Assembly: GCA_024742875.1 (NCBI GenBank)
Contig: JANSXP010000016.1
Span: 1 to 64,000, forward strand
DNA: 64,000 bases
Direction: 5' to 3'
DNA from: Planctomycetaceae bacterium
Lineage (GTDB): Bacteria > Planctomycetota > Planctomycetia > Planctomycetales > Planctomycetaceae
The notes below the pieces were generated by a model that was not told where the DNA came from, searched no databases, and saw nothing but the letters and a program-made list of their open reading frames with translations. This document shows positions 1-64,000 of this stretch, piece after piece; positions within the stretch are counted from its first letter, which is position 1; each line of letters begins with the position of its first letter. Made by a program: the position numbers and the translations under genes.

Positions 1-390
1 AGCAAGCGCCCATTGTCGCTGCGGCTGCCAGCCATCCGACATGATGTTGACCGCCACAATCGTGATCGCAATAACGGCTGCCAGTGAGGCTGTTTCCGAC
101 AGGCCTGTGTTTCCAGCCGACGAGGTGGAATTGGTGGTCGGCCGGGACATCAGCCAGGGCACGACCGTGACGGGGATCAGCACATCAAGGGGAATGGCTG
201 ATGACTGCAACAGCCAGCGCAGCAGCAGTGTTGCGGCTCCAAGCAGGACCCCGCCGCCCGTGCGAATCCAGGCCATGCAGGCGACGGCCACCGGCAGCGT
301 GAGACTTTGCGGGGGAATCAGATCTGTCCGTGCTGTTTCCAGTGTCAGGGCGCACCACAGAATTAACAGCCAGAGTCCGTACGACTTCAT
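1..390 (-). CDS. mreD: MreD-like rod-shape membrane protein (3' part cut off by window edge)
   Basis: An open frame of 130 codons runs on the minus strand from an ATG at 390 to the window edge without a stop. Its ATG overlaps the mreC stop codon (ATGA), so the two are translationally coupled. The product is strongly hydrophobic, starting MKSYGLWLLILWCALTLE, with several predicted membrane segments. MreD is the small inner-membrane partner of MreC in the elongasome that guides sidewall peptidoglycan synthesis. The call rests on hydrophobicity and on its place directly after mreB-mreC; MreD sequences are poorly conserved, so the position in the operon is the main argument. Confidence 0.7.
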   Translation of the reverse strand, partial: MKSYGLWLLILWCALTLETARTDLIPPQSLTLPVAVACMAWIRTGGGVLLGAATLLLRWLLQSSAIPLDVLIPVTVVPWLMSRPTTNSTSSAGNTGLSETASLAAVIAITIVAVNIMSDGWQPQRQWALA

Positions 391-1349
391 GAGCGGTCAC
401 CGTCTTTGTCGGGGAGGTTTCGCTGGGTACGCTGTCGGCTGAGACGGGGTTTGACAATGGCTACCTCGTCCAGAAGAGCGGGATTAAACGCCGGCCGCAC
501 AATGATGTCCCACTGGCCACCCTCGGAGAAAACGGCGTGCACCACCTGCCCGTAGTAAAGTCGCGGACTGTTGATGCCCTGGACACTGGAGGCGAACACT
601 TCGTCGCCCACCGAGACCGCTTCTGTGTAAGGGATACCGGTGACTCGGCAGAATTCCTTTCCTGATCCTTCCAGCAGGCCGCGTGCACCCAGCGTTGCGC
701 CCTGATCACTGAGCTGCACCAGCTGGACAGCGCCCGTGTAGTTGCTGTCTGTGATCGGCTGCACCAGACTGACCCACCGAGACAGTTGTGTGATGCGGCC
801 AATGATGGCGGCCCCATACGCCACTTTGTCACCCTCTTCCAGGCGATGGTCGGTTCCTTTGTCGACGATGATACCGTCCTGCGAGATTACCAGGTCAGAC
901 TCTTTGAGCCCCTGTGTGCGGCCCGCGTCAATAATGGCATTTTTCAGCTGACCGGGAAGACGCGAGTGGCTGAGCACTCTGGCTTTCAGGGCAATGAAAT
1001 TCACCAGGTCAGAACTGTTGACCGTCTGCAGGCTGGCCGTGCGGCGTTCATCGCGAAGCTCACGCTGCAGTCTGGCATTGTCCAGCAGCAGCTGTCTTCG
1101 CTGCAGTTCGTTGACCAGTAGCGCGTTTTGCAGTTCGGCAATTTCTCCAGCTGCTTCGCTGTTGTCTGCTGACTGTACAGAAGGCGGAGCCAGTGACAGT
1201 ACGGCCAGTCGACCGGGATTGACGGCATTGTGCACGGCCATGCGAACACCGGTGAGCACACCGAACTGATCGGCCGCCCAGCAGGCAGCAGTCAGGCTCA
1301 GCATCAGCACGGCGGCCGGACGAATGTGGTGTCGATAGCGTGCGTCCAT
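387..1349 (-). CDS. mreC: Rod shape-determining protein MreC
   Basis: The 320-residue product has one N-terminal membrane segment (about residues 10-30), a coiled-coil stretch rich in Glu, Leu and Arg (about 65-110) and a periplasmic beta-rich domain, with phrases such as SRLPGQLKNAIIDAG, GIIVDKGTDHRLEEGDKV and YGAAIIGRI that resemble the MreC core. MreC sits in the inner membrane and links cytoplasmic MreB to the cell-wall synthases. The gene follows mreB by 7 bases and overlaps mreD by 4, forming an mreBCD operon. The C-terminus is basic and polar and looks disordered. Identification rests on motif memory plus operon order. Confidence 0.88.
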   Translation of the reverse strand: MDARYRHHIRPAAVLMLSLTAACWAADQFGVLTGVRMAVHNAVNPGRLAVLSLAPPSVQSADNSEAAGEIAELQNALLVNELQRRQLLLDNARLQRELRDERRTASLQTVNSSDLVNFIALKARVLSHSRLPGQLKNAIIDAGRTQGLKESDLVISQDGIIVDKGTDHRLEEGDKVAYGAAIIGRITQLSRWVSLVQPITDSNYTGAVQLVQLSDQGATLGARGLLEGSGKEFCRVTGIPYTEAVSVGDEVFASSVQGINSPRLYYGQVVHAVFSEGGQWDIIVRPAFNPALLDEVAIVKPRLSRQRTQRNLPDKDGDRS

Positions 1350-1356
1350 GGCGCGT

Positions 1357-2394
1357 TCAGTCGCTGAGCAGGCGATCCTGCCAGAGTTCGAGGTGGTCCA
1401 GGCAGATCATTGCCCCTTTGGCGACCGTTGTGCGGGGAGCATCGGCGATTCGCACGGGGATGCCCAGATGGCGATTCAAGTGACGGTCGATGCCCCGCAG
1501 CAGCGCGCCGCCGCCGGACAGCATGATTCCAGTGTCTGCCAGATCGGCGATGAGTTCCGGCTGGCACTGTTCAATGGTTGTGCGTAGGCAGTCGACAATG
1601 TCAGCCAGCACAGGCTGCACGGCTTCTCGAATCTCTTCGCTGGTGATCATGGCTTTGCGAGGAATACCGCTGGCGGTGTCCAGTCCACTGACCTCCAGGC
1701 TCAACTCGTGGTCGAGTGCTGCGGCGCTGCCGATGTTAGTCTTGAGTGTTTCTGCCGTCTGACTGCCGATCCTCAGCGAGTAGCGGCGACGCAGGTATTT
1801 GACGATCGCTGTGTCCATGGCCGAGCCTGCGCTGCGAATGGAGTCGCGGGCCACAATGTCTCCCAGGCTCATCACGGCCACTTCTGTGGTACCACCGCCA
1901 ATATCGCACACCAGACTGGCCACCGGCTCAGAGATCGGCAGGCCGGCGCCGACCGCGGCGGCGCGGGATTTTTCAATCAGCCAGATCTGCCCGGCCCCCG
2001 CCCGTTCGGCACTATTGATGACGGCCCGTTTTTCGACTTTGGTGATGCAGGCGGGAACCGTGATCAGCACACACGGACGCAGCGGCAGTCTGCCGCCGCT
2101 GGCCTTCTGCATGAAGTAACGCAGCATTGACTCGGCCAGTTCAAAGTCGCTGATCACTCCGTGCGCAATTGGCTGCACCGCGCGAATCCCCTCCGGCGTG
2201 CGACCCAGCATCTGAGAGGCCATACGGCCCACAGCCGTCCCTTTGGCCAGCACGCCAGTCTGCCCCTGTCCCACCGCCACCACTGAGGGTTCGTCCAGAC
2301 GGATTCCCTCCGCAGGCAGACCGATGCGGGTGGCCGTGGTCCCCAGATCAATCGCCAATTGGCTGGTAAAATTGCGTCGGAACCAGTTGAGCAT
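1357..2394 (-). CDS. mreB: Rod shape-determining protein MreB (actin homologue)
   Basis: From the ATG at 2394 the protein is 345 residues, the normal MreB length, and begins MLNWFRRNFTSQLAIDLGTT. Actin-fold signatures are visible: phosphate-1 motif DLGTT (16-20), phosphate-2 motif CDIGGGTTEVAV and adenosine motif SGGGALLRGID. MreB polymerises under the inner membrane and organises lateral wall synthesis. The frame stays open a further 63 codons upstream to 2583, but that part does not resemble MreB, and the chosen ATG has a purine-rich stretch (GAAAGCGAGCGAG) before it. It is first in the mreBCD operon and is transcribed divergently from the flippase gene at 2610. Confidence 0.9.
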   Translation of the reverse strand: MLNWFRRNFTSQLAIDLGTTATRIGLPAEGIRLDEPSVVAVGQGQTGVLAKGTAVGRMASQMLGRTPEGIRAVQPIAHGVISDFELAESMLRYFMQKASGGRLPLRPCVLITVPACITKVEKRAVINSAERAGAGQIWLIEKSRAAAVGAGLPISEPVASLVCDIGGGTTEVAVMSLGDIVARDSIRSAGSAMDTAIVKYLRRRYSLRIGSQTAETLKTNIGSAAALDHELSLEVSGLDTASGIPRKAMITSEEIREAVQPVLADIVDCLRTTIEQCQPELIADLADTGIMLSGGGALLRGIDRHLNRHLGIPVRIADAPRTTVAKGAMICLDHLELWQDRLLSD

Positions 2395-2609
2395 CCGTGC
2401 TCGCTCGCTTTCTATTGGCGGGGCGCACACCCCTCGCAGACCGCGTGTTTTACCGAGAAAGCGGCAATCTCTGCAATATGCACCTTCCCTTCCGCAAATT
2501 CTGCATTTTGCCACGGATTTGTTCGACTTCACCGTAGGAACCTCCGCAGTTTGGCGACGTCCCTGGCGACGATATCCGGCCACCCGTTCTGATCAGAATT
2601 GATTTCCGT

Positions 2610-4055
2610 ATGGCCACAGACGGTCAGCAGAATTCCACTCCCTATGACGTGGCCCGTGCGGCGGACGCGGCCCGTCCCCCGCTGCTGCGCAGGCTGGCAA
2701 ACAGACTGGGGGTCGACCGGGCGATTGGGTTTGCCGTATTGGCGCGCTTCTGGCAGTTGCTGACCGGCCCCGTGACCCAGCTGCTGATCGTGTTTTGTCT
2801 GACCGAAGTGGAACAGGGCTACTACTACGCGTTCATGAATCTGCTGGCGATGCAGATCTTTGTTGAACTTGGACTGCATGTCGTTTTGATTAACGTGGCC
2901 AGTCACGAATGGGGCGGACTTGAGCTGAACGACGCCGGGCTGACGGGAGACCCGCACAGGCTGACCCGTCTGGTGTCACTGGGACGCACGGCCGTCCGCT
3001 GGTACGCGGTCGCCAGTGTTGTCTTCGTCGGGGGCGTGACGGTTGCCGGCTGGCTGTTCTTTGGCGGACTAACGGACCAGAGCGGAGTGCCGCTTGCTGG
3101 TGTTGACTGGCCGGCGCCCTGGTGCACACTGGTGGTCCTTACCGGTTTGCAGCTGTGTCTGCTGCCTTTGACGGCGATTCTTGAAGGCTGCGACCAGCTG
3201 CGAATTGTGAATCGGATCCGGTTCTGGCAGGGCGTGGCAGGTTCCGTGTGTGTGTGGCTCGCCATGGGTTCTGGCTTTGGCCTGTGGGCGTTGTGTGCGT
3301 CGGCGGCTGTGCGACTGCTGGGAGAAGCGTGGCTGGTGTTTGGCCGGTTTCGCCCCTTCTTCGCGCCGTTTCGCACTGCGCCGGCAGAAGCGGGGATCGA
3401 CTGGTGGCGAGAGATTTTGCCGCTGCAGTGGCGAATGGCCGTTCAGGGATCTTTGCTGTGGTTCGCCAATCATCTGGCGCTGCTGGTGGTGCTTAAGTAT
3501 CACGGGCCCGAAGCGGCCGGTCAGTACGGGATGATGTCCACTGTGCTCGTCGCGCTGCAGGCGGCCAGTCTGTCGTGGATTGAAACCCGTCGTCCGGTGT
3601 TTGGTCAGCTGATTGCCGAGCAGGCGTGGCAGCAGCTCGACGAGACGTTTTTTCGTATGAGTCGTATTTCGATTGGCCTGCTGTCCGCGGGAGCGGCCGC
3701 CTTTACACTGGGAGTGTGGGTGGTCGGTCTGTTGCCGTGGTGGTTCTTCGAACGCATTTCCGCGCGTCTGCCTGGCGTCGTGCCCACGCTGCTGCTGTCC
3801 CTGGCGCTCGTTATTATGCAGCTGGCCCAGTGCACCAACATCTATGTGCGAGCTCACAAGAAAGACCCTTTCCTGCTGGCCGCCGTTGTTTCCAACCTGT
3901 CTGTTGCGGCGCTGGTGTTTGTGCTGGGACGGGAGCTGGGCGCAACGGGCGTCGCTCTGGGCTATCTGCTGGGCGTGAGTCTCGTTCAGGTTCCCTGGTG
4001 GGTGAGTATCTGGCGGCGAACGCGCACACTGTGGCACACCGAGGGCGCGACATGA
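2610..4055 (+). CDS. Polysaccharide flippase-like multi-pass membrane protein (Wzx/MATE type)
   Basis: The 481-residue protein has about twelve hydrophobic segments spread over its length, for example VTQLLIVFCLTEV, AGSVCVWLAMGSGFGLW and LALVIMQLAQCTNIYVRA, matching the oligosaccharide flippase (polysaccharide biosynthesis, Wzx-like) fold. Such proteins move lipid-linked sugar repeat units across the inner membrane. Its stop overlaps the start of the methyltransferase gene (ATGA at 4052), and a glycosyltransferase follows with a second ATGA overlap, which supports a role in surface polysaccharide assembly. No clear Shine-Dalgarno sequence precedes the ATG. The substrate cannot be told from the sequence; the family is inferred from topology and neighbours. 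Confidence 0.75.
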   Translation: MATDGQQNSTPYDVARAADAARPPLLRRLANRLGVDRAIGFAVLARFWQLLTGPVTQLLIVFCLTEVEQGYYYAFMNLLAMQIFVELGLHVVLINVASHEWGGLELNDAGLTGDPHRLTRLVSLGRTAVRWYAVASVVFVGGVTVAGWLFFGGLTDQSGVPLAGVDWPAPWCTLVVLTGLQLCLLPLTAILEGCDQLRIVNRIRFWQGVAGSVCVWLAMGSGFGLWALCASAAVRLLGEAWLVFGRFRPFFAPFRTAPAEAGIDWWREILPLQWRMAVQGSLLWFANHLALLVVLKYHGPEAAGQYGMMSTVLVALQAASLSWIETRRPVFGQLIAEQAWQQLDETFFRMSRISIGLLSAGAAAFTLGVWVVGLLPWWFFERISARLPGVVPTLLLSLALVIMQLAQCTNIYVRAHKKDPFLLAAVVSNLSVAALVFVLGRELGATGVALGYLLGVSLVQVPWWVSIWRRTRTLWHTEGAT

Positions 4056-5146
4056 CACTCATGCTGGAAGAAATCGACTGCCCGTTGTGTGGTGACGGGC
4101 CATCGCGACTGGTGGTCGAATCACCAGACAATCAGTGGGGCGTGACGGGAGTCTTTCGAGCCGTGCAGTGCCAGCGCTGCGGGCACGTGTATATGAATCC
4201 GCGGCCCACACAGGAGACAATTGCCGCCTGTTATCCGGACAACTACGGACCGCATCAGAATCTGCCCCGTTCCCAGGAGAGTGCAGCGGCTGTCCCGGGA
4301 TCGACGATGGGATTAGCAGACGCAGAGGAGTCTCGTCCCTGGTATCTCCGTTATCTGCCGCTGCGATACATCCCGGGATTGAAGCGTCTGTACGAATGGC
4401 TGCTGGATGACCGCAGTCAGTGGGTGCCTGAGGCACACCGCACAGGCAGCGAACGTCCCGCCGCATTCGAGCTGGGTTGCGCGGCGGGCGCTTATTTGTC
4501 ACAGCTGCAGCAGCAGGGCTGGATCGTCCGCGGTGTGGAGCCTGGCGAACAGCCCGCCGCGACAGCACGGGCGGCCGGGCTGGACGTGACGACCGGTACC
4601 CTGGACAGTGTCAGCGTTGAGACCGAGGCGTTCGACTTCGCTGCTTCGTGGATGGTGATTGAGCACGTCCCTTCCCCACGGATCACACTGTCTGATCTCT
4701 ACCGACTGCTGAAACCAGGCGGCAGACTGGCGATCAGTGTGCCGAACGCGGGCAGCTGGGAATCGCGTTTTTTTGGTTCCGCATGGGATGCGTGGGATCT
4801 GCCGCGACACCTGCACCATTTTTCGCCTCGCTCGCTGCGTCGCCTGCTGCTCGAATGCGGTTTTGAGCGCGTGACCATTATCCATCAGCGCAACGTACTG
4901 AATATCATCGGCAGCCTTGGCATTGCGCTGACGCGCCGCCAGCCGGACAGTCGCCTCGGCCAGTGGCTGTTGCGATATCCTCATGCGCCGCGACTTTGGC
5001 TCCAGCTGCTGCTGGTGCCCGTCACGTTTGGACTGGCCTTTGTGCGGCAGGGGGGGCGACTGACGGTGATCGCCAGACGACCGGGGTTGCCCCACACGCC
5101 GGCAGATCAAACGGTCGAGACTGATCAGACACAGGGCACAGTATGA
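4052..5146 (+). CDS. Class I SAM-dependent methyltransferase with N-terminal zinc ribbon
   Basis: Translation from ATG 4052, which overlaps the flippase stop, gives 364 residues. Cys10-x2-Cys13 and Cys40-x2-Cys43 form a likely zinc ribbon. The SAM-binding motif I is FELGCAAGAYL, followed by an acidic strand end (RGVEPGEQ); later come FDFAASWMVIEHV and LLKPGGRLAISVPN, typical of the Methyltransf_23-like group found in polysaccharide clusters. A hydrophobic segment near the C-terminus (LWLQLLLVPVTFGLAFV) suggests membrane association. Lying between a flippase and a glycosyltransferase, it probably methylates a sugar or polysaccharide precursor, but the acceptor is unknown. The frame is open upstream to 3626, inside the flippase gene, which is not meaningful. 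Confidence 0.82.
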   Translation: MTLMLEEIDCPLCGDGPSRLVVESPDNQWGVTGVFRAVQCQRCGHVYMNPRPTQETIAACYPDNYGPHQNLPRSQESAAAVPGSTMGLADAEESRPWYLRYLPLRYIPGLKRLYEWLLDDRSQWVPEAHRTGSERPAAFELGCAAGAYLSQLQQQGWIVRGVEPGEQPAATARAAGLDVTTGTLDSVSVETEAFDFAASWMVIEHVPSPRITLSDLYRLLKPGGRLAISVPNAGSWESRFFGSAWDAWDLPRHLHHFSPRSLRRLLLECGFERVTIIHQRNVLNIIGSLGIALTRRQPDSRLGQWLLRYPHAPRLWLQLLLVPVTFGLAFVRQGGRLTVIARRPGLPHTPADQTVETDQTQGTV

Positions 5147-6192
5147 AGATTCTGTTTTTGTCATCCGGCGCTCACGTGCCTTCGGCGCGGTTTCGCATTC
5201 TGCCCTACCTGAGTCATTTCCGCGCGGAAGGACACCAGTGCGTTTTGGCGAACAGCTTTCCGGAAAAATATGACTACTTTCCGTGGATGGGGTTTCGTCC
5301 CAGCCAGTTGCTCAAACGCAGTGTCCGCTGGTGGCACTGGTTGCGAGCCAGGCTCCGCTCCTTTGATGTGGTATTCATTGATCGGGAGATCTTCGACGAT
5401 GCGTCCACACAGATGGAGCAGAGGTTTCGTGAATGCTGCGGTCGACTTGTACTGGATCTGGACGACGCCGTGTTTTTACGTCACAGGGAGAAGTTTGATG
5501 TTCTGCTCCCGATGGCCGACCTGGTAGTCTGCGGCAATCGCTTTCTGATGGATAAAGTGGGGCCGCTCAACGATCGTCTGCTCCACATTCCGACCTGTGT
5601 TGATATGAATGACTACAGCTGCCGAAGTTACGACGCCAGCAGCGCTCGTCCGGTTGTCGGCTGGATGGGCACCACGGGGAATTTGAAATATCTCGAAGTG
5701 GCGGCCGCCGCCCTTCGCGAAGTGGCCACTCGACACGATTTCGAACTGCGGATCGTGGTGCCCGACATCGGCCCGCTGGAGTCAACCGATTTGACAGGCG
5801 TTCATGTGGTGCACGAGCCCTGGCAGCCACGAAACGAGGTGGCGCAGCTGCAGCAGATGGATGTCGGACTGATGCCTCTGTTTGCCGATCAGGAGTGGGA
5901 CATCTACAAGTGTGGTTTGAAGCTGATTCAGTACCTGGCGGTGGGCACGCCCGGCATTGCGGCGCCGGTCGGCGTCAATTCGGAAATCATCGACGACAAC
6001 CGCAATGGTTTTGTCGCTCAGGAAACTGACGAGTGGATCACGGCCCTTGACGCGCTGCTGCCGGACGCAGCGGAACGCCAAACGCGGGGGCTGCGGGGAC
6101 GCAGCACGGTGGAAGCGAAATACTCCATTCAGGCCAACTATCCCGTGCTTCGAGACGCCCTGCTGGAACTTGTCGCCTCCCGGAACGCCTAA
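5143..6192 (+). CDS. Glycosyltransferase (GT4-like, group 1)
   Basis: The 349-residue cytoplasmic protein has a GT-B layout. The N-terminal half begins [20 protein letters not shown] and contains [10 protein letters not shown] and LDLDDAVF. The C-terminal half opens with [14 protein letters not shown] and has the donor-binding region [21 protein letters not shown], in which the usual E-x7-E is weak. Such enzymes transfer a sugar from a nucleotide donor to a growing glycan. Its ATG overlaps the methyltransferase stop by 4 bases, making it the third gene of the flippase operon. Its stop overlaps the stop of the convergent sulfatase gene by 4 bases. Donor and acceptor are not predictable. Confidence 0.85.
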
Positions 6193-7673
6193 AGACGTTT
6201 CTGATTGACGGGAACGGTTGGAACGTTGCCGCTGGCGCGTTCCCGCAGCAGGGGCCTGAGCCGACGCATGGCCTGCTTTGCGGCCTCATCAGGAGTGATC
6301 GCCAGGTTGTGAAACTCCATCGGATCCGCGTAGTGATCGTACAGCTCGATTCCCTGTTTGCCGCTGGCCCATTCGGTGTATCGCCAGCGTGCATCGCGAA
6401 TGCTGCAGCCCATCACCATGGAATCCAGTCGGTCATCATCAGGTCTCAGGACCTGGGTGACGGCCACGGAATTCCAGGCGGTGGTCGGAGTCGACAGCAG
6501 GGGCCCAAGGTCTTTGCCCGCCAGACCCGCGGGCACTGCGACCCCGGCCGCCGCAGCAACTGTCGGGTAGATGTCGACAAATTCGACCACGCGGCGACAC
6601 GGCTGACCATTGCCCGCGGCGCCTGGTACCCGAATGATTAGTGGTGACCGGGCAGACTGTTCAAACAGTGTGCGTTTTTGCCAGATGCCATTGTGTTCGC
6701 CCAGGTGATAGCCGTGATCGCTCCACAGCACGACGATGGTGTTGTCTGCCAGTCCCTGCTCGTCAAGACAGTCGAGCAATCGCCCAACCTGCGCGTCAAT
6801 AAACGAGACGCACGCGTAATAAGCCTGCAGTGCTTTCAGCAGGACAGGTCGCTCCAGGTTGTAATGGGGGACCGGACAGTTGTGGGCGAAAGCAGCCGTG
6901 GGAATGTCGTCGCGATCGCCAGGCGGAGCCCAGGGCAAACGCAGTGATTCCAGCGGATACAGATCGAAGTACTTTTTGGGCGCAACGTAGGGCGTGTGGG
7001 GGCGGAAAAAACCGACGCCCAGAAAAAAGGGGCGGTCCCGTTTTGATGAAAGAATCTCAACGGCTTTTTGCGCGATGAGTCCGTCGGTCTGTTCGCCATC
7101 TTCTCCGTCTGCGGCCAGCCAGCTCAGTGCGGCGCTGATCTTCCGGTGGGGTTCCGCGTTGAAGATCAGACTCTCTTCCGCCTTGTCGCGCCCTTTGGGA
7201 TTGAATGTCCGCTGCCACGATGGCGGATCGTCAAATCCGTCTGTGCCGATTGATGCCGGCACATTGTAATGATACAGCTTACCAACCCGGGATACATCGT
7301 AGCCGACCTTTTGAAATGCCTGCGGCAGTGTGACCACATCCGGCAGTTCGTCCCGGAAATGACGATCCAGATCGTACACCTTGATCTGATCCGGTCGCAG
7401 CCCCGTCATGACGCTGGCCCGTGTCGGGTTGCACAGCGGCAGCTGATTGTAGGCCCGCTCAAAGCAGACTCCCGTCGCCGCCAGACGATCGATGTGGGGC
7501 GTTTGGGCGACCACGTCTCCCAGGCATCCCAGCGCGGGGGCAAGATCATCGACGGCAATAAACAGCACGTTGGGTTTGTCGCTCGCAAGTCCGGAGCCAG
7601 CGATCAGCAGGGCAGTGAACAACGGCAGTGTGGAACGAAGCACGGGCAATTTCCTTTCGAGATGGCCTGCCAT
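6189..7673 (-). CDS. Secreted sulfatase, iduronate-2-sulfatase-like
   Basis: The start chosen at 7673 has GGGGAG six bases upstream and yields a signal peptide ([13 protein letters not shown]) directly before the mature domain, giving 494 residues. The metal site VDD (about 41-43) and the sulfatase signature C-N-P-T-R (Cys81, the residue converted to formylglycine) are present, as are GKLYH and [12 protein letters not shown]. The phrase [12 protein letters not shown] and the spacing resemble the iduronate-2-sulfatase subgroup, abundant in marine planctomycetes for breaking down sulfated polysaccharides. The frame extends 41 codons further up, but that part lacks a secretion signal. It needs a formylglycine-generating enzyme encoded elsewhere. 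Confidence 0.9.
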
Positions 7674-7765
7674 TGTCCACTCCCCGCATGGAGTGTAAAG
7701 CGTTCGCAGCAGCTGCCCGCCTGAGTTCCTCCGGGCTTCAAATGACACAGTCGAATCAGCGCATG

Positions 7766-7799
7766 AAAAAGGGGTGACACAGTGGCTCTGTGTCACCCC
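7766..7799 (-). terminator. Rho-independent terminator of the export lipoprotein gene
   Basis: A perfect 12-bp stem (GGGGTGACACAG paired with CTGTGTCACCCC, 7771-7782 with 7788-7799) has a 5-base loop and, read on the minus strand, is followed by TTTTT. It lies 36 bases past the stop of the gene ending at 7835, so it should end that transcript before the sulfatase gene. Confidence 0.85.
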
Positions 7800-7834
7800 C
7801 CCGATTGGACCTGGAAGCCTTCCAGCTGCCGTGT

Positions 7835-9268
7835 TTAGTTATTCAGGCCGTTGCCGATCAGGTAGGCAGGCAGCAGTCCGAGGACCAGGTTGCCCGCTTC
7901 CTCCGCCAGTGTGTAGCGAAGCATGACCATGTCGCCAGGCTTGATCAGGATGCGTTCTGAGCGATTCGTCAACGCGCGATTCAGGTCGACTTTCAAAGTG
8001 ATCTGATTGCCGCACGGCAGGTCTCGGATTACGAGCACTTCGGATGGCTGACAGAAGCCTGATGCTCCCGCACCACCGCCAGCCCCACCGAACTGCCCAC
8101 CACCACCTCCAAAGCCACCGCGACCTCCTCCACCACTGATCGCACTGATCGCCGTCGCTCCCTGGCCCAGTTGGCCACCTGCCAGAGCGACCGCCCCGAC
8201 GACGTCCAGATCGTGATCACGAGGCAATGGGATTTCCTGACCACCCAGTATGCCGCCAGTGAAGAATGTTTCCCGGTCACGGCTTTTGATCATCACGATG
8301 TCGCCTTCGCTCAGCAGAATGTCATCCTTGCCAAAGTTGGGTGGATTGCGGGGATCATACCGCAGCGGAATGCGGGTCATGTTGGGAGGGTCGGGCATGG
8401 GACGTTCATCACAGAAGCAGGGATCTTCGCAGTTCATGCAGTCCAGACACGCATGATTCATGACCTGCTCGTAGGTGATGCCGTCTTCATACATGCCGCG
8501 AAGGACAATCACTTCGTTTTTCGCATCCAGACCTGGCAGGCCGCCGGTTTCCGTCAAAGCGTGCAGCACGTCGTTTTCATAGGCGGGCAGGTCGACAACC
8601 GTGCCACTGCCGCGCTTGGTGACTTCGGCAATACCGCCAGATTCCTCACGCATGACCAGCACGCGAACGGTACGGCGGTGAATCATCGTCAGGCTGACTT
8701 TACCCTCTGGTACTTCGCCCTCCTCCAGTTTTAGGAAAGGGTCGGGGCCGCCATAATAGGCGTCCTGAACGACTTTGGTCGCCTGAATGAGCGACTTCCC
8801 CTCTACAGATACGGGGCCAACATATGGCAGCACCAGGGTGCCGTCATCCCGAACCGGAATCGGCAGGCCGACAGCGGGTGGCAGGTCGGAATTTTCGTGG
8901 AAGTGCACAGCCGGCAGCGGGACCGACAGAGAGGTTGCTCCGGCGAGATCGGCGACAGCCGGGTCGACACTGGTAATGCCGGGAATCTCAATCCCCAGCA
9001 CGTCGCCTGGACCCAGAGCATAAAACGGCGGCGGATCCTGACGCAGTCGAATCAGCGACGTGTCTTCGTAGTTGTTCTTGCGCTCCGCATCCAGCAACTG
9101 ACGGGGCACGCGTGATACGGGAATGCCGGCGATGCGATGACTGCCCAAAAATGACGTGCAGCCGGTCAGCGAGCAGCTGATCAGCAGGGCGGCAACAAAA
9201 TACGCGGACCGTCGGCTTGTCTGATCGCGCGTGCCTGCCGGCGGAGTGAAGGTCAGCTTTTTCATCAT
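7835..9268 (-). CDS. Polysaccharide export (Wza-like) outer-membrane lipoprotein with SLBB region
   Basis: The 477-residue product has a lipoprotein signal with LTGC (Cys37). The Poly_export domain starts at [16 protein letters not shown], with [19 protein letters not shown] behind it, then come SLBB-like segments ([40 protein letters not shown]) and a final [22 protein letters not shown]. These proteins form outer-membrane channels for polysaccharide export. Two oddities interrupt the usual plan: a cluster of five Cys (C-x2-C-x2-C-x3-C-x-C, about 273-285) and a Gly-rich stretch (about 377-409). GGAG stands five bases before the first ATG; ATG 9265 is an alternative. It follows two other lipoprotein genes and ends at a strong terminator. 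Confidence 0.87.
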
Positions 9269-9337
9269 GAATTCTCCATCTTCCGTGGTTGAAGATGATT
9301 GATGCGGGTGTAGGAAAGCGGCCCAGTCACAGGATGA

Positions 9338-9946
9338 TTATTCGTAGGGACGGACAGGCGGAATCTGCACGGGAGTTTCCGTTCCCATGCCATCGATCAT
9401 CTGGGGCACGCCAATCTGTTCCCCGTTGATGGCTGGTGGCTGAACGACGCCGCCGTTGCCGGGCAGCATGACGTTGCCGGAAGCCGCGTTGGGTTCCGCC
9501 CAGAACATCGCCGGATCTCGCGGTGTGTTGGCCAGCTCCAGATTCATGCGGGCAGTCGGCGACAGTGGGATCTCGCCCATGTTGTTGTAACCGTCCTGTT
9601 GAGCGGCCAGCGCTCCGTGAGAGAAGCCGTCAAACCAGGAGTTGATTTTGCAGCGGCCTTCCGGCGTCTGGTAGCATGGCTTCCAGTAGATCTGAGGGGG
9701 CAGCGTGGGCTGACAGCCTGAGCCTCCTTCCAGAATGTTGCGATAACCGGCTTTAAAGCCTTTGGCAAAATGCAACGGGTGGTCCAGATTGTCGTAGCAC
9801 CACGACCAGTGTCCCCAGGCCTTCTGGGCGAGCACGTGATTTCGGATGCCTGTTTCGCAGGAGACCACTCCATCGAACACTGAAGCACAGCCGGTGAGAG
9901 CTGTTGTCAGTGTCAGCAGAAGGACTCCGTTGGTAATGCGTTTCAT
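9338..9946 (-). CDS. Conserved planctomycete-type lipoprotein of unknown function
   Basis: From ATG 9946 (GGAG seven bases upstream) the product is 202 residues with a lipoprotein signal MKRITNGVLLLTLTTALTGC. The mature part is rich in aromatic residues and Cys, with phrases such as HFAKGFKAGYRNILEGGSGC and KPCYQTPEGRCKINSWFDGF, followed by HGALAAQQDGYNNMGEIPLS and a Pro-rich tail. I recall similar small lipoproteins in planctomycete genomes but know of no assigned function. It sits 69 bases upstream of the Wza-like gene on the same strand and downstream of a HEAT-repeat lipoprotein, so a role at the outer membrane in polysaccharide export or secretion is possible but only inferred. Confidence 0.8.
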   Translation of the reverse strand: MKRITNGVLLLTLTTALTGCASVFDGVVSCETGIRNHVLAQKAWGHWSWCYDNLDHPLHFAKGFKAGYRNILEGGSGCQPTLPPQIYWKPCYQTPEGRCKINSWFDGFSHGALAAQQDGYNNMGEIPLSPTARMNLELANTPRDPAMFWAEPNAASGNVMLPGNGGVVQPPAINGEQIGVPQMIDGMGTETPVQIPPVRPYE

Positions 9947-10021
9947 GTTACTGCTCCGCCCGCAATTATCGTGACACATTGAGAACCGGTGACCACGAGC
10001 GATCACGCGGGTCATTCCAGA

Positions 10022-11452
10022 TTAGCGGCCCTGATTCAACGAGCTGTTGATTCGTTTGAGTGCATTGGAAGACGCCTCCGCAATGCGGGAGTCTTCGCCA
10101 GTTGCCAGTTGTTCCAGTTCGGCGGCGTACGGTTGAGCGTCGGCTCCAAAGTCGCCGAGTGTGGCAGCTGCCACGACGACGACGTCCGCGTTGGACTGGT
10201 CCAGCATGCGTGCCAGTCCGTGAACGCAGCGTGCCGACCATTCGCTGCTGGCACAGTTCCGCAGACTGGTTGCCGCCTGAATGCGAATTTCGGCCTCGGA
10301 CGATGCCAGCAGTGCGATTAGTTCATCAACGCAGTAGTCGGTGATTGCTCCCCGCTGGATCAGTGCATCGCCGGCGGCCAGACGCAGCAGTTCGGAATCG
10401 TTGCTGAAGGCAGCGATCAGTGCGGCGTTGATTTCTTCGTCGGCGACCGGGCATTCTGCCAGCATGGTTGCGGCCAGAGCCTTCACGCCCGTGTCTTCGC
10501 CGTGTTCCAGGCCGCGAACCAGGTTGTCGCGGTTTTCCACCGGATTGGCCATCCAGTCGGCCACTTCATCCAGAGTTACGGTAGCTGGGCGTGTGGCCCG
10601 CCACTCTGATGCGAACTCGATGCGTCCGGCCGTGTTATCTTCCTCTGCGAAGGCGATGGTGCTGACCGTTGTTTCGGCCGTTTCTGTAACCACCGCTTCG
10701 ACCACAGCCGTGTTTTCGGATGCAGGGGCGGGAACGATTTGGATGTCTGTCGTCAGCTCTTCCTGGGCCGGTTCGTCAGCGGCGGCCAGATCCCAGCCGA
10801 CGTCCACGACACTCAGCTCCTCGGCCACGTCTGACGAAGATGCCGTGGGCTGAATCAGTGGCTCTGCCACTTCATCCGTCCGGGTTGCGGGGACAAATTC
10901 TGTGGTCGCAACCGCGATTTCAGGTGACGGTTCAATACGGGATTCAACCGGCTGCAGGGTGGCCATCACACTGGAGTTGTCCAGGGCGGCCGTCAGTTCC
11001 TCACTGCCGGTTTCGAACGGGTTGGGTTCGGCGGCCGCGAGAACCGTGTCCTGCTCCCGCGGAGCTGGTGCGATCTCGGCAGGCTCGAACATGTTATCAC
11101 GTTCTGTCGCCTTCGGTGTCGCGGGAGTCGTGCTGGCAACAGCCGTTGTCGTCTTTGTGGACGGTGTGAAGCTGCGACCGGAATTCACGCTGGCGATGAA
11201 CTGCATGCGTTCTTTGACAAACTCGTTGCCGGGGTCTGCTTTCAATGCCTGGCGATACATGACGTTCGCCCGTTGCAGGTGGCCCTGACTTTCGAACACG
11301 CGAGCGATGGCTACCAGCCGCTCCGGTGACGTGCTGCTTGCTCCGTGACCTGCCGGTGAACTGACCAGTGCATCAACGGCAGAGCAGCCAGTACCTACGA
11401 TGGAAAGTCCAGCGCCCAGCAAAAAAGCCTGAGCCGTACGTTTGAACAACAT
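10022..11452 (-). CDS. Lipoprotein with a TPR-like segment and C-terminal HEAT repeats
   Basis: ATG 11452 has GAGGGGGA upstream and gives 476 residues with signal and lipobox (LSIVGTGC, Cys23). A TPR-like stretch follows (ERLVAIARVFESQGHLQRAN, then VMYRQALKADPGNEFVKERM). The middle, about residues 90-290, is acidic and low in complexity (Glu, Thr, Ala, Val), probably disordered. The C-terminal 180 residues are helical repeats of HEAT type, such as GVKALAATMLAECPVADEEI, LLRLAAGDALIQRGAI and EIRIQAATSLRNCASSEW. It looks like a periplasmic or outer-membrane scaffold. It is first of three lipoprotein genes leading to the Wza-like exporter. The reading frame continues upstream to 11641 but without a signal sequence. 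Confidence 0.8.
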   Translation of the reverse strand: MLFKRTAQAFLLGAGLSIVGTGCSAVDALVSSPAGHGASSTSPERLVAIARVFESQGHLQRANVMYRQALKADPGNEFVKERMQFIASVNSGRSFTPSTKTTTAVASTTPATPKATERDNMFEPAEIAPAPREQDTVLAAAEPNPFETGSEELTAALDNSSVMATLQPVESRIEPSPEIAVATTEFVPATRTDEVAEPLIQPTASSSDVAEELSVVDVGWDLAAADEPAQEELTTDIQIVPAPASENTAVVEAVVTETAETTVSTIAFAEEDNTAGRIEFASEWRATRPATVTLDEVADWMANPVENRDNLVRGLEHGEDTGVKALAATMLAECPVADEEINAALIAAFSNDSELLRLAAGDALIQRGAITDYCVDELIALLASSEAEIRIQAATSLRNCASSEWSARCVHGLARMLDQSNADVVVVAAATLGDFGADAQPYAAELEQLATGEDSRIAEASSNALKRINSSLNQGR

Positions 11453-11889
11453 TATCAATTCCCCCTCAACAGTTCGCTGCTGCCAGCCCCTGCAGCACTG
11501 TTTTGTTTGTGCGAGCATGTGTTGTTGTGGTCCGCAGCGGCCCACCAAACCCATCCAATTGCATCTCTCCATAGAAACGGCATACGCCATCCCGTCGACA
11601 TGGAGTCGTTGTATTGATCGGTCTCGGCAGAACGGAAACATGCCCTGAAATCAAAAAAACCGGACCGACCCACAAAAAATGACCTTGACTCGAACGACAC
11701 AGATTTCCCTCACAGCTGGGCTAAAGTTTTGTTCACCTGGAGAGTCCACGTGTCACTGTGGCCCGGCAGTCTGCGCGTCATTCTGCGACTGGTCACCCTG
11801 ACCAGGACCATGTTCTGCGTTCCGGAACGAAACGTTGGTGTCCGCTGGCCGCATCAAACCGAGCGTTGGTGCGGCGGCAGAGCGGTCGG
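11453..11889. other. Intergenic region, no gene seen
   Basis: It separates two minus-strand lipoprotein genes. No frame here looks coding. It should hold the promoter of the three-gene lipoprotein operon; an A/T-rich patch lies at about 11650-11690. A short perfect inverted repeat (CTGGTCA-CCC-TGACCAG, 11789-11805) is present but has no T-run, so it is not a clear terminator. Confidence 0.5.
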
Positions 11890-12303
11890 TTACTCGACGG
11901 TTGTCTGACCGTCTGACAAAGCGCCGGGCGGAAGACCGGACGGTTCCCCTGGCGGTTCCGGCAAAGGGGGAGCCGACTCGGCCGGCTCCGGCGGCTCGGA
12001 TAGCTGCGGCACGGGCGGCACGGGATGGGGAGTCTTTTTTTTGTGTTCGCGAGTTGGCGTCGACTCTGCTGCCTGCGGTGCTGAGATGGCGTCAGGACAC
12101 TCCTTCGCACACTGCGTTTGCAATCGGGCGGCTTCCCGGTCCCGCCCCTGGGCCTTGAGCAGGGCAGCGACCGCTGCGACCTGGCGTCCGTCTGCTCGTT
12201 TCCGCTGGACGCTCTGATGTCCTGTTCGTTCGCCTCGTGGCAGGCAGCCACACGTCAGACTGAGCAGGCTTGCTGCCACCACTGCCAGTATTCTTCCCGT
12301 CAT
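11890..12303 (-). CDS. Small Pro-rich lipoprotein or secreted protein
   Basis: The start at 12303 is set by a good Shine-Dalgarno sequence (AAAGGAG, seven bases upstream) and gives 137 residues. The N-terminus MTGRILAVVAASLLSLTCGC is a signal sequence ending in a Cys that may be lipidated, though the lipobox is imperfect. A short helical segment with Ala, Arg and Gln follows (VAAVAALLKAQGRDREAARL), reminiscent of one TPR unit, and then a long Pro/Glu-rich tail (PPVPQLSEPPEPAESAPPLP). The tail is probably disordered. I recognise no family. It lies upstream of the lipoprotein operon on the same strand and divergent from the membrane protein at 12493. Confidence 0.65.
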   Translation of the reverse strand: MTGRILAVVAASLLSLTCGCLPRGERTGHQSVQRKRADGRQVAAVAALLKAQGRDREAARLQTQCAKECPDAISAPQAAESTPTREHKKKTPHPVPPVPQLSEPPEPAESAPPLPEPPGEPSGLPPGALSDGQTTVE

Positions 12304-12492
12304 CGCAATTCTCCTTTTTTGCTGGTCCTGCACTCTTCCGTGAGTGTGCGAGCGTTGATCGGGAGAAGCGGGAATCCCGGTTCTGCAGGACTGGCGTTCT
12401 CAGTCTGTGTTTAGGAAACTTCCTGATAATTGACGTCGTACAACTGACAGCACGCGCACAGAGCCAACAGGTCTCTTCACGTTACTTCCCCC

Positions 12493-13374
12493 ATGCAAAT
12501 CCTGAGTCTCATTGCCGGCATCTGGCTTTTGGCCATTGTGTTTCAGACAGTACCGCCGCTCAAACAGACGGAGATGCGGACGGCCGCTCTGTGGGCGCGG
12601 GGATTTAGCCTGATGATGCTCGCCGCCTGTGTCGCGCAGCTGTTTCCCGGAGCTTCTGAGTTTTGGCCGTCTCTGCTGTGCTGGTCGACGGCCGTGTTAG
12701 GGCTCACGCCGTTTGTCGACGTCCTGGGGGCGAGGCGTCCTCAGCATCAGGCGTGGCCCCTGTTTGTCGTGGGGCCGATGGTGCTGGTGTTCCACTGGCC
12801 AGCCATCGCGCAGCTGGCCGCCAGCGGCACCCAGGCGGCGATTGAAATTCCCGGGCCGTTTGCCATCGGCTACGTGCTGGTGGTGCTGATGGGGTGTGGC
12901 AATTACTTTGGGACGGCCAACACGATGTCGGCGATTCTTGCCGGAACAGGGTTGCTGCTGGTACAACTGCCACTGACAACCGCGACTGACGCTGGGTCAA
13001 CATGGCAGCTGATGGGGCCAATACTGCTGGCGCTGGCGGCCGCTTTGGCGACTCCTCCCTCATCTGAGTCGGAGTCCACATCACAGGGAGCCAATCAGCT
13101 GTGGACTGATTTCTGTGATCTGTTTGGCATGGTGTGGGCGAAACGCGTCATGGATCGCGTCAATCAGTTCGCGGAACGTGAGTCCTGGTCTGTCAGACTG
13201 AGCTTGTTTGGCTTTGTGGCCAGCCGTGATCCGCAGACAGACCCCGTTGCTCCCGACGCGCGGGCAACGATCGTGATGTGCTGGGTCCTGCGACGATTTC
13301 TCGACCAGGAATTCATGAGCCGCTACGTGCCCAGCGAGCAGATTCGAGACAGCCTCACTCAGGAAAATGGCTGA
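12493..13374 (+). CDS. Multi-pass membrane protein of unknown function
   Basis: The 293-residue protein has about seven hydrophobic segments in its first 185 residues (ILSLIAGIWLLAIVFQTV, GFSLMMLAACVAQLF, AIGYVLVVLMGCGNYFGTA and others), then a soluble C-terminal domain with LWTDFCDLFGMVWAKRVMDR and RATIVMCWVLRRFLDQEF. The soluble part looks like the tail found on some planctomycete integral membrane proteins, but I cannot assign a function. It is divergent from the small lipoprotein gene and convergent with the carbon-nitrogen hydrolase, whose stop is only 13 bases away. The ATG lies soon after a C-rich stretch with no clear Shine-Dalgarno sequence. Confidence 0.72.
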   Translation: MQILSLIAGIWLLAIVFQTVPPLKQTEMRTAALWARGFSLMMLAACVAQLFPGASEFWPSLLCWSTAVLGLTPFVDVLGARRPQHQAWPLFVVGPMVLVFHWPAIAQLAASGTQAAIEIPGPFAIGYVLVVLMGCGNYFGTANTMSAILAGTGLLLVQLPLTTATDAGSTWQLMGPILLALAAALATPPSSESESTSQGANQLWTDFCDLFGMVWAKRVMDRVNQFAERESWSVRLSLFGFVASRDPQTDPVAPDARATIVMCWVLRRFLDQEFMSRYVPSEQIRDSLTQENG

Positions 13375-13387
13375 GTCTCATCTGGCT

Positions 13388-14257
13388 TTAGGTGCTGGCA
13401 GGGCCGTCAGCGTCGGCATGGGGTGTCTTCAGACCGTGTGGCTCGCACAGCGGGCCGTACATTTCGGGACGGCGATCGGCCATTCGGTCGATGATGTGTT
13501 TCCCGGGTACTCGGACAATACGTTTGGCGCGGGAGCGGTCTGTCCTGACGACGCCCCGCAGCACAACCGCTTCATCGTCATCCGAGCTTTGCAGCGTCGC
13601 GCCGACGGGGTCACACAGGCGGCTGCGGCCAATAAAGGAGAAGCCACGTTCGGTGCCCACGCGATTGATGGCGCCAAAGTAAACGCCATTCTCCATGGCA
13701 CGAGCGTTTAGCGAAAACTGCGACATGTACTCTGCGCCGGGTGGCCAGTTGGTTGGCAGCAGGATGACGTCCGCTCCCTGAATCCCCAGCACGCGTGATG
13801 CTTCCGGGAAGCCTCCGTCGTAGCAGATTAAAAGGCCGACCCTGACATCGTCGGCCGACAGGACTTCAAAAGGCCGGTTTCCGGGTGTGGTGAATCGATC
13901 CACTCCAAGAAACGGCAGGTGAACTTTACGATAGCAACCCACCAGACCTTCCGGACCAACGAGGGCCGCGGCGTTGAACAGCTGGGTACCGTCCTGTTCC
14001 AGAAAGCCAAACACCGTGTAGCAGTTCGCCTCGTGACACATTTGTGTGACCTGAGCAATGGTGTCACCGTCCGCAGGCTCGGCCACCGACATGGCTTCTT
14101 CGAGCGAATCAAAGCAGTAGCCGGTCGTGAAACATTCGGGGAAAGCGATGAGACGACTGCCCTCTGCGGATTCGGCCGTCACGTGTTTTTGCATGGTCTG
14201 CAGGTTGGCTGCCGGAGCGGCGAACTCCACGTCCGTCTGGATGAGTGATATCTGCAT
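13388..14257 (-). CDS. Carbon-nitrogen hydrolase (nitrilase superfamily)
   Basis: The ATG at 14257, with GGAG seven bases upstream, gives 289 residues, the usual size for the family. The Glu-Lys-Cys triad is visible: Glu41 in AFPECF, Lys111 in YRKVHLP and Cys145 in LLICYDGGF. These cytoplasmic enzymes hydrolyse nitriles, amides or N-carbamoyl compounds; the best general match is an omega-amidase or N-carbamoylputrescine-amidase-like member, but the substrate cannot be read from the motifs. The extended frame to 14509 lacks any nitrilase similarity. The gene is divergent from the small lipoprotein gene at 14467 and has no functional neighbours. Confidence 0.9.
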   Translation of the reverse strand: MQISLIQTDVEFAAPAANLQTMQKHVTAESAEGSRLIAFPECFTTGYCFDSLEEAMSVAEPADGDTIAQVTQMCHEANCYTVFGFLEQDGTQLFNAAALVGPEGLVGCYRKVHLPFLGVDRFTTPGNRPFEVLSADDVRVGLLICYDGGFPEASRVLGIQGADVILLPTNWPPGAEYMSQFSLNARAMENGVYFGAINRVGTERGFSFIGRSRLCDPVGATLQSSDDDEAVVLRGVVRTDRSRAKRIVRVPGKHIIDRMADRRPEMYGPLCEPHGLKTPHADADGPAST

Positions 14258-14466
14258 GCATGGGCTCCAGTCAGGGGGCCGGCATTCTGGCAGGATCTGC
14301 CGATCTGCCTCAGGGTGCCGAAGTACGATTTCGGAAGGTTTAACGATTAGAGCGGTTTTGGCAATTCTGCCGCCACAGAATGCCGATGCAGATGTTGGTG
14401 AAGAAATTCCGAGTTGGGGCTGATGCCCCCTGAGATCATTTGCAAAGGTTTGAACCCGTGAAGGCA

Positions 14467-14697
14467 ATGAAACGACAGACAGCACTCGTCTTGCCGATGG
14501 CCGCTGCAATGGCCTTTAGCGCCCTGCTGACCGGCTGCCAGACGTCAATCGGCGGTCAGACATTGCCGTCCGCCACCTATCTGGAAGACGATGTGCAGTT
14601 CTTCCCGGCCGGACCGGAATTCAAGCTCACCAACCAGGTGGAAGCGGCCCGCAAGTATCGTCTCGAAAACGAGCAACTCAAAGGCGACTCGCTTTAA
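14467..14697 (+). CDS. Small lipoprotein
   Basis: From ATG 14467 the product is 76 residues: a signal sequence, a lipobox LLTGC, and a short polar mature part containing TLPSATYLEDDVQFFPAGPE and a basic-acidic helical end (AARKYRLENEQLKGDSL). GTG 14458 and ATG 14440 in the same frame are alternatives; AAAGG lies nine bases before the GTG, so that start is a real possibility. The phrase around DDVQFFPAGPEF seems familiar from other planctomycete lipoproteins, but no function is known to me. It stands alone between the divergent hydrolase and a long region without genes. Confidence 0.7.
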   Translation: MKRQTALVLPMAAAMAFSALLTGCQTSIGGQTLPSATYLEDDVQFFPAGPEFKLTNQVEAARKYRLENEQLKGDSL

Positions 14698-15545
14698 CGG
14701 CTCCCGAACGTCTCAGTCGGTTCTGACCGGCTGCTGCCAGGGCCAGTGAGAGATCGAGAATTCCTGCTGCGATCCGACGCTCCGCGTGAGGATCGCAGTC
14801 GTGTGCGCGGCGCGCGACAAAGAGCCAAGTCTTTCTCCCGCCCACCCGGCCGAGCCAGACCTTCGAATTCCTCGGCCCCAGGCACCCACGGCCAGCTGCG
14901 ATCCGGGCCGGCGAGGTGCGTCGGGACATGACCGGGACCTGCCGCATCAGGACGCTTTTCCCGGGCGTTTTTGCAGGACGGAAATCGCCGACCATACGCA
15001 GACAATGGGAGGGCACACCGATGGTCAACGGAGGCTGTCGCATGGCCGTGCCGTGAAGCAAATCGGTACCTGCCACCTGCTGTGACGCGGCAAAACGCCA
15101 TGGCTGTCCGCCTCACCAGCAAAAACGCTGGTTTCCCGGGTTTGGAGATGCTGGAAAACGTTGGGACTTTTGGGAATTCGGCAAGAATCGCTCTTTCATG
15201 CCAAAATTCGCGTCGATAGTATTCGCACTCCGAATTTCGGGCGTGCCCTAACGTGCGTTCTGAAGGGCGGTTAGGTGATCCAGCCGGCATCTGCGTGGCC
15301 TTGATTTGGGCCGCATGCCGTTGCACGGTGAGGATCGAAAGACCGTCGCATGGTCCGTGTGAAGATTGCGGATCACCCCCGGTCCGAGTGGTCATTCATC
15401 TTGCTGTCAGAAACGATGTCACCACATCCGATCGCCAGCTGGCAGCGTACCCATAGTAGTTTCTTCTGTGCAGACGTTCTGTACAGGTCACCTTAGTTTC
15501 GTGTCGAGACCCAACACGGTCTCTATGCTCAGGACGGTTGGAGAA
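14698..15545. other. Long region without a convincing gene, upstream of EF-G
   Basis: This stretch of about 850 bases has frames on both strands, including one of 233 codons on the minus strand, but their products are Arg/Ser/Pro-rich and match nothing I know. An inverted repeat AAATTCG (15204-15210) / CGAATTT (15231-15237) lies in the A/T-richer part at 15160-15240, which is the best place for a promoter. I see no tRNA, tmRNA, RNase P or 6S signature. It may carry a long EF-G leader or an unrecognised RNA. Confidence 0.4.
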
Positions 15546-17687
<2,142 letters not shown>

Positions 17688-17713
17688 GCCGCTGATTCTT
17701 CAATTGAACAGAG

Positions 17714-17748
17714 CCGGTGAAGAACGTCCGTTCTTCGCCGGTTTTTTT
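17714..17748 (+). terminator. Rho-independent terminator after EF-G
   Basis: A 12-bp stem (CCGGTGAAGAAC / GTTCTTCGCCGG, one G-T wobble) with a GTCC loop is followed by seven T residues. It begins 27 bases past the EF-G stop codon. Confidence 0.93.
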
Positions 17749-17962
17749 ATGCGCACATGCGTATGGGCCGGGTAATTCCTGTGGTTCGCTGGAATTCGGC
17801 TGTGGCGTCGTTAACAGCCGGCCGTACTTCCGGTTTGGGCCCGCCAGGTGCCGAAGCCTGTTCGTGTGATTTGCGGAATCTCACGGCCTGTCGCAAACGT
17901 TGGTCAGGGCGCGGCGAGATGGAAAATCGTGGCCGTCTGTCTATCACTTTTCAGGCGATGCT

Positions 17963-18223
17963 ATGAACAAGACGAACAACACAAATCACAATGCCCCTGT
18001 CCTCTCGTTCCTGATTGAGCATGCGCGAGGGACCTGTGAAGTCTGGGTTCGCTGTCACGGCGTGGACAGCGTCCGCTACGAACCAGTGAAATTGGTGCCT
18101 GTTTCCGGAACAGGCACCGTTTTGCTGAACACCCCGCTGATCGAGCAGGCCATTGCCCTGGATGAGTGGGTGGCGGATCACTTCGATGTCTTCGCTGAAG
18201 GTCGTACGGTGTTCGACGACTAA
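17963..18223 (+). CDS. Small hypothetical protein
   Basis: The likely start at 17963 gives 86 residues beginning MNKTNNTNHNAPVLSFLIEH. The protein is soluble and acidic towards the C-terminus (IALDEWVADHFDVFAEG), with a predicted beta-strand core (TCEVWVRCHGVDSVRYEPV). No signal or membrane segment is seen. I do not recognise the family. An in-frame ATG at 17900 would add 21 residues of poor quality. It lies 77 bases upstream of the SDR gene on the same strand and may share its transcript. The Shine-Dalgarno sequence is weak. Confidence 0.6.
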   Translation: MNKTNNTNHNAPVLSFLIEHARGTCEVWVRCHGVDSVRYEPVKLVPVSGTGTVLLNTPLIEQAIALDEWVADHFDVFAEGRTVFDD

Positions 18224-18300
18224 CACGGCGACGGTCCACAGCGCGAAGATTCGACCGGCCGCGGGAAACGTCTGCCAGCTTTGAAACGAGGAATCACAAC

Positions 18301-19044
18301 GTGTCCGAAACCTGCCACTACGTCATCTTTGGAGGGACTGGCTCAGTCGGTTCTGCACTGGCCGCCCAACTGCTGCAGGCGGGACACACGGTGACGCTTG
18401 GCGTTCGAAACCCGCTGGCTGCTACGGAGCTGGCAGGCCACGAAAACTGCCACGTTGTGCGCGCAGACGCTCTGGAGCTGGATTCCCTTGAGGCGTGTTT
18501 GAAGGAGGCAGACGCTCGCGGAACTCTGCACGGTGTCGCCAACTGCATGGGGTCGGTGTTACTCAAACCCGCTCATCTGACGACCGATGAAGAATGGCAC
18601 AGCGTCATCAACACAAACCTGACATCGTCGTTTGCCATCGTTCGCAGCGCGGCCAAACTGATGCGCAAAGCGGGCGGATCGGTCGTGCTGGTTTCCTCGG
18701 CAGCTGCGGAGATCGGATTGAGCAATCATGAGGCCATCGCGGCCGCCAAGGCGGGGATCAGCGGACTCGTGCGATCAGCTGCGGCCACGTACGCGCCGCG
18801 GGGGATTCGCTTCAATGCCGTGTCTCCCGGGCTGGTCAAGTCGCAGATGACGCGAAAACTCTGGGAGACCGAAGAAGCGGCCGCGATGTCCGCTCAGATG
18901 CACGCGCTGGGCCGACTGGGAGAACCGTCGGAAGTGGCCGCTGCGATTGGCTGGCTGCTGGGGCCATCCGCGGGCTGGGTGACCGGTCAGACGATTGGCG
19001 TCGACGGTGGACTCGGATCTGTGCTCACTCGTATGAAAATGTGA
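18301..19044 (+). CDS. Short-chain dehydrogenase/reductase family protein lacking the catalytic Tyr
   Basis: The 247-residue protein starts with GTG. It has the Rossmann nucleotide motif GGTGSVG (11-17), the Asn-containing NTNL (104-107) and Ser132-Ser133 of the active site. At the position of the normal Y-x-x-x-K, however, it reads I-A-A-A-K (Ile146, Lys150). The C-terminal SDR features are intact: FNAVSPGLVKSQM and TGQTIGVDGGLGS. The fold and cofactor site are therefore kept while the proton donor is missing, so activity may differ or be lost. Its stop overlaps the GTG start of the next gene (GTGA), implying coupled translation with an RNase H-like protein. Confidence 0.85.
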   Translation: MSETCHYVIFGGTGSVGSALAAQLLQAGHTVTLGVRNPLAATELAGHENCHVVRADALELDSLEACLKEADARGTLHGVANCMGSVLLKPAHLTTDEEWHSVINTNLTSSFAIVRSAAKLMRKAGGSVVLVSSAAAEIGLSNHEAIAAAKAGISGLVRSAAATYAPRGIRFNAVSPGLVKSQMTRKLWETEEAAAMSAQMHALGRLGEPSEVAAAIGWLLGPSAGWVTGQTIGVDGGLGSVLTRMKM

Positions 19045-19832
19045 TCGCTGTGTCGACGTATGAAGCTTTCGTGGGGATTGATTACTCTGGCAGCAAAACG
19101 CCGACGTCGCGATCGGCCGCCATTCAGGTCTATCGAGGCAGTGGCGGGCGATCTCCCCGAATTGTACGGCCGTCTGTGAGCGGCACCAGGCAGCATCGCA
19201 ACTGGTGTCGCCGGGACGTGGCCGACTGGCTGATCCGTACCATTCGCCAGCAAAGAATCGTCGCGGGTATCGATCACGGCTTTTCGTTCCCTGTGACGTA
19301 TTTTCGCAAATATGGTCTCACATCGTGGCGCAGTTTTCTGGATGACTTCTGCCATCACTGGCCGACGGACCGGGACGACGCAACGGTCGACTCCATTCGT
19401 AAAGCTTATGCGGGCCCCCCGGATCGGATGGGTGGCAGCCGGGAGTATCGCCTGGCGGAGCAGTGGACGTCTTCGGCCAAGAGCGTGTTTCTGTTTGACG
19501 TGCAGGGATCAGTGGCCAAGTCGACGTTTGCGGGGCTGCCGTGGCTGAAGCAGATTCGAGACGAGGTGGGTGACCTGGTGCACTTCTGGCCCTTCGATGG
19601 CTGGCAGCCGGTGGCAGGAAAGTCGGTTCTGGCTGAGGTCTATCCGTCGATATTCCGTCGCCGTTATCCGCCCCGGGACAGGAGTGTGGATCAGCAGGAT
19701 GCCTTTGGCGTGGCCTCATGGCTGGCCGACTGCGCTCAACGGAACACGCTCGACCGCTATTTTGATGTGCCACTGAAAGACAGCGAGCGGACACAGGCTG
19801 ACCTGGAAGGCTGGATCCTGGGCGTCACCTGA
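19041..19832 (+). CDS. RNase H-fold-like protein (DUF429-type), function unknown
   Basis: The 263-residue product starts at a GTG overlapping the SDR stop codon. It opens with a beta-strand motif VGIDYSGSK, followed later by VAGIDHGFSFP and, near the C-terminus, LAEVYPSIFRRRYP and DQQDAFGVASWLADC. Asp in the first strand, a second Asp after the helix and the E-x-Y-P-S phrase resemble the DUF429 group, predicted to adopt an RNase H-like fold. There is no signal peptide. The coupling with the SDR gene is clear; the biological link is not. It converges with argB across 87 bases. Confidence 0.65.
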   Translation: MIAVSTYEAFVGIDYSGSKTPTSRSAAIQVYRGSGGRSPRIVRPSVSGTRQHRNWCRRDVADWLIRTIRQQRIVAGIDHGFSFPVTYFRKYGLTSWRSFLDDFCHHWPTDRDDATVDSIRKAYAGPPDRMGGSREYRLAEQWTSSAKSVFLFDVQGSVAKSTFAGLPWLKQIRDEVGDLVHFWPFDGWQPVAGKSVLAEVYPSIFRRRYPPRDRSVDQQDAFGVASWLADCAQRNTLDRYFDVPLKDSERTQADLEGWILGVT

Positions 19833-19919
19833 AAAGCGTGTGGGCAGGTCGGCACCAGCAGGTCGAGACGCGAGTGAAGCACAGGCCTGACGTTTCTCGT
19901 CACACGTGTCTGGCAATCG

Positions 19920-20807
19920 TCAGGCGGGCTGCGCAGCAACAATCTCTGTCCCCACGCCCGTGTCGGAGTAAATCTCCAGCAGCACTGAGTGAGGCATGGA
20001 GGCGTCCACGATATGCACTTTGCGAACACCCGCATCGAGGGCATCCAGTGCGGCTTCCACCTTGGGAACCATGCCTCCGGCAATGATGCCCTGGGCGATC
20101 AGCTCGCGGACCTGTCCCACATCAACATGGGCAATCCGGGAATCAGGATCATTAACGTCTGTCAGAATGCCGGGGATGTCACTAAGGAACACCAGCTTCT
20201 CAACGTTTAAGTCACGAGCAACGGCCGCTGCCGCCGTATCTGCGTTGACGTTAAATCGGTGGCCCAGTCTGTCCAGAGCGATACTGGGCACGACGGGAAT
20301 TGTCCCCGTTGAACAGACACGCCGCAGCGGGTCCAGATGAACGTCGACCACGCGCCCCACATGGCCCAGGTCGATTGGCTCACCGTTTTCTCCAGGCAGT
20401 GTGAGCTTTTCGGCCACCAGCACGTTTTCGGTTTGAAAATGCAGGGCCGTCGCCTGAGCGCCCTTGCTGACCAGACTGTCCACGATGCGTGCTGAGATAT
20501 CGTTGACCAGCACCTGGGAGGCAATCTCCAGTGTCCGGGCGTCCGTGTATCGCCGGCCTTCCACGAACCGTGACTCGATTCCGGCTTCTGCCATCGCTGC
20601 GCTGATGGCTTTGCCGCCGCCGTGCACGATGACCGGTCGCATGCCGACCGCTTCCATGAACACCACGTCAGTCAGCAGGCTGTCCACGCTGTCCGGCTGG
20701 TCGAGTGTGCTGCCACCCAGTTTGACGACGACATAACGGTTGCGAAATCGTTTGATCCAGCCAAGGGCTTCGACGAGGACTTTGGCTTTGAGGATGGCTT
20801 CCTGCAT
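19920..20807 (-). CDS. argB: Acetylglutamate kinase
   Basis: The 295-residue enzyme phosphorylates N-acetylglutamate with ATP, the second step of arginine biosynthesis. Visible family motifs are [11 protein letters not shown] near the N-terminus, [11 protein letters not shown] (about 60-70), the regulatory/substrate segment [45 protein letters not shown] and [14 protein letters not shown]. Its length and the Lys and Gly-rich loops agree with the amino-acid kinase family. No other arginine genes are near, so it is a single-gene unit here. The N-terminal helix ([15 protein letters not shown]) is like that of arginine-sensitive forms, which suggests feedback control, though this is only an inference. 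Confidence 0.96.
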
Positions 20808-21353
20808 GAATGAGCGGGCCTGTACGTTCGCATTGAAACGGGCGATTCTACGAGGCCCAGGGGCACAATCAACGCGCTGCCAGCAGCGTGTGTGAGCTTT
20901 TGCGATTCCGTCGCGCAGGACGGCGGTGGAAACTGCCTGTCAGTGGGGGCATGGCTGACTGAGGGCCCAGTCCAGCGGGATGTCGTTGCGTCGGGGCCGT
21001 TGCTGTGCCGGGGCCGTTGCTGTGCCGGGGGGGCCGTTGTGCCATCGCAGCCGCGGCGGTGCGGGGACGACAGTGAAATCTATCCGTCACACGCAGGTTT
21101 CAACCGATCGACAGCGGCCGGGCTGGCGTCATGCCAGGCAGGCAGACCGCTTGGACAAAGCTTCCGGCGAACAATATCGATTGTCCTGAAACCGGTTGCA
21201 AAACAGTTCGGCCGGATCGGGCGACGGACACGACCATCGTCCCGTCAGGACCTCTGCAACCCATTTCGTGGGGGAAGGCGGATCCTGTGTGGGCTCGGGG
21301 TTTTCCTGCTGCTGACCGGCGAAACGATCCAGCCGTCTCGCCGGTTGCCCTCG
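20808..21353. other. Intergenic region between argB and csrA, no gene seen
   Basis: It holds the argB promoter side and the downstream region of csrA. The open frames here give Arg/Gly/Cys-rich products unlike real proteins. A short tandem repeat lies at 20993-21043, and an inverted repeat ACCGGCGA (21315-21322) / TCGCCGGT (21338-21345) just past the csrA stop could be part of its 3' end, though no T-run follows. Confidence 0.45.
20993..21043. repeat. Tandem repeat of a 17-base unit
   Basis: Two exact copies of GGGGCCGTTGCTGTGCC (20993-21009, 21010-21026) are followed by a degenerate third copy. It lies in the gene-free stretch between argB and csrA. It could arise by replication slippage; no function is evident. 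Confidence 0.8.
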
Positions 21354-21575
21354 CTAATTCAGGCAATCACCTGATGGAGCGACCGGCAGGTCCAGGACAA
21401 ATGATTCGGGTGCGGGTCCGAAGTCTCGTTCGAGGACTTCCTTGCGGACAATTCGCACGTTTCGGGGGGCGTCAATCGAAAGACGGACGCGACCGCCTTT
21501 GACTTCAGACACGGTCACGAAGATGTTGTCGTCAATCTGGATCGACTCTCCCTGCTTTCTGCTCAGTACTAACAT
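21354..21575 (-). CDS. csrA: Carbon storage regulator CsrA (RNA-binding)
   Basis: ATG 21575, preceded by GGAGG, gives a 73-residue protein beginning MLVLSRKQGESIQIDDNIFV, an unmistakable CsrA/RsmA start, with VRLSIDAPRNVRIVRKEV in the core and the Arg needed for RNA contact. CsrA binds GGA-containing hairpins in mRNA leaders and controls translation and stability of genes for metabolism, motility and surface structures. The C-terminal extension (ERDFGPAPESFVLDLPVAPS) is longer than in enterobacteria. Its own leader has three GGA motifs and a strong hairpin, suggesting self-control. The longer frame to 21677 has no CsrA similarity. Confidence 0.95.
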   Translation of the reverse strand: MLVLSRKQGESIQIDDNIFVTVSEVKGGRVRLSIDAPRNVRIVRKEVLERDFGPAPESFVLDLPVAPSGDCLN

Positions 21576-22191
21576 GTTCCACCTCCAAGTGAATTTTTGA
21601 CATTCCTTTATCAGTGCCACAGAGTGAACCGCAAACTGTGTCACTCTGTATCGCACCAAGTGCAAATTCCGGCCCAAAAATCGGCAGAATCTGCAGTTCT
21701 CCTATAGGTGATACGCACCAGGGACTCATTTCCTTTCGCGTTGTTCCCAAATCAGCGGGAAAAAAACTCAAAAGAGGGTATTCCCTCCCTCCCAAACAGC
21801 CGTGTGGACTTGCGGTGGGAGGCGAATTGTTGCAGTGTTGCATTTTGCCGCACCAGGGGCGGGGTGCTCTGTGCGGTGTTGCTGCAGTGTGCACGTGTGC
21901 ACGCCTGTCACACTGACTGGTGATGCAACGTGCGAAGGTCTGATTTGGCAGACAAATCCGGTCAGGAACGCCGACTTGTCAACAGATTCCAAGGCGGACC
22001 ATCGGGAGATTGATTCCCGCTATGGCGGGGGTAGAATCTGCGATAAGGGGCCAGAATCGGGCGAATTTCTGTCTTTGCCGATGTGCTGCGAACAGTTGCG
22101 GATCCAGAAACTTTCGAATTCGCAACGTTGGAATGCTGCTTGCAGCGCGTAACTGATTGTCCCGGCTGACAGATCTATGGAGTTCACAACA
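21576..22191. other. Divergent intergenic region between csrA and the first tatA
   Basis: About 600 bases without a believable gene. It contains the csrA leader at the left and, at the right, the leader of the TatA-type gene. The middle (21700-21800) is A-rich on the plus strand and is a plausible place for promoters in both directions. Open frames of up to 120 codons exist but have no recognisable features. Confidence 0.45.
21619..21649 (-). promoter_or_regulatory. Hairpin in the csrA leader
   Basis: On the minus strand, ACAGAGTGA pairs with TCACTCTGT (nine perfect pairs) around a 13-base loop, 44 bases before the csrA start. Between it and the ATG lie three GGA triplets (at 21606-21604, 21586-21584 and 21580-21578), one inside the Shine-Dalgarno sequence. 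GGA motifs in the leader are how CsrA represses its own mRNA in other bacteria; that it does so here is inferred. Confidence 0.5.
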
Positions 22192-22413
22192 ATGTGGAAC
22201 ATGTTTGAAATGATTGACACAGCATCCACCCAGGCACTCATCGGAATGGGGGGCCCCTGGGAAGCCGCGATCCTTGCTGTCATCGTGCTGGTGTTGTTTG
22301 GCAACCGCCTGCCCGGTGCGGCCAAGTCTCTGGGCCAGAGCTTCACCGCCTTCAAAAAGGGCGTGAAGGAAGGTGTGGACGAAGAACCGCAGCGGGTCGA
22401 GGACAAAGAGTAA
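22192..22413 (+). CDS. tatA: Twin-arginine translocase subunit, TatA/Hcf106 family (first copy)
   Basis: The protein of about 73 residues has one N-terminal membrane segment, EAAILAVIVLVLFGNRLPGAA, then the amphipathic helix KSLGQSFTAFKKGVKEGVDE and a charged tail. The F-G-x-x-x-L-P hinge is the family hallmark. TatA subunits assemble with TatC to move folded proteins, such as cofactor-loaded enzymes, across the inner membrane. ATG 22192 is preceded by GGAG nine bases upstream; ATG 22177 would overlap that site, so I prefer the inner start. A second TatA-type gene follows after 135 bases; no tatC is seen here. Confidence 0.88.
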   Translation: MWNMFEMIDTASTQALIGMGGPWEAAILAVIVLVLFGNRLPGAAKSLGQSFTAFKKGVKEGVDEEPQRVEDKE

Positions 22414-22548
22414 AGGCTGGCCTGCCACTGACTCGATCGGTCGAACGGCCGCAGTTCGGCGCTGCGTTCCGCCATACGGGTTGGGGATGTCCGCCGCTCG
22501 CGAAACCGGCTGGTTTCACAACATCATCACAGATGAAGGTTCGCACTG

Positions 22549-22875
22549 ATGATCTGCAGTTTTCTCGCTGACTTTGCCACCGGCACTCTGGCGTTCGGTT
22601 TTTCTCCCGGGCCTCAGGAGATGCTGGTCGTTGGCATCATTGCTCTGCTGCTGTTTGGCAAGCGACTGCCGGAAGTGGCACGCAATCTCGGCAAGGGACT
22701 ATCAGAGTTCAAAAAAGGGATGAACGGCTTTCAGGACGAAATTCGGTCGGCCAGCAATGAGCACTCCAGCATCGACTACCAGGGAACATCCGGCTCCACG
22801 GCCGCCAGCCGGCCGGTTCCGGATCTGGAAGACGATGATGAGTTTCAGGCTCCCAAGTTCGATCTTGATGACTGA
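22549..22875 (+). CDS. tatA: Twin-arginine translocase subunit, TatA family (second copy)
   Basis: The 108-residue product has a short N-terminal extension, a membrane segment (EMLVVGIIALLLFGKRLPEVA) with the F-G-K-x-L-P hinge, the amphipathic helix RNLGKGLSEFKKGMNGFQDE and an acidic tail ending EFQAPKFDLDD. It may be a second TatA or serve as TatB; the short tail favours TatA. AAGGT seven bases before the ATG is a fair ribosome-binding site. Paired with the gene at 22192, it suggests subunits with divided roles, perhaps for the many secreted redox enzymes of planctomycetes. The downstream tatC must lie elsewhere. Confidence 0.9.
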   Translation: MICSFLADFATGTLAFGFSPGPQEMLVVGIIALLLFGKRLPEVARNLGKGLSEFKKGMNGFQDEIRSASNEHSSIDYQGTSGSTAASRPVPDLEDDDEFQAPKFDLDD

Positions 22876-23146
22876 TCACCGATCAATCGATTCGCGTCTG
22901 ACTCCCGCCTGCTGGATGGCTCGCGGCTCGAGCCACAGCCCACCGGCGACAACTGCACGCCACAACAGAACGCCACAATCGACCGACCAGGTGCGACTTC
23001 AGCAAACACACACGCAGCGATTGCGCCGAACCGAAGCGCCCACAGGCAACACGTGAATCCTGTTTTGTATTCGACCCCTGAGAGTGTGCCGTGCGGCTGC
23101 TCCTGCCTGAGTTCATGATCCTGCAGCCTGATTTGACGTTGGTCGG

Positions 23147-24016
23147 CTAGATGCCCAGCTTGACGGCGTCTTCAATGGCCACGCCCAGCCCCAGTTTTTC
23201 CGGTGCCGCGTTGTACTGCTCCATGGCTTCCGGCAGCAGTTCCCGTAACGCCGTCGCGCGGCGGGCGTCGGAGGGATGCGTGGACAGAAATTCGATAGGT
23301 GCGCCTCCTTCTTTGGCCTGCGAGAAGCGTTCCCAGAACTGCGGCGCTTCGGACGGGTCGTAGCCCGCTTTGGCCATCAGCAGTACGCCGATGTGATCCG
23401 CTTCCAGTTCATGTTTTCGACTGTATGGCAAAATGGCGCCGTACTGCGCGCCCGCGCCGTAGGCTGTGAGCACAATCTGCTGAGTCTGTTCATCTCGTTC
23501 CTGCAGCACTTTGGACAGCGCCTGTTTGGCGGTGTTCTGAACGATCTGATGAGACATTCTTTCGCCGCCGTGACGTGCGATGGCGTGAGCAATCTCGTGC
23601 GACATCACCACGGCCAGCCCTGCTTCCGACTCGCAGATCGGCAGCATGCCCGTGTAGACGGCCACCTTGCCACCGGGCAAACAAAACGCATTCTGTGTGG
23701 TGTCTTCGATGACGTTAAATTCCCATTGGAAGTCTGGTCGATTGGCAACGGCGGCAATCCGGTTGCCCACTTTGCGGACCAGATCGACGGCCGCCTGATT
23801 CTGTGTCAGCGGTTCCTCTTCGAGCACCTCCTGATAGGCCGTCAATCCCATGGCATTTTCTTTTTCTGCCGACACGAGGACCAATTGCTTTCGCTCGGTG
23901 TGGGGAGTGGCCTGGCAGCCGATGGCGATCAGCACGCAGGCCATCACGCCGCCGCCCAGCATGGTGGCGGTCAGGCGATAGGAATGGGGCCGTTTGGGGG
24001 CAGATGAGACGTCCAT
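23147..24016 (-). CDS. M48-family zinc metalloprotease, lipoprotein
   Basis: The start at 24016 gives 289 residues with a membrane or lipoprotein signal (ATMLGGGVMACVLIAIGC, Cys34). The zinc motif HEIAH (140-144) lies in VVMSHEIAHAIARHGGERMS; the third ligand Glu is in KHELEADHIGVLLMAKAGYD, and the C-terminal STHPSDARR is also typical. These features match the LoiP/BepA/Oma1 group of M48 peptidases, which act in the periplasm in envelope protein quality control. It converges with the second tatA gene across 271 bases. No clear Shine-Dalgarno sequence is seen; the longer frame to 24082 starts in poor sequence. Confidence 0.9.
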   Translation of the reverse strand: MDVSSAPKRPHSYRLTATMLGGGVMACVLIAIGCQATPHTERKQLVLVSAEKENAMGLTAYQEVLEEEPLTQNQAAVDLVRKVGNRIAAVANRPDFQWEFNVIEDTTQNAFCLPGGKVAVYTGMLPICESEAGLAVVMSHEIAHAIARHGGERMSHQIVQNTAKQALSKVLQERDEQTQQIVLTAYGAGAQYGAILPYSRKHELEADHIGVLLMAKAGYDPSEAPQFWERFSQAKEGGAPIEFLSTHPSDARRATALRELLPEAMEQYNAAPEKLGLGVAIEDAVKLGI

Positions 24017-24159
24017 GTCACAGTCCGGCAGGAAGGGGCGCGAGTTGGGCGAATCATAGACAGTGGGCCCGACTGGCAACAATCTGAGTTGTTTGCCTGC
24101 AAAAACAGAACGCGTCCTCGATCTGCCGAGCGCAGGGCAGACCTGCAGGTCCTGCCGAT

Positions 24160-24858
24160 TCAGGAGACTTCGAATCCACCAGTGGGCAGTTTTTCGATCA
24201 TCTGCGGCAGCAGCGACGAGCGAATTTTCAGTCCGTCGACGAATGGCGATTCCATGTGCAGTGACTGTGAGGCATTGAACATTCCCGGCAAAAACCGGCC
24301 GCCTTCACGGGGCAGGAAGCAGCCGTATCCACCATAGGAAATCAGTCGTTCCACGCGTCCGGGAACAACTGCGGGCACACTGGGGTGCGGTGACTGGCTG
24401 ATGTGAATTCGGGCTCCCAGAGGAAGTCGCCAGCGACACTCAAACCGCATGCCCCCGAGTGAATAGTCTGTGATAGTGATCGGGCGGCGGTTGGTGCCAT
24501 CGGCTTCCAGCATCCAGCCCTGCCACTGACATGGGTAACGAATACTGTCCCGCAGTTCCCACCACGAGTTGGACACCATGCTTTCGGGAATGGGGGCATT
24601 CAGAAACAGGCCCAACTCCCAGCCGCCGTCGGCTGGACGGCACCAGTGCACGATGCCTGTATTGGGCGTGGTGTTGGTCAGGTCGCGGCAGAAGAAAACG
24701 ATGTTGGTCCGCGTGCCGAATCGCAGCGGACGATCGGTCAGGATTCTCAGATCGCCTCGCGCCACGTCGATGATCGACACCGGCAGCGGATTTCCGCTGG
24801 GCAGGCAGATGGCGGCACACAGGCCGCTCGACAGCTTTCTGACTTCCTCGCGATTCAC
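24160..24858 (-). CDS. PilZ-domain-like protein
   Basis: The C-terminal half has a PilZ-like arrangement: RDSIRYPCQWQGWMLEADG, then TITDYSLGGMRFECRWRLP. PilZ domains bind cyclic di-GMP through an R-x3-R and a D/N-x-S-x-x-G motif; D-Y-S-L-G-G is intact, while the Arg motif is R-D-S-I-R. An N-terminal part (SIIDVARGDLRILTDRPLRF) may be a second, degenerate PilZ module. The start is uncertain: GTG 24858, with GGAA upstream, gives 232 residues, whereas the frame is open to a TTG at 25149 through Pro/Ser-rich sequence that looks non-coding. It would be a cytoplasmic second-messenger sensor. Confidence 0.68.
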   Translation of the reverse strand: MNREEVRKLSSGLCAAICLPSGNPLPVSIIDVARGDLRILTDRPLRFGTRTNIVFFCRDLTNTTPNTGIVHWCRPADGGWELGLFLNAPIPESMVSNSWWELRDSIRYPCQWQGWMLEADGTNRRPITITDYSLGGMRFECRWRLPLGARIHISQSPHPSVPAVVPGRVERLISYGGYGCFLPREGGRFLPGMFNASQSLHMESPFVDGLKIRSSLLPQMIEKLPTGGFEVS

Positions 24859-25274
24859 AGTGTTGATTCCAGACGCGTGTCCTGCACTGGCTGACTGCAG
24901 ATTCGGCGAATCCGCAGGAGCAACCCCGGGGGTTCGATCGAACGGAACACCTGGTGCTGAACTCTGCCAATCCGGCGCCGTTGTTGAAACTGTTAAGCTG
25001 AGCCGGTTGTTCGGGTTCTGACTGATATCGGCCGTAAATATCTGTGTGCAGGTGGGAAGTCCCGGACATCGGCATGGCGTCGTTGCCGGGTGGACCTTCC
25101 GGCAGATCCCCGACAAACGTAACGGAGGGGGCGCGTGCGCAGCTCTCAATTCCGGGGATCACCGACTGCCGACGGCGGATTGCATGTGCAAATGGCGTCT
25201 GCGGACTACAAACCGGTGTCGGAATCTCTACCATGGCCGCCAGGTGCGGCAATTCACTCTGGGACCTGCCTCTA
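24859..25274. other. Divergent intergenic region or N-terminal extension of the PilZ gene
   Basis: The stretch lies between the PilZ-like gene and the CopD-like gene. The PilZ frame remains open to 25149 and the CopD frame to 25044, but neither extension contains recognisable protein sequence. Promoters for both genes are expected here; I cannot place them with confidence. Confidence 0.4.
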
Positions 25275-25787
25275 ATGGATATGATTCTTCCTCTGATTTC
25301 CCGCTGGGCTCATGTGGGCACAGCCATCCTGCTGGTCGGCGGTACGGCGTTTTTCCGCCTGGCCGTCATTCCAGCGCTGGAAGGCGAAAACAGCGACCTG
25401 CTGGCGAAGATTCGGGGCAACTGGAAGAAGTTCGTCCACATCGGCATTCTCGTGTTTCTGGTCAGTGGCTTTTACAACTACATCGCCGTGGGAATCCCCC
25501 AGCACAAAGGTGACGGGCTGTATCACGCGCTGATCGGCACCAAGATGCTGCTGGCAATGTATGTGTTTTTTCTGGCTTCCGTTCTGGTGGGCAGCAAACC
25601 GAGTTCCCAGAAGTTTCGTAACGACGCCAAAAAGTGGACCGGCGTAATGCTGCTGGTGGCCGCCGTGATTGTCGGGATTTCCGGCTTTGCCAAAGTCCGC
25701 GGCGTGCCCGCCAAAAGCCCTGACGTCTCTGAGTCGCAGCCGTCGGAACAGGCGGGCAACTCTGACGACTCGGAAACAGCCGCGTAG
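25275..25787 (+). CDS. CopD-like four-helix membrane protein
   Basis: The 170-residue protein starts MDMILPLISRWAHVGTAILL and has four hydrophobic helices, with His residues near the ends of helices one and two (RWAHVG, KFVHIGILVFLVSGFYNYI), then a Lys/Ser-rich cytoplasmic tail. This is like the small CopD/DUF2269-type membrane proteins, some of which bind haem b or copper, but function is not settled. ATG 25281 is another possible start. It is followed after 3 bases by a thioesterase gene and begins a run of five plus-strand metabolic genes. Confidence 0.72.
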   Translation: MDMILPLISRWAHVGTAILLVGGTAFFRLAVIPALEGENSDLLAKIRGNWKKFVHIGILVFLVSGFYNYIAVGIPQHKGDGLYHALIGTKMLLAMYVFFLASVLVGSKPSSQKFRNDAKKWTGVMLLVAAVIVGISGFAKVRGVPAKSPDVSESQPSEQAGNSDDSETAA

Positions 25788-25790
25788 CGT

Positions 25791-26237
25791 ATGACAGGTT
25801 CGGTCCCCATTCCCTCGGCGGCCAAAGAGGCCCTGGCAGACTTCACAACCATCACATCGCTGCCTCTGCAGTGGGGTGACATGGATGCGTTTGGTCACGT
25901 CAACAACGTGGTCTACATTCGCTGGTACGAGTCCAGCCGCATTGACCTGCTCAATTCGTTCGACACCGAGGCCAGCATGGCGCCCGGCGGACTGGGGCCT
26001 ATTCTTGCCTCTATCACGTGCGACTATAAGCGGCAGCTGCATTATCCAGACACCGTTCATATCGGTGGTCGTGTGGGCCGCACGGGCCGCACCAGTTTTG
26101 ATCTGGAGCACGCCGTCTACAGTGAGCAGCTGGACGCGATCGCGGCGACCGGTAAGTCGGTGGTGGTACTGTTCAACTACGACACCAATCGCCCCGTTCG
26201 CATCCCCCCGAAACTGCTGGCCCAGTTTCAGGCTTAG
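25791..26237 (+). CDS. Acyl-CoA thioesterase, hotdog fold (4HBT family)
   Basis: The 148-residue protein contains the 4-hydroxybenzoyl-CoA thioesterase signature LQWGDMDAFGHVNNVVYIRW, with the catalytic Asp in GDMDAFGHVNN, and ends in a short basic tail. Such enzymes hydrolyse acyl-CoA thioesters in the cytoplasm, often YbgC/FadM-like members acting on medium or long chains. It begins 3 bases after the CopD-like gene and is followed by an SDR gene. The acyl substrate is not predictable. Confidence 0.9.
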   Translation: MTGSVPIPSAAKEALADFTTITSLPLQWGDMDAFGHVNNVVYIRWYESSRIDLLNSFDTEASMAPGGLGPILASITCDYKRQLHYPDTVHIGGRVGRTGRTSFDLEHAVYSEQLDAIAATGKSVVVLFNYDTNRPVRIPPKLLAQFQA

Positions 26238-26291
26238 GGGCGGACGGATTGCCTGTTGCCTTTGGAATCTGTTTTCTGCTGAAAGTCTGTC

Positions 26292-27077
26292 ATGACCTCG
26301 TCGCCCCGTACTGTCGTGATCACCGGTGGCGGCGGCGGCATTGGCTGCGCCACGGCGCTGCGATTTGCGGCCTCTGGCGATCGCGTGTTTGTCTGCGACC
26401 TGAGGTTTACCGACGATGTTCACGCGGAACTGACCGACGCTGGTGTGCACTGTGGCACGCTGGATGTCACCGATGTGACCGCGCTAACGGAGTTTGTGAA
26501 TCACGCTCGGAACACGACAGGCTGTCTGGATGTGCTGGTCAACAATGCGGGAGTGGGGCTCGTCAAGCAGGCACCCGATGTCAGCGAACGCGAGTGGGAT
26601 ACGGTGCTGGACACCAATCTGAAAGCCGCATTTTTTGGCTGTGGTGCGGCCATTCGGCACATGCAGACCCAGGAGCGTGGTGGCGCCATCGTGAATCTGG
26701 CCAGCAACGCGGGGCTGATGCCCCGCAGTCACGATCCGGTGTACTCAATCAGCAAGCAGGCACTCGTGGGACTGACGAAAAGTCTGGCACTGTGTCACTC
26801 CAAAGATCGCATCCGGGTCAACTGCATCTGCCCTGGCCCGGTCTCCGGAACGCAGTTGATCCAGGAAAACTTTGAAACCGGAGCAGATCCTGACGCTGTT
26901 GTGCGGCAGCTGATTTCTGCCAGTCCGCTGGCTCGCTCCTGGGGGCGGATGATGACGCCGCAGGAAATCGCGGCCAGCGTTTACTTTTTGTGCAGCGAAG
27001 AAGCCTGTATGGTGACCGGCACGGCCATTGCCATTGACGGTGGTAAGTCTCTGGGAGTGCCGCCGGCGGCCGATTAA
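26292..27077 (+). CDS. Short-chain dehydrogenase/reductase (SDR)
   Basis: This 261-residue oxidoreductase has a Rossmann nucleotide motif TGGGGGIG, the Asp for NAD(H) preference at the end of strand two (VCDLRF), NNAG, Ser in NLASNAG and the catalytic Y-S-I-S-K (VYSISKQALVGLTKSLA), with the substrate loop NCICPGPVSGTQL and the terminal AIDGGKSLG. All catalytic residues are present, unlike the SDR at 18301. It lies between a thioesterase and a pterin dehydratase gene on the same strand. The substrate is unknown; FabG-like or sugar/alcohol dehydrogenases are both possible. Confidence 0.92.
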   Translation: MTSSPRTVVITGGGGGIGCATALRFAASGDRVFVCDLRFTDDVHAELTDAGVHCGTLDVTDVTALTEFVNHARNTTGCLDVLVNNAGVGLVKQAPDVSEREWDTVLDTNLKAAFFGCGAAIRHMQTQERGGAIVNLASNAGLMPRSHDPVYSISKQALVGLTKSLALCHSKDRIRVNCICPGPVSGTQLIQENFETGADPDAVVRQLISASPLARSWGRMMTPQEIAASVYFLCSEEACMVTGTAIAIDGGKSLGVPPAAD

Positions 27078-27152
27078 TCGGTTGTGTGCCGCGGATGTGT
27101 TCGGTTCTGTGCTCAGAAGTCTGTTGTCCATTTTTTGCCAGAGGAATCACTC

Positions 27153-27521
27153 ATGACCGCTCCGTCATCCAACGAAGAACTGCGCACCATCAAATGTGTT
27201 CCCTGTGAAGGGGGCGTCCCCAAACTCTCGCCGGAAGAAGCCGAGCAGCAGAACGCGCAGGTGGAAGGCTGGACTGTCCTGGGAGACCCTGATCGCATTA
27301 GTAAAAACTGGACCGTGAAGAACTTTGTGGCCGGCATGGCGTTCTTCGAAAAAGTCATGCAGCTGGCGGAAGAGGAAGGCCATCATCCGGATCTGCATCT
27401 GGTGGGCTATCGCAACGTAACCATCGATATCTGGACGCACGCTGTGGGTGGACTGTCACTCAATGACTTCATTCTGGCGGCCAAAATTGATGAACTGCCC
27501 GTTGATTTGAAATCCAGTTAG
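27153..27521 (+). CDS. phhB: Pterin-4a-carbinolamine dehydratase
   Basis: From ATG 27153 (GAGG eight bases upstream) the product is 122 residues. The family signature is clear: EEEGHHPDLHLVGYRNV, followed by DIWTHAVGGLSLNDFILAAK, containing the His-His-Pro active site and the downstream His and Asp. The enzyme dehydrates 4a-hydroxytetrahydropterin to recycle the cofactor of aromatic amino-acid hydroxylases. The N-terminal part has a short Cys motif (KCVPCEGG), found in other bacterial members. No hydroxylase gene lies nearby. It sits between an SDR and a LarA-like gene. Confidence 0.93.
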   Translation: MTAPSSNEELRTIKCVPCEGGVPKLSPEEAEQQNAQVEGWTVLGDPDRISKNWTVKNFVAGMAFFEKVMQLAEEEGHHPDLHLVGYRNVTIDIWTHAVGGLSLNDFILAAKIDELPVDLKSS

Positions 27522-27535
27522 AGGCAGAGGCGACC

Positions 27536-28801
27536 ATGTCACGTTTCCCTCTGATGTGCGATGTGCGACAGCACTTTGATGCGCCCCGTGTGTCGGATCC
27601 TGCGGCCGAAGTGCGGCGACAGCTGACCACGCTGCAGATGGAGAAACGTCTCACCTCCGGTCAGAGCGTGGCCATAACGGCTGGCAGTCGGGGCATTGCC
27701 AATATCGCCCTGATTTTGCGGGAGTGCGTGCGGCATCTGAAGGATCTGGGAGCAGAGCCGTTCATCGTGCCCGCCATGGGCAGTCATGGCGGCGGAAATG
27801 TGCCCGGCCAGCTGCAGGTGCTTCAGGGACTGGGTATCACGGAGGACTCCGTCGAGGCTCCCATCAAAGCGACGATGGAAACCGTGGTGGTGGCGGAAAC
27901 GTCTTTCGGAATTCCTGTGCACTTTGATCGGTACGCTCACGAAGCCGATCATGTGCTGGTGGTGGGACGCGTCAAGCCGCACACGCGATTCGTCGGACCC
28001 ATCGAGTCGGGTCTGCACAAGATGCTGCTGATCGGCCTGGGCAAACGCGAGGGGGCGGAGGTGTATCATCAGGGCATCATGTCGCACAGCTTCCCTGAGA
28101 TGATTGACTCTGTGGCGGAACGCGTGCTGAGTACGTGCGGAGTGATCGGGGGGCTGGCCATTCTGGAAAATGCCATGGACGAGACGGCGTTGCTGGAAGC
28201 GGTGCCGCCGGAGCGGTTTGCCGAACGTGAGCCGGAACTGCTGCAGCAGGCCATTGCCTGGCTGCCCACGCTGCCTGTCGATGACGTCGATCTGCTGATT
28301 GTCGATCGCATTGGCAAGAACATCAGCGGCGTGGGCATGGATGCCAATGTCGTGGGCCGAAAATTCAACGATCACGCGGCCACCGATCAGGACATCGCTC
28401 GCTGTCTGCGAATTTTTGTGCGTTCTCTGACGGAGCAGACACATGGCAATGCGTGCGGCATTGGTGTGGCCGAGTTTACGACGCAGCGGTGTGTGGACCA
28501 GATCGATCATGAGAAGACGCGGGTCAACTGCATCACGTCCAGTCACCCGGAGGTGGCCATGATTCCGATCACCTATCCCACCGACGCGCTTGCCGTGGAA
28601 AATGCTCTGAAGACCGTGGGGCGCGTGGCTCCCGAGGATGCCCGCGTAGTGCAGATCGCCGATACGCTGCACCTGTCCCGCACGCGAGTGTCCGCAGCCC
28701 TGTTTCCGCTGATTGAGCAAAACGACGGCATGGAACTGGTTGGCTCGCCCTATCCTTTTCCGGTGGATGAACGCGGGCAAATGTCCGACGTGCCTGGCTG
28801 A
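27536..28801 (+). CDS. LarA-like protein (nickel-pincer/DUF2088 superfamily)
   Basis: The 421-residue protein has an N-terminal LarA-like domain with TAGSRGIANIALIL and the phrase IVPAMGSHGGGNVPGQLQVL. A second region follows (VVGRVKPHTRFVGPIESGLH, then KMLLIGLGKREGAEVYH), with conserved His and Lys residues at places where LarA holds the nickel-pincer cofactor. LarA itself is lactate racemase; related proteins probably isomerise other 2-hydroxy acids, so the substrate is not certain. It starts 14 bases after the pterin dehydratase gene and ends the plus-strand run. No larB, larC or larE is visible in the window. Confidence 0.8.
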   Translation: MSRFPLMCDVRQHFDAPRVSDPAAEVRRQLTTLQMEKRLTSGQSVAITAGSRGIANIALILRECVRHLKDLGAEPFIVPAMGSHGGGNVPGQLQVLQGLGITEDSVEAPIKATMETVVVAETSFGIPVHFDRYAHEADHVLVVGRVKPHTRFVGPIESGLHKMLLIGLGKREGAEVYHQGIMSHSFPEMIDSVAERVLSTCGVIGGLAILENAMDETALLEAVPPERFAEREPELLQQAIAWLPTLPVDDVDLLIVDRIGKNISGVGMDANVVGRKFNDHAATDQDIARCLRIFVRSLTEQTHGNACGIGVAEFTTQRCVDQIDHEKTRVNCITSSHPEVAMIPITYPTDALAVENALKTVGRVAPEDARVVQIADTLHLSRTRVSAALFPLIEQNDGMELVGSPYPFPVDERGQMSDVPG

Positions 28802-28965
28802 GATTCACCCTCATGCTGTCCGGCAGCCATCCGACGACGCAGAAAATGGCAAAAGACGGAAAGGTCGCCTTGCAGACCTCCCGCCCTTTGCCGCCGCAGC
28901 GGTGACTAACACGATCGACCGAATGCCACAGTTGTGCCGTTCGGCCGGACCGCAACCTGCGACCA

Positions 28966-31704
28966 TCAGCGTCGGTTGCGGAAGAAGCGATCCGGGTTGC
29001 GGAACGTTTCCGGTGTCAGTTCGGCAACCGCGTTGCCTGGGATGCCCGTGGCATTGGTGTCGTATTCGTACAGCATGCCATCGGGCGTGATGAACAGCCA
29101 CTGGCCGCTGCTCCACAGCCAGCGTTCTCCCAGTCCGGCCCAGTTTTCAAACAGATTGCCCGGCACACGGATGTTCAGATCTTCCACGATGACGTTCAGT
29201 GCATCGGGATTGTCGTCGTCCAGTCGTCCACCCGGCTGCGTCAGCAGGTCCTGATTGTTGAACACCTGAGCGTTCAGCTGAGCAATCAACTCTCCATTGG
29301 CTCCGCCTGATCCATCCCAGCGGTGCAGTGCTCCCTCAGGCGTAATGAACAGCCAGCCCTCATCAGACATCAGCCAGTGTTCGCCCCGACCGCCCCAGTT
29401 GGCGAAGTTGCTGCCCGTGCGGCGAATGCTGAGGCTGTCGCCCATGTAGGCCGCCAGGCGAGCAATCTCATCGGATCGCCGTCCATCACCGTCCTGCAGC
29501 AGCATGTCATTGCCGCGACCGCCGTTCATGCCGTCGCGACCGCGACCTCCGTACATCAGGTCCTCATCCTCGCCACCGGACATCGTGTCATCGCCGCCGC
29601 GACCTTTGAGAGTGTCGCGACCTTCCTGGCCAAACATACGGTCACGTCCTTCACTGCCCAGCAGCAGGTCGTCTCCGCGTCCGCCCATCAGGATGGTGCG
29701 ATCCACGCTGGCCGACGTGGCGTCCAGCACATCATCACCGTCATCGCCTTCCAGAATGATGGTTTCGATGTTCTGGAACACCACATCCAGCGCGGCCATC
29801 TCGATGCTGTCTTCGTCGACCGTTATGACGTCGTCGCTGGAAGTGCCACGAACCACCAGCGTGTCCCGTCCGCGACTGCCTCCGTCCACGCTGACATTCA
29901 TCGGGATGATTCCATCGGCAGCAATGGTGAAGCGTTCGCTGCGTCCATCAGCGCCCCGAAGATTGATGCCCGCGACTTCGTCAGCCGGGCGTTCGGCCAG
30001 CACGCGTCCGCTGTCGGCGTCCACGACTGTCACCCGATCGTTCTCGACGCGAACAGCCACGTTGTCTGTGCCTTCGCGTTCTGCGTTGACGTCCAGCACT
30101 TCGGTACCATGCTGAAAGAACAGATTGGTCTGCAGGCCTTCAATCCCCGTATTGCGTTCAATGATGTCTGAAAGTGTCGTGCTTTCGACCTCTGCCAGTT
30201 CTTCACCGTCCATCACGTTCTGGTACCAGAAGCGGTCTCCGTCCCGCAGACGCTCAAACTGATCGATGATGATGGTGGAAAACGTTTCGCCCATGGATGA
30301 GCCTTCCACGTGATCTTCGGCCAGTCCGCCCACCCACAGGTCGATGTTGTCGACCGATCCGTAGGTTTCTTCCAGAGCAAGGGCGAGTTCAGGGTTGGAC
30401 GTGATCTGATCGAATGAGGTGACCGGTTCCAGTCCCAGATCGGCACGCACCTGGTTGTAGTCGGCCAGGCCATGATCGCGGCCTCGCTGTACATTCAGCG
30501 ACACCAGATCCAGACCGCCCGCCCCCGGAGGTCCAAACAGGAAATTTCGCACGTCATCGACCACGTGAGAGTCCAGTTCCTGCGCCAGCTGCGTGGAAGC
30601 GCCCCGCAGGATGGCATCCACACCGATGGCTTCCACCTGATCGGGGCGGAAGAACGCTTCTGACAGCGACACATTGCCGCCATCAATCACCTCGCCGTTT
30701 TCATCCAGCAGCTGCAGTTCGGGAGACAGCAGACTGTGCCCAAAACGGTAGGCGGCGGTGGAAAACTCGTTGGCGATATTGGGATTCACACTGGGGTCGT
30801 AGCCCGAGTATTCGCTCAGAGCGTCGGCTCCCAGCAGCGCCGGCAGAAACTCATTGTAGGTGATGACCTGCAACTGGGCCCGCACAATCGATCGAGCCTG
30901 CTGGTACAGTTCCTCGTCCGTCAGGCTGGGATCTTCGGCGGCCAGCTCCGTGGCAATGCGGTTGTGTTCGCGAACAAAAATGGTGTGCATGGACGTCAGC
31001 GCGATGTTCTCGTTGGCGCGGATGTCACCGGCCAGGTACAGCGAGTCCGATGTGCCACCTGCGTTGGCCAGGCCATCCACATTGTAGGGCAGGTATTCTC
31101 CATCGCCGGATGTCTTCAGCAGTCCGCCCTCGAACGTCCGCAGCGCGTCCGCCCGTTCCTGATCGGATCCGTACACGACCGACCCGTCGATGAATGCCGT
31201 GATCTCGTTGATCTGATTGCGGATGCCGTCACTGGATTCGTCGCCGTCCACATAGATGGAACGGTTCAGTCCGATTTCCGCTTCACCCGTGAAGAAGGGA
31301 TCAAACAATGGATCGCCGAAGGGCACCTCAATGTTGAATTCCTCGTGGGGCTCTGCGGATTCTGTCAGGTCGATGTCGTGATCCAGAAACTGACCCCAGA
31401 TCCAGATGTAGTCTGTCAGGTTGCGGTCATTGAGGATCGACTCGGACTGTGCGGCCACATTGTTGCTGACCACCCGGGCACTGACGCGATCATCACCCGC
31501 CGGACTGGAGACGCCGTCGGCATACTCGGCATCTGACAGTCGCAGCAGTTCAACACCCGTGCTGCCCAGCTCTGGGTTGTCGACGTTGTTTCCGGTGCCA
31601 TCGATTGACGCGGTTACAGCGGACAGCATCTGGCGTGCTTCAAATACTTCTGCTGCCAGGAAGGCTTCAAGGCGGGACTGGCTGCGGCGGTTGTAACGTT
31701 TCAT
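28966..31704 (-). CDS. Secreted animal-type haem peroxidase with RTX repeats and duplicated C-terminal module
   Basis: The 912-residue protein has an N-terminal export-type motif FEARQMLSA. The peroxidase domain (about 50-570) has Asp108-His109 in QFLDHDID (distal site), RANEN with Arg229 and Glu232, SMHTIFVREHNRIA, and proximal His323 in AYRFGHSLLSP, so the catalytic set of the cyclooxygenase/myeloperoxidase family is complete. RTX-type calcium-binding nonapeptides follow (about 668-740: GGRGDD, GGDDTMSGG, GGRGND). The tail holds two copies of a module with the phrase WLFITPxG. It should use hydrogen peroxide to oxidise halides or organics outside the cell. A/T-rich sequence upstream probably holds its promoter. 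Confidence 0.92.
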   Translation of the reverse strand: MKRYNRRSQSRLEAFLAAEVFEARQMLSAVTASIDGTGNNVDNPELGSTGVELLRLSDAEYADGVSSPAGDDRVSARVVSNNVAAQSESILNDRNLTDYIWIWGQFLDHDIDLTESAEPHEEFNIEVPFGDPLFDPFFTGEAEIGLNRSIYVDGDESSDGIRNQINEITAFIDGSVVYGSDQERADALRTFEGGLLKTSGDGEYLPYNVDGLANAGGTSDSLYLAGDIRANENIALTSMHTIFVREHNRIATELAAEDPSLTDEELYQQARSIVRAQLQVITYNEFLPALLGADALSEYSGYDPSVNPNIANEFSTAAYRFGHSLLSPELQLLDENGEVIDGGNVSLSEAFFRPDQVEAIGVDAILRGASTQLAQELDSHVVDDVRNFLFGPPGAGGLDLVSLNVQRGRDHGLADYNQVRADLGLEPVTSFDQITSNPELALALEETYGSVDNIDLWVGGLAEDHVEGSSMGETFSTIIIDQFERLRDGDRFWYQNVMDGEELAEVESTTLSDIIERNTGIEGLQTNLFFQHGTEVLDVNAEREGTDNVAVRVENDRVTVVDADSGRVLAERPADEVAGINLRGADGRSERFTIAADGIIPMNVSVDGGSRGRDTLVVRGTSSDDVITVDEDSIEMAALDVVFQNIETIILEGDDGDDVLDATSASVDRTILMGGRGDDLLLGSEGRDRMFGQEGRDTLKGRGGDDTMSGGEDEDLMYGGRGRDGMNGGRGNDMLLQDGDGRRSDEIARLAAYMGDSLSIRRTGSNFANWGGRGEHWLMSDEGWLFITPEGALHRWDGSGGANGELIAQLNAQVFNNQDLLTQPGGRLDDDNPDALNVIVEDLNIRVPGNLFENWAGLGERWLWSSGQWLFITPDGMLYEYDTNATGIPGNAVAELTPETFRNPDRFFRNRR

Positions 31705-32467
31705 GATGGAAGACCTTTCGATCAGGTGCTGACTTCAGCGCGCAGAATGAGCGCGAAAAAAATCAACGGGGTGGCGTTAGACAGGAAACCTGAGTGGCAC
31801 TCAGGCGCTCTCGATCGTGCCGGCAATCGCGAAATCGAAGACAACTCCAACGGACACATTCAACAGGGCTGGCTGTCGTTTGGTGTTGTGTTGTGCCTCT
31901 AACCTTAAAACGCGGGCCCGAAAGAAATTCGTCAGATTTCGTGTAAGAAATTTTTGTTGCTTCAGTACCCAGGCGTGGTTTTCGGGTTAGCAGAAAAATT
32001 CTCTGTGATCATCTGATTGCTGTTACATCAGTCAGCCCTGCATGGGCCTGTTTCTGCACGCGCGAGTATCCCGGCTGTCCGGCAGAGGCAGCCTCAGTGG
32101 CGAACGGCGGAACCTAAGCCACCGACATCCAGTGATCTGCGTCTGTCCGACCTGCCGAGTTCTGGATGGGCGTGAGACGGTGGAGCATCGTCTGTTCGCG
32201 AAAGAAGACCGTCGGTCGGCTTCCGAATCCGTCTGGTGCCGGCGAGTTGATGGCCTTCGAGTTTGTACGCCGCGTTACGTCTGTGCGGCTTCTCTGGGAC
32301 CAGACGTTCACGTCAGCGGCAACGTCACCTGTAGGGGGGCTGAATCCGGAGATTCCCTGTGTGCGTCGGACTTGGCGGTGGTCTCAAGGGGCCTCTAATG
32401 GTTAGTTTGAAGACTGACACCAAGCGGCCATCTGGTCTGGCCGAGATTTTCTGACGCGGGTCCAAAT
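31705..32467. other. Divergent intergenic region between peroxidase and amidohydrolase genes
   Basis: About 760 bases without a supported gene. The part at 31880-32000 is clearly richer in A and T and should contain the peroxidase promoter (read leftward). A frame of 118 codons at 32042-32398 has no recognisable feature and no Shine-Dalgarno sequence. Nothing else is seen. Confidence 0.5.
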
Positions 32468-35400
32468 ATGTCAGTGCGATTCTGGTTGCTTCCTGTTTTT
32501 CTGTGTGGTCTTTTGGCAGCATCGGCGGACGATCGGTCGTCGGCTCACCGGGAAGGGTTGCGTGAGAATCGGCCCGATGTCTGGGCGCTGCAACACGTGA
32601 CGGTTGTCGTGAAGCCCGGTCAGGTGGTGAGCGATGCGACGCTTGTCGTGCGAGACGGAAAGATTGATTCCGTGCAGCCCGGCGGCGACGTGCCGGCGGA
32701 CGCACGGGCCATCGATCTGTCGGGCAAAACAATTTACGCCGGCCTGATTGATGCTTATGCAGAAACTGAGATTCCGGGCTGGCAGTTGCAGCAGACGGCC
32801 GGTTACTGGAATCCTCAGGTGGTTCCGCACTTGTCCGTCGCCCGCCGTCTGACGGAAAACGAAGACGCGGCCGCACTGCGAAAGCAGGGGATCGTGGCCC
32901 AGCTGCGTGCTCCCGGGAATGCCATCATTCGGGGTCAAAGCGCGCTGGTGACCACAGGCACGGACGATCGCAACCATGTCGTACTGCGACCCGACGTTGC
33001 CCAGCACATGCAGTTGACGCTGTCTCAACGTGGCCGTGATCAGTATCCCGGTTCGCCGATGGGCGCTGTGGCGCTGGCCCGTCAGGCCATGTATGATGCC
33101 GGGTGGTATCGCGAGGCATGGAAAAGAGCGACCGCAGATACCGCACTGCCGCGACCGGAACGCAATGTGGCGCTGGCCGCGCTGGAGCCCCTGCTGATCG
33201 CTGAGCAGCCTGCGATCATCGAGTGCACGTCGGAACTGTACGTGCTGCGTGCGGATCGGTTTGCCCGGGAGTTCGGCCTGAGCCTGATTATCCGCGGCAG
33301 TGGCAGCGAGTACCAAAGACTGGAAGACATCTCGGCCACCGACCGACCGCTGATTCTGCCGCTGAATTTTCCGAAGGCGCCCAACGTCAGCACGCCCGAG
33401 CTGGCGGACAATGCCACGCTGGAATCGCTGATGCACTGGGATCTGGCTCCCGAGAATCCCGCGCGTGTGGCGGCGGCCGGTATCCCGATTGCTTTCACTA
33501 CAGATCGCCTGGACTCGCCTGACGATTTTCTGACGGCCATTCGCCGAGCCGTTGAGCGGGGTCTCAGTGCGGACGCCGCACTGGCGGCCATGACCCAGAC
33601 GCCGGCAGAGCTGTATGGCGTCACGGAACTGCTGGGATCCGTGGAAGCCGGCAAACTGGCCAGCTTTGTTGTGACCGATGGTGATCTGTTTGCCGAAGAC
33701 ACCGAGGTGGTTGAGACTTGGGTGGATGGAAAGCGATTTGAACATGATCCGCCTCCGGCCCGCGACCTGGAGGGCCGCTATGTTTTGCAGTTGAAGTCCT
33801 CAGGCTCATTGCCAAAGAAACTGTACGTGGAGCTGAAAGAAGACAGCGGGCGGATCTCTGATGCGGTGCTGCCCGATAAAGACGACGACGCCAAAGCTGA
33901 AGACTCTGCGAAATCCGGGACCGACAAAAAGAACGGCTCTGCCAGGTCGGGCAAAAAGAAAAAAGGTGAGCCCACCCCGGTCGTGGTCGATCTGCGCAAT
34001 GTGGCGTTAAACGACTACGCAGCCACCGCCAGGTTCGAGGCGAAAGAGTACGGGCAGGAGGGTATCGCCCGCGTGTCGCTGCTGTTCAGCGAAGTGGATG
34101 TCACCTCCGGGCGTCCCTTGGGTATGGGGCAGCTCGTCTGGCCGTCCGGCGATGTGTCCTCTCTGACATTCCTTGCAGCAGACGACCAGGCGGTCGATAT
34201 TGATTCGGACGACGACGACGACAACGACAACGACGCGGACGACGACGCAGACGATGACGACGCGGACGATGATGAAGCGGACGACAAAGGCGCTTCATTT
34301 GATGTGAACTATCCACTGGGGGCGTTCGGTCGGACCAAACTGCCGACACGCGGGACAGTGGCTTTCACACATGCGACTATCTGGACGTGCGGTCCGGCCG
34401 GAATTCTTGAAGACGCCACGCTGCTGATCCACGATGGCACCATTCAGGCTGTAGGAATCGCGGTGGACATTCCGAAGTCAGCGACTGTGGTCGATCTGAA
34501 GGGACAGCATATTACGCCTGGAATCATCGACTGCCATTCGCACATGGCCAGTGACGGAGGCATCAACGAAGCCACTCAGGCCATCACCTGCGAAGTCCGC
34601 ATTGGCGACTTCATCGACTGCACGGACATCACGATCTATCGACAGCTGGCCGGTGGTGTGACGGCGGCCAATATTTTGCACGGGTCTGCCAATCCGATTG
34701 GAGGACAGAACCAGGTGATCAAACTCAGGTGGGGAGTCAATGACGAACAAATGAAGTTTGCCCAGGCTCCCGGTGGTGTGAAATTCGCGCTGGGCGAGAA
34801 CGTGAAACAGAGCAACTGGGGAGACGACTATCGCACCCGCTATCCCCAGACCCGTATGGGCGTGGAAGAGCTGTTTCGCGATGCATTCACCGCGGCACGT
34901 GAATACGGGCAGCGGTGGGACGACTGGCGAAAGAACCGACGGGGGCTGCCGCCGCGGCGGGATCTGGAACTGGATGCCCTGCTGGAGATGGTGGAGGGTA
35001 CACGCTGGATCCACTGTCACAGTTATCGGCAGGATGAAATTCTGGCTCTGATCCGCGTGCTGGATGACTTTGATATCACGATTGGCACCTTTCAGCACAT
35101 TCTGGAGGGCTACAAAGTGGCAGACGCTATGGCCCGGCATGGGGCGATGGGATCCGCGTTTTCCGACTGGTGGGCATACAAGTTTGAAGTCTATGACGCC
35201 ATCCCGTTTGGCGGGGCTTTGATGCACGAAGCAGGCGTCGTTGTGTCATTCAATTCTGATGATGCCGAACTGGGCACACGATTAAATCTGGAGGCTGCCA
35301 AGGCCGTCAAATACGGTGGTGTCTCGCCGGAAGAGGCACTGAAGTTTGTGACGCTGAACCCGGCACGACAGCTGCGTATCGATGAGTATGTAGGCTCACT

Positions 35401-35713
35401 GGAGGTAGGCAAACATGCGGACTTTGCCGTGTGGAATGGTGATCCCCTGTCTTCGTTCTCGCACTGTCGTCAGACGTGGATCGACGGCGCGCGGTACTTT
35501 GATCATGACGAAGACGCGGCCGCACGCGACCACGTATATCAAATGCGCAACACCCTGATCCAGAAAATCCTCAGTTCCGGTGCCGACATGCAGGGGGCTG
35601 ATGAGCAGCGACGCCGGCCGCGCAGCACAGACATGTGGCCACGCCACGATGAATACTGTCGCCACAGCCAAAACGATGACGCTCGCCTGCAGTCGATCAA
35701 AAGCGGACGGTAG
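32468..35713 (+). CDS. Two-domain amidohydrolase with inactive-looking first domain
   Basis: The 1081-residue exported protein (signal VRFWLLPVFLCGLLAASA) contains two amidohydrolase-like parts. In the first (about 39-430) the usual metal motif P-G-L-I-D-x-H-x-H reads AGLIDAYAETE, with no His. In the second (about 620-1050) the motif is complete: DCHSHM (His690, His692), then IHCHS (His849), FQHI (His877) and NSDD (Asp931), as in imidazolonepropionase-like hydrolases. They are joined by a Lys/Glu-rich stretch and a run of Asp (about 581-607). The real activity is unknown; it probably cleaves a cyclic amide or peptide-like bond in the periplasm. A related gene follows. Confidence 0.88.
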   Translation: MSVRFWLLPVFLCGLLAASADDRSSAHREGLRENRPDVWALQHVTVVVKPGQVVSDATLVVRDGKIDSVQPGGDVPADARAIDLSGKTIYAGLIDAYAETEIPGWQLQQTAGYWNPQVVPHLSVARRLTENEDAAALRKQGIVAQLRAPGNAIIRGQSALVTTGTDDRNHVVLRPDVAQHMQLTLSQRGRDQYPGSPMGAVALARQAMYDAGWYREAWKRATADTALPRPERNVALAALEPLLIAEQPAIIECTSELYVLRADRFAREFGLSLIIRGSGSEYQRLEDISATDRPLILPLNFPKAPNVSTPELADNATLESLMHWDLAPENPARVAAAGIPIAFTTDRLDSPDDFLTAIRRAVERGLSADAALAAMTQTPAELYGVTELLGSVEAGKLASFVVTDGDLFAEDTEVVETWVDGKRFEHDPPPARDLEGRYVLQLKSSGSLPKKLYVELKEDSGRISDAVLPDKDDDAKAEDSAKSGTDKKNGSARSGKKKKGEPTPVVVDLRNVALNDYAATARFEAKEYGQEGIARVSLLFSEVDVTSGRPLGMGQLVWPSGDVSSLTFLAADDQAVDIDSDDDDDNDNDADDDADDDDADDDEADDKGASFDVNYPLGAFGRTKLPTRGTVAFTHATIWTCGPAGILEDATLLIHDGTIQAVGIAVDIPKSATVVDLKGQHITPGIIDCHSHMASDGGINEATQAITCEVRIGDFIDCTDITIYRQLAGGVTAANILHGSANPIGGQNQVIKLRWGVNDEQMKFAQAPGGVKFALGENVKQSNWGDDYRTRYPQTRMGVEELFRDAFTAAREYGQRWDDWRKNRRGLPPRRDLELDALLEMVEGTRWIHCHSYRQDEILALIRVLDDFDITIGTFQHILEGYKVADAMARHGAMGSAFSDWWAYKFEVYDAIPFGGALMHEAGVVVSFNSDDAELGTRLNLEAAKAVKYGGVSPEEALKFVTLNPARQLRIDEYVGSLEVGKHADFAVWNGDPLSSFSHCRQTWIDGARYFDHDEDAAARDHVYQMRNTLIQKILSSGADMQGADEQRRRPRSTDMWPRHDEYCRHSQNDDARLQSIKSGR
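34208..34287 (+). repeat. GAC-rich low-complexity stretch coding for a poly-Asp linker
   Basis: A run of GAC/GAT codons broken only by Asn, Ala and Glu codons codes for about 27 mostly Asp residues between the two amidohydrolase domains. Such stretches change length easily by slippage and can bind calcium. Confidence 0.85.
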
Positions 35714-35786
35714 TGCGTCCGTCGTGCTGTCGGTTGTCCGCGTGACTTTGTCTGAATCCACTCATTTTTGTCTTCGGACTCTTCCT

Positions 35787-37082
35787 ATGAATCGTTTCTT
35801 TTGTCTGTTCCATTCACTGCTGCTTGTGGCAGCCGTCGTCGCCACACCGGCATTTGCCAGCGATGAGGTGCCGGGAGCACCTCAGAAAAAAGCGATCGCT
35901 CTGACGAACGCAATCGTGCACACCATTCTTGAGCCTCCCATCGCAGACGGTGTCGTGCTGTTTGAGAACGGCACCATCACGGCCGTCGGCAGGAAAGTGA
36001 AGATTCCCAAAGGCGCCGAAGTCATCGATCTGCAGGGGCAGCACGTCTACCCTGGACTGATTGAGGCGATGTCACAGATCGGCTTGCGGGAAGTGTCAGC
36101 CGTGCGTGCCAGCATCGACAGCTCCGAGGCGGGCAGCATCAACCCCAATGTGAAGGCTCATGTCGCCTTCAATCCGGACAGTGAAGTGATTCCCGTGACC
36201 CGGGCGAACGGGGTCCTGATTGCCGTTTCAGCACCGTCGGGAGGACGCGTCAGCGGTTATGCCAGCGTGATGCAGCTGGACGGATGGACGTGGGAACAGA
36301 TGACCGTCAAAGCGGCCGCCGGGCTCGTGGTCAACTGGCCGTTTCCCGCTGCGGATGGTGCCAGTGAGGGCCTGCAGGAATTTCGTGAGCTCATTGAAGA
36401 TGCCAAAGCGTACCACCGGGCGCGGGCTGTACCTGACAGCCGGCAGGCGTTTGACATTCGACTGGACGCTTTTGGTCCAGTCCTGGAGGGGACCACGCCG
36501 CTGATTGTGCGGGCCAGTGATCAGCGATCGATTCAGTCGGCGGTGGCGTTTGCCGTGGAGTATGATCTGAAGCTGGTGATCTTTGGCGGGCATGATGCGG
36601 TACTGTGTGCCGACCTGCTGAAAAAACACGGCGTTCCCGTGATTATTGATTCGGTGTTGCGTCGCCCCCGTCGCCGACACGAACCGTATGATGCCGCTTA
36701 TACGCTCGCCAGCCGGCTCAGCCGCAAGGGCGTGAAGTTCTGTATCAGTGGCTACGGCCGCGAAGAAACGTGGAACGCCCGGAATCTGCCGTACCATGCT
36801 GCCATGGCGGCCGCCCATGGTCTGTCGTATGCGGACGCCCTGCGTTCGATCACTCAGTATCCCGCCGAAATTCTGGGCATTGACGGTCAGGTCGGCACAC
36901 TGGCTGTGGGCCGCGACGCCACGATCATCGTCACCAGCGGTGATCCGCTGGAAATTGACACTCAGGTCAATCAGGCATGGGTCCAGGGGCGACGCGTCCA
37001 GCTGACGAGCCGGCATACCCGACTGAACGACAAGTACGAACAGAAGTACGAACAGCAGCGGGCCCAGTTGAAGGCACGCTAG
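35787..37082 (+). CDS. Amidohydrolase-like protein without metal ligands
   Basis: From ATG 35787 the product is 431 residues with a signal peptide (FCLFHSLLLVAAVVATPAFA). The amidohydrolase fold is recognisable from the N-terminal strand pattern (DGVVLFENGTITAVGRKVKI), DLQGQHVYPGLIEAMSQIG and the C-terminal ILGIDGQVGTLAVGRDATII. However, where active members have H-x-H after P-G-L-I, this protein has E-A-M-S, and I find no clear replacement. It resembles the first domain of the preceding 1081-residue protein and starts 73 bases after it, so the two probably act together, with this one perhaps structural or with altered chemistry. Not a frameshift: the frame is intact. Confidence 0.85.
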   Translation: MNRFFCLFHSLLLVAAVVATPAFASDEVPGAPQKKAIALTNAIVHTILEPPIADGVVLFENGTITAVGRKVKIPKGAEVIDLQGQHVYPGLIEAMSQIGLREVSAVRASIDSSEAGSINPNVKAHVAFNPDSEVIPVTRANGVLIAVSAPSGGRVSGYASVMQLDGWTWEQMTVKAAAGLVVNWPFPAADGASEGLQEFRELIEDAKAYHRARAVPDSRQAFDIRLDAFGPVLEGTTPLIVRASDQRSIQSAVAFAVEYDLKLVIFGGHDAVLCADLLKKHGVPVIIDSVLRRPRRRHEPYDAAYTLASRLSRKGVKFCISGYGREETWNARNLPYHAAMAAAHGLSYADALRSITQYPAEILGIDGQVGTLAVGRDATIIVTSGDPLEIDTQVNQAWVQGRRVQLTSRHTRLNDKYEQKYEQQRAQLKAR

Positions 37083-37321
37083 CGGGGCATTGGCGGGAGC
37101 TGATGCGCTCGTTGAAATATGGCACCTGAGAACCCACCTGGTTTTACGCCGTGTGTGCGTGGCAGCGTGCCGTAGGCGACGTTTTCCGTGTGGCCGATTG
37201 GGGGCCGGGCGATGGTTGACAGGGGCGATGTGGCCGACCAGTGATGAGTCAGGTCACGCCCTGCTCACCGGACCTGCCCGACTTTGGTTCGTTCATCAGC
37301 TCCGTCGTGCGGGAGCTCCGT

Positions 37322-38794
37322 CTAATTCATCAGTTCTTTGACCTTCTGCCCGAAGTATTCAAAGACTTCGCGGCCGAAGTAAATGGCCAGTCCGACGACA
37401 ATCAGAATACCGGCGATCCACAGGATGAGGCTGATCATGCCGACCAGTCCGCGCCATTTGTTGCCCAGCCACCGCCAGCGGTTGCGGCGTTTTTCGTCAC
37501 GTTCCACCTGCTTGTACAGGTTTTTCATGTCGTCTTTTTTGAACTGCTCCGTCTTTTTGGTGAGCTGCTTCTCGACCGCCTCGGTGAATTCCGGAAACTG
37601 CGACAGCGGCATGTAGTTGCCTTCGGCACTCAGTTTGGCTTTGGCCTTGGCCGTCAGCATGCCGGCGGCCAGCATCTTCAGCACCCGACCGGTCGACAGC
37701 TTTTCCACCACCGCCTTGCCGTTGACGTCTGTGAATTTGACGTACCACGTGCGGGATGCCTGTTTGGTTTCTGACAGCCTGGCATCCGCCCTTGATGAGC
37801 GCTGAGCTCCACTGCGGGAGGTGGCCGTTGTGGCGGCAACACCGGCCGTCGTGCTGGCAGATCGTCCCACGCCGGTGGGCAGTGCGCCGTTAATGAACGA
37901 CGGCGCTTCGGAGTGCACGCCAAGGGCGGCCAGATCATGGATGACGTCACCACAGTCGCTGTACCGATGTTTCGGATCTTTGGCCATCATCTTGTCGATG
38001 ATCAGGTCCAGGCGTTCCGGTATGCCGGGGGTGACTTTGCGTGCCGGCTCGTACTTGCCGGTCTCCTTGGCCATGATCAGTTCCAGCGCCGTGCCTCCGG
38101 AGAACGGCAGTTTGCCGGTCAGCATGTGGTACAGCGTCGCGCCCAGTGCATAGATGTCTGATCGCTGGTCGACTGTTTTTGCACTGCGGGCCTGCTCGGG
38201 CGCCATGTACAGCGGTGTTCCCAGGCCGGTGCCGCTTTGTGTCATCGACACGTCTTCATCGAGCACCTTTGCCAGTCCGAAGTCGGCCACCTTCACCACG
38301 CCCTTGCTGGTGAGCAGCACGTTGTCCGGCTTGATGTCGCGATGCACCATGTTCAGGTCATGTGCGTGCTTCAGACCTTCCGCGGCAGCGATTGTCAGGT
38401 GGACGGCATCCGCCACAGAAAACTGCTCCTGCTGATCCAGCCAGTCCTGAACGCTTTTGCCGTCGATGTATTCGATGGCAGCAAAGTGCAGTCCCTTGAA
38501 GGAATCGACCGCATACACCTTCACGACGTTGGGGTGATCAAGCTTGGCCATGGAGCGAGCTTCGCGGAGGAAGCGGGCCACAAAGTCTTCTTTTTTGGAC
38601 AGCTCTTTCGACAGCGTTTTCAGCGCGACCATGCGGTCCAGACTGATTTGATGGGCCAGAAAGACTTCGCCCATGCCCCCTTTGCCCAGGCGCTTTTTCA
38701 GTTCAAAGTCGCCGACTTTTGTGACGCTCTTCTTCCCCGACTTCGCCTTCTGGGGGCTTTGCGGTTTCTTCTTTTTGTGGGGATTGTCCGTCAC
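37322..38794 (-). CDS. Membrane-anchored Hanks-type Ser/Thr protein kinase with GYF-like domain
   Basis: The 490-residue kinase starts at GTG 38794 with GAGG upstream. The kinase domain (about 28-290) is complete: GKGGMGEVF, catalytic Lys59 in VALKT, HRDIKPDNVLL (Asp153), DFGLA (Asp171) and APEQ. A Ser/Thr/Ala-rich linker leads to a GYF_2-like segment (about 350-400, TWYVKFTD to MPLSQFPEF), then a Lys-rich coiled stretch and one membrane helix near the C-terminus (about 449-473). Planctomycetes have many such kinases; the kinase faces the cytoplasm and the short tail the periplasm. The signal and substrate are unknown. It is monocistronic here. Confidence 0.95.
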   Translation of the reverse strand: MTDNPHKKKKPQSPQKAKSGKKSVTKVGDFELKKRLGKGGMGEVFLAHQISLDRMVALKTLSKELSKKEDFVARFLREARSMAKLDHPNVVKVYAVDSFKGLHFAAIEYIDGKSVQDWLDQQEQFSVADAVHLTIAAAEGLKHAHDLNMVHRDIKPDNVLLTSKGVVKVADFGLAKVLDEDVSMTQSGTGLGTPLYMAPEQARSAKTVDQRSDIYALGATLYHMLTGKLPFSGGTALELIMAKETGKYEPARKVTPGIPERLDLIIDKMMAKDPKHRYSDCGDVIHDLAALGVHSEAPSFINGALPTGVGRSASTTAGVAATTATSRSGAQRSSRADARLSETKQASRTWYVKFTDVNGKAVVEKLSTGRVLKMLAAGMLTAKAKAKLSAEGNYMPLSQFPEFTEAVEKQLTKKTEQFKKDDMKNLYKQVERDEKRRNRWRWLGNKWRGLVGMISLILWIAGILIVVGLAIYFGREVFEYFGQKVKELMN

Positions 38795-39071
38795 GTCAAC
38801 CTCGACAGGGGATTCAGGCTCAGTCCCGCGACTGTTGAGTCAGACTGGCAGGTCAGTCTGGCGAGGCAGTCCGGCAGGCATGCAATTCGACTCGAAGGTG
38901 ATTTGATTAACGCTGCTCTTCTGGTTCTAACTTAAATCCGCAATGGTCCTCAATCTGCGACGGATATCTGAATTTCAAACGAGGCCGACATTCATCGACA
39001 TTGCATGTGGAACAACCTGCACATTCGCATCGACGCCACCGCAGGCTGCGTGCGCCCAGCCTCGTGGAGCG

Positions 39072-39953
39072 TCAAAACGTCTGCCCCGTCAGTCGTTCGA
39101 ATGCTTCAATGTACTTGTCCGTGGTACCCGCCACAACCTCAGAGGGCAGTTCCGGCGGCGGACTGTTGCGGTCCCAGCCGCTTTGTAACAGCCAGTTACG
39201 AACGTACTGCTTGTCGAAGGATTCCTGCGTGCCCCCCGGCCGATACCGATCCTGCGGCCAGAAGCGGGAACTGTCCGGAGTCAGCACTTCATCGATGAGT
39301 ATGATCTGACCGTCCACCAGCCCGAATTCGAATTTGGTGTCCGCAATAATGATGCCCCGCTCTGCGGCGTATCGGGCGCCTTCGGAGTAGATCTGCAGGC
39401 TCAGGGATTTCAGCTGCGCGGCCAGATCTTCACCGACTCCCTCCACAGCGCACATCTGTTCAAATGTGATGTTCTCGTCGTGTCCCTGTTCCGCCTTGGT
39501 CGCCGGCGTGAAGATGGGTTCGGGCAGCTGGTCACTTTCGACAAGGCCCGACGGCAGCGAAATGCCACAGACGGTTTGTTGTGCCTGATACTCAGCCCAG
39601 CCGGAGCCCGCCAGGTAGCCGCGAACGACGCACTCGACGGGGACGACCTGCGTCTTTCGAACCACGATGCTGCGGCCGGCTAACGGGGCGGCCGTTTCCG
39701 AAGACAGTCCCAGCGTCGTCAAATCGTCTGTGAGAAAGTGGTTCTCGATCGACAGCTGATCAAACCAGAACTGGCTGATCCGCGTGAGCAGCTCTCCCTT
39801 TCGAGGGATGCCGGACGGCAGGATGTAGTCGAAGGCACTGATGCGGTCGGTGGCCACGAACAGCAACCGGTCTCCAAAATCGTAGACGTCGCGGACCTTG
39901 CCGCGGCGAACGGGCCGGTCAGGCAGGCTGCTTTCCAGCAGAATAGAACTCAT
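39072..39953 (-). CDS. purC: Phosphoribosylaminoimidazole-succinocarboxamide synthase
   Basis: The 293-residue enzyme joins aspartate to CAIR using ATP in purine biosynthesis. Family motifs are plain: [75 protein letters not shown] and [14 protein letters not shown]. Length fits the longer SAICAR synthase form also seen in yeast and many bacteria. It is separated by 277 bases from the kinase gene on the same strand and by 334 from the divergent gene at 40288; no other pur gene is near. Confidence 0.96.
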
Positions 39954-40287
39954 AAGTTTGCAATCAGGCGGACTTGCTCATGACGGGATCCGGATGTGGG
40001 TCTTTCCGGCCGACTGGTGCCGGTCGAAAACAGGTGTGCGGCCAGTATTTACTGTCGCACTGATCAAACGGCATCAGTTTAGCCACGCCTGTCGTGTTGA
40101 ACAGTCTGCTGCGAAAATGTGGGGGCAATCCATGGCGTTCTGCAGGCGGCGTTCGTCCCTGCAGTTCGCACGGAATCCGGCCGGTTAGTTCCATTGTCAG
40201 AACAGATGAGTATTCTACGCAGAGGTCATCGGGCGCCTGCCGCCGCTTCTGAACACCCCCTCCTCTGCAACCGCACAATCAATCACC
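39954..40287. other. Divergent intergenic region, no gene seen
   Basis: The region between purC (minus) and the GH10-like gene (plus) should hold both promoters. A minus-strand frame of 104 codons (39964-40278) ends just before purC but has a Cys/Arg/Pro-rich product without any family features. Nothing else is recognisable. Confidence 0.45.
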
Positions 40288-41697
40288 ATGGGACTGATTC
40301 AGTTTAAAGTCGGTACACCGGAACTGATCGTCCCTGAGCAGATTGCAAAGGCAGACTTTGTTACCTTCGACGGTCGCGTGATTGCATCGTCCAATCGACT
40401 GACGGACGGCGTTCTCACCTGCCACCGTACCCAGGCCGACAGCAGCAAGCTGAGGATCTTCTGCAATCTGGATGGACAGCAGTACGTACTGCAGACCGCC
40501 TCAATCCGCGAAAGCTCGGAGATTTATGACCTTGAGGCGGAACTGGCCCGTGGTCTGCTGACGCGTTTGCGAAACTTCCATGCCCTGTGGACCGGAGCAG
40601 GACTGCGCAGCAGTGATGAACTGGAAGCCACCATGAAACAGGCCCATGGTGTGTTCCGGCAGAGCATTTTCGGGGAAGGTCAGTCGCAGGCAGCCGTCGA
40701 TGCCATTCGTCTGAGTCTGCATGCCACCGAAGCTCTGGTGAGCGTCTACACCGATCAGCGGATTACCTATCGTCGCAAACGCACACGTCGCATCCCCATG
40801 TCGACCGGCTGTCGACTTATTCGCCCACCGGAAGTGGAAGACACGTTTCTGAAGGCCTTCAACGCCGCACTGGTGCGAACCCGCTGGAACGTCCTGGAGC
40901 CCCGGGACGGCGATTATCAGTGGGACGAACTGGATGCTCTGGTCGACTGGGCGACGGAGAAAAATCTGTCGCTGATGGGAGGGCCGCTGCTGGATCTGTC
41001 CTCCGAGTGTTTTCCGGAATGGATGAATCCGTGGAAGGGCGATCTGTTAAACCTGCAGAGCTTCACATCGGACTTTGTGGAGACGGTGGTGAGCCGATAC
41101 GTCGGTCGCATCCGTCACTGGGAAGTGGTGTCCGGTGCCAACTGTGGCGGTGTGAATGGTCTGCTGGAAGAACAGCGTTTGAATCTGATCATGCGGGCGA
41201 TCGAAGCGGCCCAGCAGGTCGACGAGCAGATTCAAATCAGCCTGCGGGTCATCCAGCCATGGGGCGAATATCTGGGGGCCACCAACAACCGACTTCCGCC
41301 GATTCAGTTTGTCGATACGCTTCGCCGCAGCGGCGCGCGGATTTCTGAGGTGAATCTGGATCTGCGATTTGGCGGCGGAGATATTCAGTCGCTGCAGCGA
41401 GACATGCTGTCTGTCTCCCAGTTGCTGGATCACTGGTCTTTGCTGCAGATGCCGATGAACGTCATGGTGGCACTGCCGGAATCGGCCTGCTTTGGCGAGC
41501 GCACGGCCGACTATGTCACCTGGCAGGCCGACGTCATGGAACGGCTGATGAAAATGTGCCTGGCCAAAGAACGGGTGACGGGGTTCTTCTGTCTGAACTG
41601 GTCCGACCCCACCGTGCAGGACCTTCCGCTGCTGGGCCAGCAGAACACCATCCATCCGGGTGTGGGCCGCATCATCAATCTCGAGCAGCATCGCTGA
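40288..41697 (+). CDS. GH10 (xylanase)-like TIM-barrel protein, acid/base Glu missing
   Basis: The 469-residue protein has no signal peptide. The N-terminal 150 residues form a separate domain (FKVGTPELIVPEQIAKADFV; later DLEAELARGLLTRLRNFHAL). The C-terminal part follows the GH10 pattern: RWNVLEPRDGDYQWDELDAL, LMGGPLLD, then IRHWEVVSGAN where active GH10 enzymes have W-x-V-V-N-E (Ser282-Gly283 instead of Asn-Glu). The nucleophile position seems kept (Glu354 in ISEVNLD). I recall this two-domain form as a planctomycete family often annotated as xylanase. A cytoplasmic location and a lost acid/base residue make ordinary xylan cleavage doubtful. Confidence 0.78.
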   Translation: MGLIQFKVGTPELIVPEQIAKADFVTFDGRVIASSNRLTDGVLTCHRTQADSSKLRIFCNLDGQQYVLQTASIRESSEIYDLEAELARGLLTRLRNFHALWTGAGLRSSDELEATMKQAHGVFRQSIFGEGQSQAAVDAIRLSLHATEALVSVYTDQRITYRRKRTRRIPMSTGCRLIRPPEVEDTFLKAFNAALVRTRWNVLEPRDGDYQWDELDALVDWATEKNLSLMGGPLLDLSSECFPEWMNPWKGDLLNLQSFTSDFVETVVSRYVGRIRHWEVVSGANCGGVNGLLEEQRLNLIMRAIEAAQQVDEQIQISLRVIQPWGEYLGATNNRLPPIQFVDTLRRSGARISEVNLDLRFGGGDIQSLQRDMLSVSQLLDHWSLLQMPMNVMVALPESACFGERTADYVTWQADVMERLMKMCLAKERVTGFFCLNWSDPTVQDLPLLGQQNTIHPGVGRIINLEQHR

Positions 41698-42066
41698 TCG
41701 GTACCGCGACCCCGTTAGAGGCCGGCAACTGGGGAGCTGGTCTGCCTGTCAGAGTCTCATTCTGCCAGGCGTCACGACCACACTGACTGCCGTCTCATGG
41801 TGACTCCGATCGGTCGACAGACCCTGCAGGCTTCACGAACCAAATCACCCGGATAATCGGTCTGGCTGGTTCGATTCCTCGCATTCGCAACTCGCGTATA
41901 TCCCACGGGGTCCTGCGGATGCTCGGCAGAAATTGCCCAACACCCGCCAGAACCGAGGAATTCGCAGACGATGACGACGGTGGAAGAAGGAAATTCACCT
42001 GGGCGATTCCGTGGGGCACACGACGTGTCATCCATCCGCGGGACCAATCGCTGAAAGGATGTCGTC
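41698..42066. other. Intergenic region before the pentad-repeat lipoprotein, no gene seen
   Basis: About 370 bases between two plus-strand genes. The open frames on both strands lack protein-like features. A GGTTCGATTCC sequence near 41868 looks like a tRNA T-loop, but no pairing stem surrounds it. The AAAGGA about five bases upstream of ATG 42067 is the ribosome-binding site of the next gene. Confidence 0.45.
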
Positions 42067-43251
42067 ATGCGAATTCACAAGCCCACATTGCTCCTGCTGT
42101 GCGCAATCATCAGCTGTTCCGGCTGCGCCACACAGTCGTACCAGCGCTCAGCCCCGCGGTCCCGACCGATCAGTACGGGCATCCAGCCAACCCCCGATGC
42201 CGGCCCGTCGCCGAGCATTGAATACCACGCCGATCCGCCAGCCGCTCCACGCCAGCCGGTGCCTTCACCGCCCGTGGCCGAGACCGAGGAACTGGAAGTG
42301 AAGGGCGTCGGGCTGTCACGCGTTCTGCATGATGCGTTCGGCAAACCGGGCTGTACGGACGGGCCGTGTGCGGATGAACCGTGTGTCGACGAGTCGTGTG
42401 TCGACGAGTCGTGTGTCAGTGAACCCTGTGTGGACCACGCGTGCAGCGATCACTCGTGTGCGGAAACGGCGGACAGCTGTGCCGAAGCCTGCGATTCCTC
42501 TGGCCACTGCGGCGAACCGGCTGCCTGTTTCCGACTGCCGAAAGTGCGGATGCCGAAAGTCCGTTTTCCGACTGTTCGCATGCCCAAAATTCGACTGCCG
42601 AAGTACAAATTCCCCACCTGCCGTTTGCCTAAGTGCAACCTGTCCCGGTTCTGCTCCACCGGCTGTGCGGAGCCGGCAGTCGATGGCTGCAACGACGATC
42701 CCTGTGCCGAAGCCTGTATCACCGATGAGCCATGTGGCGAACAGTCGTGTGCCGAAGGCTGCTCACAGAAAACGGATTGCCCCGTGCCTTCGTTCTTTGA
42801 CAAATGCTTTCGCTGCTTCAAACCGAAGGCCGAGTGCGGCGAGGGTTGTGTAGACGGATGTGGGGCCGTAGCGGCGGCAAACGAGTCGCTGGAGACCATC
42901 CCCGCAGAAGAAATTCTGCCGATGGAAGATCCGTTCGCCCCGGTGCCGGAAGCACCCGTGCCGGAGATTCCGCTGACGCCCGCACCGGCCACACCAGCGC
43001 CGATGCCCGAGACTGAATTGACACCGCAGCCTCAGCCCCCCGCTCAGCCCCCACAGCCTCCGGTCAACGAACTGGGTGCAGGCATCAACGACAAGCCCGT
43101 GCTGGCTCCGATGGCTCCCATGCCCGTCACCGGTCAGTTTGTGGAGCCTCAGATCTGGCCGCGTCTGAAGTACCAGCCTGGTCAGCCGCACGTTCAGGGA
43201 CGTCCGGCTTCCTGGCACGGCGGTGCGGCCACCACCTGGCAGCTGCGCTGA
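42067..43251 (+). CDS. Cys-rich lipoprotein built of five-residue repeats
   Basis: The 394-residue protein has a lipoprotein signal (LLLLCAIISCSGC, Cys20) and a Pro-rich spacer. Residues 96-131 are an acidic block with eight Cys exactly five apart (CTDGP, CADEP, CVDES, CVDES, CVSEP, CVDHA, CSDHS, C). After further Cys, residues 157-191 form seven basic pentads (LPKVR, MPKVR, FPTVR, MPKIR, LPKYK, FPTCR, LPKCN). A second Cys-rich part runs to about 265, and the last 130 residues are Pro-rich. The mature chain has 28 Cys beyond the lipidated one. I know no such family; metal binding or a disulfide-linked envelope layer is possible. A terminator follows. Confidence 0.88.
   Translation: MRIHKPTLLLLCAIISCSGCATQSYQRSAPRSRPISTGIQPTPDAGPSPSIEYHADPPAAPRQPVPSPPVAETEELEVKGVGLSRVLHDAFGKPGCTDGPCADEPCVDESCVDESCVSEPCVDHACSDHSCAETADSCAEACDSSGHCGEPAACFRLPKVRMPKVRFPTVRMPKIRLPKYKFPTCRLPKCNLSRFCSTGCAEPAVDGCNDDPCAEACITDEPCGEQSCAEGCSQKTDCPVPSFFDKCFRCFKPKAECGEGCVDGCGAVAAANESLETIPAEEILPMEDPFAPVPEAPVPEIPLTPAPATPAPMPETELTPQPQPPAQPPQPPVNELGAGINDKPVLAPMAPMPVTGQFVEPQIWPRLKYQPGQPHVQGRPASWHGGAATTWQLR
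42352..42459 (+). repeat. Coding repeat: acidic Cys pentads
   Basis: Fifteen-base units encode C-x-[DE/S]-x-x; two adjacent units (GTCGACGAGTCGTGT) are identical at the DNA level, showing recent duplication. Eight Cys codons recur at exact 15-base spacing. Confidence 0.88.
42535..42639 (+). repeat. Coding repeat: basic Pro pentads
   Basis: Seven 15-base units encode [LMF]-P-[KT]-x-[RKN]. DNA of the units differs (CTGCCGAAAGTGCGG, ATGCCGAAAGTCCGT, TTTCCGACTGTTCGC), so the amino-acid pattern rather than the DNA has been kept. The period equals that of the Cys block upstream. Confidence 0.88.
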
Positions 43252-43293
43252 TTCCTCAACGCGGAATCGCGCTGACCAACACGAACATCTGCG

Positions 43294-43326
43294 AACGCGA
43301 ACAGTCAACCGCTGCTCGCGTTTTTT
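43294..43326 (+). terminator. Rho-independent terminator after the pentad lipoprotein
   Basis: AACGCGA pairs with TCGCGTT, extended after one mismatch by CAG/CTG, with loop TCAACCG and a run of six T. It lies 42 bases past the stop codon and 21 bases before the end of the convergent gene. Confidence 0.82.
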
Positions 43327-43347
43327 CTGCGCAGTGAAATCGCTGTA

Positions 43348-44157
43348 TCAATCAGTGGCAGCCGCAGCGGTCAACGGTGGGCGAGGCCAGAAAGTGCTGG
43401 TGGTTCGCACATACTCCGCGTAGCCGGGTCGACGGCTGCTGATGTCTTTTTCCAGCATGCCGACGCCGGAGAATTTCATCAGAAACACGGACATCAAAGC
43501 CGGGCAGAATGCGGTCCACCCGGAAGCCCCACAGGCTACCGACATCAGAAACAAGCCCCACCAGATGGTGAAATCGCCGAAATAGTTGGGGTGGCGGGTG
43601 TATCGCCACAGCCCCGTATTCAGCACCTTATCTGCGTTTTCGGGGTTTGCTCGAAAACGGGTCAGCTGCCAGTCGCCCACGGCTTCAAACAGAAAGCCAA
43701 TCAGCCACACGACGCTGCCGACAGCAAACAGCAGGAGATCGACGGGACCATTTGCCGACAGGGCCTGCTGCAGCGGCAAACCAATCAGCCAGATCAAAAA
43801 GCCCTGCAGAAAGAAAACGGTGACAAGACTCTGCAGCCACCACCGCTGGGTTCCGGCGGCCCGCATGGCGGCGTAGCGACGATCTTCGTGGGCTTCCTTT
43901 CGCCAGCGGATTGTCAGATGCAGTCCCAGTCGCAGGCCCCAGACAGCCACCAGCAGCAACAGCACGGCGCGGAACGTTGACAGCATCTGCACAGAGGAAT
44001 TTGGGTTGGCCAGTACCACTGTGGTCGCCAGCACCACAAAGCCGGGGCCCCAAAAGGGGTCGACAATATCGGCGCGTGTCCAGCGGACACTCAGCAGCCA
44101 GGCCACGAACACGTAAACGGCGATCACGGCTGCCGACCAAAGGAGAATTGTGGTCAC
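43348..44157 (-). CDS. DUF1295 membrane protein (steroid 5-alpha-reductase-like)
   Basis: The start is placed at GTG 44157 because it overlaps the preceding stop (GTGA) and has GGAG six bases upstream; this gives 269 residues. The protein has six or seven membrane helices (LLWSAAVIAVYVFVAWLLSV, RAVLLLLVAVWGLRLGLHL and others), the loop VDPFWGPGF, and the family phrase NTGLWRYTRHPNYFGDFTIW with GKxxEK-like end (GMLEKDISSRRPGYAEYV). DUF1295 proteins are thought to be NADPH-dependent lipid reductases. It follows a cyclopropane-fatty-acid-synthase-like gene, an arrangement also seen in proteobacteria, which suggests joint membrane lipid modification. Confidence 0.87.
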   Translation of the reverse strand: MTTILLWSAAVIAVYVFVAWLLSVRWTRADIVDPFWGPGFVVLATTVVLANPNSSVQMLSTFRAVLLLLVAVWGLRLGLHLTIRWRKEAHEDRRYAAMRAAGTQRWWLQSLVTVFFLQGFLIWLIGLPLQQALSANGPVDLLLFAVGSVVWLIGFLFEAVGDWQLTRFRANPENADKVLNTGLWRYTRHPNYFGDFTIWWGLFLMSVACGASGWTAFCPALMSVFLMKFSGVGMLEKDISSRRPGYAEYVRTTSTFWPRPPLTAAAATD

Positions 44158-45206
44158 GAGGATCTCCGACGAAAGCGGTAGTGCGACACGTACCACTCAC
44201 GGCCGTCCCGCATACCGAACAGCTCGGCACACGCCATATAGAACATCCGCCACCGCTGCCGCCAGGTCTTCCAGTCAGCCCCGTAGGCGTCACGAAAGCA
44301 GGCTTCCACAGCCGCTGATTCGCGGTCCATTTTGGCCAGCCAGGCATTCGATGTTTTTTCGTAGTGCGTGCCGTCCCATTCGTACTGCTGCTCGATGGCC
44401 ATGTGATCCTGGCAGTGCAGCAGCAGATCACGTGACGGCATGATCCCGCCGGAGAAGAAGTGTCGCGCCATCCAGTCAGAAGAACCTTCATCTTCGAACG
44501 GATAGGCGTGTCGGTGGTGGCAGAAGATGTGAACGAACAGCTTGCCGTCTTCCGTCAGCCAAGAGCTGATGCGTTTCATCAGTTCCTGGTGGTTGCGGAC
44601 ATGCTCAAACATTTCCACGCTGACGACACGATCAAACGGGCCTGGGGGCGACAGATCGTTGATGTCGCACGTTTGCACGGTCACGTTGGTCAGACCACGC
44701 TGTCTGGCCTGAGCTTCAATGTGTTCCCGCTGAGAGTGAGAATTGGAAACTGCGTGAATCGTGCTGCCGGGATACTGCGCCGCCATCCACAGTGTCAGCG
44801 ATCCCCAGCCGCACCCCAGTTCCAGAATTCTCTGACCGTCGGCCAGCTGGGCGTGCTCACACGTTTTTCGCAGCGCGTTTTCTTCGGCCGTGTCCAGGTC
44901 GGTCGTCTGGTCGTCCCAGTAACTGCAGCTGTATTTCAGGTGTCGGCCCAGTGACGCCAGAAAAAAGTCGGCCGGCACTTCGTAGTGCTGCTCATTCGCT
45001 TTTTCCGGCACGTGAGCGACAGGGCCGGCAGCCAGCTCGTCCAGCCAGGCCTGCACTTTGTGGCCGCGGGATTCCAGTCCGTCCGCGTTCAGGTCTCGCA
45101 GACGTCCTCGCATCAGGTTCCGCATACCCGCCCGGATGACGCCATCGGGCAGGCGGCCCGATTCCGCGAGGGCAATCATGGAAGTGGCAATCTGAAAGAC
45201 GGGCAT
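44154..45206 (-). CDS. cfa: Cyclopropane-fatty-acyl-phospholipid synthase-like methyltransferase
   Basis: ATG 45206 gives 350 residues. Family motifs are HYEVPADFFLASLG, LKYSCSYW, the SAM motif ILELGCGWGSLTLWMA, FDRVVSVEMFEHVRNHQELM and FFSGGIMPSRDLLLHCQDHM, which place it in the CFA synthase (mycolic acid synthase-like) group. Such enzymes add a methylene or methyl group from S-adenosylmethionine across double bonds of membrane lipid acyl chains. The upstream extension to 45245 would need a TTG start. The next gene overlaps by GTGA, so it and the DUF1295 protein are made together. Which lipid it modifies is unknown. Confidence 0.88.
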   Translation of the reverse strand: MPVFQIATSMIALAESGRLPDGVIRAGMRNLMRGRLRDLNADGLESRGHKVQAWLDELAAGPVAHVPEKANEQHYEVPADFFLASLGRHLKYSCSYWDDQTTDLDTAEENALRKTCEHAQLADGQRILELGCGWGSLTLWMAAQYPGSTIHAVSNSHSQREHIEAQARQRGLTNVTVQTCDINDLSPPGPFDRVVSVEMFEHVRNHQELMKRISSWLTEDGKLFVHIFCHHRHAYPFEDEGSSDWMARHFFSGGIMPSRDLLLHCQDHMAIEQQYEWDGTHYEKTSNAWLAKMDRESAAVEACFRDAYGADWKTWRQRWRMFYMACAELFGMRDGREWYVSHYRFRRRSS

Positions 45207-45335
45207 TCTCGGGTCCTGTGCAAACGGCGTTGTCCGGATTCGCAAAGTGCGGCGGTGTCCGGTGACACGTCTGAACGTTTTAGGCCCGAGCCATTCCGTG
45301 GCCAGTGATTTCCCTGTGTGGCCGATGCTGCGCCG

Positions 45336-48300
45336 TCAGGGCACCACTTTCATCGTGTAATGGGCGGCGGCCGGCCAGAGCGGCGCTCCTCCGCCCACCG
45401 CCTGATCGACCGTCAGGTCATACAAAAAACCGGCACGGTGGTCCGGCACTGACAGCCGCACGATCCGCCGGGTGTCGTCCAGATCCACGGCGTCGATGCT
45501 GGCTGTGAATCGATCGGAGTCCGGTGTGGCATAGCTGCCGCCCCATTTTCGGGTGAAGGCCTGAATGTTCCAGCTGGCACTTTTCAGGGCGGCCGCTCGG
45601 GATACCGGCTCGAAGAATTCCACTTCAAAGCCCCCTTTGACCGCGCGAATTTCCTGAATGCCGTTGGGAAAAGTCTCTTCATCCACCGCCAGCCGGGAGA
45701 TGCCACCCGTGTTGCGGCCCCCCTGCCAGCCGCTGTCCCAGATGCTGCCGATGTAAAGCTCACCCTCCGGCGACACGGCCGAGCAAATGGGACCAATAAA
45801 GTTGCTGCCTCCGGCTTCCTGATCGGGGCGACTGAAGCGATAGCTGGCACCCTGCAGCGTGCCATTCACGTCCTGCACGGTGAACCGCATCAGAAATCGC
45901 GAGTCATATTCGCATCCGATGCCGTGGCCCCGCAGGCCAGGGATCGCAAACGTGTCCGGCAGAAACAGAATGCTGTTCACACTGCGCGACCAGGGATGCG
46001 GCACCATCACGGCCGGTTCTTCGGCCTGCAGGCTCTCCACCGGCTGATGGCGTGACGGCACACCGTAGTGACGACCGGGCAGCAGATGATTGATTTCGTT
46101 GAACGTGTTTTGCACGCCCTGATTGTCCGTCGCAAACACATGCCCGTCGTGATCGATGGCAATGTCCATGGGATAACGCATCGACAGCGAAAACGGAGTC
46201 ACCACGCCGGACGGGTCAATCTTCACCACGCCTCCGCGCCAGCGATCGTTTTTGACGGGCCGTTTCTTCTGTGAGTAGTCACTTCCCAGTCCCACATACA
46301 GATGGCCGTCTTCATCGCGAACCAGTCCGGAGGCCCAGTCGTGATAGTTGTCGCTGTAGCCCCAGCCGCTGGCCACCACTTCCCGCCTGTCTGCCCGACC
46401 GTCGCCATCGGTGTCTTCCAGACGCAGGACCTCGGGTTTGTGAGCTACCAGCAGCGCTCTGCCGTCCGTGAGAATACCAAACGGTGCGGCCAGCCCTTCT
46501 TCAAACAGCTGCGTGCGATCCGGAATGCCATCGCCGTCCGTGTCGTCGGCAATCCAGACATGCCCCTTCAGCGAGGTGAAGGCCATGCGGCCATCGTCCA
46601 GCCACGTGATGGCGGTGGGCATGATGGCACCGTCAATCGGCAGCCGAGAACCGACAAAGCCGGGGGTTGACGTCAGTCGATCGGGGTCGCTGTTGATACG
46701 CGGCAGCTCGCGCGGCGCTGGGCGCGGGGGCAGCTGGCCGGAAACCTCTCCTGTGATCATCACGCCCGGTGCTGGACCGTCCAGTCGCTGCACCGTGACC
46801 TGACTTGCGATCAGGCTGTCGGCGGTGCCAAATGTTTCCTGTGTGACGTCTGCCGGACGCCATCCGGGCGGAGCATCGGCCATGCTGACGATCGCCTCAA
46901 AGCCCGAGGACCTGGGGCGAATGGTGTGTTCAAAGATCACGGGCGTCAGCGGGTCAGTCGGTGATGACCATGCCGTTTCAGCGGCGTGAGGCGAACGTTC
47001 GGTCGCCGCCGAGGGCGCCTCGTTCGTGCGATACCAGCTGCGAGTTCGCAACTGCACAAAGCCGGGTTTCTGATCGTAGGACAGCAGTTCACACACACGC
47101 CCCTCGTCTTCCACAGGAGCCAGGACGCGTCCTCGTTCATCCGTGACGGTTTGAATCGACGTGGTTTGGAGCGGACGACGAATCACGCTGCCGGGCATGT
47201 CCCAGTACCAGCTCTTGCCTTCAGTCCGCTGACGGGCGAACTCACCATAGGTCCACAGCCGCAGGTTCATGGTGTCCAGATCAATCAGCAGGCTGTGTCC
47301 GCTGGGCAGGCCGACAGCAAAGGCTCTGGCCACCGGTTCAAATGTTTTGGCATCAGTGCCGATGGTGAACACGTCCCGCAAAATCAATGGTGGATCGTCT
47401 GCCGTCACGGAAGCAATCTGCTCGAAGCGACTGGTGACTGTCGGCGGTGTGAAGCGGCTGTCCGCCAGTGCCGTCCAGATGACGCCCAGCTGCGCGGGCA
47501 GACTGCCTTCCAGCACGTCCGGCATGCCTTTGCGAATGGCGGGCATTTCAATTCCCGCCACGACACGAATCGGGTTCTTCATCCACCGCTGAAAATAACG
47601 TGGGCGAATACGGCTGCCCATGGTCATCAAATCTGACCCGCGCGTGCCCAGTGCCACATTACGCGGCTGAAACGGTCCCGCCTGATGACAGGCCACGCAG
47701 TTGAAACCCGCCGCCCCGGTCAACTGATTGCCAGTCAGCAGCTGTTGTGCGGAGGCCGAATGCTGACCGGTTAAGTCAATGTGTGACAGCACGTCCGCGC
47801 GGGCGCTGTCGGCCTGCGGTGGAATGAGATCCGTGGCCTGGAAGTGCTGTAACAACCACGAGGTCTCCTGATCGGAATGGCGAAATCGTGGCATCTGCAC
47901 CATCAGCCACGGCAGCCGGCGACCCGCCTGCTCTCCCTTTACGGCTTTGCTCAGGTAGTCCGTTTGCAGCTTGTCGCCCACGGCCGTCAATGAAGGTGGC
48001 ACCAGACCCTGACTTTGTCCCTCCAGATCCGGGTGCAGTTTCTGCAGTTTTCCGGCAATCAGCGACAGCCCCTGCACTGTGTCGCGATCGTGGCACGACA
48101 GGCAGCGATTGCGGGCCAGGATCATGGCCCCTTTGTCGACAGCGTTTATAGCCGACTGAACGGTGCCAGTCGTCAGCCAGGTTGTCAGGCTTCGGTTCTT
48201 CAGTTCGTCCAGGTCAAACCGAGGTCGCAGGAGGGAGGCCTCACCTGTGTTCCCGGATGCTGTTGCCGCTGGCCTGGCTGATGCAAAGCAGTGGCCGGCA

Positions 48301-49541
48301 TCCGGCGAAAAGGACTCCAGCGGCACGCTGACCGGCTCCAGCCCGGGGATTGCGTGACACGCTGCGCAGTTGGCGTCGATCACCAGCTGACGTCCGGCGG
48401 CCAAATCCGCGTCCGTTGCTCCATCAGGTTGATCGATGTGACCGGTCGCGTCTGCCGTCTTTTCTGTCAGTGCGGCGACAATCTGACGGCGTTCGTCTTT
48501 GGACAGCTCAAAGCCGGGCATGCGATGATCGGCATTCAGCGAGGCCGGGTCCCGCAGCCAGCGATCCAGCCAGGCGGGCGTGCGACGCTGACCGACACTC
48601 GCCAGATCCGGCGCAGCATAGGTGTCCGTGGCGTCCTCAAATTTCTGTGTTGCCGCCGACACGTTGTGGCACGCGACGCAGCCGGTTGACAGCAGCAAAC
48701 GCTGACCGGCGGACACGTCGCCGTTTTCGGTTTTCTGTTTTGTTTCCGGGTGTGATTTTTTGGAGATCGAAGTCAGAAACTGAGCAATCCTGTTTGCCTG
48801 CTGTGGCGTGAAGCCAAAGTCGGGCATGTGCGAATTGGGCACCACCGAACGCGGGTTCTGCAGCCGCTTTGTCAGGACGGCGAGCGGCTGACTGCCGCGG
48901 ACGCGATCCAGTGCAGGACCGGGCAGTGGCGGCAGATGGGAGGTTGTCTGATGGCAGGCGGCACAGCGAAACGAATCGGCCAGCGCACGGCCATAATCCG
49001 CCAGCTGGGCGTCATGCAGTTCTTCCCGATACAGTACGTCGGCCGGCACAGGTTCCAGGGTAAAACTGTCCGATGACCAGTAGACTGACAGCCGCGCCTG
49101 AGGCTTGTCGCTTTCGGCCGGCGATTCGTACACGACTTTCAGCTCGTGATCACCGGCTGTGAGTGTCACGTTCTCACCCGAGACGAAGCCTCGCTGATTG
49201 TCGGCCTGCAGGACCACCTGGTCATCAATGGTCACCTGCAGGCTGCCAATGACAAACGCATGAAAGCGATGTGTGCCGGGCGTCTTTACCAGCAGCCATG
49301 ACTCCCAGTTCGCATCAAACGGCCCTGCCGGCAGGCGATCGTCGGCCGCATCGCCGCCCCACTGAAAACTGAGGACCGGGTCAATTCGCTGTACCCGCTG
49401 TCCGTGGCTGCGGTAGGTGGCCAGCAGACCCGGATGGAAGTCCGCATCAGTGAAGTCTTCTGCCGCAGCCACAGCACAGAAGGGCTGGACGGGCAGGCAC
49501 AATGTGATCAGCAGAATGTGAAAGATGGTGGGGCGCAGCAT
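45336..49541 (-). CDS. Penta-haem protein: PA14 + five CxxCH + sugar-dehydrogenase-like propeller
   Basis: The 1401-residue exported protein (signal IFHILLITLCLPVQPFCAVA) has a PA14-like carbohydrate-binding region (about 35-170), then five c-type haem motifs: CAACH (193), CVACH (288), CAACH (392), CLSCH (480) and CVACH (615). The C-terminal part (about 950-1270) matches the propeller of membrane-bound glucose/sorbosone-dehydrogenase-like proteins: GHVWIADDTDGDGIPDRTQL, FGILTDGRALLVAH, GVVKIDPSGVVTPFSL, RYPMDIAIDHDGHVFATDN. Such haem-dehydrogenase fusions are frequent in planctomycetes and probably oxidise sugars in the periplasm. GAGGA stands five bases before the ATG. It is third in the BBP7-repeat-haem row. 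Confidence 0.93.
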   Translation of the reverse strand: MLRPTIFHILLITLCLPVQPFCAVAAAEDFTDADFHPGLLATYRSHGQRVQRIDPVLSFQWGGDAADDRLPAGPFDANWESWLLVKTPGTHRFHAFVIGSLQVTIDDQVVLQADNQRGFVSGENVTLTAGDHELKVVYESPAESDKPQARLSVYWSSDSFTLEPVPADVLYREELHDAQLADYGRALADSFRCAACHQTTSHLPPLPGPALDRVRGSQPLAVLTKRLQNPRSVVPNSHMPDFGFTPQQANRIAQFLTSISKKSHPETKQKTENGDVSAGQRLLLSTGCVACHNVSAATQKFEDATDTYAAPDLASVGQRRTPAWLDRWLRDPASLNADHRMPGFELSKDERRQIVAALTEKTADATGHIDQPDGATDADLAAGRQLVIDANCAACHAIPGLEPVSVPLESFSPDAGHCFASARPAATASGNTGEASLLRPRFDLDELKNRSLTTWLTTGTVQSAINAVDKGAMILARNRCLSCHDRDTVQGLSLIAGKLQKLHPDLEGQSQGLVPPSLTAVGDKLQTDYLSKAVKGEQAGRRLPWLMVQMPRFRHSDQETSWLLQHFQATDLIPPQADSARADVLSHIDLTGQHSASAQQLLTGNQLTGAAGFNCVACHQAGPFQPRNVALGTRGSDLMTMGSRIRPRYFQRWMKNPIRVVAGIEMPAIRKGMPDVLEGSLPAQLGVIWTALADSRFTPPTVTSRFEQIASVTADDPPLILRDVFTIGTDAKTFEPVARAFAVGLPSGHSLLIDLDTMNLRLWTYGEFARQRTEGKSWYWDMPGSVIRRPLQTTSIQTVTDERGRVLAPVEDEGRVCELLSYDQKPGFVQLRTRSWYRTNEAPSAATERSPHAAETAWSSPTDPLTPVIFEHTIRPRSSGFEAIVSMADAPPGWRPADVTQETFGTADSLIASQVTVQRLDGPAPGVMITGEVSGQLPPRPAPRELPRINSDPDRLTSTPGFVGSRLPIDGAIMPTAITWLDDGRMAFTSLKGHVWIADDTDGDGIPDRTQLFEEGLAAPFGILTDGRALLVAHKPEVLRLEDTDGDGRADRREVVASGWGYSDNYHDWASGLVRDEDGHLYVGLGSDYSQKKRPVKNDRWRGGVVKIDPSGVVTPFSLSMRYPMDIAIDHDGHVFATDNQGVQNTFNEINHLLPGRHYGVPSRHQPVESLQAEEPAVMVPHPWSRSVNSILFLPDTFAIPGLRGHGIGCEYDSRFLMRFTVQDVNGTLQGASYRFSRPDQEAGGSNFIGPICSAVSPEGELYIGSIWDSGWQGGRNTGGISRLAVDEETFPNGIQEIRAVKGGFEVEFFEPVSRAAALKSASWNIQAFTRKWGGSYATPDSDRFTASIDAVDLDDTRRIVRLSVPDHRAGFLYDLTVDQAVGGGAPLWPAAAHYTMKVVP

Positions 49542-49650
49542 ATCGTTCCTCTGTCAGTGATGATGACATTGGAACGGACGAAGCGATCCCTGGCAATGCG
49601 CAGCGGAAAACGGTCGCTTTGCGTATTTTCGGCACCTTGAAAACGACCGA

Positions 49651-52600
49651 TCAGGTGACATCCAGTCGCAGTACAGCGCTCCACTCGCTGCGAACTCCCG
49701 TGGCACTGCGCGAACGCACCCAGATCGCATAGGTGCCCGGTGCCAGGTCGAATCCGGGCGTGAAACTCTCACCGGCGACAGCCAGTTCGTGGATGACGCG
49801 ATTGGTCACGCCGACGTGGTTGATCCAGATTTCCGTGGACACCGCCGCCGGATCATCATTCCAGGTAATCGTGGGGCGTCGGTTGGCTGTGGTTGTCTGC
49901 GGAAACGTAATTACGGGCTGTGTCAGGGCGCCCACGGAAAAACTCACAGGAGCCGACCATTTGGCGAACTGCCCTGCCCCTTCCGGCTGCACCCAGACCT
50001 GATAATCGCCGTCCGGCAGCGAGGTGCCAAACGTGTAAGATGTTCCGGTAACTGCCGGTTCCCGCAGAAACAATCCGGAGGCATCAGAGACCCACACGTC
50101 GTAATGCGTGGCGGCTGCAAAGGGCGTCCATGAAATTGTGGGGGGATTGGTGCTGACATTGCCCACCGGTGACGTAATGACGGTGGTGTCGTCTACGGTG
50201 AAGGTGTGTGCGGCACTCCAGTCGGAGCCCGTGCTGCCGTCCATAGACTGAACCCAGTAGCGATAGCGGTGACCGCCCTGCAGTCCGGATGTCATCAGCA
50301 GTGACGTTCCGGACACGACCGTTTCCAGCACCTTGGTGGAGGTGGTGGTGATGTCGTTTACCCAGACCCGATAGGCCGAGGCGCCGGTATCCGTCCATTC
50401 CAGCAGCGGTGCGGCAAACACAGACGCCAGCGTGGGGCCGAGGGTCACCGGTGCGCCGGTGACCACAAAGTCTGTTCCGTCGGACCAGTGCCCGACAACG
50501 TCCGCGTTTTTGCCGCGAACCCAGACGGTGTATCGCCCATCCGTCAGCGAGGCGGGCACCACCACAGATGTGCCGACCACATTTGTGGAACGGGCCACTT
50601 CGATTCCCCGCTCGTCCTGCACCACGACATCATACAGCGTGGCTCCATCCACGGACTGCCAGACAACTGTTGGCGATGACTGCACGGTCGACACCAGCGG
50701 TGCGACAATTTCGGCCTGGGGACTGACATCAAATGTGACGGGGCGACTCCATGGTCCTGTCCGTCCCAGGCTGTCAATGGCCCGCACCCACATGCGGTGC
50801 ACGCCGAGCGACAGCGCGGTGGGAATGGTGAGGGCGTTGCCGCTGACAGCCGTGTTGCGATACACCACGCCCACGCCGTCGGTGATCTGCGACAACCAGA
50901 CATCGTACGTCGAAACTCCGGAGATTTCCGTCCATGACAGCGTGGGATGAGCAGATGCCTCGATGCCATTGGCCAGAACCACCGGCTGCAGATCGGCGGC
51001 GGCCTGCTGCACGGGTTCCCGCTCCAGAAAGTGGAAGCCCGTGCCAGTGGCGCCGTCCGCCAGCGTGATGGCGGCGAAGGCATCATTGCGGACAGATCCG
51101 GCCAGCAGTGTGCCGAGTTGTTCGGGACCATCGTCCAGGCCATACGGCTGCTGCTGCACCAGGCTGTATGTTCCCGCCGGCAGGCCGGTGAACGTGTATT
51201 CGCCAAACGTATTGGTGCGGGCTGTGACGAGCACCGGCTGACCATTCGTGCGGCGCCCCGCCAGTGTGACGGAGGCGGCAAACACGGGCGTGTCGCCGGC
51301 ATCCAGAATGCCGCTGTTGTTCACATCCACCATCACGCGGCCCGACAGGCTGCCGGTGGCCGACGCATCGACAGGCGGGGGCGGATCGACATCCGTGTTG
51401 GATGCCAGGAGCTCTCGTTTGGATTCGTCGATCTGCCCTTCGCCAAAGTTGAATCCCACCGCATTGCTGCCGTTGGCAGCGTTCAGATTCAGAGCAAAAA
51501 ACGCGTCGTTGGTCGCGCTGATGCTGCCCGCGCCTGTGCCAGCTGTGTCGCTGCCGTCTTCGTAGATTAATGGCTGCACTTCAAACAGGTGATATTCGCC
51601 CTGCAGCAGTCCAGTGAATTCATACTGGCCAGCCGCATTGGTGGTGGCCGTCTGCAGCACATCATCGCCCAGTCCGTTGCGACCAAAGATACCAACCTGC
51701 ACACCGGCGACGGCCGCTTCGCCGGCATCCTGCACACCGTTGTCGTTCAAATCCTGATAGACACTTCCCGAGACGCTGAACAGCTGGGGATCAATCACCG
51801 TGGCCTGAGCGGCCGTGTTGCTGGCCGGATCGGTGTCCGTTCCGGTGGACGTCACCGTGGCGATGTTCTCGATGCGTCCCCCCAGTGGCAGATCCACACT
51901 GACGACAATCGTGACCACGGCCGTCTCGCCGGGCAGCAGCACACCGATGTCCGCCGTCACGACCTGTCCACTGCCACTCACTGTTCCCTGAGACGTCTGG
52001 GCGCTCATAAAGGTGACCTGCATGGACAGTGTGTCCGTCAGCACCACGTCCGTGGCAGCCGACTGCCCGCTATTGACCACGTCGATGGTGTAGGTCAGTA
52101 CGTCGGGAGATCGCAGCGGATCAGCGTCGTCCGTTTTGGTGACCACCAGATCCACTTCCCGCACAATCTGTGTGGTCTCTGAGGCCGTGTTGGTCGTCAG
52201 ATCGGAGTCCAGCTGGTCGACCTGGGCGACCGTGACCACATTGGTCAGGCTGGAAACGGTGGCCAGCTGACTGACGGTCAGCACGACCGTCAGTTCGCGG
52301 CTGTCGCCAATCGCCAGACTCCCGATGTCCCAGATGCCGGTGGCACTGTTGAACGTTGAACCGCCGGTGCCGGTGACCGACACAATCGAGATGCCGGCGG
52401 GCAAAGTGGTCAGCAAAGCGTCGCTGACCTGCAGTCCTGTGGCATCCGCCTGTCCGCTGTTGGCGGCCGTGATGGTGTAGACCAGATTTCCGGTACCGCT
52501 GCCCGCCACGACCGGATCTGCGGCGTCTGACTTGGTCAGCACGATATCGACGGCCCGCAGCACCTGTGTGGTTTCTGTGGCCGTGTCATTGCCCGGACTG

Positions 52601-55600
52601 CTGTCTGATTCGTTGACCTGAATTACCTGGGCTGTGTTGGTGACGGAGGTGACCGCAGTGGCATCCGTGACGGTCAGCGTGAGTGTAAGAATGCGGGACG
52701 CACCTGCCGGGATCACGCCCACATCCCAGATCCCGGTCGTCTGGCTGAATGAGGTGCTGTGTGAGCCAGTCGCTGAGCTGACGGAGAATCCGGCTGGCAA
52801 ACTGGCAATCAGTGAATCGGAAATCTGCACGCCGCTGGCATCGGAGGGGCCCGAGTTGGCCGCTGTGATGGTGTAAACCAGGTTGTCCGTCCCGGATCCG
52901 GCAAATACCGGATCGACGTTGTCCGTTTTCGTCAGCTCAATATCAACGGAACGTGCGATCGGCGTGTCGGCTGTGGCCGTGTTGTTGGTCGGCGTGCTGT
53001 CCGCCTGATCCAGGTCAGTCAACGACACCGAGTTGGTGACCGTCCCGGCGGTGGCCGCGGAGCCGACCGTGAGCGTGACGGTCAGAGTTTCCGTCACCCC
53101 GGTGTTGAGATTGCCCACCGTCCAGACGCCCGTGCCGCTGTTGAATGTTGTGCTGCCACTGCCCACGGCGGAATCCAGTGACCACCCCGACGGCAGTGCG
53201 GCCAGCAGCGCGTCTGTCAGCGCCACGCCAGTGGCATTTGAAGGGCCGTTATTGGAGGCCGTGATGGTGTAAGTGAGGTTGCCGCCGCCGCTGCCCGCCG
53301 TCACGGATGTCGACGGCCCCGATTTGGTGACGGCGATGTCCACGGCCCGCAGCACCGTGGTGGATTCGGACGCCGTGTTGCTGGTCAGATCCACATCGGT
53401 TTCGTTCAGGCCGCTCACACTGGCCGTATTGGTGGTGGTGCCGATGGCCGCGCTGCTGTCGACCGTCAGGTTGAGGGTGAGGGTCTGTGTGACGCCCGAT
53501 GGCAGAACGCCGACCGTCCAGACACCGCTGGCTGCGGAGAATGTCGTGCTGCCGCTGCCGGTTGCGGATTCCAGTCTCCAGCCGGTGGGCAGTGAAGTGA
53601 GGAGTGGATCGGTCACCGCCACCGCCGACGCATCGGAGGGACCCGCATTTGTGGCAGCGATGGTATACGTCAGATTGCCGATTCCGCTGCCGGAAGCCAC
53701 AGGATCCACGTTGTCCGTTTTCGTCAGCTGAATGTCCACGCTGCGGCTGATGCTTGTGGTTTCCGTGGCCGAGTTGTTGGTTGTGCTGGTGTCGATTTCG
53801 TTGATGGCCGTCAGCGTCACCGTATTGCTGGCGACCTGAGCAATCGCGGCACTGCCCACATTCACTGTGACATCCAGCGTGGCCGTGTCGCCGGTTGCCA
53901 GGGCTGGGATCGACCAGACGCCCGTGGTTTCAGAAAAGCTGCCTGTGGCGGTGGCTGCTGACTCAAACGACCAGCCAGTCGGCAGCGCGGCGATCAGTGC
54001 GTCGGTAAATTCGATGCCCGATGCATCGGACGGACCTGCGTTGCTGGCAGTGAATGTCCAGGTCAGGTTTCCCGTGCCACTGCCGGCGATGACAGAGTCG
54101 CTGGAGTCCGTTTTGGTGATGCCCACATTGACGCGGCGCTGCACGGTCGTGTCTTCGGTGGCCGTATCGTTGGAGGTGTCCTGATCGACTTCGTTCACTC
54201 GTGTGACCGTCACGGAGTTGGTGACGATGCCTTCGGCGGCGGACGGGCCGACCGTCAGTGTGATCGACAGTGATTCTGTATCGCCCTGATTCAGCTGGCC
54301 GATGTCCCAGATGCCCAGAAAGGAATCGAAGGTGGAAGATCCGCTGGGAGTGGCCGAAACCAGCTGCCAGCCCGTCGGCAGGGAGGCGATCAGAGCGTCG
54401 GTGATCAGCAGGCCGGTGGCATTGGACGGTCCGTTGTTGGTGGCCGTAATGTCATACGTCAGATTGCCCGTGCCACCACCAGCCAGCACGGGATCGCCGG
54501 TGTCTGTTTTGGTCAGAGCGATGTCCACGTTACGGGCCACAAGCGTGTCTTCCGCCGCCGTGTTGTTGGTGACATCGGAATCCGACTCGTTAGTGCCGAA
54601 CACGGTGACGACATTGGTGGACCGTCCACTGGCCGCGGTGTCGTCGACCGTCAGCGTGAGGGTGAGCGTGCGCGAATCTCCTGCGGCCAGGTCGCCGATG
54701 GTCCACACACTGGTGCCCATGTCGAACGTGGTGCCTCCGGTGGCGGTCCCGCTGTCGAGTGTCCAGCCGGTCGGCAGGGAGTTCAGAAAAGCATCGTTGA
54801 CCGAGATGCCGGTGGCATCCGACGGTCCATTGTTGGTGGCGGTGACTGTATAGACCAGGTTGCCCGCTCCGCTGCCGGCAATGACCGGGTCGACGTTGTC
54901 GACCTTCTGCAGACTGATGTCCACAATCCGCTGCACCTCGGTGGTTTCGCTGGCCACATTGTTGGCCGTGGTCGATTCCACCTGATCCACGCCAATCACC
55001 GCGGCGGAGTTGGTAACTGTCTGCTCGATAGCTGACGAGCCGACGGTGAGCGTCACCGTGAGCGTTTTGGAAGCCGACGCAGAGATACTGCCGGCATTCC
55101 AGATGCCAGTGGCCGGTGTGTAGATGGTGCCGCCCTCTCCGACTGCCCCCACAAACGACCAGTCGGCCGGCAGAGACGTCAGAAAGGCGTCCTGAATGTC
55201 GACATTCGTCGCGTCAGAGGGGCCGTTGTTGGTGGCCGTGATTGTGTAAACGAGGTTGCCCGGGCCGCTGCCGGCGATGACGGGATCGATGTTGTCCGAT
55301 TTGGTCAGTTCGATGTCGACCACACGGGCAATCGTCGTGTCCTGACGGGCCGTGTTATTAGCGACGGTGGTCTCTGTTTCATTGACACCCGTGACAACCG
55401 CCGTGTTGCTGACCGTGCCGTTGACCGCACGCCCGTCAACGGTCAGTGTGAGCGTCAGCGTTTCTGTGATGCCATCCGCGAGGTCGCCAATGGTCCAGAC
55501 GCCGGTGGTGGTGTCGAAAGACGTGACTCCGCTGCCGACAGCGGAGTCCAGCGTCCATCCGAGTGGCAGCGCTGTCATCAGTGCGTCGGTGACTTCCACT

Positions 55601-58449
55601 CCTGTGGCATTGGATGGCCCGTTGTTACGAGCTTCTATCGTGTAGATCAGATTTCCGGTGCCGCTGCCAGCGGTGAGCGGATCGGCGTTGTCTGTCTTGA
55701 TGACCTCGATGTCCACCAGGCGCTGGACGGCGGTGGTCTCACTGACGGAGTTGTTGGCGGTTGTGGATTCCGACTCTGTGACACCGCTGACGACTGCCGT
55801 GTTGGTGACTGTCGCCGGCGAGGCCGTGTTATCCACGGTGATGGTGAGTGTCAGAGTTTCGGAATCACCGTTTGGCAGGTTGCCCACGGTCCAGAGCCCC
55901 GTGATCGCACTGAAGCTGGTGCTGCCCGTGCTGGAGGTTCCCGTCAGTGCCCAGCCGGATGGCAGCGTGGTGACCAGTGCGTCCGTGACGGTCACGCCCG
56001 TCGCATCGGACGGGCCGTTGTTGGTGACTGTGACCGAATAGATAAGGTTGCCGTTTCCGCTGCCGGCAATCACCGGATCCGCGTTGTCCGACTTGAATAC
56101 CTGAATGTCCACCAGCCGCGTCACGACCGTGTTTTCTGAAGCCACATTGTTGCTGGTTGTGGATTCCGATTCGGTGACGGCCGTCACGGCCGCCGAGTTG
56201 GTGACGGTCCCGGCGGCCGCCGCGTTGCCGACGGTCAGTGTGAGGGTGAGTGTCCGTGAATCGCCGGCCGCAAGGTCGCCAATGTTCCACAGCCCCGTGG
56301 CCGTTTGAAAAGTGCTGCCCAGATTGCCGCTGCCGGACACCAGCGTCCAGCCAGCCGGAAGAGCGGTGACGAAGGCGTCGGTAATCTGCACACCGCTGGC
56401 ATCGGAGGGACCGTTATTGGTGGCAGTGACCGTGTAGACCAGATTGCCCGCCCCGCTGCCGGCCGTCACAGGATCCACGTTGTCGGACTTGGCGAGGGCA
56501 ATATCCACCAGCCGCACGACCTGCGTGGTTTCTGAAACGGCGTTGTTGGTGGTCGTCACTTCTGTCTGCCCGACTGAACTGACGAAGGCCGTGTTGGTGG
56601 TGGTGGCCGCCGCCGCACTGCTGCCCACGGTGAGCGTGATCGTCAGCGTTGCTGTGGCTGCGCTTGCCAGATCACCGATGGCCCAGACACCGTTGAGGGG
56701 GTTGAACGAAGTCGTTCCCGAGCCTGTTGCTGAGACCAGCGTCCAGCCGGCCGGCAAACTGGAAATCAGCGGGTCGGTGACCTGCACACTGGTAGCATCG
56801 GACGGCCCCGTGTTGGACGCTTCAATGGTGTACGTGAGATTGCCGGCTCCGCTGCCGGCTGTGACCGGATCACCGCTGTCGGTTTTGGACAGGGCGATGT
56901 CCACCAGTTCCAGCACGCCAAAGTCCAGCGTCAGATTGGTGTTGTTGTCCGCGTCGCCATCTGTGACGGGCTCGTCATTGATTGCCAGGGTGATGGTCCG
57001 TGAGGCCACGGCGCCTGACGCGGCCAGACCGTTGTCGTCGCTGTCGGTGTTGTTGTCCGGATCCGGAGTGGGATCGTTGCCCGTGCTGGTGACAAAGTTG
57101 GTCAGCAGCCCGCTGAAATTGGCGGCATTCATCACCACCAGATAGTCGCCGGGGAACAGGTTGGTGAAGGCGTACTGTCCTCCACCGGATGTTGTCGCCG
57201 TGCTGGTGGCATCTGTCACCTGCAGGTCCTGACCGGCTTCAAAGTCGCCACTGCCGTTGGTGTCGGCAAACAGCGTGAGGGCCACGCCATCGATGCCAGC
57301 TTCCACACCGTTGATGGCCCCGGAATTGTCCGCATCACCGAAGACAGTCCCGCCGAGTGTCAGCGGTTCGTAGTTGAGAAAACTGGCTGTGAAAATGGTG
57401 GGGCCGTGCGCCTGAAACAGGTTGATTTGCCCGTCGAAGCCCGCCGGCCCTGACAGGCTGATTTCCACAGCCCCCACGCTGGTGAAGTCCGCCGCAGAAC
57501 CTCCGCTGGTGAATGAGGCGTAGGGCAGAAAAATGGTTTCTTCGACGATGGGAATCGTGGCTGTGGTGGCAGAAGAGCGTGCGGCGTCCGAATGAACGGT
57601 GACCGTCAGCGAACCCACCGCATCGCCGCTGCGGGTGATCAGCAGCCCGCTGGAGTCGCCACCGTCCGTCAGATCCACGCCTCCCAGCCCGTCGGGGTCC
57701 AGTGTCGCCGAGCCATCGCTGCCATCCCAGCTGGCCACGCCGCTCCCGGCGGTCCCAGTCCCGGAAGACAGTGCCAGCGTGCCCGCCACCGCGTTGGCCG
57801 ACAGCTCGACATTCAATCCACCGGAGGCGTGCGTGGCCACCAGATCACGTTCGCCGCCCAGCACAGAGACTGTGGCGGCGCTAAAACCGCTCGGTGTGCC
57901 GGAATTGGCGGTGGCCACCTGCGGCGTTGCCGGCGCGTCGAAAGCATCGATCACGGTGCCGGCGATGCCCTGGGCATCGGCCGTCGAAATGACGATCGCA
58001 GACGACACGGAGCCGCCCGATCGCTGCAGCAAACCGGCGATGGCTGGCTGCTCGGCATAGTAGGTTCCGGCAGCCAGATCGGTGAACTGGTAAAAGCCGC
58101 TGGCGTCCGGAAGTGCGGTGCCAATCAGTACGTCATCGCCGACCGCCACGCCCGAGTTGCCCGCGCTTTCCAGCGTGCCATTGACGCCCGCGTCAAACAG
58201 ATGCACGACAACTCCGTCGACCGCATTGCTGAGGGCTTCGCCTGTATCCACCACACCATCGTTATCGATGTCATGAAATGTGGTGCCTTCAATCTGCCCC
58301 AGGCAGTCGGCGCCCGCCAGCAGGCAGCGAGACTCCAGCGGCTGCACCAGCGGCACAGCAGACGTGCGAAACGCGGCTCGTCGTGGTCGACGCCGCACAG
58401 CGTCCGCAAAATATGATCTCCAGCAGCGCAGCCACAGTGAGAAGTTCAT
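49651..58449 (-). CDS. Giant secreted repeat protein (DUF11 repeats, SdrD-B-like and Fn3-like domains)
   Basis: The 2932-residue protein begins with a basic segment and the motif LVQPLESRCLLAGA, then an SdrD B-like domain (GTTFHDIDNDGVVDTGEALS) and another at about 362-450. Residues 516-2098 are twelve DUF11-type units of about 132 residues (VDIxLxKxDNxDPVxAGSGxGNL is not exact but near in each), plus a divergent thirteenth. Two more SdrD-B-like domains (about 2223-2460) and five Fn3-like modules with the S-x-Y-D-V-W-V pattern (about 2487-2932) complete it. Almost no Cys after the N-terminus. It is probably a surface fibre or adhesin, with calcium-binding B domains. It lies 75 bases after the BBP7 gene. 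Confidence 0.92.
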   Translation of the reverse strand: MNFSLWLRCWRSYFADAVRRRPRRAAFRTSAVPLVQPLESRCLLAGADCLGQIEGTTFHDIDNDGVVDTGEALSNAVDGVVVHLFDAGVNGTLESAGNSGVAVGDDVLIGTALPDASGFYQFTDLAAGTYYAEQPAIAGLLQRSGGSVSSAIVISTADAQGIAGTVIDAFDAPATPQVATANSGTPSGFSAATVSVLGGERDLVATHASGGLNVELSANAVAGTLALSSGTGTAGSGVASWDGSDGSATLDPDGLGGVDLTDGGDSSGLLITRSGDAVGSLTVTVHSDAARSSATTATIPIVEETIFLPYASFTSGGSAADFTSVGAVEISLSGPAGFDGQINLFQAHGPTIFTASFLNYEPLTLGGTVFGDADNSGAINGVEAGIDGVALTLFADTNGSGDFEAGQDLQVTDATSTATTSGGGQYAFTNLFPGDYLVVMNAANFSGLLTNFVTSTGNDPTPDPDNNTDSDDNGLAASGAVASRTITLAINDEPVTDGDADNNTNLTLDFGVLELVDIALSKTDSGDPVTAGSGAGNLTYTIEASNTGPSDATSVQVTDPLISSLPAGWTLVSATGSGTTSFNPLNGVWAIGDLASAATATLTITLTVGSSAAAATTTNTAFVSSVGQTEVTTTNNAVSETTQVVRLVDIALAKSDNVDPVTAGSGAGNLVYTVTATNNGPSDASGVQITDAFVTALPAGWTLVSGSGNLGSTFQTATGLWNIGDLAAGDSRTLTLTLTVGNAAAAGTVTNSAAVTAVTESESTTSNNVASENTVVTRLVDIQVFKSDNADPVIAGSGNGNLIYSVTVTNNGPSDATGVTVTDALVTTLPSGWALTGTSSTGSTSFSAITGLWTVGNLPNGDSETLTLTITVDNTASPATVTNTAVVSGVTESESTTANNSVSETTAVQRLVDIEVIKTDNADPLTAGSGTGNLIYTIEARNNGPSNATGVEVTDALMTALPLGWTLDSAVGSGVTSFDTTTGVWTIGDLADGITETLTLTLTVDGRAVNGTVSNTAVVTGVNETETTVANNTARQDTTIARVVDIELTKSDNIDPVIAGSGPGNLVYTITATNNGPSDATNVDIQDAFLTSLPADWSFVGAVGEGGTIYTPATGIWNAGSISASASKTLTVTLTVGSSAIEQTVTNSAAVIGVDQVESTTANNVASETTEVQRIVDISLQKVDNVDPVIAGSGAGNLVYTVTATNNGPSDATGISVNDAFLNSLPTGWTLDSGTATGGTTFDMGTSVWTIGDLAAGDSRTLTLTLTVDDTAASGRSTNVVTVFGTNESDSDVTNNTAAEDTLVARNVDIALTKTDTGDPVLAGGGTGNLTYDITATNNGPSNATGLLITDALIASLPTGWQLVSATPSGSSTFDSFLGIWDIGQLNQGDTESLSITLTVGPSAAEGIVTNSVTVTRVNEVDQDTSNDTATEDTTVQRRVNVGITKTDSSDSVIAGSGTGNLTWTFTASNAGPSDASGIEFTDALIAALPTGWSFESAATATGSFSETTGVWSIPALATGDTATLDVTVNVGSAAIAQVASNTVTLTAINEIDTSTTNNSATETTSISRSVDIQLTKTDNVDPVASGSGIGNLTYTIAATNAGPSDASAVAVTDPLLTSLPTGWRLESATGSGSTTFSAASGVWTVGVLPSGVTQTLTLNLTVDSSAAIGTTTNTASVSGLNETDVDLTSNTASESTTVLRAVDIAVTKSGPSTSVTAGSGGGNLTYTITASNNGPSNATGVALTDALLAALPSGWSLDSAVGSGSTTFNSGTGVWTVGNLNTGVTETLTVTLTVGSAATAGTVTNSVSLTDLDQADSTPTNNTATADTPIARSVDIELTKTDNVDPVFAGSGTDNLVYTITAANSGPSDASGVQISDSLIASLPAGFSVSSATGSHSTSFSQTTGIWDVGVIPAGASRILTLTLTVTDATAVTSVTNTAQVIQVNESDSSPGNDTATETTQVLRAVDIVLTKSDAADPVVAGSGTGNLVYTITAANSGQADATGLQVSDALLTTLPAGISIVSVTGTGGSTFNSATGIWDIGSLAIGDSRELTVVLTVSQLATVSSLTNVVTVAQVDQLDSDLTTNTASETTQIVREVDLVVTKTDDADPLRSPDVLTYTIDVVNSGQSAATDVVLTDTLSMQVTFMSAQTSQGTVSGSGQVVTADIGVLLPGETAVVTIVVSVDLPLGGRIENIATVTSTGTDTDPASNTAAQATVIDPQLFSVSGSVYQDLNDNGVQDAGEAAVAGVQVGIFGRNGLGDDVLQTATTNAAGQYEFTGLLQGEYHLFEVQPLIYEDGSDTAGTGAGSISATNDAFFALNLNAANGSNAVGFNFGEGQIDESKRELLASNTDVDPPPPVDASATGSLSGRVMVDVNNSGILDAGDTPVFAASVTLAGRRTNGQPVLVTARTNTFGEYTFTGLPAGTYSLVQQQPYGLDDGPEQLGTLLAGSVRNDAFAAITLADGATGTGFHFLEREPVQQAAADLQPVVLANGIEASAHPTLSWTEISGVSTYDVWLSQITDGVGVVYRNTAVSGNALTIPTALSLGVHRMWVRAIDSLGRTGPWSRPVTFDVSPQAEIVAPLVSTVQSSPTVVWQSVDGATLYDVVVQDERGIEVARSTNVVGTSVVVPASLTDGRYTVWVRGKNADVVGHWSDGTDFVVTGAPVTLGPTLASVFAAPLLEWTDTGASAYRVWVNDITTTSTKVLETVVSGTSLLMTSGLQGGHRYRYWVQSMDGSTGSDWSAAHTFTVDDTTVITSPVGNVSTNPPTISWTPFAAATHYDVWVSDASGLFLREPAVTGTSYTFGTSLPDGDYQVWVQPEGAGQFAKWSAPVSFSVGALTQPVITFPQTTTANRRPTITWNDDPAAVSTEIWINHVGVTNRVIHELAVAGESFTPGFDLAPGTYAIWVRSRSATGVRSEWSAVLRLDVT
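52157..56904 (-). repeat. Twelve tandem repeats of about 396 bases inside the giant protein gene
   Basis: Each unit encodes one DUF11-type domain of about 132 residues with near-constant phrases TATNNGPSDATG, TDALxxxLPxGW and LTLTLTV. The units differ in DNA sequence but are similar enough to recombine, so copy number may vary between strains and short-read assembly may be unreliable here. Long frames on the plus strand across this region are only mirror images of the repeat. Confidence 0.9.
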
Positions 58450-58524
58450 GAGATGTCCCTGGCAAAGTCAGACCCGGGAGTCAGGCAGAACAGTGGAAGA
58501 GTGAACATTGGAGTCAGCCGGCTG

Positions 58525-60294
58525 TTACCAGCGACGTTCAATGGAAAAGGAAAGACCGTGAGCCAGGTAGTCCGACTCATGCAGTAACACGGCGGGACGA
58601 GTGGCCGAGTTGGGAATGGTGGCGGGGGCAAACTGGTCCGGGTGAACGGCCGGATCGATCTGTTCGGCGGCCCGCAGCACGTTCGTCCAGTAAATCAGGT
58701 CGTAGCCCATACTGAATCTCCAGCCGGATGGCAGTTCGTAACCGATGGCCAGTTCCAGTGACGGCACCACGGAAAATCGATTCTCATCCCAGGAGCCCGA
58801 ATTGGTGGGCTGCGCGTAGAAACCAGAGGATGCGAGTGAGGTGCCGGTGCCGCTGGTGATAGCCGTGTAGCCACTGACGTCCAGCTCCTGGCGAATGGCT
58901 CCCAGGGCCAGATTGACTCCCAGATCGACCGAAAGGGGGCCTTTTTGCCGGCGTCCCCGCAGGCCGATTTCTCCGCCCAGGAAGCTGTTTTCCGTTTTGA
59001 ATGAGTCCAGAATACGAAACTCATTGCCGCTGGCTGCGCTGCGGGCCCATTCGTCAAACAGCACGCTGTCATCGTGATGGATAAATCGCGGGCCCACTCG
59101 CAGACCGAGTGAACGGGACTCGTAGTCAGATCGCAGACACGTGCGACTGTGCCGCGGACCGCGGGTTGGGCTGCCTGGATAGCCGCCCGTGTCCTCCAGA
59201 ATCTCTCCCCACAGGGACAGAGCAATGGAGTACATTCGCGTTTCGGCATTGAACGCCAGCGATCCTTCTGACAGGCCGGTGAAGCCAATCAGCTGAGAAT
59301 CCTGGCGCCCCGATGCTTCGTTGAAGAAGGGGCGAGCCAGAACCGGGGTACCTGCGGAACCGGCCGTGAAGTTGTGGCCGGCGGTGCCCAGCATCAGAAA
59401 TTCTGCCTGCCAGCCGCTGCCGTCGTTTTCCTCGTACCACTGTCCGCCGCGGAGTCGAAAACCGCTGCGAGTCAAATCGAACAGATCACCACCACCCCAC
59501 AGCACACCGGTGTCGGGCTGCCCAATCACACCGGCCTGCAGGCCTGGCGTGCCGGCCGGACTGGTCGTGGCGACCACGGGCACTTCGACGCCGTCGACCC
59601 ACCACAGCAGCACATCGGCGCGGACCCAGTGGTGCGGCTGACGTTCGTCGGGAATGACGAACGGAGCGGGACACATCACGCGGTCTTCCCACGACATCAC
59701 GGCGGGTGATTCGCCAGACAGGTCTGCCGGAGCCGCCTCCGGGTCGGCTTCTGTTGGGGGGGCCGAATCTGCGGTCTGTGCGGTCACATCGACAGGCGGC
59801 AAGACCTGCAGCCCATTAGCTGGCTCGCCTGAGGCGACCGGGGCCGGTGGCGCCATCAGGGCGGCCGTGTGCGGGGGCAGCATTCCGGTCGGAGATTTCG
59901 CCGGTGGGACAGCCGGAGGCGAGAAGGTCTGTTCAATCGAACGAGCGTCTGCCTGGGCACCCGCGTTGATGACCGCTCTCACACGCTGAATCGGACGGCT
60001 GGAGAAAACGGCTGTATCGAGAATCTCCATCTGCTCCGGTGGCAGAACGGAGGCATCAATGCGGCGGGGACGTTCGAACGACGGGGTGAGAGACGCTCGT
60101 CCGTCCCAGTCGATCGGTGGCACAATTTCCACCTGTGAATTGACCTGCGAAGGGGGATGGGAGGGGGGATGGGAGGGGGGATGGTCGTCAGCGCAGACCG
60201 TATTCGTTGCAGGCGTCACACTCGAGGTGAGCACGACGAGCACGAATACGGTCACAACAACCGCGGGAACGATCCGCTGCGGGACGGACAGCAT
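58525..60294 (-). CDS. BBP7-family outer-membrane beta-barrel protein
   Basis: The 589-residue protein has a signal segment (VVVTVFVLVVLTSSVTPATN), a short PPSH tandem repeat, a long Pro/Ala-rich region to about 190, and then a barrel domain starting HHWVRADVLLWWVDGVEVPV. Strand-like phrases include GGQWYEENDGSGWQAEFLML and SLGLRVGPRFIHHDD, and the chain ends GLSFSIERRW with a C-terminal aromatic residue, as outer-membrane barrels recognised by the BAM machinery do. The W-V-R-A-D-x-L-L-W-W start and this end are what I know as the BBP7 family of planctomycetes. Function is unknown; a pore or anchor is possible. It opens the row with the giant protein and haem protein. Confidence 0.9.
   Translation of the reverse strand: MLSVPQRIVPAVVVTVFVLVVLTSSVTPATNTVCADDHPPSHPPSHPPSQVNSQVEIVPPIDWDGRASLTPSFERPRRIDASVLPPEQMEILDTAVFSSRPIQRVRAVINAGAQADARSIEQTFSPPAVPPAKSPTGMLPPHTAALMAPPAPVASGEPANGLQVLPPVDVTAQTADSAPPTEADPEAAPADLSGESPAVMSWEDRVMCPAPFVIPDERQPHHWVRADVLLWWVDGVEVPVVATTSPAGTPGLQAGVIGQPDTGVLWGGGDLFDLTRSGFRLRGGQWYEENDGSGWQAEFLMLGTAGHNFTAGSAGTPVLARPFFNEASGRQDSQLIGFTGLSEGSLAFNAETRMYSIALSLWGEILEDTGGYPGSPTRGPRHSRTCLRSDYESRSLGLRVGPRFIHHDDSVLFDEWARSAASGNEFRILDSFKTENSFLGGEIGLRGRRQKGPLSVDLGVNLALGAIRQELDVSGYTAITSGTGTSLASSGFYAQPTNSGSWDENRFSVVPSLELAIGYELPSGWRFSMGYDLIYWTNVLRAAEQIDPAVHPDQFAPATIPNSATRPAVLLHESDYLAHGLSFSIERRW
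60152..60180 (+). repeat. G-rich 12-base repeat, possible G-quadruplex
   Basis: Five G-runs of three to six bases are separated by A or AT (GGGGGATGGGAGGGGGGATG pattern, period 12). It encodes the PPSH repeat of the BBP7 protein on the other strand. The G-run spacing would suit a G-quadruplex in the template strand near the gene start. Confidence 0.75.
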
Positions 60295-60743
60295 GCGTCT
60301 GTTTGCTCCGTGGAAAATCTGTCTGACCCGTTCTTGAAGGACTGGCTGAAGTCAACGGCGGCAGTGATATTCGTGGAACGGCCGGACGGTCAACGGGCGA
60401 ATCCCGTAGTCATCGGGGTGTTTTCCGGCCGCTGGCGAAATCTGCCGATGACTTTGGTCACGATTGAAAAACGTTCTGTGTACGACGGCGAAACGGCTCC
60501 TGCTGATCGGGCAACTGGCAGGATGTGCGGAAAGTGTTTTCCCTCAAAAATGAGGATTGGAAAATCGCCCCGAAATCCGTTCAAAAAGCTGCGTTCCGGC
60601 AACGCGTGGCCGTTCTGATCACTCAGTCGTTCGGTCGGATCAAAATGCGTGGCCGGTTGCCGAATCTGCGAGGGCGTCTTAGACTGCGGCGTTGTGAATG
60701 ACGGCACCTGCCCTGAAAAAATTCTGTCCCGACTGCCCTGCTC
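60295..60743. other. Divergent intergenic region between BBP7 and MBL genes
   Basis: About 450 bases hold the promoters for the BBP7 row (leftward) and the MBL-fold gene (rightward). Open frames here, including one overlapping the MBL gene on the minus strand, have no protein-like signature. Nothing further is seen. Confidence 0.45.
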
Positions 60744-61529
60744 ATGCTTGCCCGACGCGAACTGTTTCCCAACGTCATCGAACTCAACTTTCAGGCGCGA
60801 CGTCGCTTTGGCTGTTGCGTGTATCTGGTGTTTTCCGGCACAGACTGGGCACTCGTTGACATCGGATATGAGGACACCGTTCAGGAAATCATTGACCTGA
60901 TTCGTGACATGGACTTTCCGCTGGCCAACTGCCGTTATCTGATCGCCACACATGCGGACGCGGATCATGTGCAGGGACTCAATCGAGCGGCCGAATTGCT
61001 CCCGCAGGCGGAAACTGTCGCTCATCCTGACGCCAAAAAGATTCTCGAGGACGGTGATCGCATCGCCTCCTACGCTGAGATTCCCGCGCAGAATATTTCC
61101 ATCGACATGCCCGTGTTCAAAGTCTCCAAAACGGTGACGGACGGTGACACGCTGGAACTGGGCGACCTGGCGCTCGAAGTGTGGGATACGCCAGGACACG
61201 CCACCGGTCAGCTGTCGTTTCGTCTGGGCAACCTGCTGATGTCGGGAGACAATATCTTTCGGGATGGCTGCGTGGGGGGGATCGACGCTCATCACGGCTC
61301 AGATATCCCCGCTTTTATCAAATCCCTCAAACGCATTCAGTCCAGTGATGTCGAGTGGCTGCTGCCCAGCCATGGTCCGGCGTTTGCCAACGATCATGAT
61401 CTGCTGCAGTCCACAATTGAACGCCTGGAGGGCTATCAGCACATGGCTGATTTTGGCACATGTGCTGTGGACTGGCCGCTGCTGGATGAATGGGATGAAG
61501 AACTGGCCAAAGGGACGCCGCCCAAATAA
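60744..61529 (+). CDS. MBL-fold metallo-hydrolase with altered metal motif
   Basis: The 261-residue protein has the metallo-beta-lactamase fold: an N-terminal strand pair ([18 protein letters not shown]), then [11 protein letters not shown] (His70, Asp72, Asp74, His75), [12 protein letters not shown] (His152), LLMSGDN (Asp169) and LLPSHG (His210). The classic motif H-x-H-x-D-H has Asp in place of the second His, so metal site 1 is changed while the other ligands are intact. No signal peptide. Family members include glyoxalase II, lactonases and persulfide dioxygenases; the function here is open. No clear ribosome-binding site is seen before the ATG. Confidence 0.87.
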
Positions 61530-61603
61530 TTCTGCCAACCAGATGCGTCGCTGCGACGCGTCGCTGAACCGGACTCACGGACGAGTCAATTGAGGGCCCG
61601 CCG

Positions 61604-62644
61604 ATGATTTCGATTCGAACCCTGCGATGTGTGTCGCAAAGTCTTCTGGTCGGCGTGACGCTGAGCCTTGCGTCAGTGCGTGCCCAGGAGGAAGGCCTCG
61701 ATGACCCACGGGTGGCCATTGCGGACCGAGCGGCAGCGGGCGGGATTGACGCTGCTGACGTTCACGCAGCCGTGCAGAAGAGTTTGCCATACATCGCCGA
61801 ACGCGGGCAGTGGTGGATCGACAAAAAGAAGTGCATCTCCTGTCATCGAACCACGTTTTCCATCTGGGCAGTGGCCGCGGCAGACCGAGCGGGGCTCCAG
61901 GTGAATCGGCAGCAGCTGAATGAGTGGGTGGACTGGTCTTATGACTCGCTGCTGCAGCCCAACGACGATGAAAAAATTGTGGCGACCACCAATCTTGATG
62001 GAGTCGCCCAGTTGCTGCACGTCACACGGGGCCTGCCGGCCGATGAAGATCGAATAACGCAGCAACAGCAGCTGCGAGACTATCTGCAGCAGGGACAGCA
62101 GGATGATGGTTCGTGGCAGCCAGCCGGACAGCTGCCTTCGCAAAAGCGTCCGAAACCGGAGACGACTTGGGTGTCGACGGCCTGGATTGACTACTTCACG
62201 ACAGCCGAAGAACTGGACGCACCACATCGCGGACGCACGGCCGCGTTTCTCGCCGCCTCAACGCCTGAAACAAGCACCGAAGCGTTGATTGTGCGGATGC
62301 TGCTGGCGGATGAGGCTGACCGGGCCCAGGTGCTTTCGTCACTTCTGAATGATCAGCAGAAAGACGGCGGCTGGGGCTGGGTCCGGGGCGAGGAGAGTGA
62401 CGCCATGGCCACCGGGCAGGTCCTGTGGGCCCTTGCGCTGCACAATGATTCTCAGTCGGCTGACGCTCAGCGGCGGGCGGTGGCGTGGCTGCTGTCACAG
62501 CAGCAGGATGACCGCTGGGAAGTGAAGGGCACCAAAAAGAACAAGCAGCATCGCGTGGAGGAGACGGCCACTTATTGGGGGACGTGCTGGGCGGTGATCG
62601 GTCTGCTCGAGGCGACGCAGTCTGCTGAGACGGCCGCCCAATAG
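61604..62644 (+). CDS. Exported alpha-toroid (squalene-cyclase-like) protein with one CxxCH haem motif
   Basis: From ATG 61604 (GAGGG upstream) the 346-residue product has a signal peptide (LLVGVTLSLASVRA). Cys77-x-x-Cys80-His81 in KKKCISCHRTT is a c-type haem attachment motif. The rest follows the helical-toroid pattern of squalene-hopene cyclases and prenyltransferases, with repeats such as QQDDGSWQPAGQ, QQKDGGWGWVRGEE and QQQDDRWEVKG (QW-like motifs). The Asp-rich catalytic motif of true cyclases is not seen, and the protein is half their size, so cyclase activity is unlikely. A periplasmic haem protein using the toroid as scaffold is a fair inference. It is followed by a transporter gene. 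Confidence 0.85.
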   Translation: MISIRTLRCVSQSLLVGVTLSLASVRAQEEGLDDPRVAIADRAAAGGIDAADVHAAVQKSLPYIAERGQWWIDKKKCISCHRTTFSIWAVAAADRAGLQVNRQQLNEWVDWSYDSLLQPNDDEKIVATTNLDGVAQLLHVTRGLPADEDRITQQQQLRDYLQQGQQDDGSWQPAGQLPSQKRPKPETTWVSTAWIDYFTTAEELDAPHRGRTAAFLAASTPETSTEALIVRMLLADEADRAQVLSSLLNDQQKDGGWGWVRGEESDAMATGQVLWALALHNDSQSADAQRRAVAWLLSQQQDDRWEVKGTKKNKQHRVEETATYWGTCWAVIGLLEATQSAETAAQ

Positions 62645-62683
62645 TCTCCTGCTCCTGCTGGCGTCCGTCCGGAATTCTGCCGT

Positions 62684-63478
62684 ATGCTCAATTACGCGGC
62701 CATTGCTGTTGTCGGGTTACTGCTTGGTGTGCTCGGCGGCGGCGGTTCCACTCTCATCCTGCCCGTGCTGGTTTATCTTGTTGGGCTGCCGGCCGTGCAG
62801 GCAACGTCCGCTTCACTGCTGATTGTGGGGGTGGCGGCCGTGTTTGGCGCGGTGGGCTATTTTCGCAAAGGACTGGTGGATCTGCCCGCGGTGGTCATGT
62901 TTGGGGGGCCATCTGTCGCCGGTGTGTTTGTGGCGCGTCTTGTGTTCATGCCGCGGATTCCTCCTGTCCTGTACTCTGCCGAGGGCTTTGAGCTGACCCG
63001 ACGCGGCTTCCTACTGGCCACGTTTTCCGTCCTGGTGCTCATCAGCGCCTTTTGCATGATTCGTCGCGACAGGCGTGCCCCGTCAGAGCGAGCGGCCCCG
63101 CCAGCCGCGCAGCGCACGGCCTGGAAATCTGTGGCGGCCGGGCTGTTTGTCGGGATGTCAACGGGGCTGGTGGGCGCGGGCGGTGGCTTCATGATCGTGC
63201 CCGCGCTGATCATCTTTCTAAAGATGGAGACGAGACAGGCAATTGCGACCTCTCTTTTTGTAATTGCGATGAAGTCCCTGTTGGGTTTTGCTGCCGACGC
63301 CTTTATCGTGTCCGACCTGAACTGGCCTCAACTGACCGGCTTCACACTGGCCGCCGTTGTGGGCATACTCACCGGCGTGCGGCTGAATGCTGTGGTGGAT
63401 GCCGATCGACTGAAAGTGGCGTTTGGATGGCTGGTCCTGGTAATCGGGATCAGCATTCTGGTGAAAGAATTTTACTGA
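62684..63478 (+). CDS. TSUP-family membrane transporter (TauE/SafE type)
   Basis: The 264-residue protein has about eight hydrophobic helices in two similar halves, each with the family loop: VGLLLGVLGGGGSTLILPVL at the start and GMSTGLVGAGGGFMIVPALI at the middle. TSUP proteins export or take up sulfite, sulfoacetate or other organosulfur anions in the inner membrane. It lies between the haem-toroid gene (39 bases) and the cysteine desulfurase gene (16 bases), so a link to sulfur handling is plausible, though the substrate is not shown by the sequence. Confidence 0.9.
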   Translation: MLNYAAIAVVGLLLGVLGGGGSTLILPVLVYLVGLPAVQATSASLLIVGVAAVFGAVGYFRKGLVDLPAVVMFGGPSVAGVFVARLVFMPRIPPVLYSAEGFELTRRGFLLATFSVLVLISAFCMIRRDRRAPSERAAPPAAQRTAWKSVAAGLFVGMSTGLVGAGGGFMIVPALIIFLKMETRQAIATSLFVIAMKSLLGFAADAFIVSDLNWPQLTGFTLAAVVGILTGVRLNAVVDADRLKVAFGWLVLVIGISILVKEFY

Positions 63479-63494
63479 GAAGTGATGCTGTCCC

Positions 63495-64000
63495 ATGGTG
63501 CAATCCTCATTTGCTGAGATCTACCTTGATGCCAACGCCACCACGCCCGTGTGGCCGGAAGCCGCGCAGGCCGCGTTTTCCGCAATGGAAGAGCTGTACG
63601 GCAACCCCAGCAGTTCTCACATCACCGGGCTGCGGGCGCGGTCCACTCTGGAAACGGCTCGTAGTCTGGCCAAAGCCGCGCTGGGAGTGGACACCGGCCG
63701 CATTGTCTTCACCAGCGGTGCGACCGAAGCCATTCAAATGGCCATCTTCTCCACGCTGTGCACCATCCGTGACGAGCGTTTGAACGAGCCAGTCGATGGC
63801 CCGCGATATCTGCTTTACGGTGCGACAGAACACAAGGCCGTCCCGCAGGCACTCAAGCACTGGAATCATCTGCTGGGTATGCAGGCGGAAGTTTGCGCGA
63901 TTCCCGTCGACAGCAACGGATTGCTTGACCTGGCGTTTATTCGCGAGCATGCGGCCAGCACCGATATGATCTGCACGATGGCCGTCAACAATGAGACGGG
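63495..64000 (+). CDS. Cysteine desulfurase, N-terminal part (cut off by window edge)
   Basis: A frame opens at ATG 63495 and runs 168 codons to the window end without a stop. It shows aminotransferase class V / NifS-IscS features: YLDANATTPVWPEA, YGNPSSSHITG, VFTSGATEAIQMAI, GATEHKAV and AVNNETG. The PLP-binding Lys and catalytic Cys would lie beyond the edge. The enzyme takes sulfur from cysteine as a bound persulfide for Fe-S clusters or thio-cofactors. Its place 16 bases after the TSUP transporter suggests one transcript. It may be IscS/NifS or SufS; the D-A-N-A-T-T-P start favours the NifS/IscS group. Confidence 0.92.
   Translation, partial: MVQSSFAEIYLDANATTPVWPEAAQAAFSAMEELYGNPSSSHITGLRARSTLETARSLAKAALGVDTGRIVFTSGATEAIQMAIFSTLCTIRDERLNEPVDGPRYLLYGATEHKAVPQALKHWNHLLGMQAEVCAIPVDSNGLLDLAFIREHAASTDMICTMAVNNET

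Follow-up and report, generated by a model that had tools for sequence, protein, structure and literature searches.

A family of predicted cysteine-rich Planctomycetaceae lipoproteins with conserved ends and a variable, repeat-bearing centre

Introduction

That planctomycete envelopes contain cysteine-rich protein is a long-standing statement, and the YTV proteins are the only cysteine-rich envelope components of these bacteria found in the literature searched. The gene P0001 raises the question of whether a repeat-laden lipoprotein from one genome belongs to this class of protein, and of whether its repeats are a conserved part of it. The gene lies in the window, the whole stretch of 64,000 nucleotides analysed here, which is contig 100 of a draft genome of 8.18 Mb in 168 contigs. 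A first-pass annotation reported eight Cys residues exactly five apart (residues 96-131), seven basic pentads (157-191), 28 Cys in the mature chain and a Pro-rich tail, all of which are confirmed. It also pointed out that both blocks have one period and named the protein a candidate for an undescribed system; comparison with relatives supports neither a meaningful common period nor a system.

Layout of the protein

P0001 has the marks of an exported, lipid-anchored protein (Table 1). Gly19 and Cys20 of the lipobox are invariant in all 16 aligned members of its family, and by reading and regular expression all 21 members have a suitably placed lipobox Gly-Cys pair, as expected of bacterial lipoproteins. 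Two more Cys lie within the signal peptide, Cys12 and Cys17; the second occupies lipobox position -3, which is unusual. All 28 Cys that follow Cys20 fall within residues 96-265; many have Asp or Glu, and some His, as neighbours, and they form no CC, no CxC and a single CxxC. Net charge changes sign twice along the chain, from -15 (residues 96-155) to +13 (156-196), then -9 (197-265) and -8 (266-394). AlphaFold, run on the genus alignment of only seven sequences, predicts no fold with confidence (mean pLDDT 43.7, pTM 0.17, residues 92-286 below 50).

Table 1. Features of the P0001 locus and of related loci (window coordinates unless a locus is named)
Feature	Residues	Position	Strand	Basis
P0001 gene, 394-aa Cys-rich lipoprotein		42067..43251	+	Open reading frame, ATG start; family profile matches in 8/8 genus genomes
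Lipoprotein signal peptide, lipobox C-S-G-C20	1-20	42067..42126	+	Sequence reading; predicted helix 5-20
N-terminal family motif (YHADPPA..QPVPSPP....VKGVG), conserved	53-82	42223..42312	+	Alignments A2 and A6
Acidic Cys ladder, 8 x 5-residue units	96-135	42352..42471	+	Exceeds shuffles; in 1/21 members
Perfect 15-bp tandem DNA repeat, 2.5 copies, within ladder		42380..42417	+	Tandem Repeats Finder
Seven basic pentads [LMF]-P-[KT]-x-[RKN]	157-191	42535..42639	+	Codons diverged; runs in 2/21 members
Second acidic Cys-rich stretch	196-265	42652..42861	+	
Pro-rich acidic tail	266-359	42862..43143	+	
C-terminal motif EPQIWPRLK, conserved	360-368	43144..43170	+	Alignments; W motif regular expression in 17/21 members
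Possible intrinsic terminator, hairpin then T run		43294..43326	+	Fold of 43285-43335: -19.2 kcal/mol, z -2.69
L019, secreted 255-aa protein, 58 Cys, CCAPAGCGxACEAT arrays around basic pentads		L019:1039-1803, contig C20		
M28 peptidase with PD40 repeats and PDZ domain, divergent neighbour		L004:5031-8360 (G003); L136:5034-8270 (G075)		

The annotation had recognised no family in this pattern, and library searches bear it out, with no informative match in Pfam, NCBIfam or the PDB. P0001 has no Pfam family at E<=1 and no match among PDB sequences, and neither P0001 nor the member from genome G003 matches NCBIfam. Among 16 members compared with Pfam, 15 have no match and one has a proline-rich match (E 0.008). 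Profile matches to the PDB, nearly all of them benzoylformate decarboxylases at E >=0.34, are taken as noise. In the literature on planctomycete Cys-rich wall, YTV and repeat lipoproteins and on Fuerstiella, of which few subscription papers were covered, no description of the family was found.

A family with conserved ends

By sequence, P0001 belongs to a lipoprotein family of Planctomycetaceae that is undescribed in the libraries searched. A query with the single protein matched two of 58 genomes, its own included. Profile searches reached 7/8 genus genomes at E<=1 and, at E<=0.1, 22 of 120 family genomes, with several spurious matches among the latter. With the 16-row profile and a cut-off of E<=0.001, 21 of 397 class genomes matched, among them all eight of the genus; all 21 lie within the taxonomic family of the source genome and fall into five genera, counting g4, whose matched genome (G010) was rejected as a non-member. 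The G099 match is outside the set of members compared. The 21 members compared comprise eight from the source genus, eight from g71 (one cut by a contig end), four from g65 and one from g48, which places the family in 8/8 Fuerstiella genomes and in three further genera. Five other loci were dropped: L044, L046 and L047 have lipoprotein signals but no Cys-rich centre, L175 resembles an outer-membrane efflux protein, and L045 consists of unrelated frames. Two more, L042 and L173, yielded no frame that satisfied the filter applied.

What the members share is their ends: an M-R start, the lipobox, a Pro-rich stretch with GVSxVKSVG, a Pro-rich tail and WPRL. Regular expressions find the VKSV motif in 17 of 21 members, as many as carry the W motif, and P0001 bears every mark of what we provisionally name the 'WPRL' lipoprotein family. 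The centre varies between lineages. The number of Cys after the lipobox ranges from 1 to 33 and is at least six in 20 of 21 members; the exception is the 190-residue member from G760, which has all but lost its centre and keeps a single Cys. In L174, the member from G680, the centre contains another kind of Cys repeat, about 16 residues long and PLCDRLRERLRGEGDH-like.

Origin of the five-residue repeats

The ladder places Cys at residues 96, 101, 106, 111, 116, 121, 126 and 131, a spacing of exactly five, and this regularity exceeds chance. When 28 Cys are placed at random within residues 96-265, a spacing-5 run of eight never appears in 50,000 placements, a run of seven appears in five of 50,000, and a run of eight at any spacing from 2 to 20 appears in one of 5,000. 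The pentad units read LPKVR, MPKVR, FPTVR, MPKIR, LPKYK, FPTCR and LPKCN; positions 1 and 4 are hydrophobic, and the block carries a charge of +13.

At the DNA level the two blocks have different histories. The ladder contains a perfect 15-bp tandem repeat, so part of it is a product of recent slippage. The pentad DNA is absent from the tandem repeats found by Tandem Repeats Finder, and among codon pairs for the same residue the codons differ in 36 of 51 in the pentads, as against 24 of 64 in the ladder. Diverged codons and the absence of a listed tandem repeat suggest that the pentads are older than the ladder and that they were retained as protein. Elsewhere in the window, positions 34206-34285 hold a GAC-rich tandem repeat.

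Neither block is a family feature. The ladder occurs in P0001 alone among the 21 members, the next longest spacing-5 run being four. Runs of at least two pentads occur in two of 21, with seven units in P0001, six in the G003 member and at most one in the other 19. The first-pass annotation tied its proposal to homologues that keep the spacing; for the ladder there are none, and for the pentads there is one among 20 relatives. Judged from these sequences, ladder and pentads are local rebuilds by particular lineages within a conserved frame and not a conserved device. A shared five-residue period as design is rejected, since G003 has pentads without a ladder and the family prefers a spacing of six; the common period of the two blocks is probably coincidental. 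The pentads of the source genome (G000) and of G003 may have arisen separately within the family: in a one-gene, midpoint-rooted tree the G003 member pairs with that of G004 and not with that of G000, although the support of 94/93 does not reach the starred level. When the centre was aligned in four ways, the G000 and G003 pentad blocks fell in register twice and out of register twice. A striking repeat in one genome can thus be a local rebuild within a conserved frame.

Rules of cysteine spacing and charge order

Two rules do reach beyond P0001: CxC and CxxC are avoided while a spacing of six is preferred, and a basic stretch stands between acidic Cys-rich ones. Across 20 members, counted without the lipobox Cys and without the one-Cys G760 protein, spacing 2 occurs 4 times against 40.9 expected and spacing 3 occurs 4 times against 40.7. 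Adjacent Cys are found 22 times against 41 expected. For spacing 6, 88 pairs compare with 39.9 expected (z 8.6). Spacing 5 is less enriched, at 53 against 40.2 (z 2.4), partly owing to P0001. With P0001 and near-duplicates removed, the remaining 15 members give the same picture: 3 against 25.0 for spacing 2, 3 against 24.9 for spacing 3, and 58 against 24.4 for spacing 6 (z 7.6). All three genera represented by at least two counted members show the spacing-6 excess, although homologous Cys are not independent; P0001, G006 and G126 taken singly lack it (in these per-member counts the G107 row includes the lipobox Cys). CxC and CxxC each total 4 across all 21 members. The Cys count is odd in eight of 21, one of which is truncated.

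The acidic and basic blocks that the annotation thought might pair are real, and their order recurs. In all 16 members tested, both flanks of the most basic 25-residue window are neutral or acidic in net charge, a result that choosing the maximum favours. Against shuffles the order is significant at p<0.05 in seven of 16 members, at the 0.01 level in six, and falls short in nine (the G000 row of this test includes Cys20). The pairing itself we infer.

Gene neighbourhood

Upstream, a GH10-like gene in the same orientation stops about 370 bases short of P0001, and a DUF1295 gene follows on the opposite strand. P0001 may stand alone because of this upstream gap, the opposite-strand gene downstream and the 3' hairpin with its T run. 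The hairpin is absent from the consensus-scan listing, and no sigma-70-like promoter was found for the gene. At window positions 43348-45245 (-), the DUF1295 gene adjoins a CMAS-like methyltransferase gene with slight overlap. No metal gene occurs among the three neighbours scanned (GH10-like, DUF1295 and CMAS-like).

Comparison of 14 loci of 8-19 kb (7/8 genus genomes and seven others; frames of at least 130 residues, E<=1e-12) leads us to reject an operon or system: no neighbour is common to more than three genomes, and none is common to the seven genus genomes compared. The close species G001, G002 and G007 have their entire surroundings in common. Across genera, the only gene that adjoins the lipoprotein gene in each case is a divergent one encoding an M28 peptidase with PD40 and PDZ parts, in three genomes of two genera (G003, G075 and G107, the last identified by BLAST only), which supports orthology; it does not lie beside P0001 in the source genome. 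The other cross-genus matches are a kinase (G000, G004, G126), the GH10-like gene (G000, G119) and one gene of G003 and G108, none of them adjacent to the lipoprotein gene in each genome.

Similar pentads in other secreted proteins

Pentads like those of P0001 also stand beside Cys in two further secreted planctomycete families. Searching the source genome with the pentad block leads to L019, a secreted protein in which CCAPAGC arrays flank KMPKLRLPKFKMPKLRLRKCR, giving the order Cys array, basic pentads (+12), Cys array. Relatives of L019 occur in six of eight genus genomes, its own included, and the pentads are present in all four copies readable across that part (G000, G004, G002 and G007). 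L019 and L055 avoid Cys spacings 2 and 3, but not adjacent Cys. Two secreted proteins, L070 and L072 (G000 and G004), have 40 and 39 Cys in their frames and an apparent HEAT-like middle segment.

The second group, which we name the YEWVLKKK family, consists of small secreted proteins of planctomycete family f2, presumably Isosphaeraceae, with CFKMPKFxMPKLxLPKC-like blocks. They were identified through a pentad query that matched seven of 198 class genomes, four of the seven in f2. Of 347 class genomes, 49 match the YEWVLKKK profile A5, and f2 accounts for 41 of these. Among 30 listed loci (L098-L127), 27 are readable: seven have pentad runs (L098-L104, four of which were seeds), three (L107, L112 and L115) have two LPK units six apart, and the rest have other sequence at that place, often basic. 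L058, a member, has no Pfam match. Full-length profile comparison finds no kinship between the lipoprotein and YEWVLKKK families (probability 0.4%). Profile A5 nevertheless matched P0001 over its Cys and pentad residues (E 1.0e-5), as well as the G002 protein with CCAPAGC arrays (E 4.5e-6), matches that would reflect either composition or a shared short module.

At E<=0.01, a phylum-wide pentad search matched 18 of 392 genomes; of the 25 loci listed, four are known proteins. Among fifteen others inspected, L085 and L089 have no repeat row, and the rest resemble, on visual inspection, frames of short DNA tandem repeats, mostly Cys-poor, and were treated as noise. In the source genome, L015 and L017 show a 15-bp tandem DNA repeat with an NVRQP frame that reaches the end of contig C107, and L018, L020 and L024 contain similar short DNA tandems.

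Proposed role and alternatives

From these features we infer a location, disulfides, charge pairing and a function for P0001. We give an even chance to the reading that it is a lipid-anchored, disordered envelope protein, a charge-block polymer that disulfides can cross-link, because a lipid anchor, many Cys with few CxC or CxxC, and charge blocks fit together in it. The lipid on Cys20 would tie one end to a membrane. Under the E. coli Lol rule, Ala at position +2 sends a lipoprotein to the outer membrane; by analogy, the Ala at +2 of P0001 suggests that placement. Pro-rich stretches would hold the chain extended, and the basic pentads would act as an extended, positively charged spacer. Acidic Cys-rich and intervening basic stretches could attract one another within copies, between copies and with other envelope polymers. 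The many Cys, mostly four to six apart and never adjacent in P0001, could then be oxidised to disulfides and stiffen the layer.

The lipobox of every member, the lack of a predicted fold, the non-random Cys spacing, the charge order, the similar layout of L019 and the precedent of the YTV wall proteins favour this reading, and among the roles suggested in the annotation envelope cross-linking would fit best. Against it stand the odd Cys counts and the three members without a spacing-6 excess, and the charge-block part is weakened by the nine members without significant segregation. Because G760 has a single Cys after its lipobox, cross-linking cannot be a function common to all members.

That relative, living without a centre, makes the strongest rival the idea of a low-complexity central insert that is tolerated and drifts, with function residing in the conserved ends (GVSxVKSVG and WPRL) and Cys-rich and basic repeats coming and going by slippage while their exact form is under little selection. 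The rarity of the ladder and of pentad runs, the different Cys repeat of G680 and the perfect DNA tandem within the ladder all suit drift. We nonetheless consider it unlikely: depleted spacings 2 and 3 and an enriched spacing 6 in several genera indicate selection on Cys placement, the pentads have kept residues while their codons diverged, and at least six Cys persist in nearly every member.

A surface adhesive or anionic-polymer binder is a more doubtful proposition, in which Lys/Arg pentads would bind to LPS, exopolysaccharide or DNA, with the lipid tethering the coat to the cell. The charge and hydrophobic pattern of the block and the recurrence of similar pentads next to Cys in three secreted families speak for it, but pentad runs are missing from 19 of 21 members (all 14 pentad-free members tested do have a basic window of other sequence), and Pfam reveals no adhesin domain. 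Metallothioneins use CxC, CC and CxxC clusters, and it is improbable that P0001 is a comparable sponge for soft or heavy metals, its ladder thiolates and acidic residues binding Cu, Zn, Cd or Hg in the envelope: acidic and His neighbours of 28 Cys fit such a chelator, as the annotation had suggested, but CxC and CxxC are rare, spacings 2 and 3 are depleted about ten-fold family-wide, and none of the three neighbouring genes scanned is a metal gene.

Beyond the envelope-polymer reading of P0001, we float a broader conjecture that is unlikely as it stands: planctomycetes may repeatedly build a 'vulcanised polyampholyte', that is, disordered secreted proteins with Cys-rich, mostly acidic stretches around basic [LMF]-P-K-x-x pentads, which would pair by charge and then form disulfides. 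If so, the same pentad arose in, or was shuffled into, three otherwise unrelated secreted families: the lipoproteins, the CCAPAGC proteins of the genus and the YEWVLKKK family of another planctomycete family.

Comparison with known systems

P0001 differs from several systems that its composition brings to mind. Metallothionein clusters are lacking, with no CC or CxC and one CxxC. Pentapeptide-repeat proteins, which form a quadrilateral beta-helix, have A(D/N)LXX-type repeats. By comparison, P0001 has no Pfam match to them at E<=1, no Leu/Phe centre in its ladder units and no predicted fold. Similarity to the keratin high-sulfur B2 proteins (PF13885) is confined to the second Cys-rich protein of the genus, below the curated cut-off; the lipoprotein has no match.

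The pentads have a parallel in periaxin. According to the available part of one report, its PEVK-rich region consists of pentapeptides with Pro common at position 2, hydrophobic residues at 1 and 4 and charged ones at 3 and 5, and is predicted to be extended and disordered (PMC7072810). Three of the seven P0001 pentads fit the form published there to the letter. Periaxin, however, is eukaryotic and far longer and, like AHNAK, joins a PDZ domain to a pentapeptide-rich tail; P0001 shows no PDZ match, and the likeness is taken as convergence, not kinship.

Other comparisons are with envelope proteins. Chlamydial OmcA is a lipoprotein. In the excerpts available, OmcA and OmcB are Cys-rich envelope proteins whose complex is heavily disulfide cross-linked in the elementary body (PMC6752827). 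Their likeness to P0001, as far as those excerpts go, is that of Cys-rich envelope proteins from a related phylum, whereas P0001 matches no Pfam family, theirs included, at E<=1. Closest of all are the planctomycete YTV proteins, also Cys-rich; one is encoded by an essential gene of Planctopirus limnophila, and a role in wall rigidity is suggested in the portions of the papers available (PMC8567305, PMC10632474). On the same partial sources, the YTV-domain wall proteins of Planctomycetia (PF07639) resemble the present family in being planctomycete-specific, Cys-rich and repeat-bearing. None of the 16 family members compared with Pfam matches the YTV domain, and a lipid anchor and charge blocks are additional here. 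The source genome itself has 15 YTV domain matches in five open frames on other contigs. The P0001 family is a kind of Cys-rich planctomycete envelope protein and not a new system. A lipid-anchored Cys-rich family with measurable rules, together with two secreted pentad families, adds a further testable set of envelope proteins to the YTV proteins.
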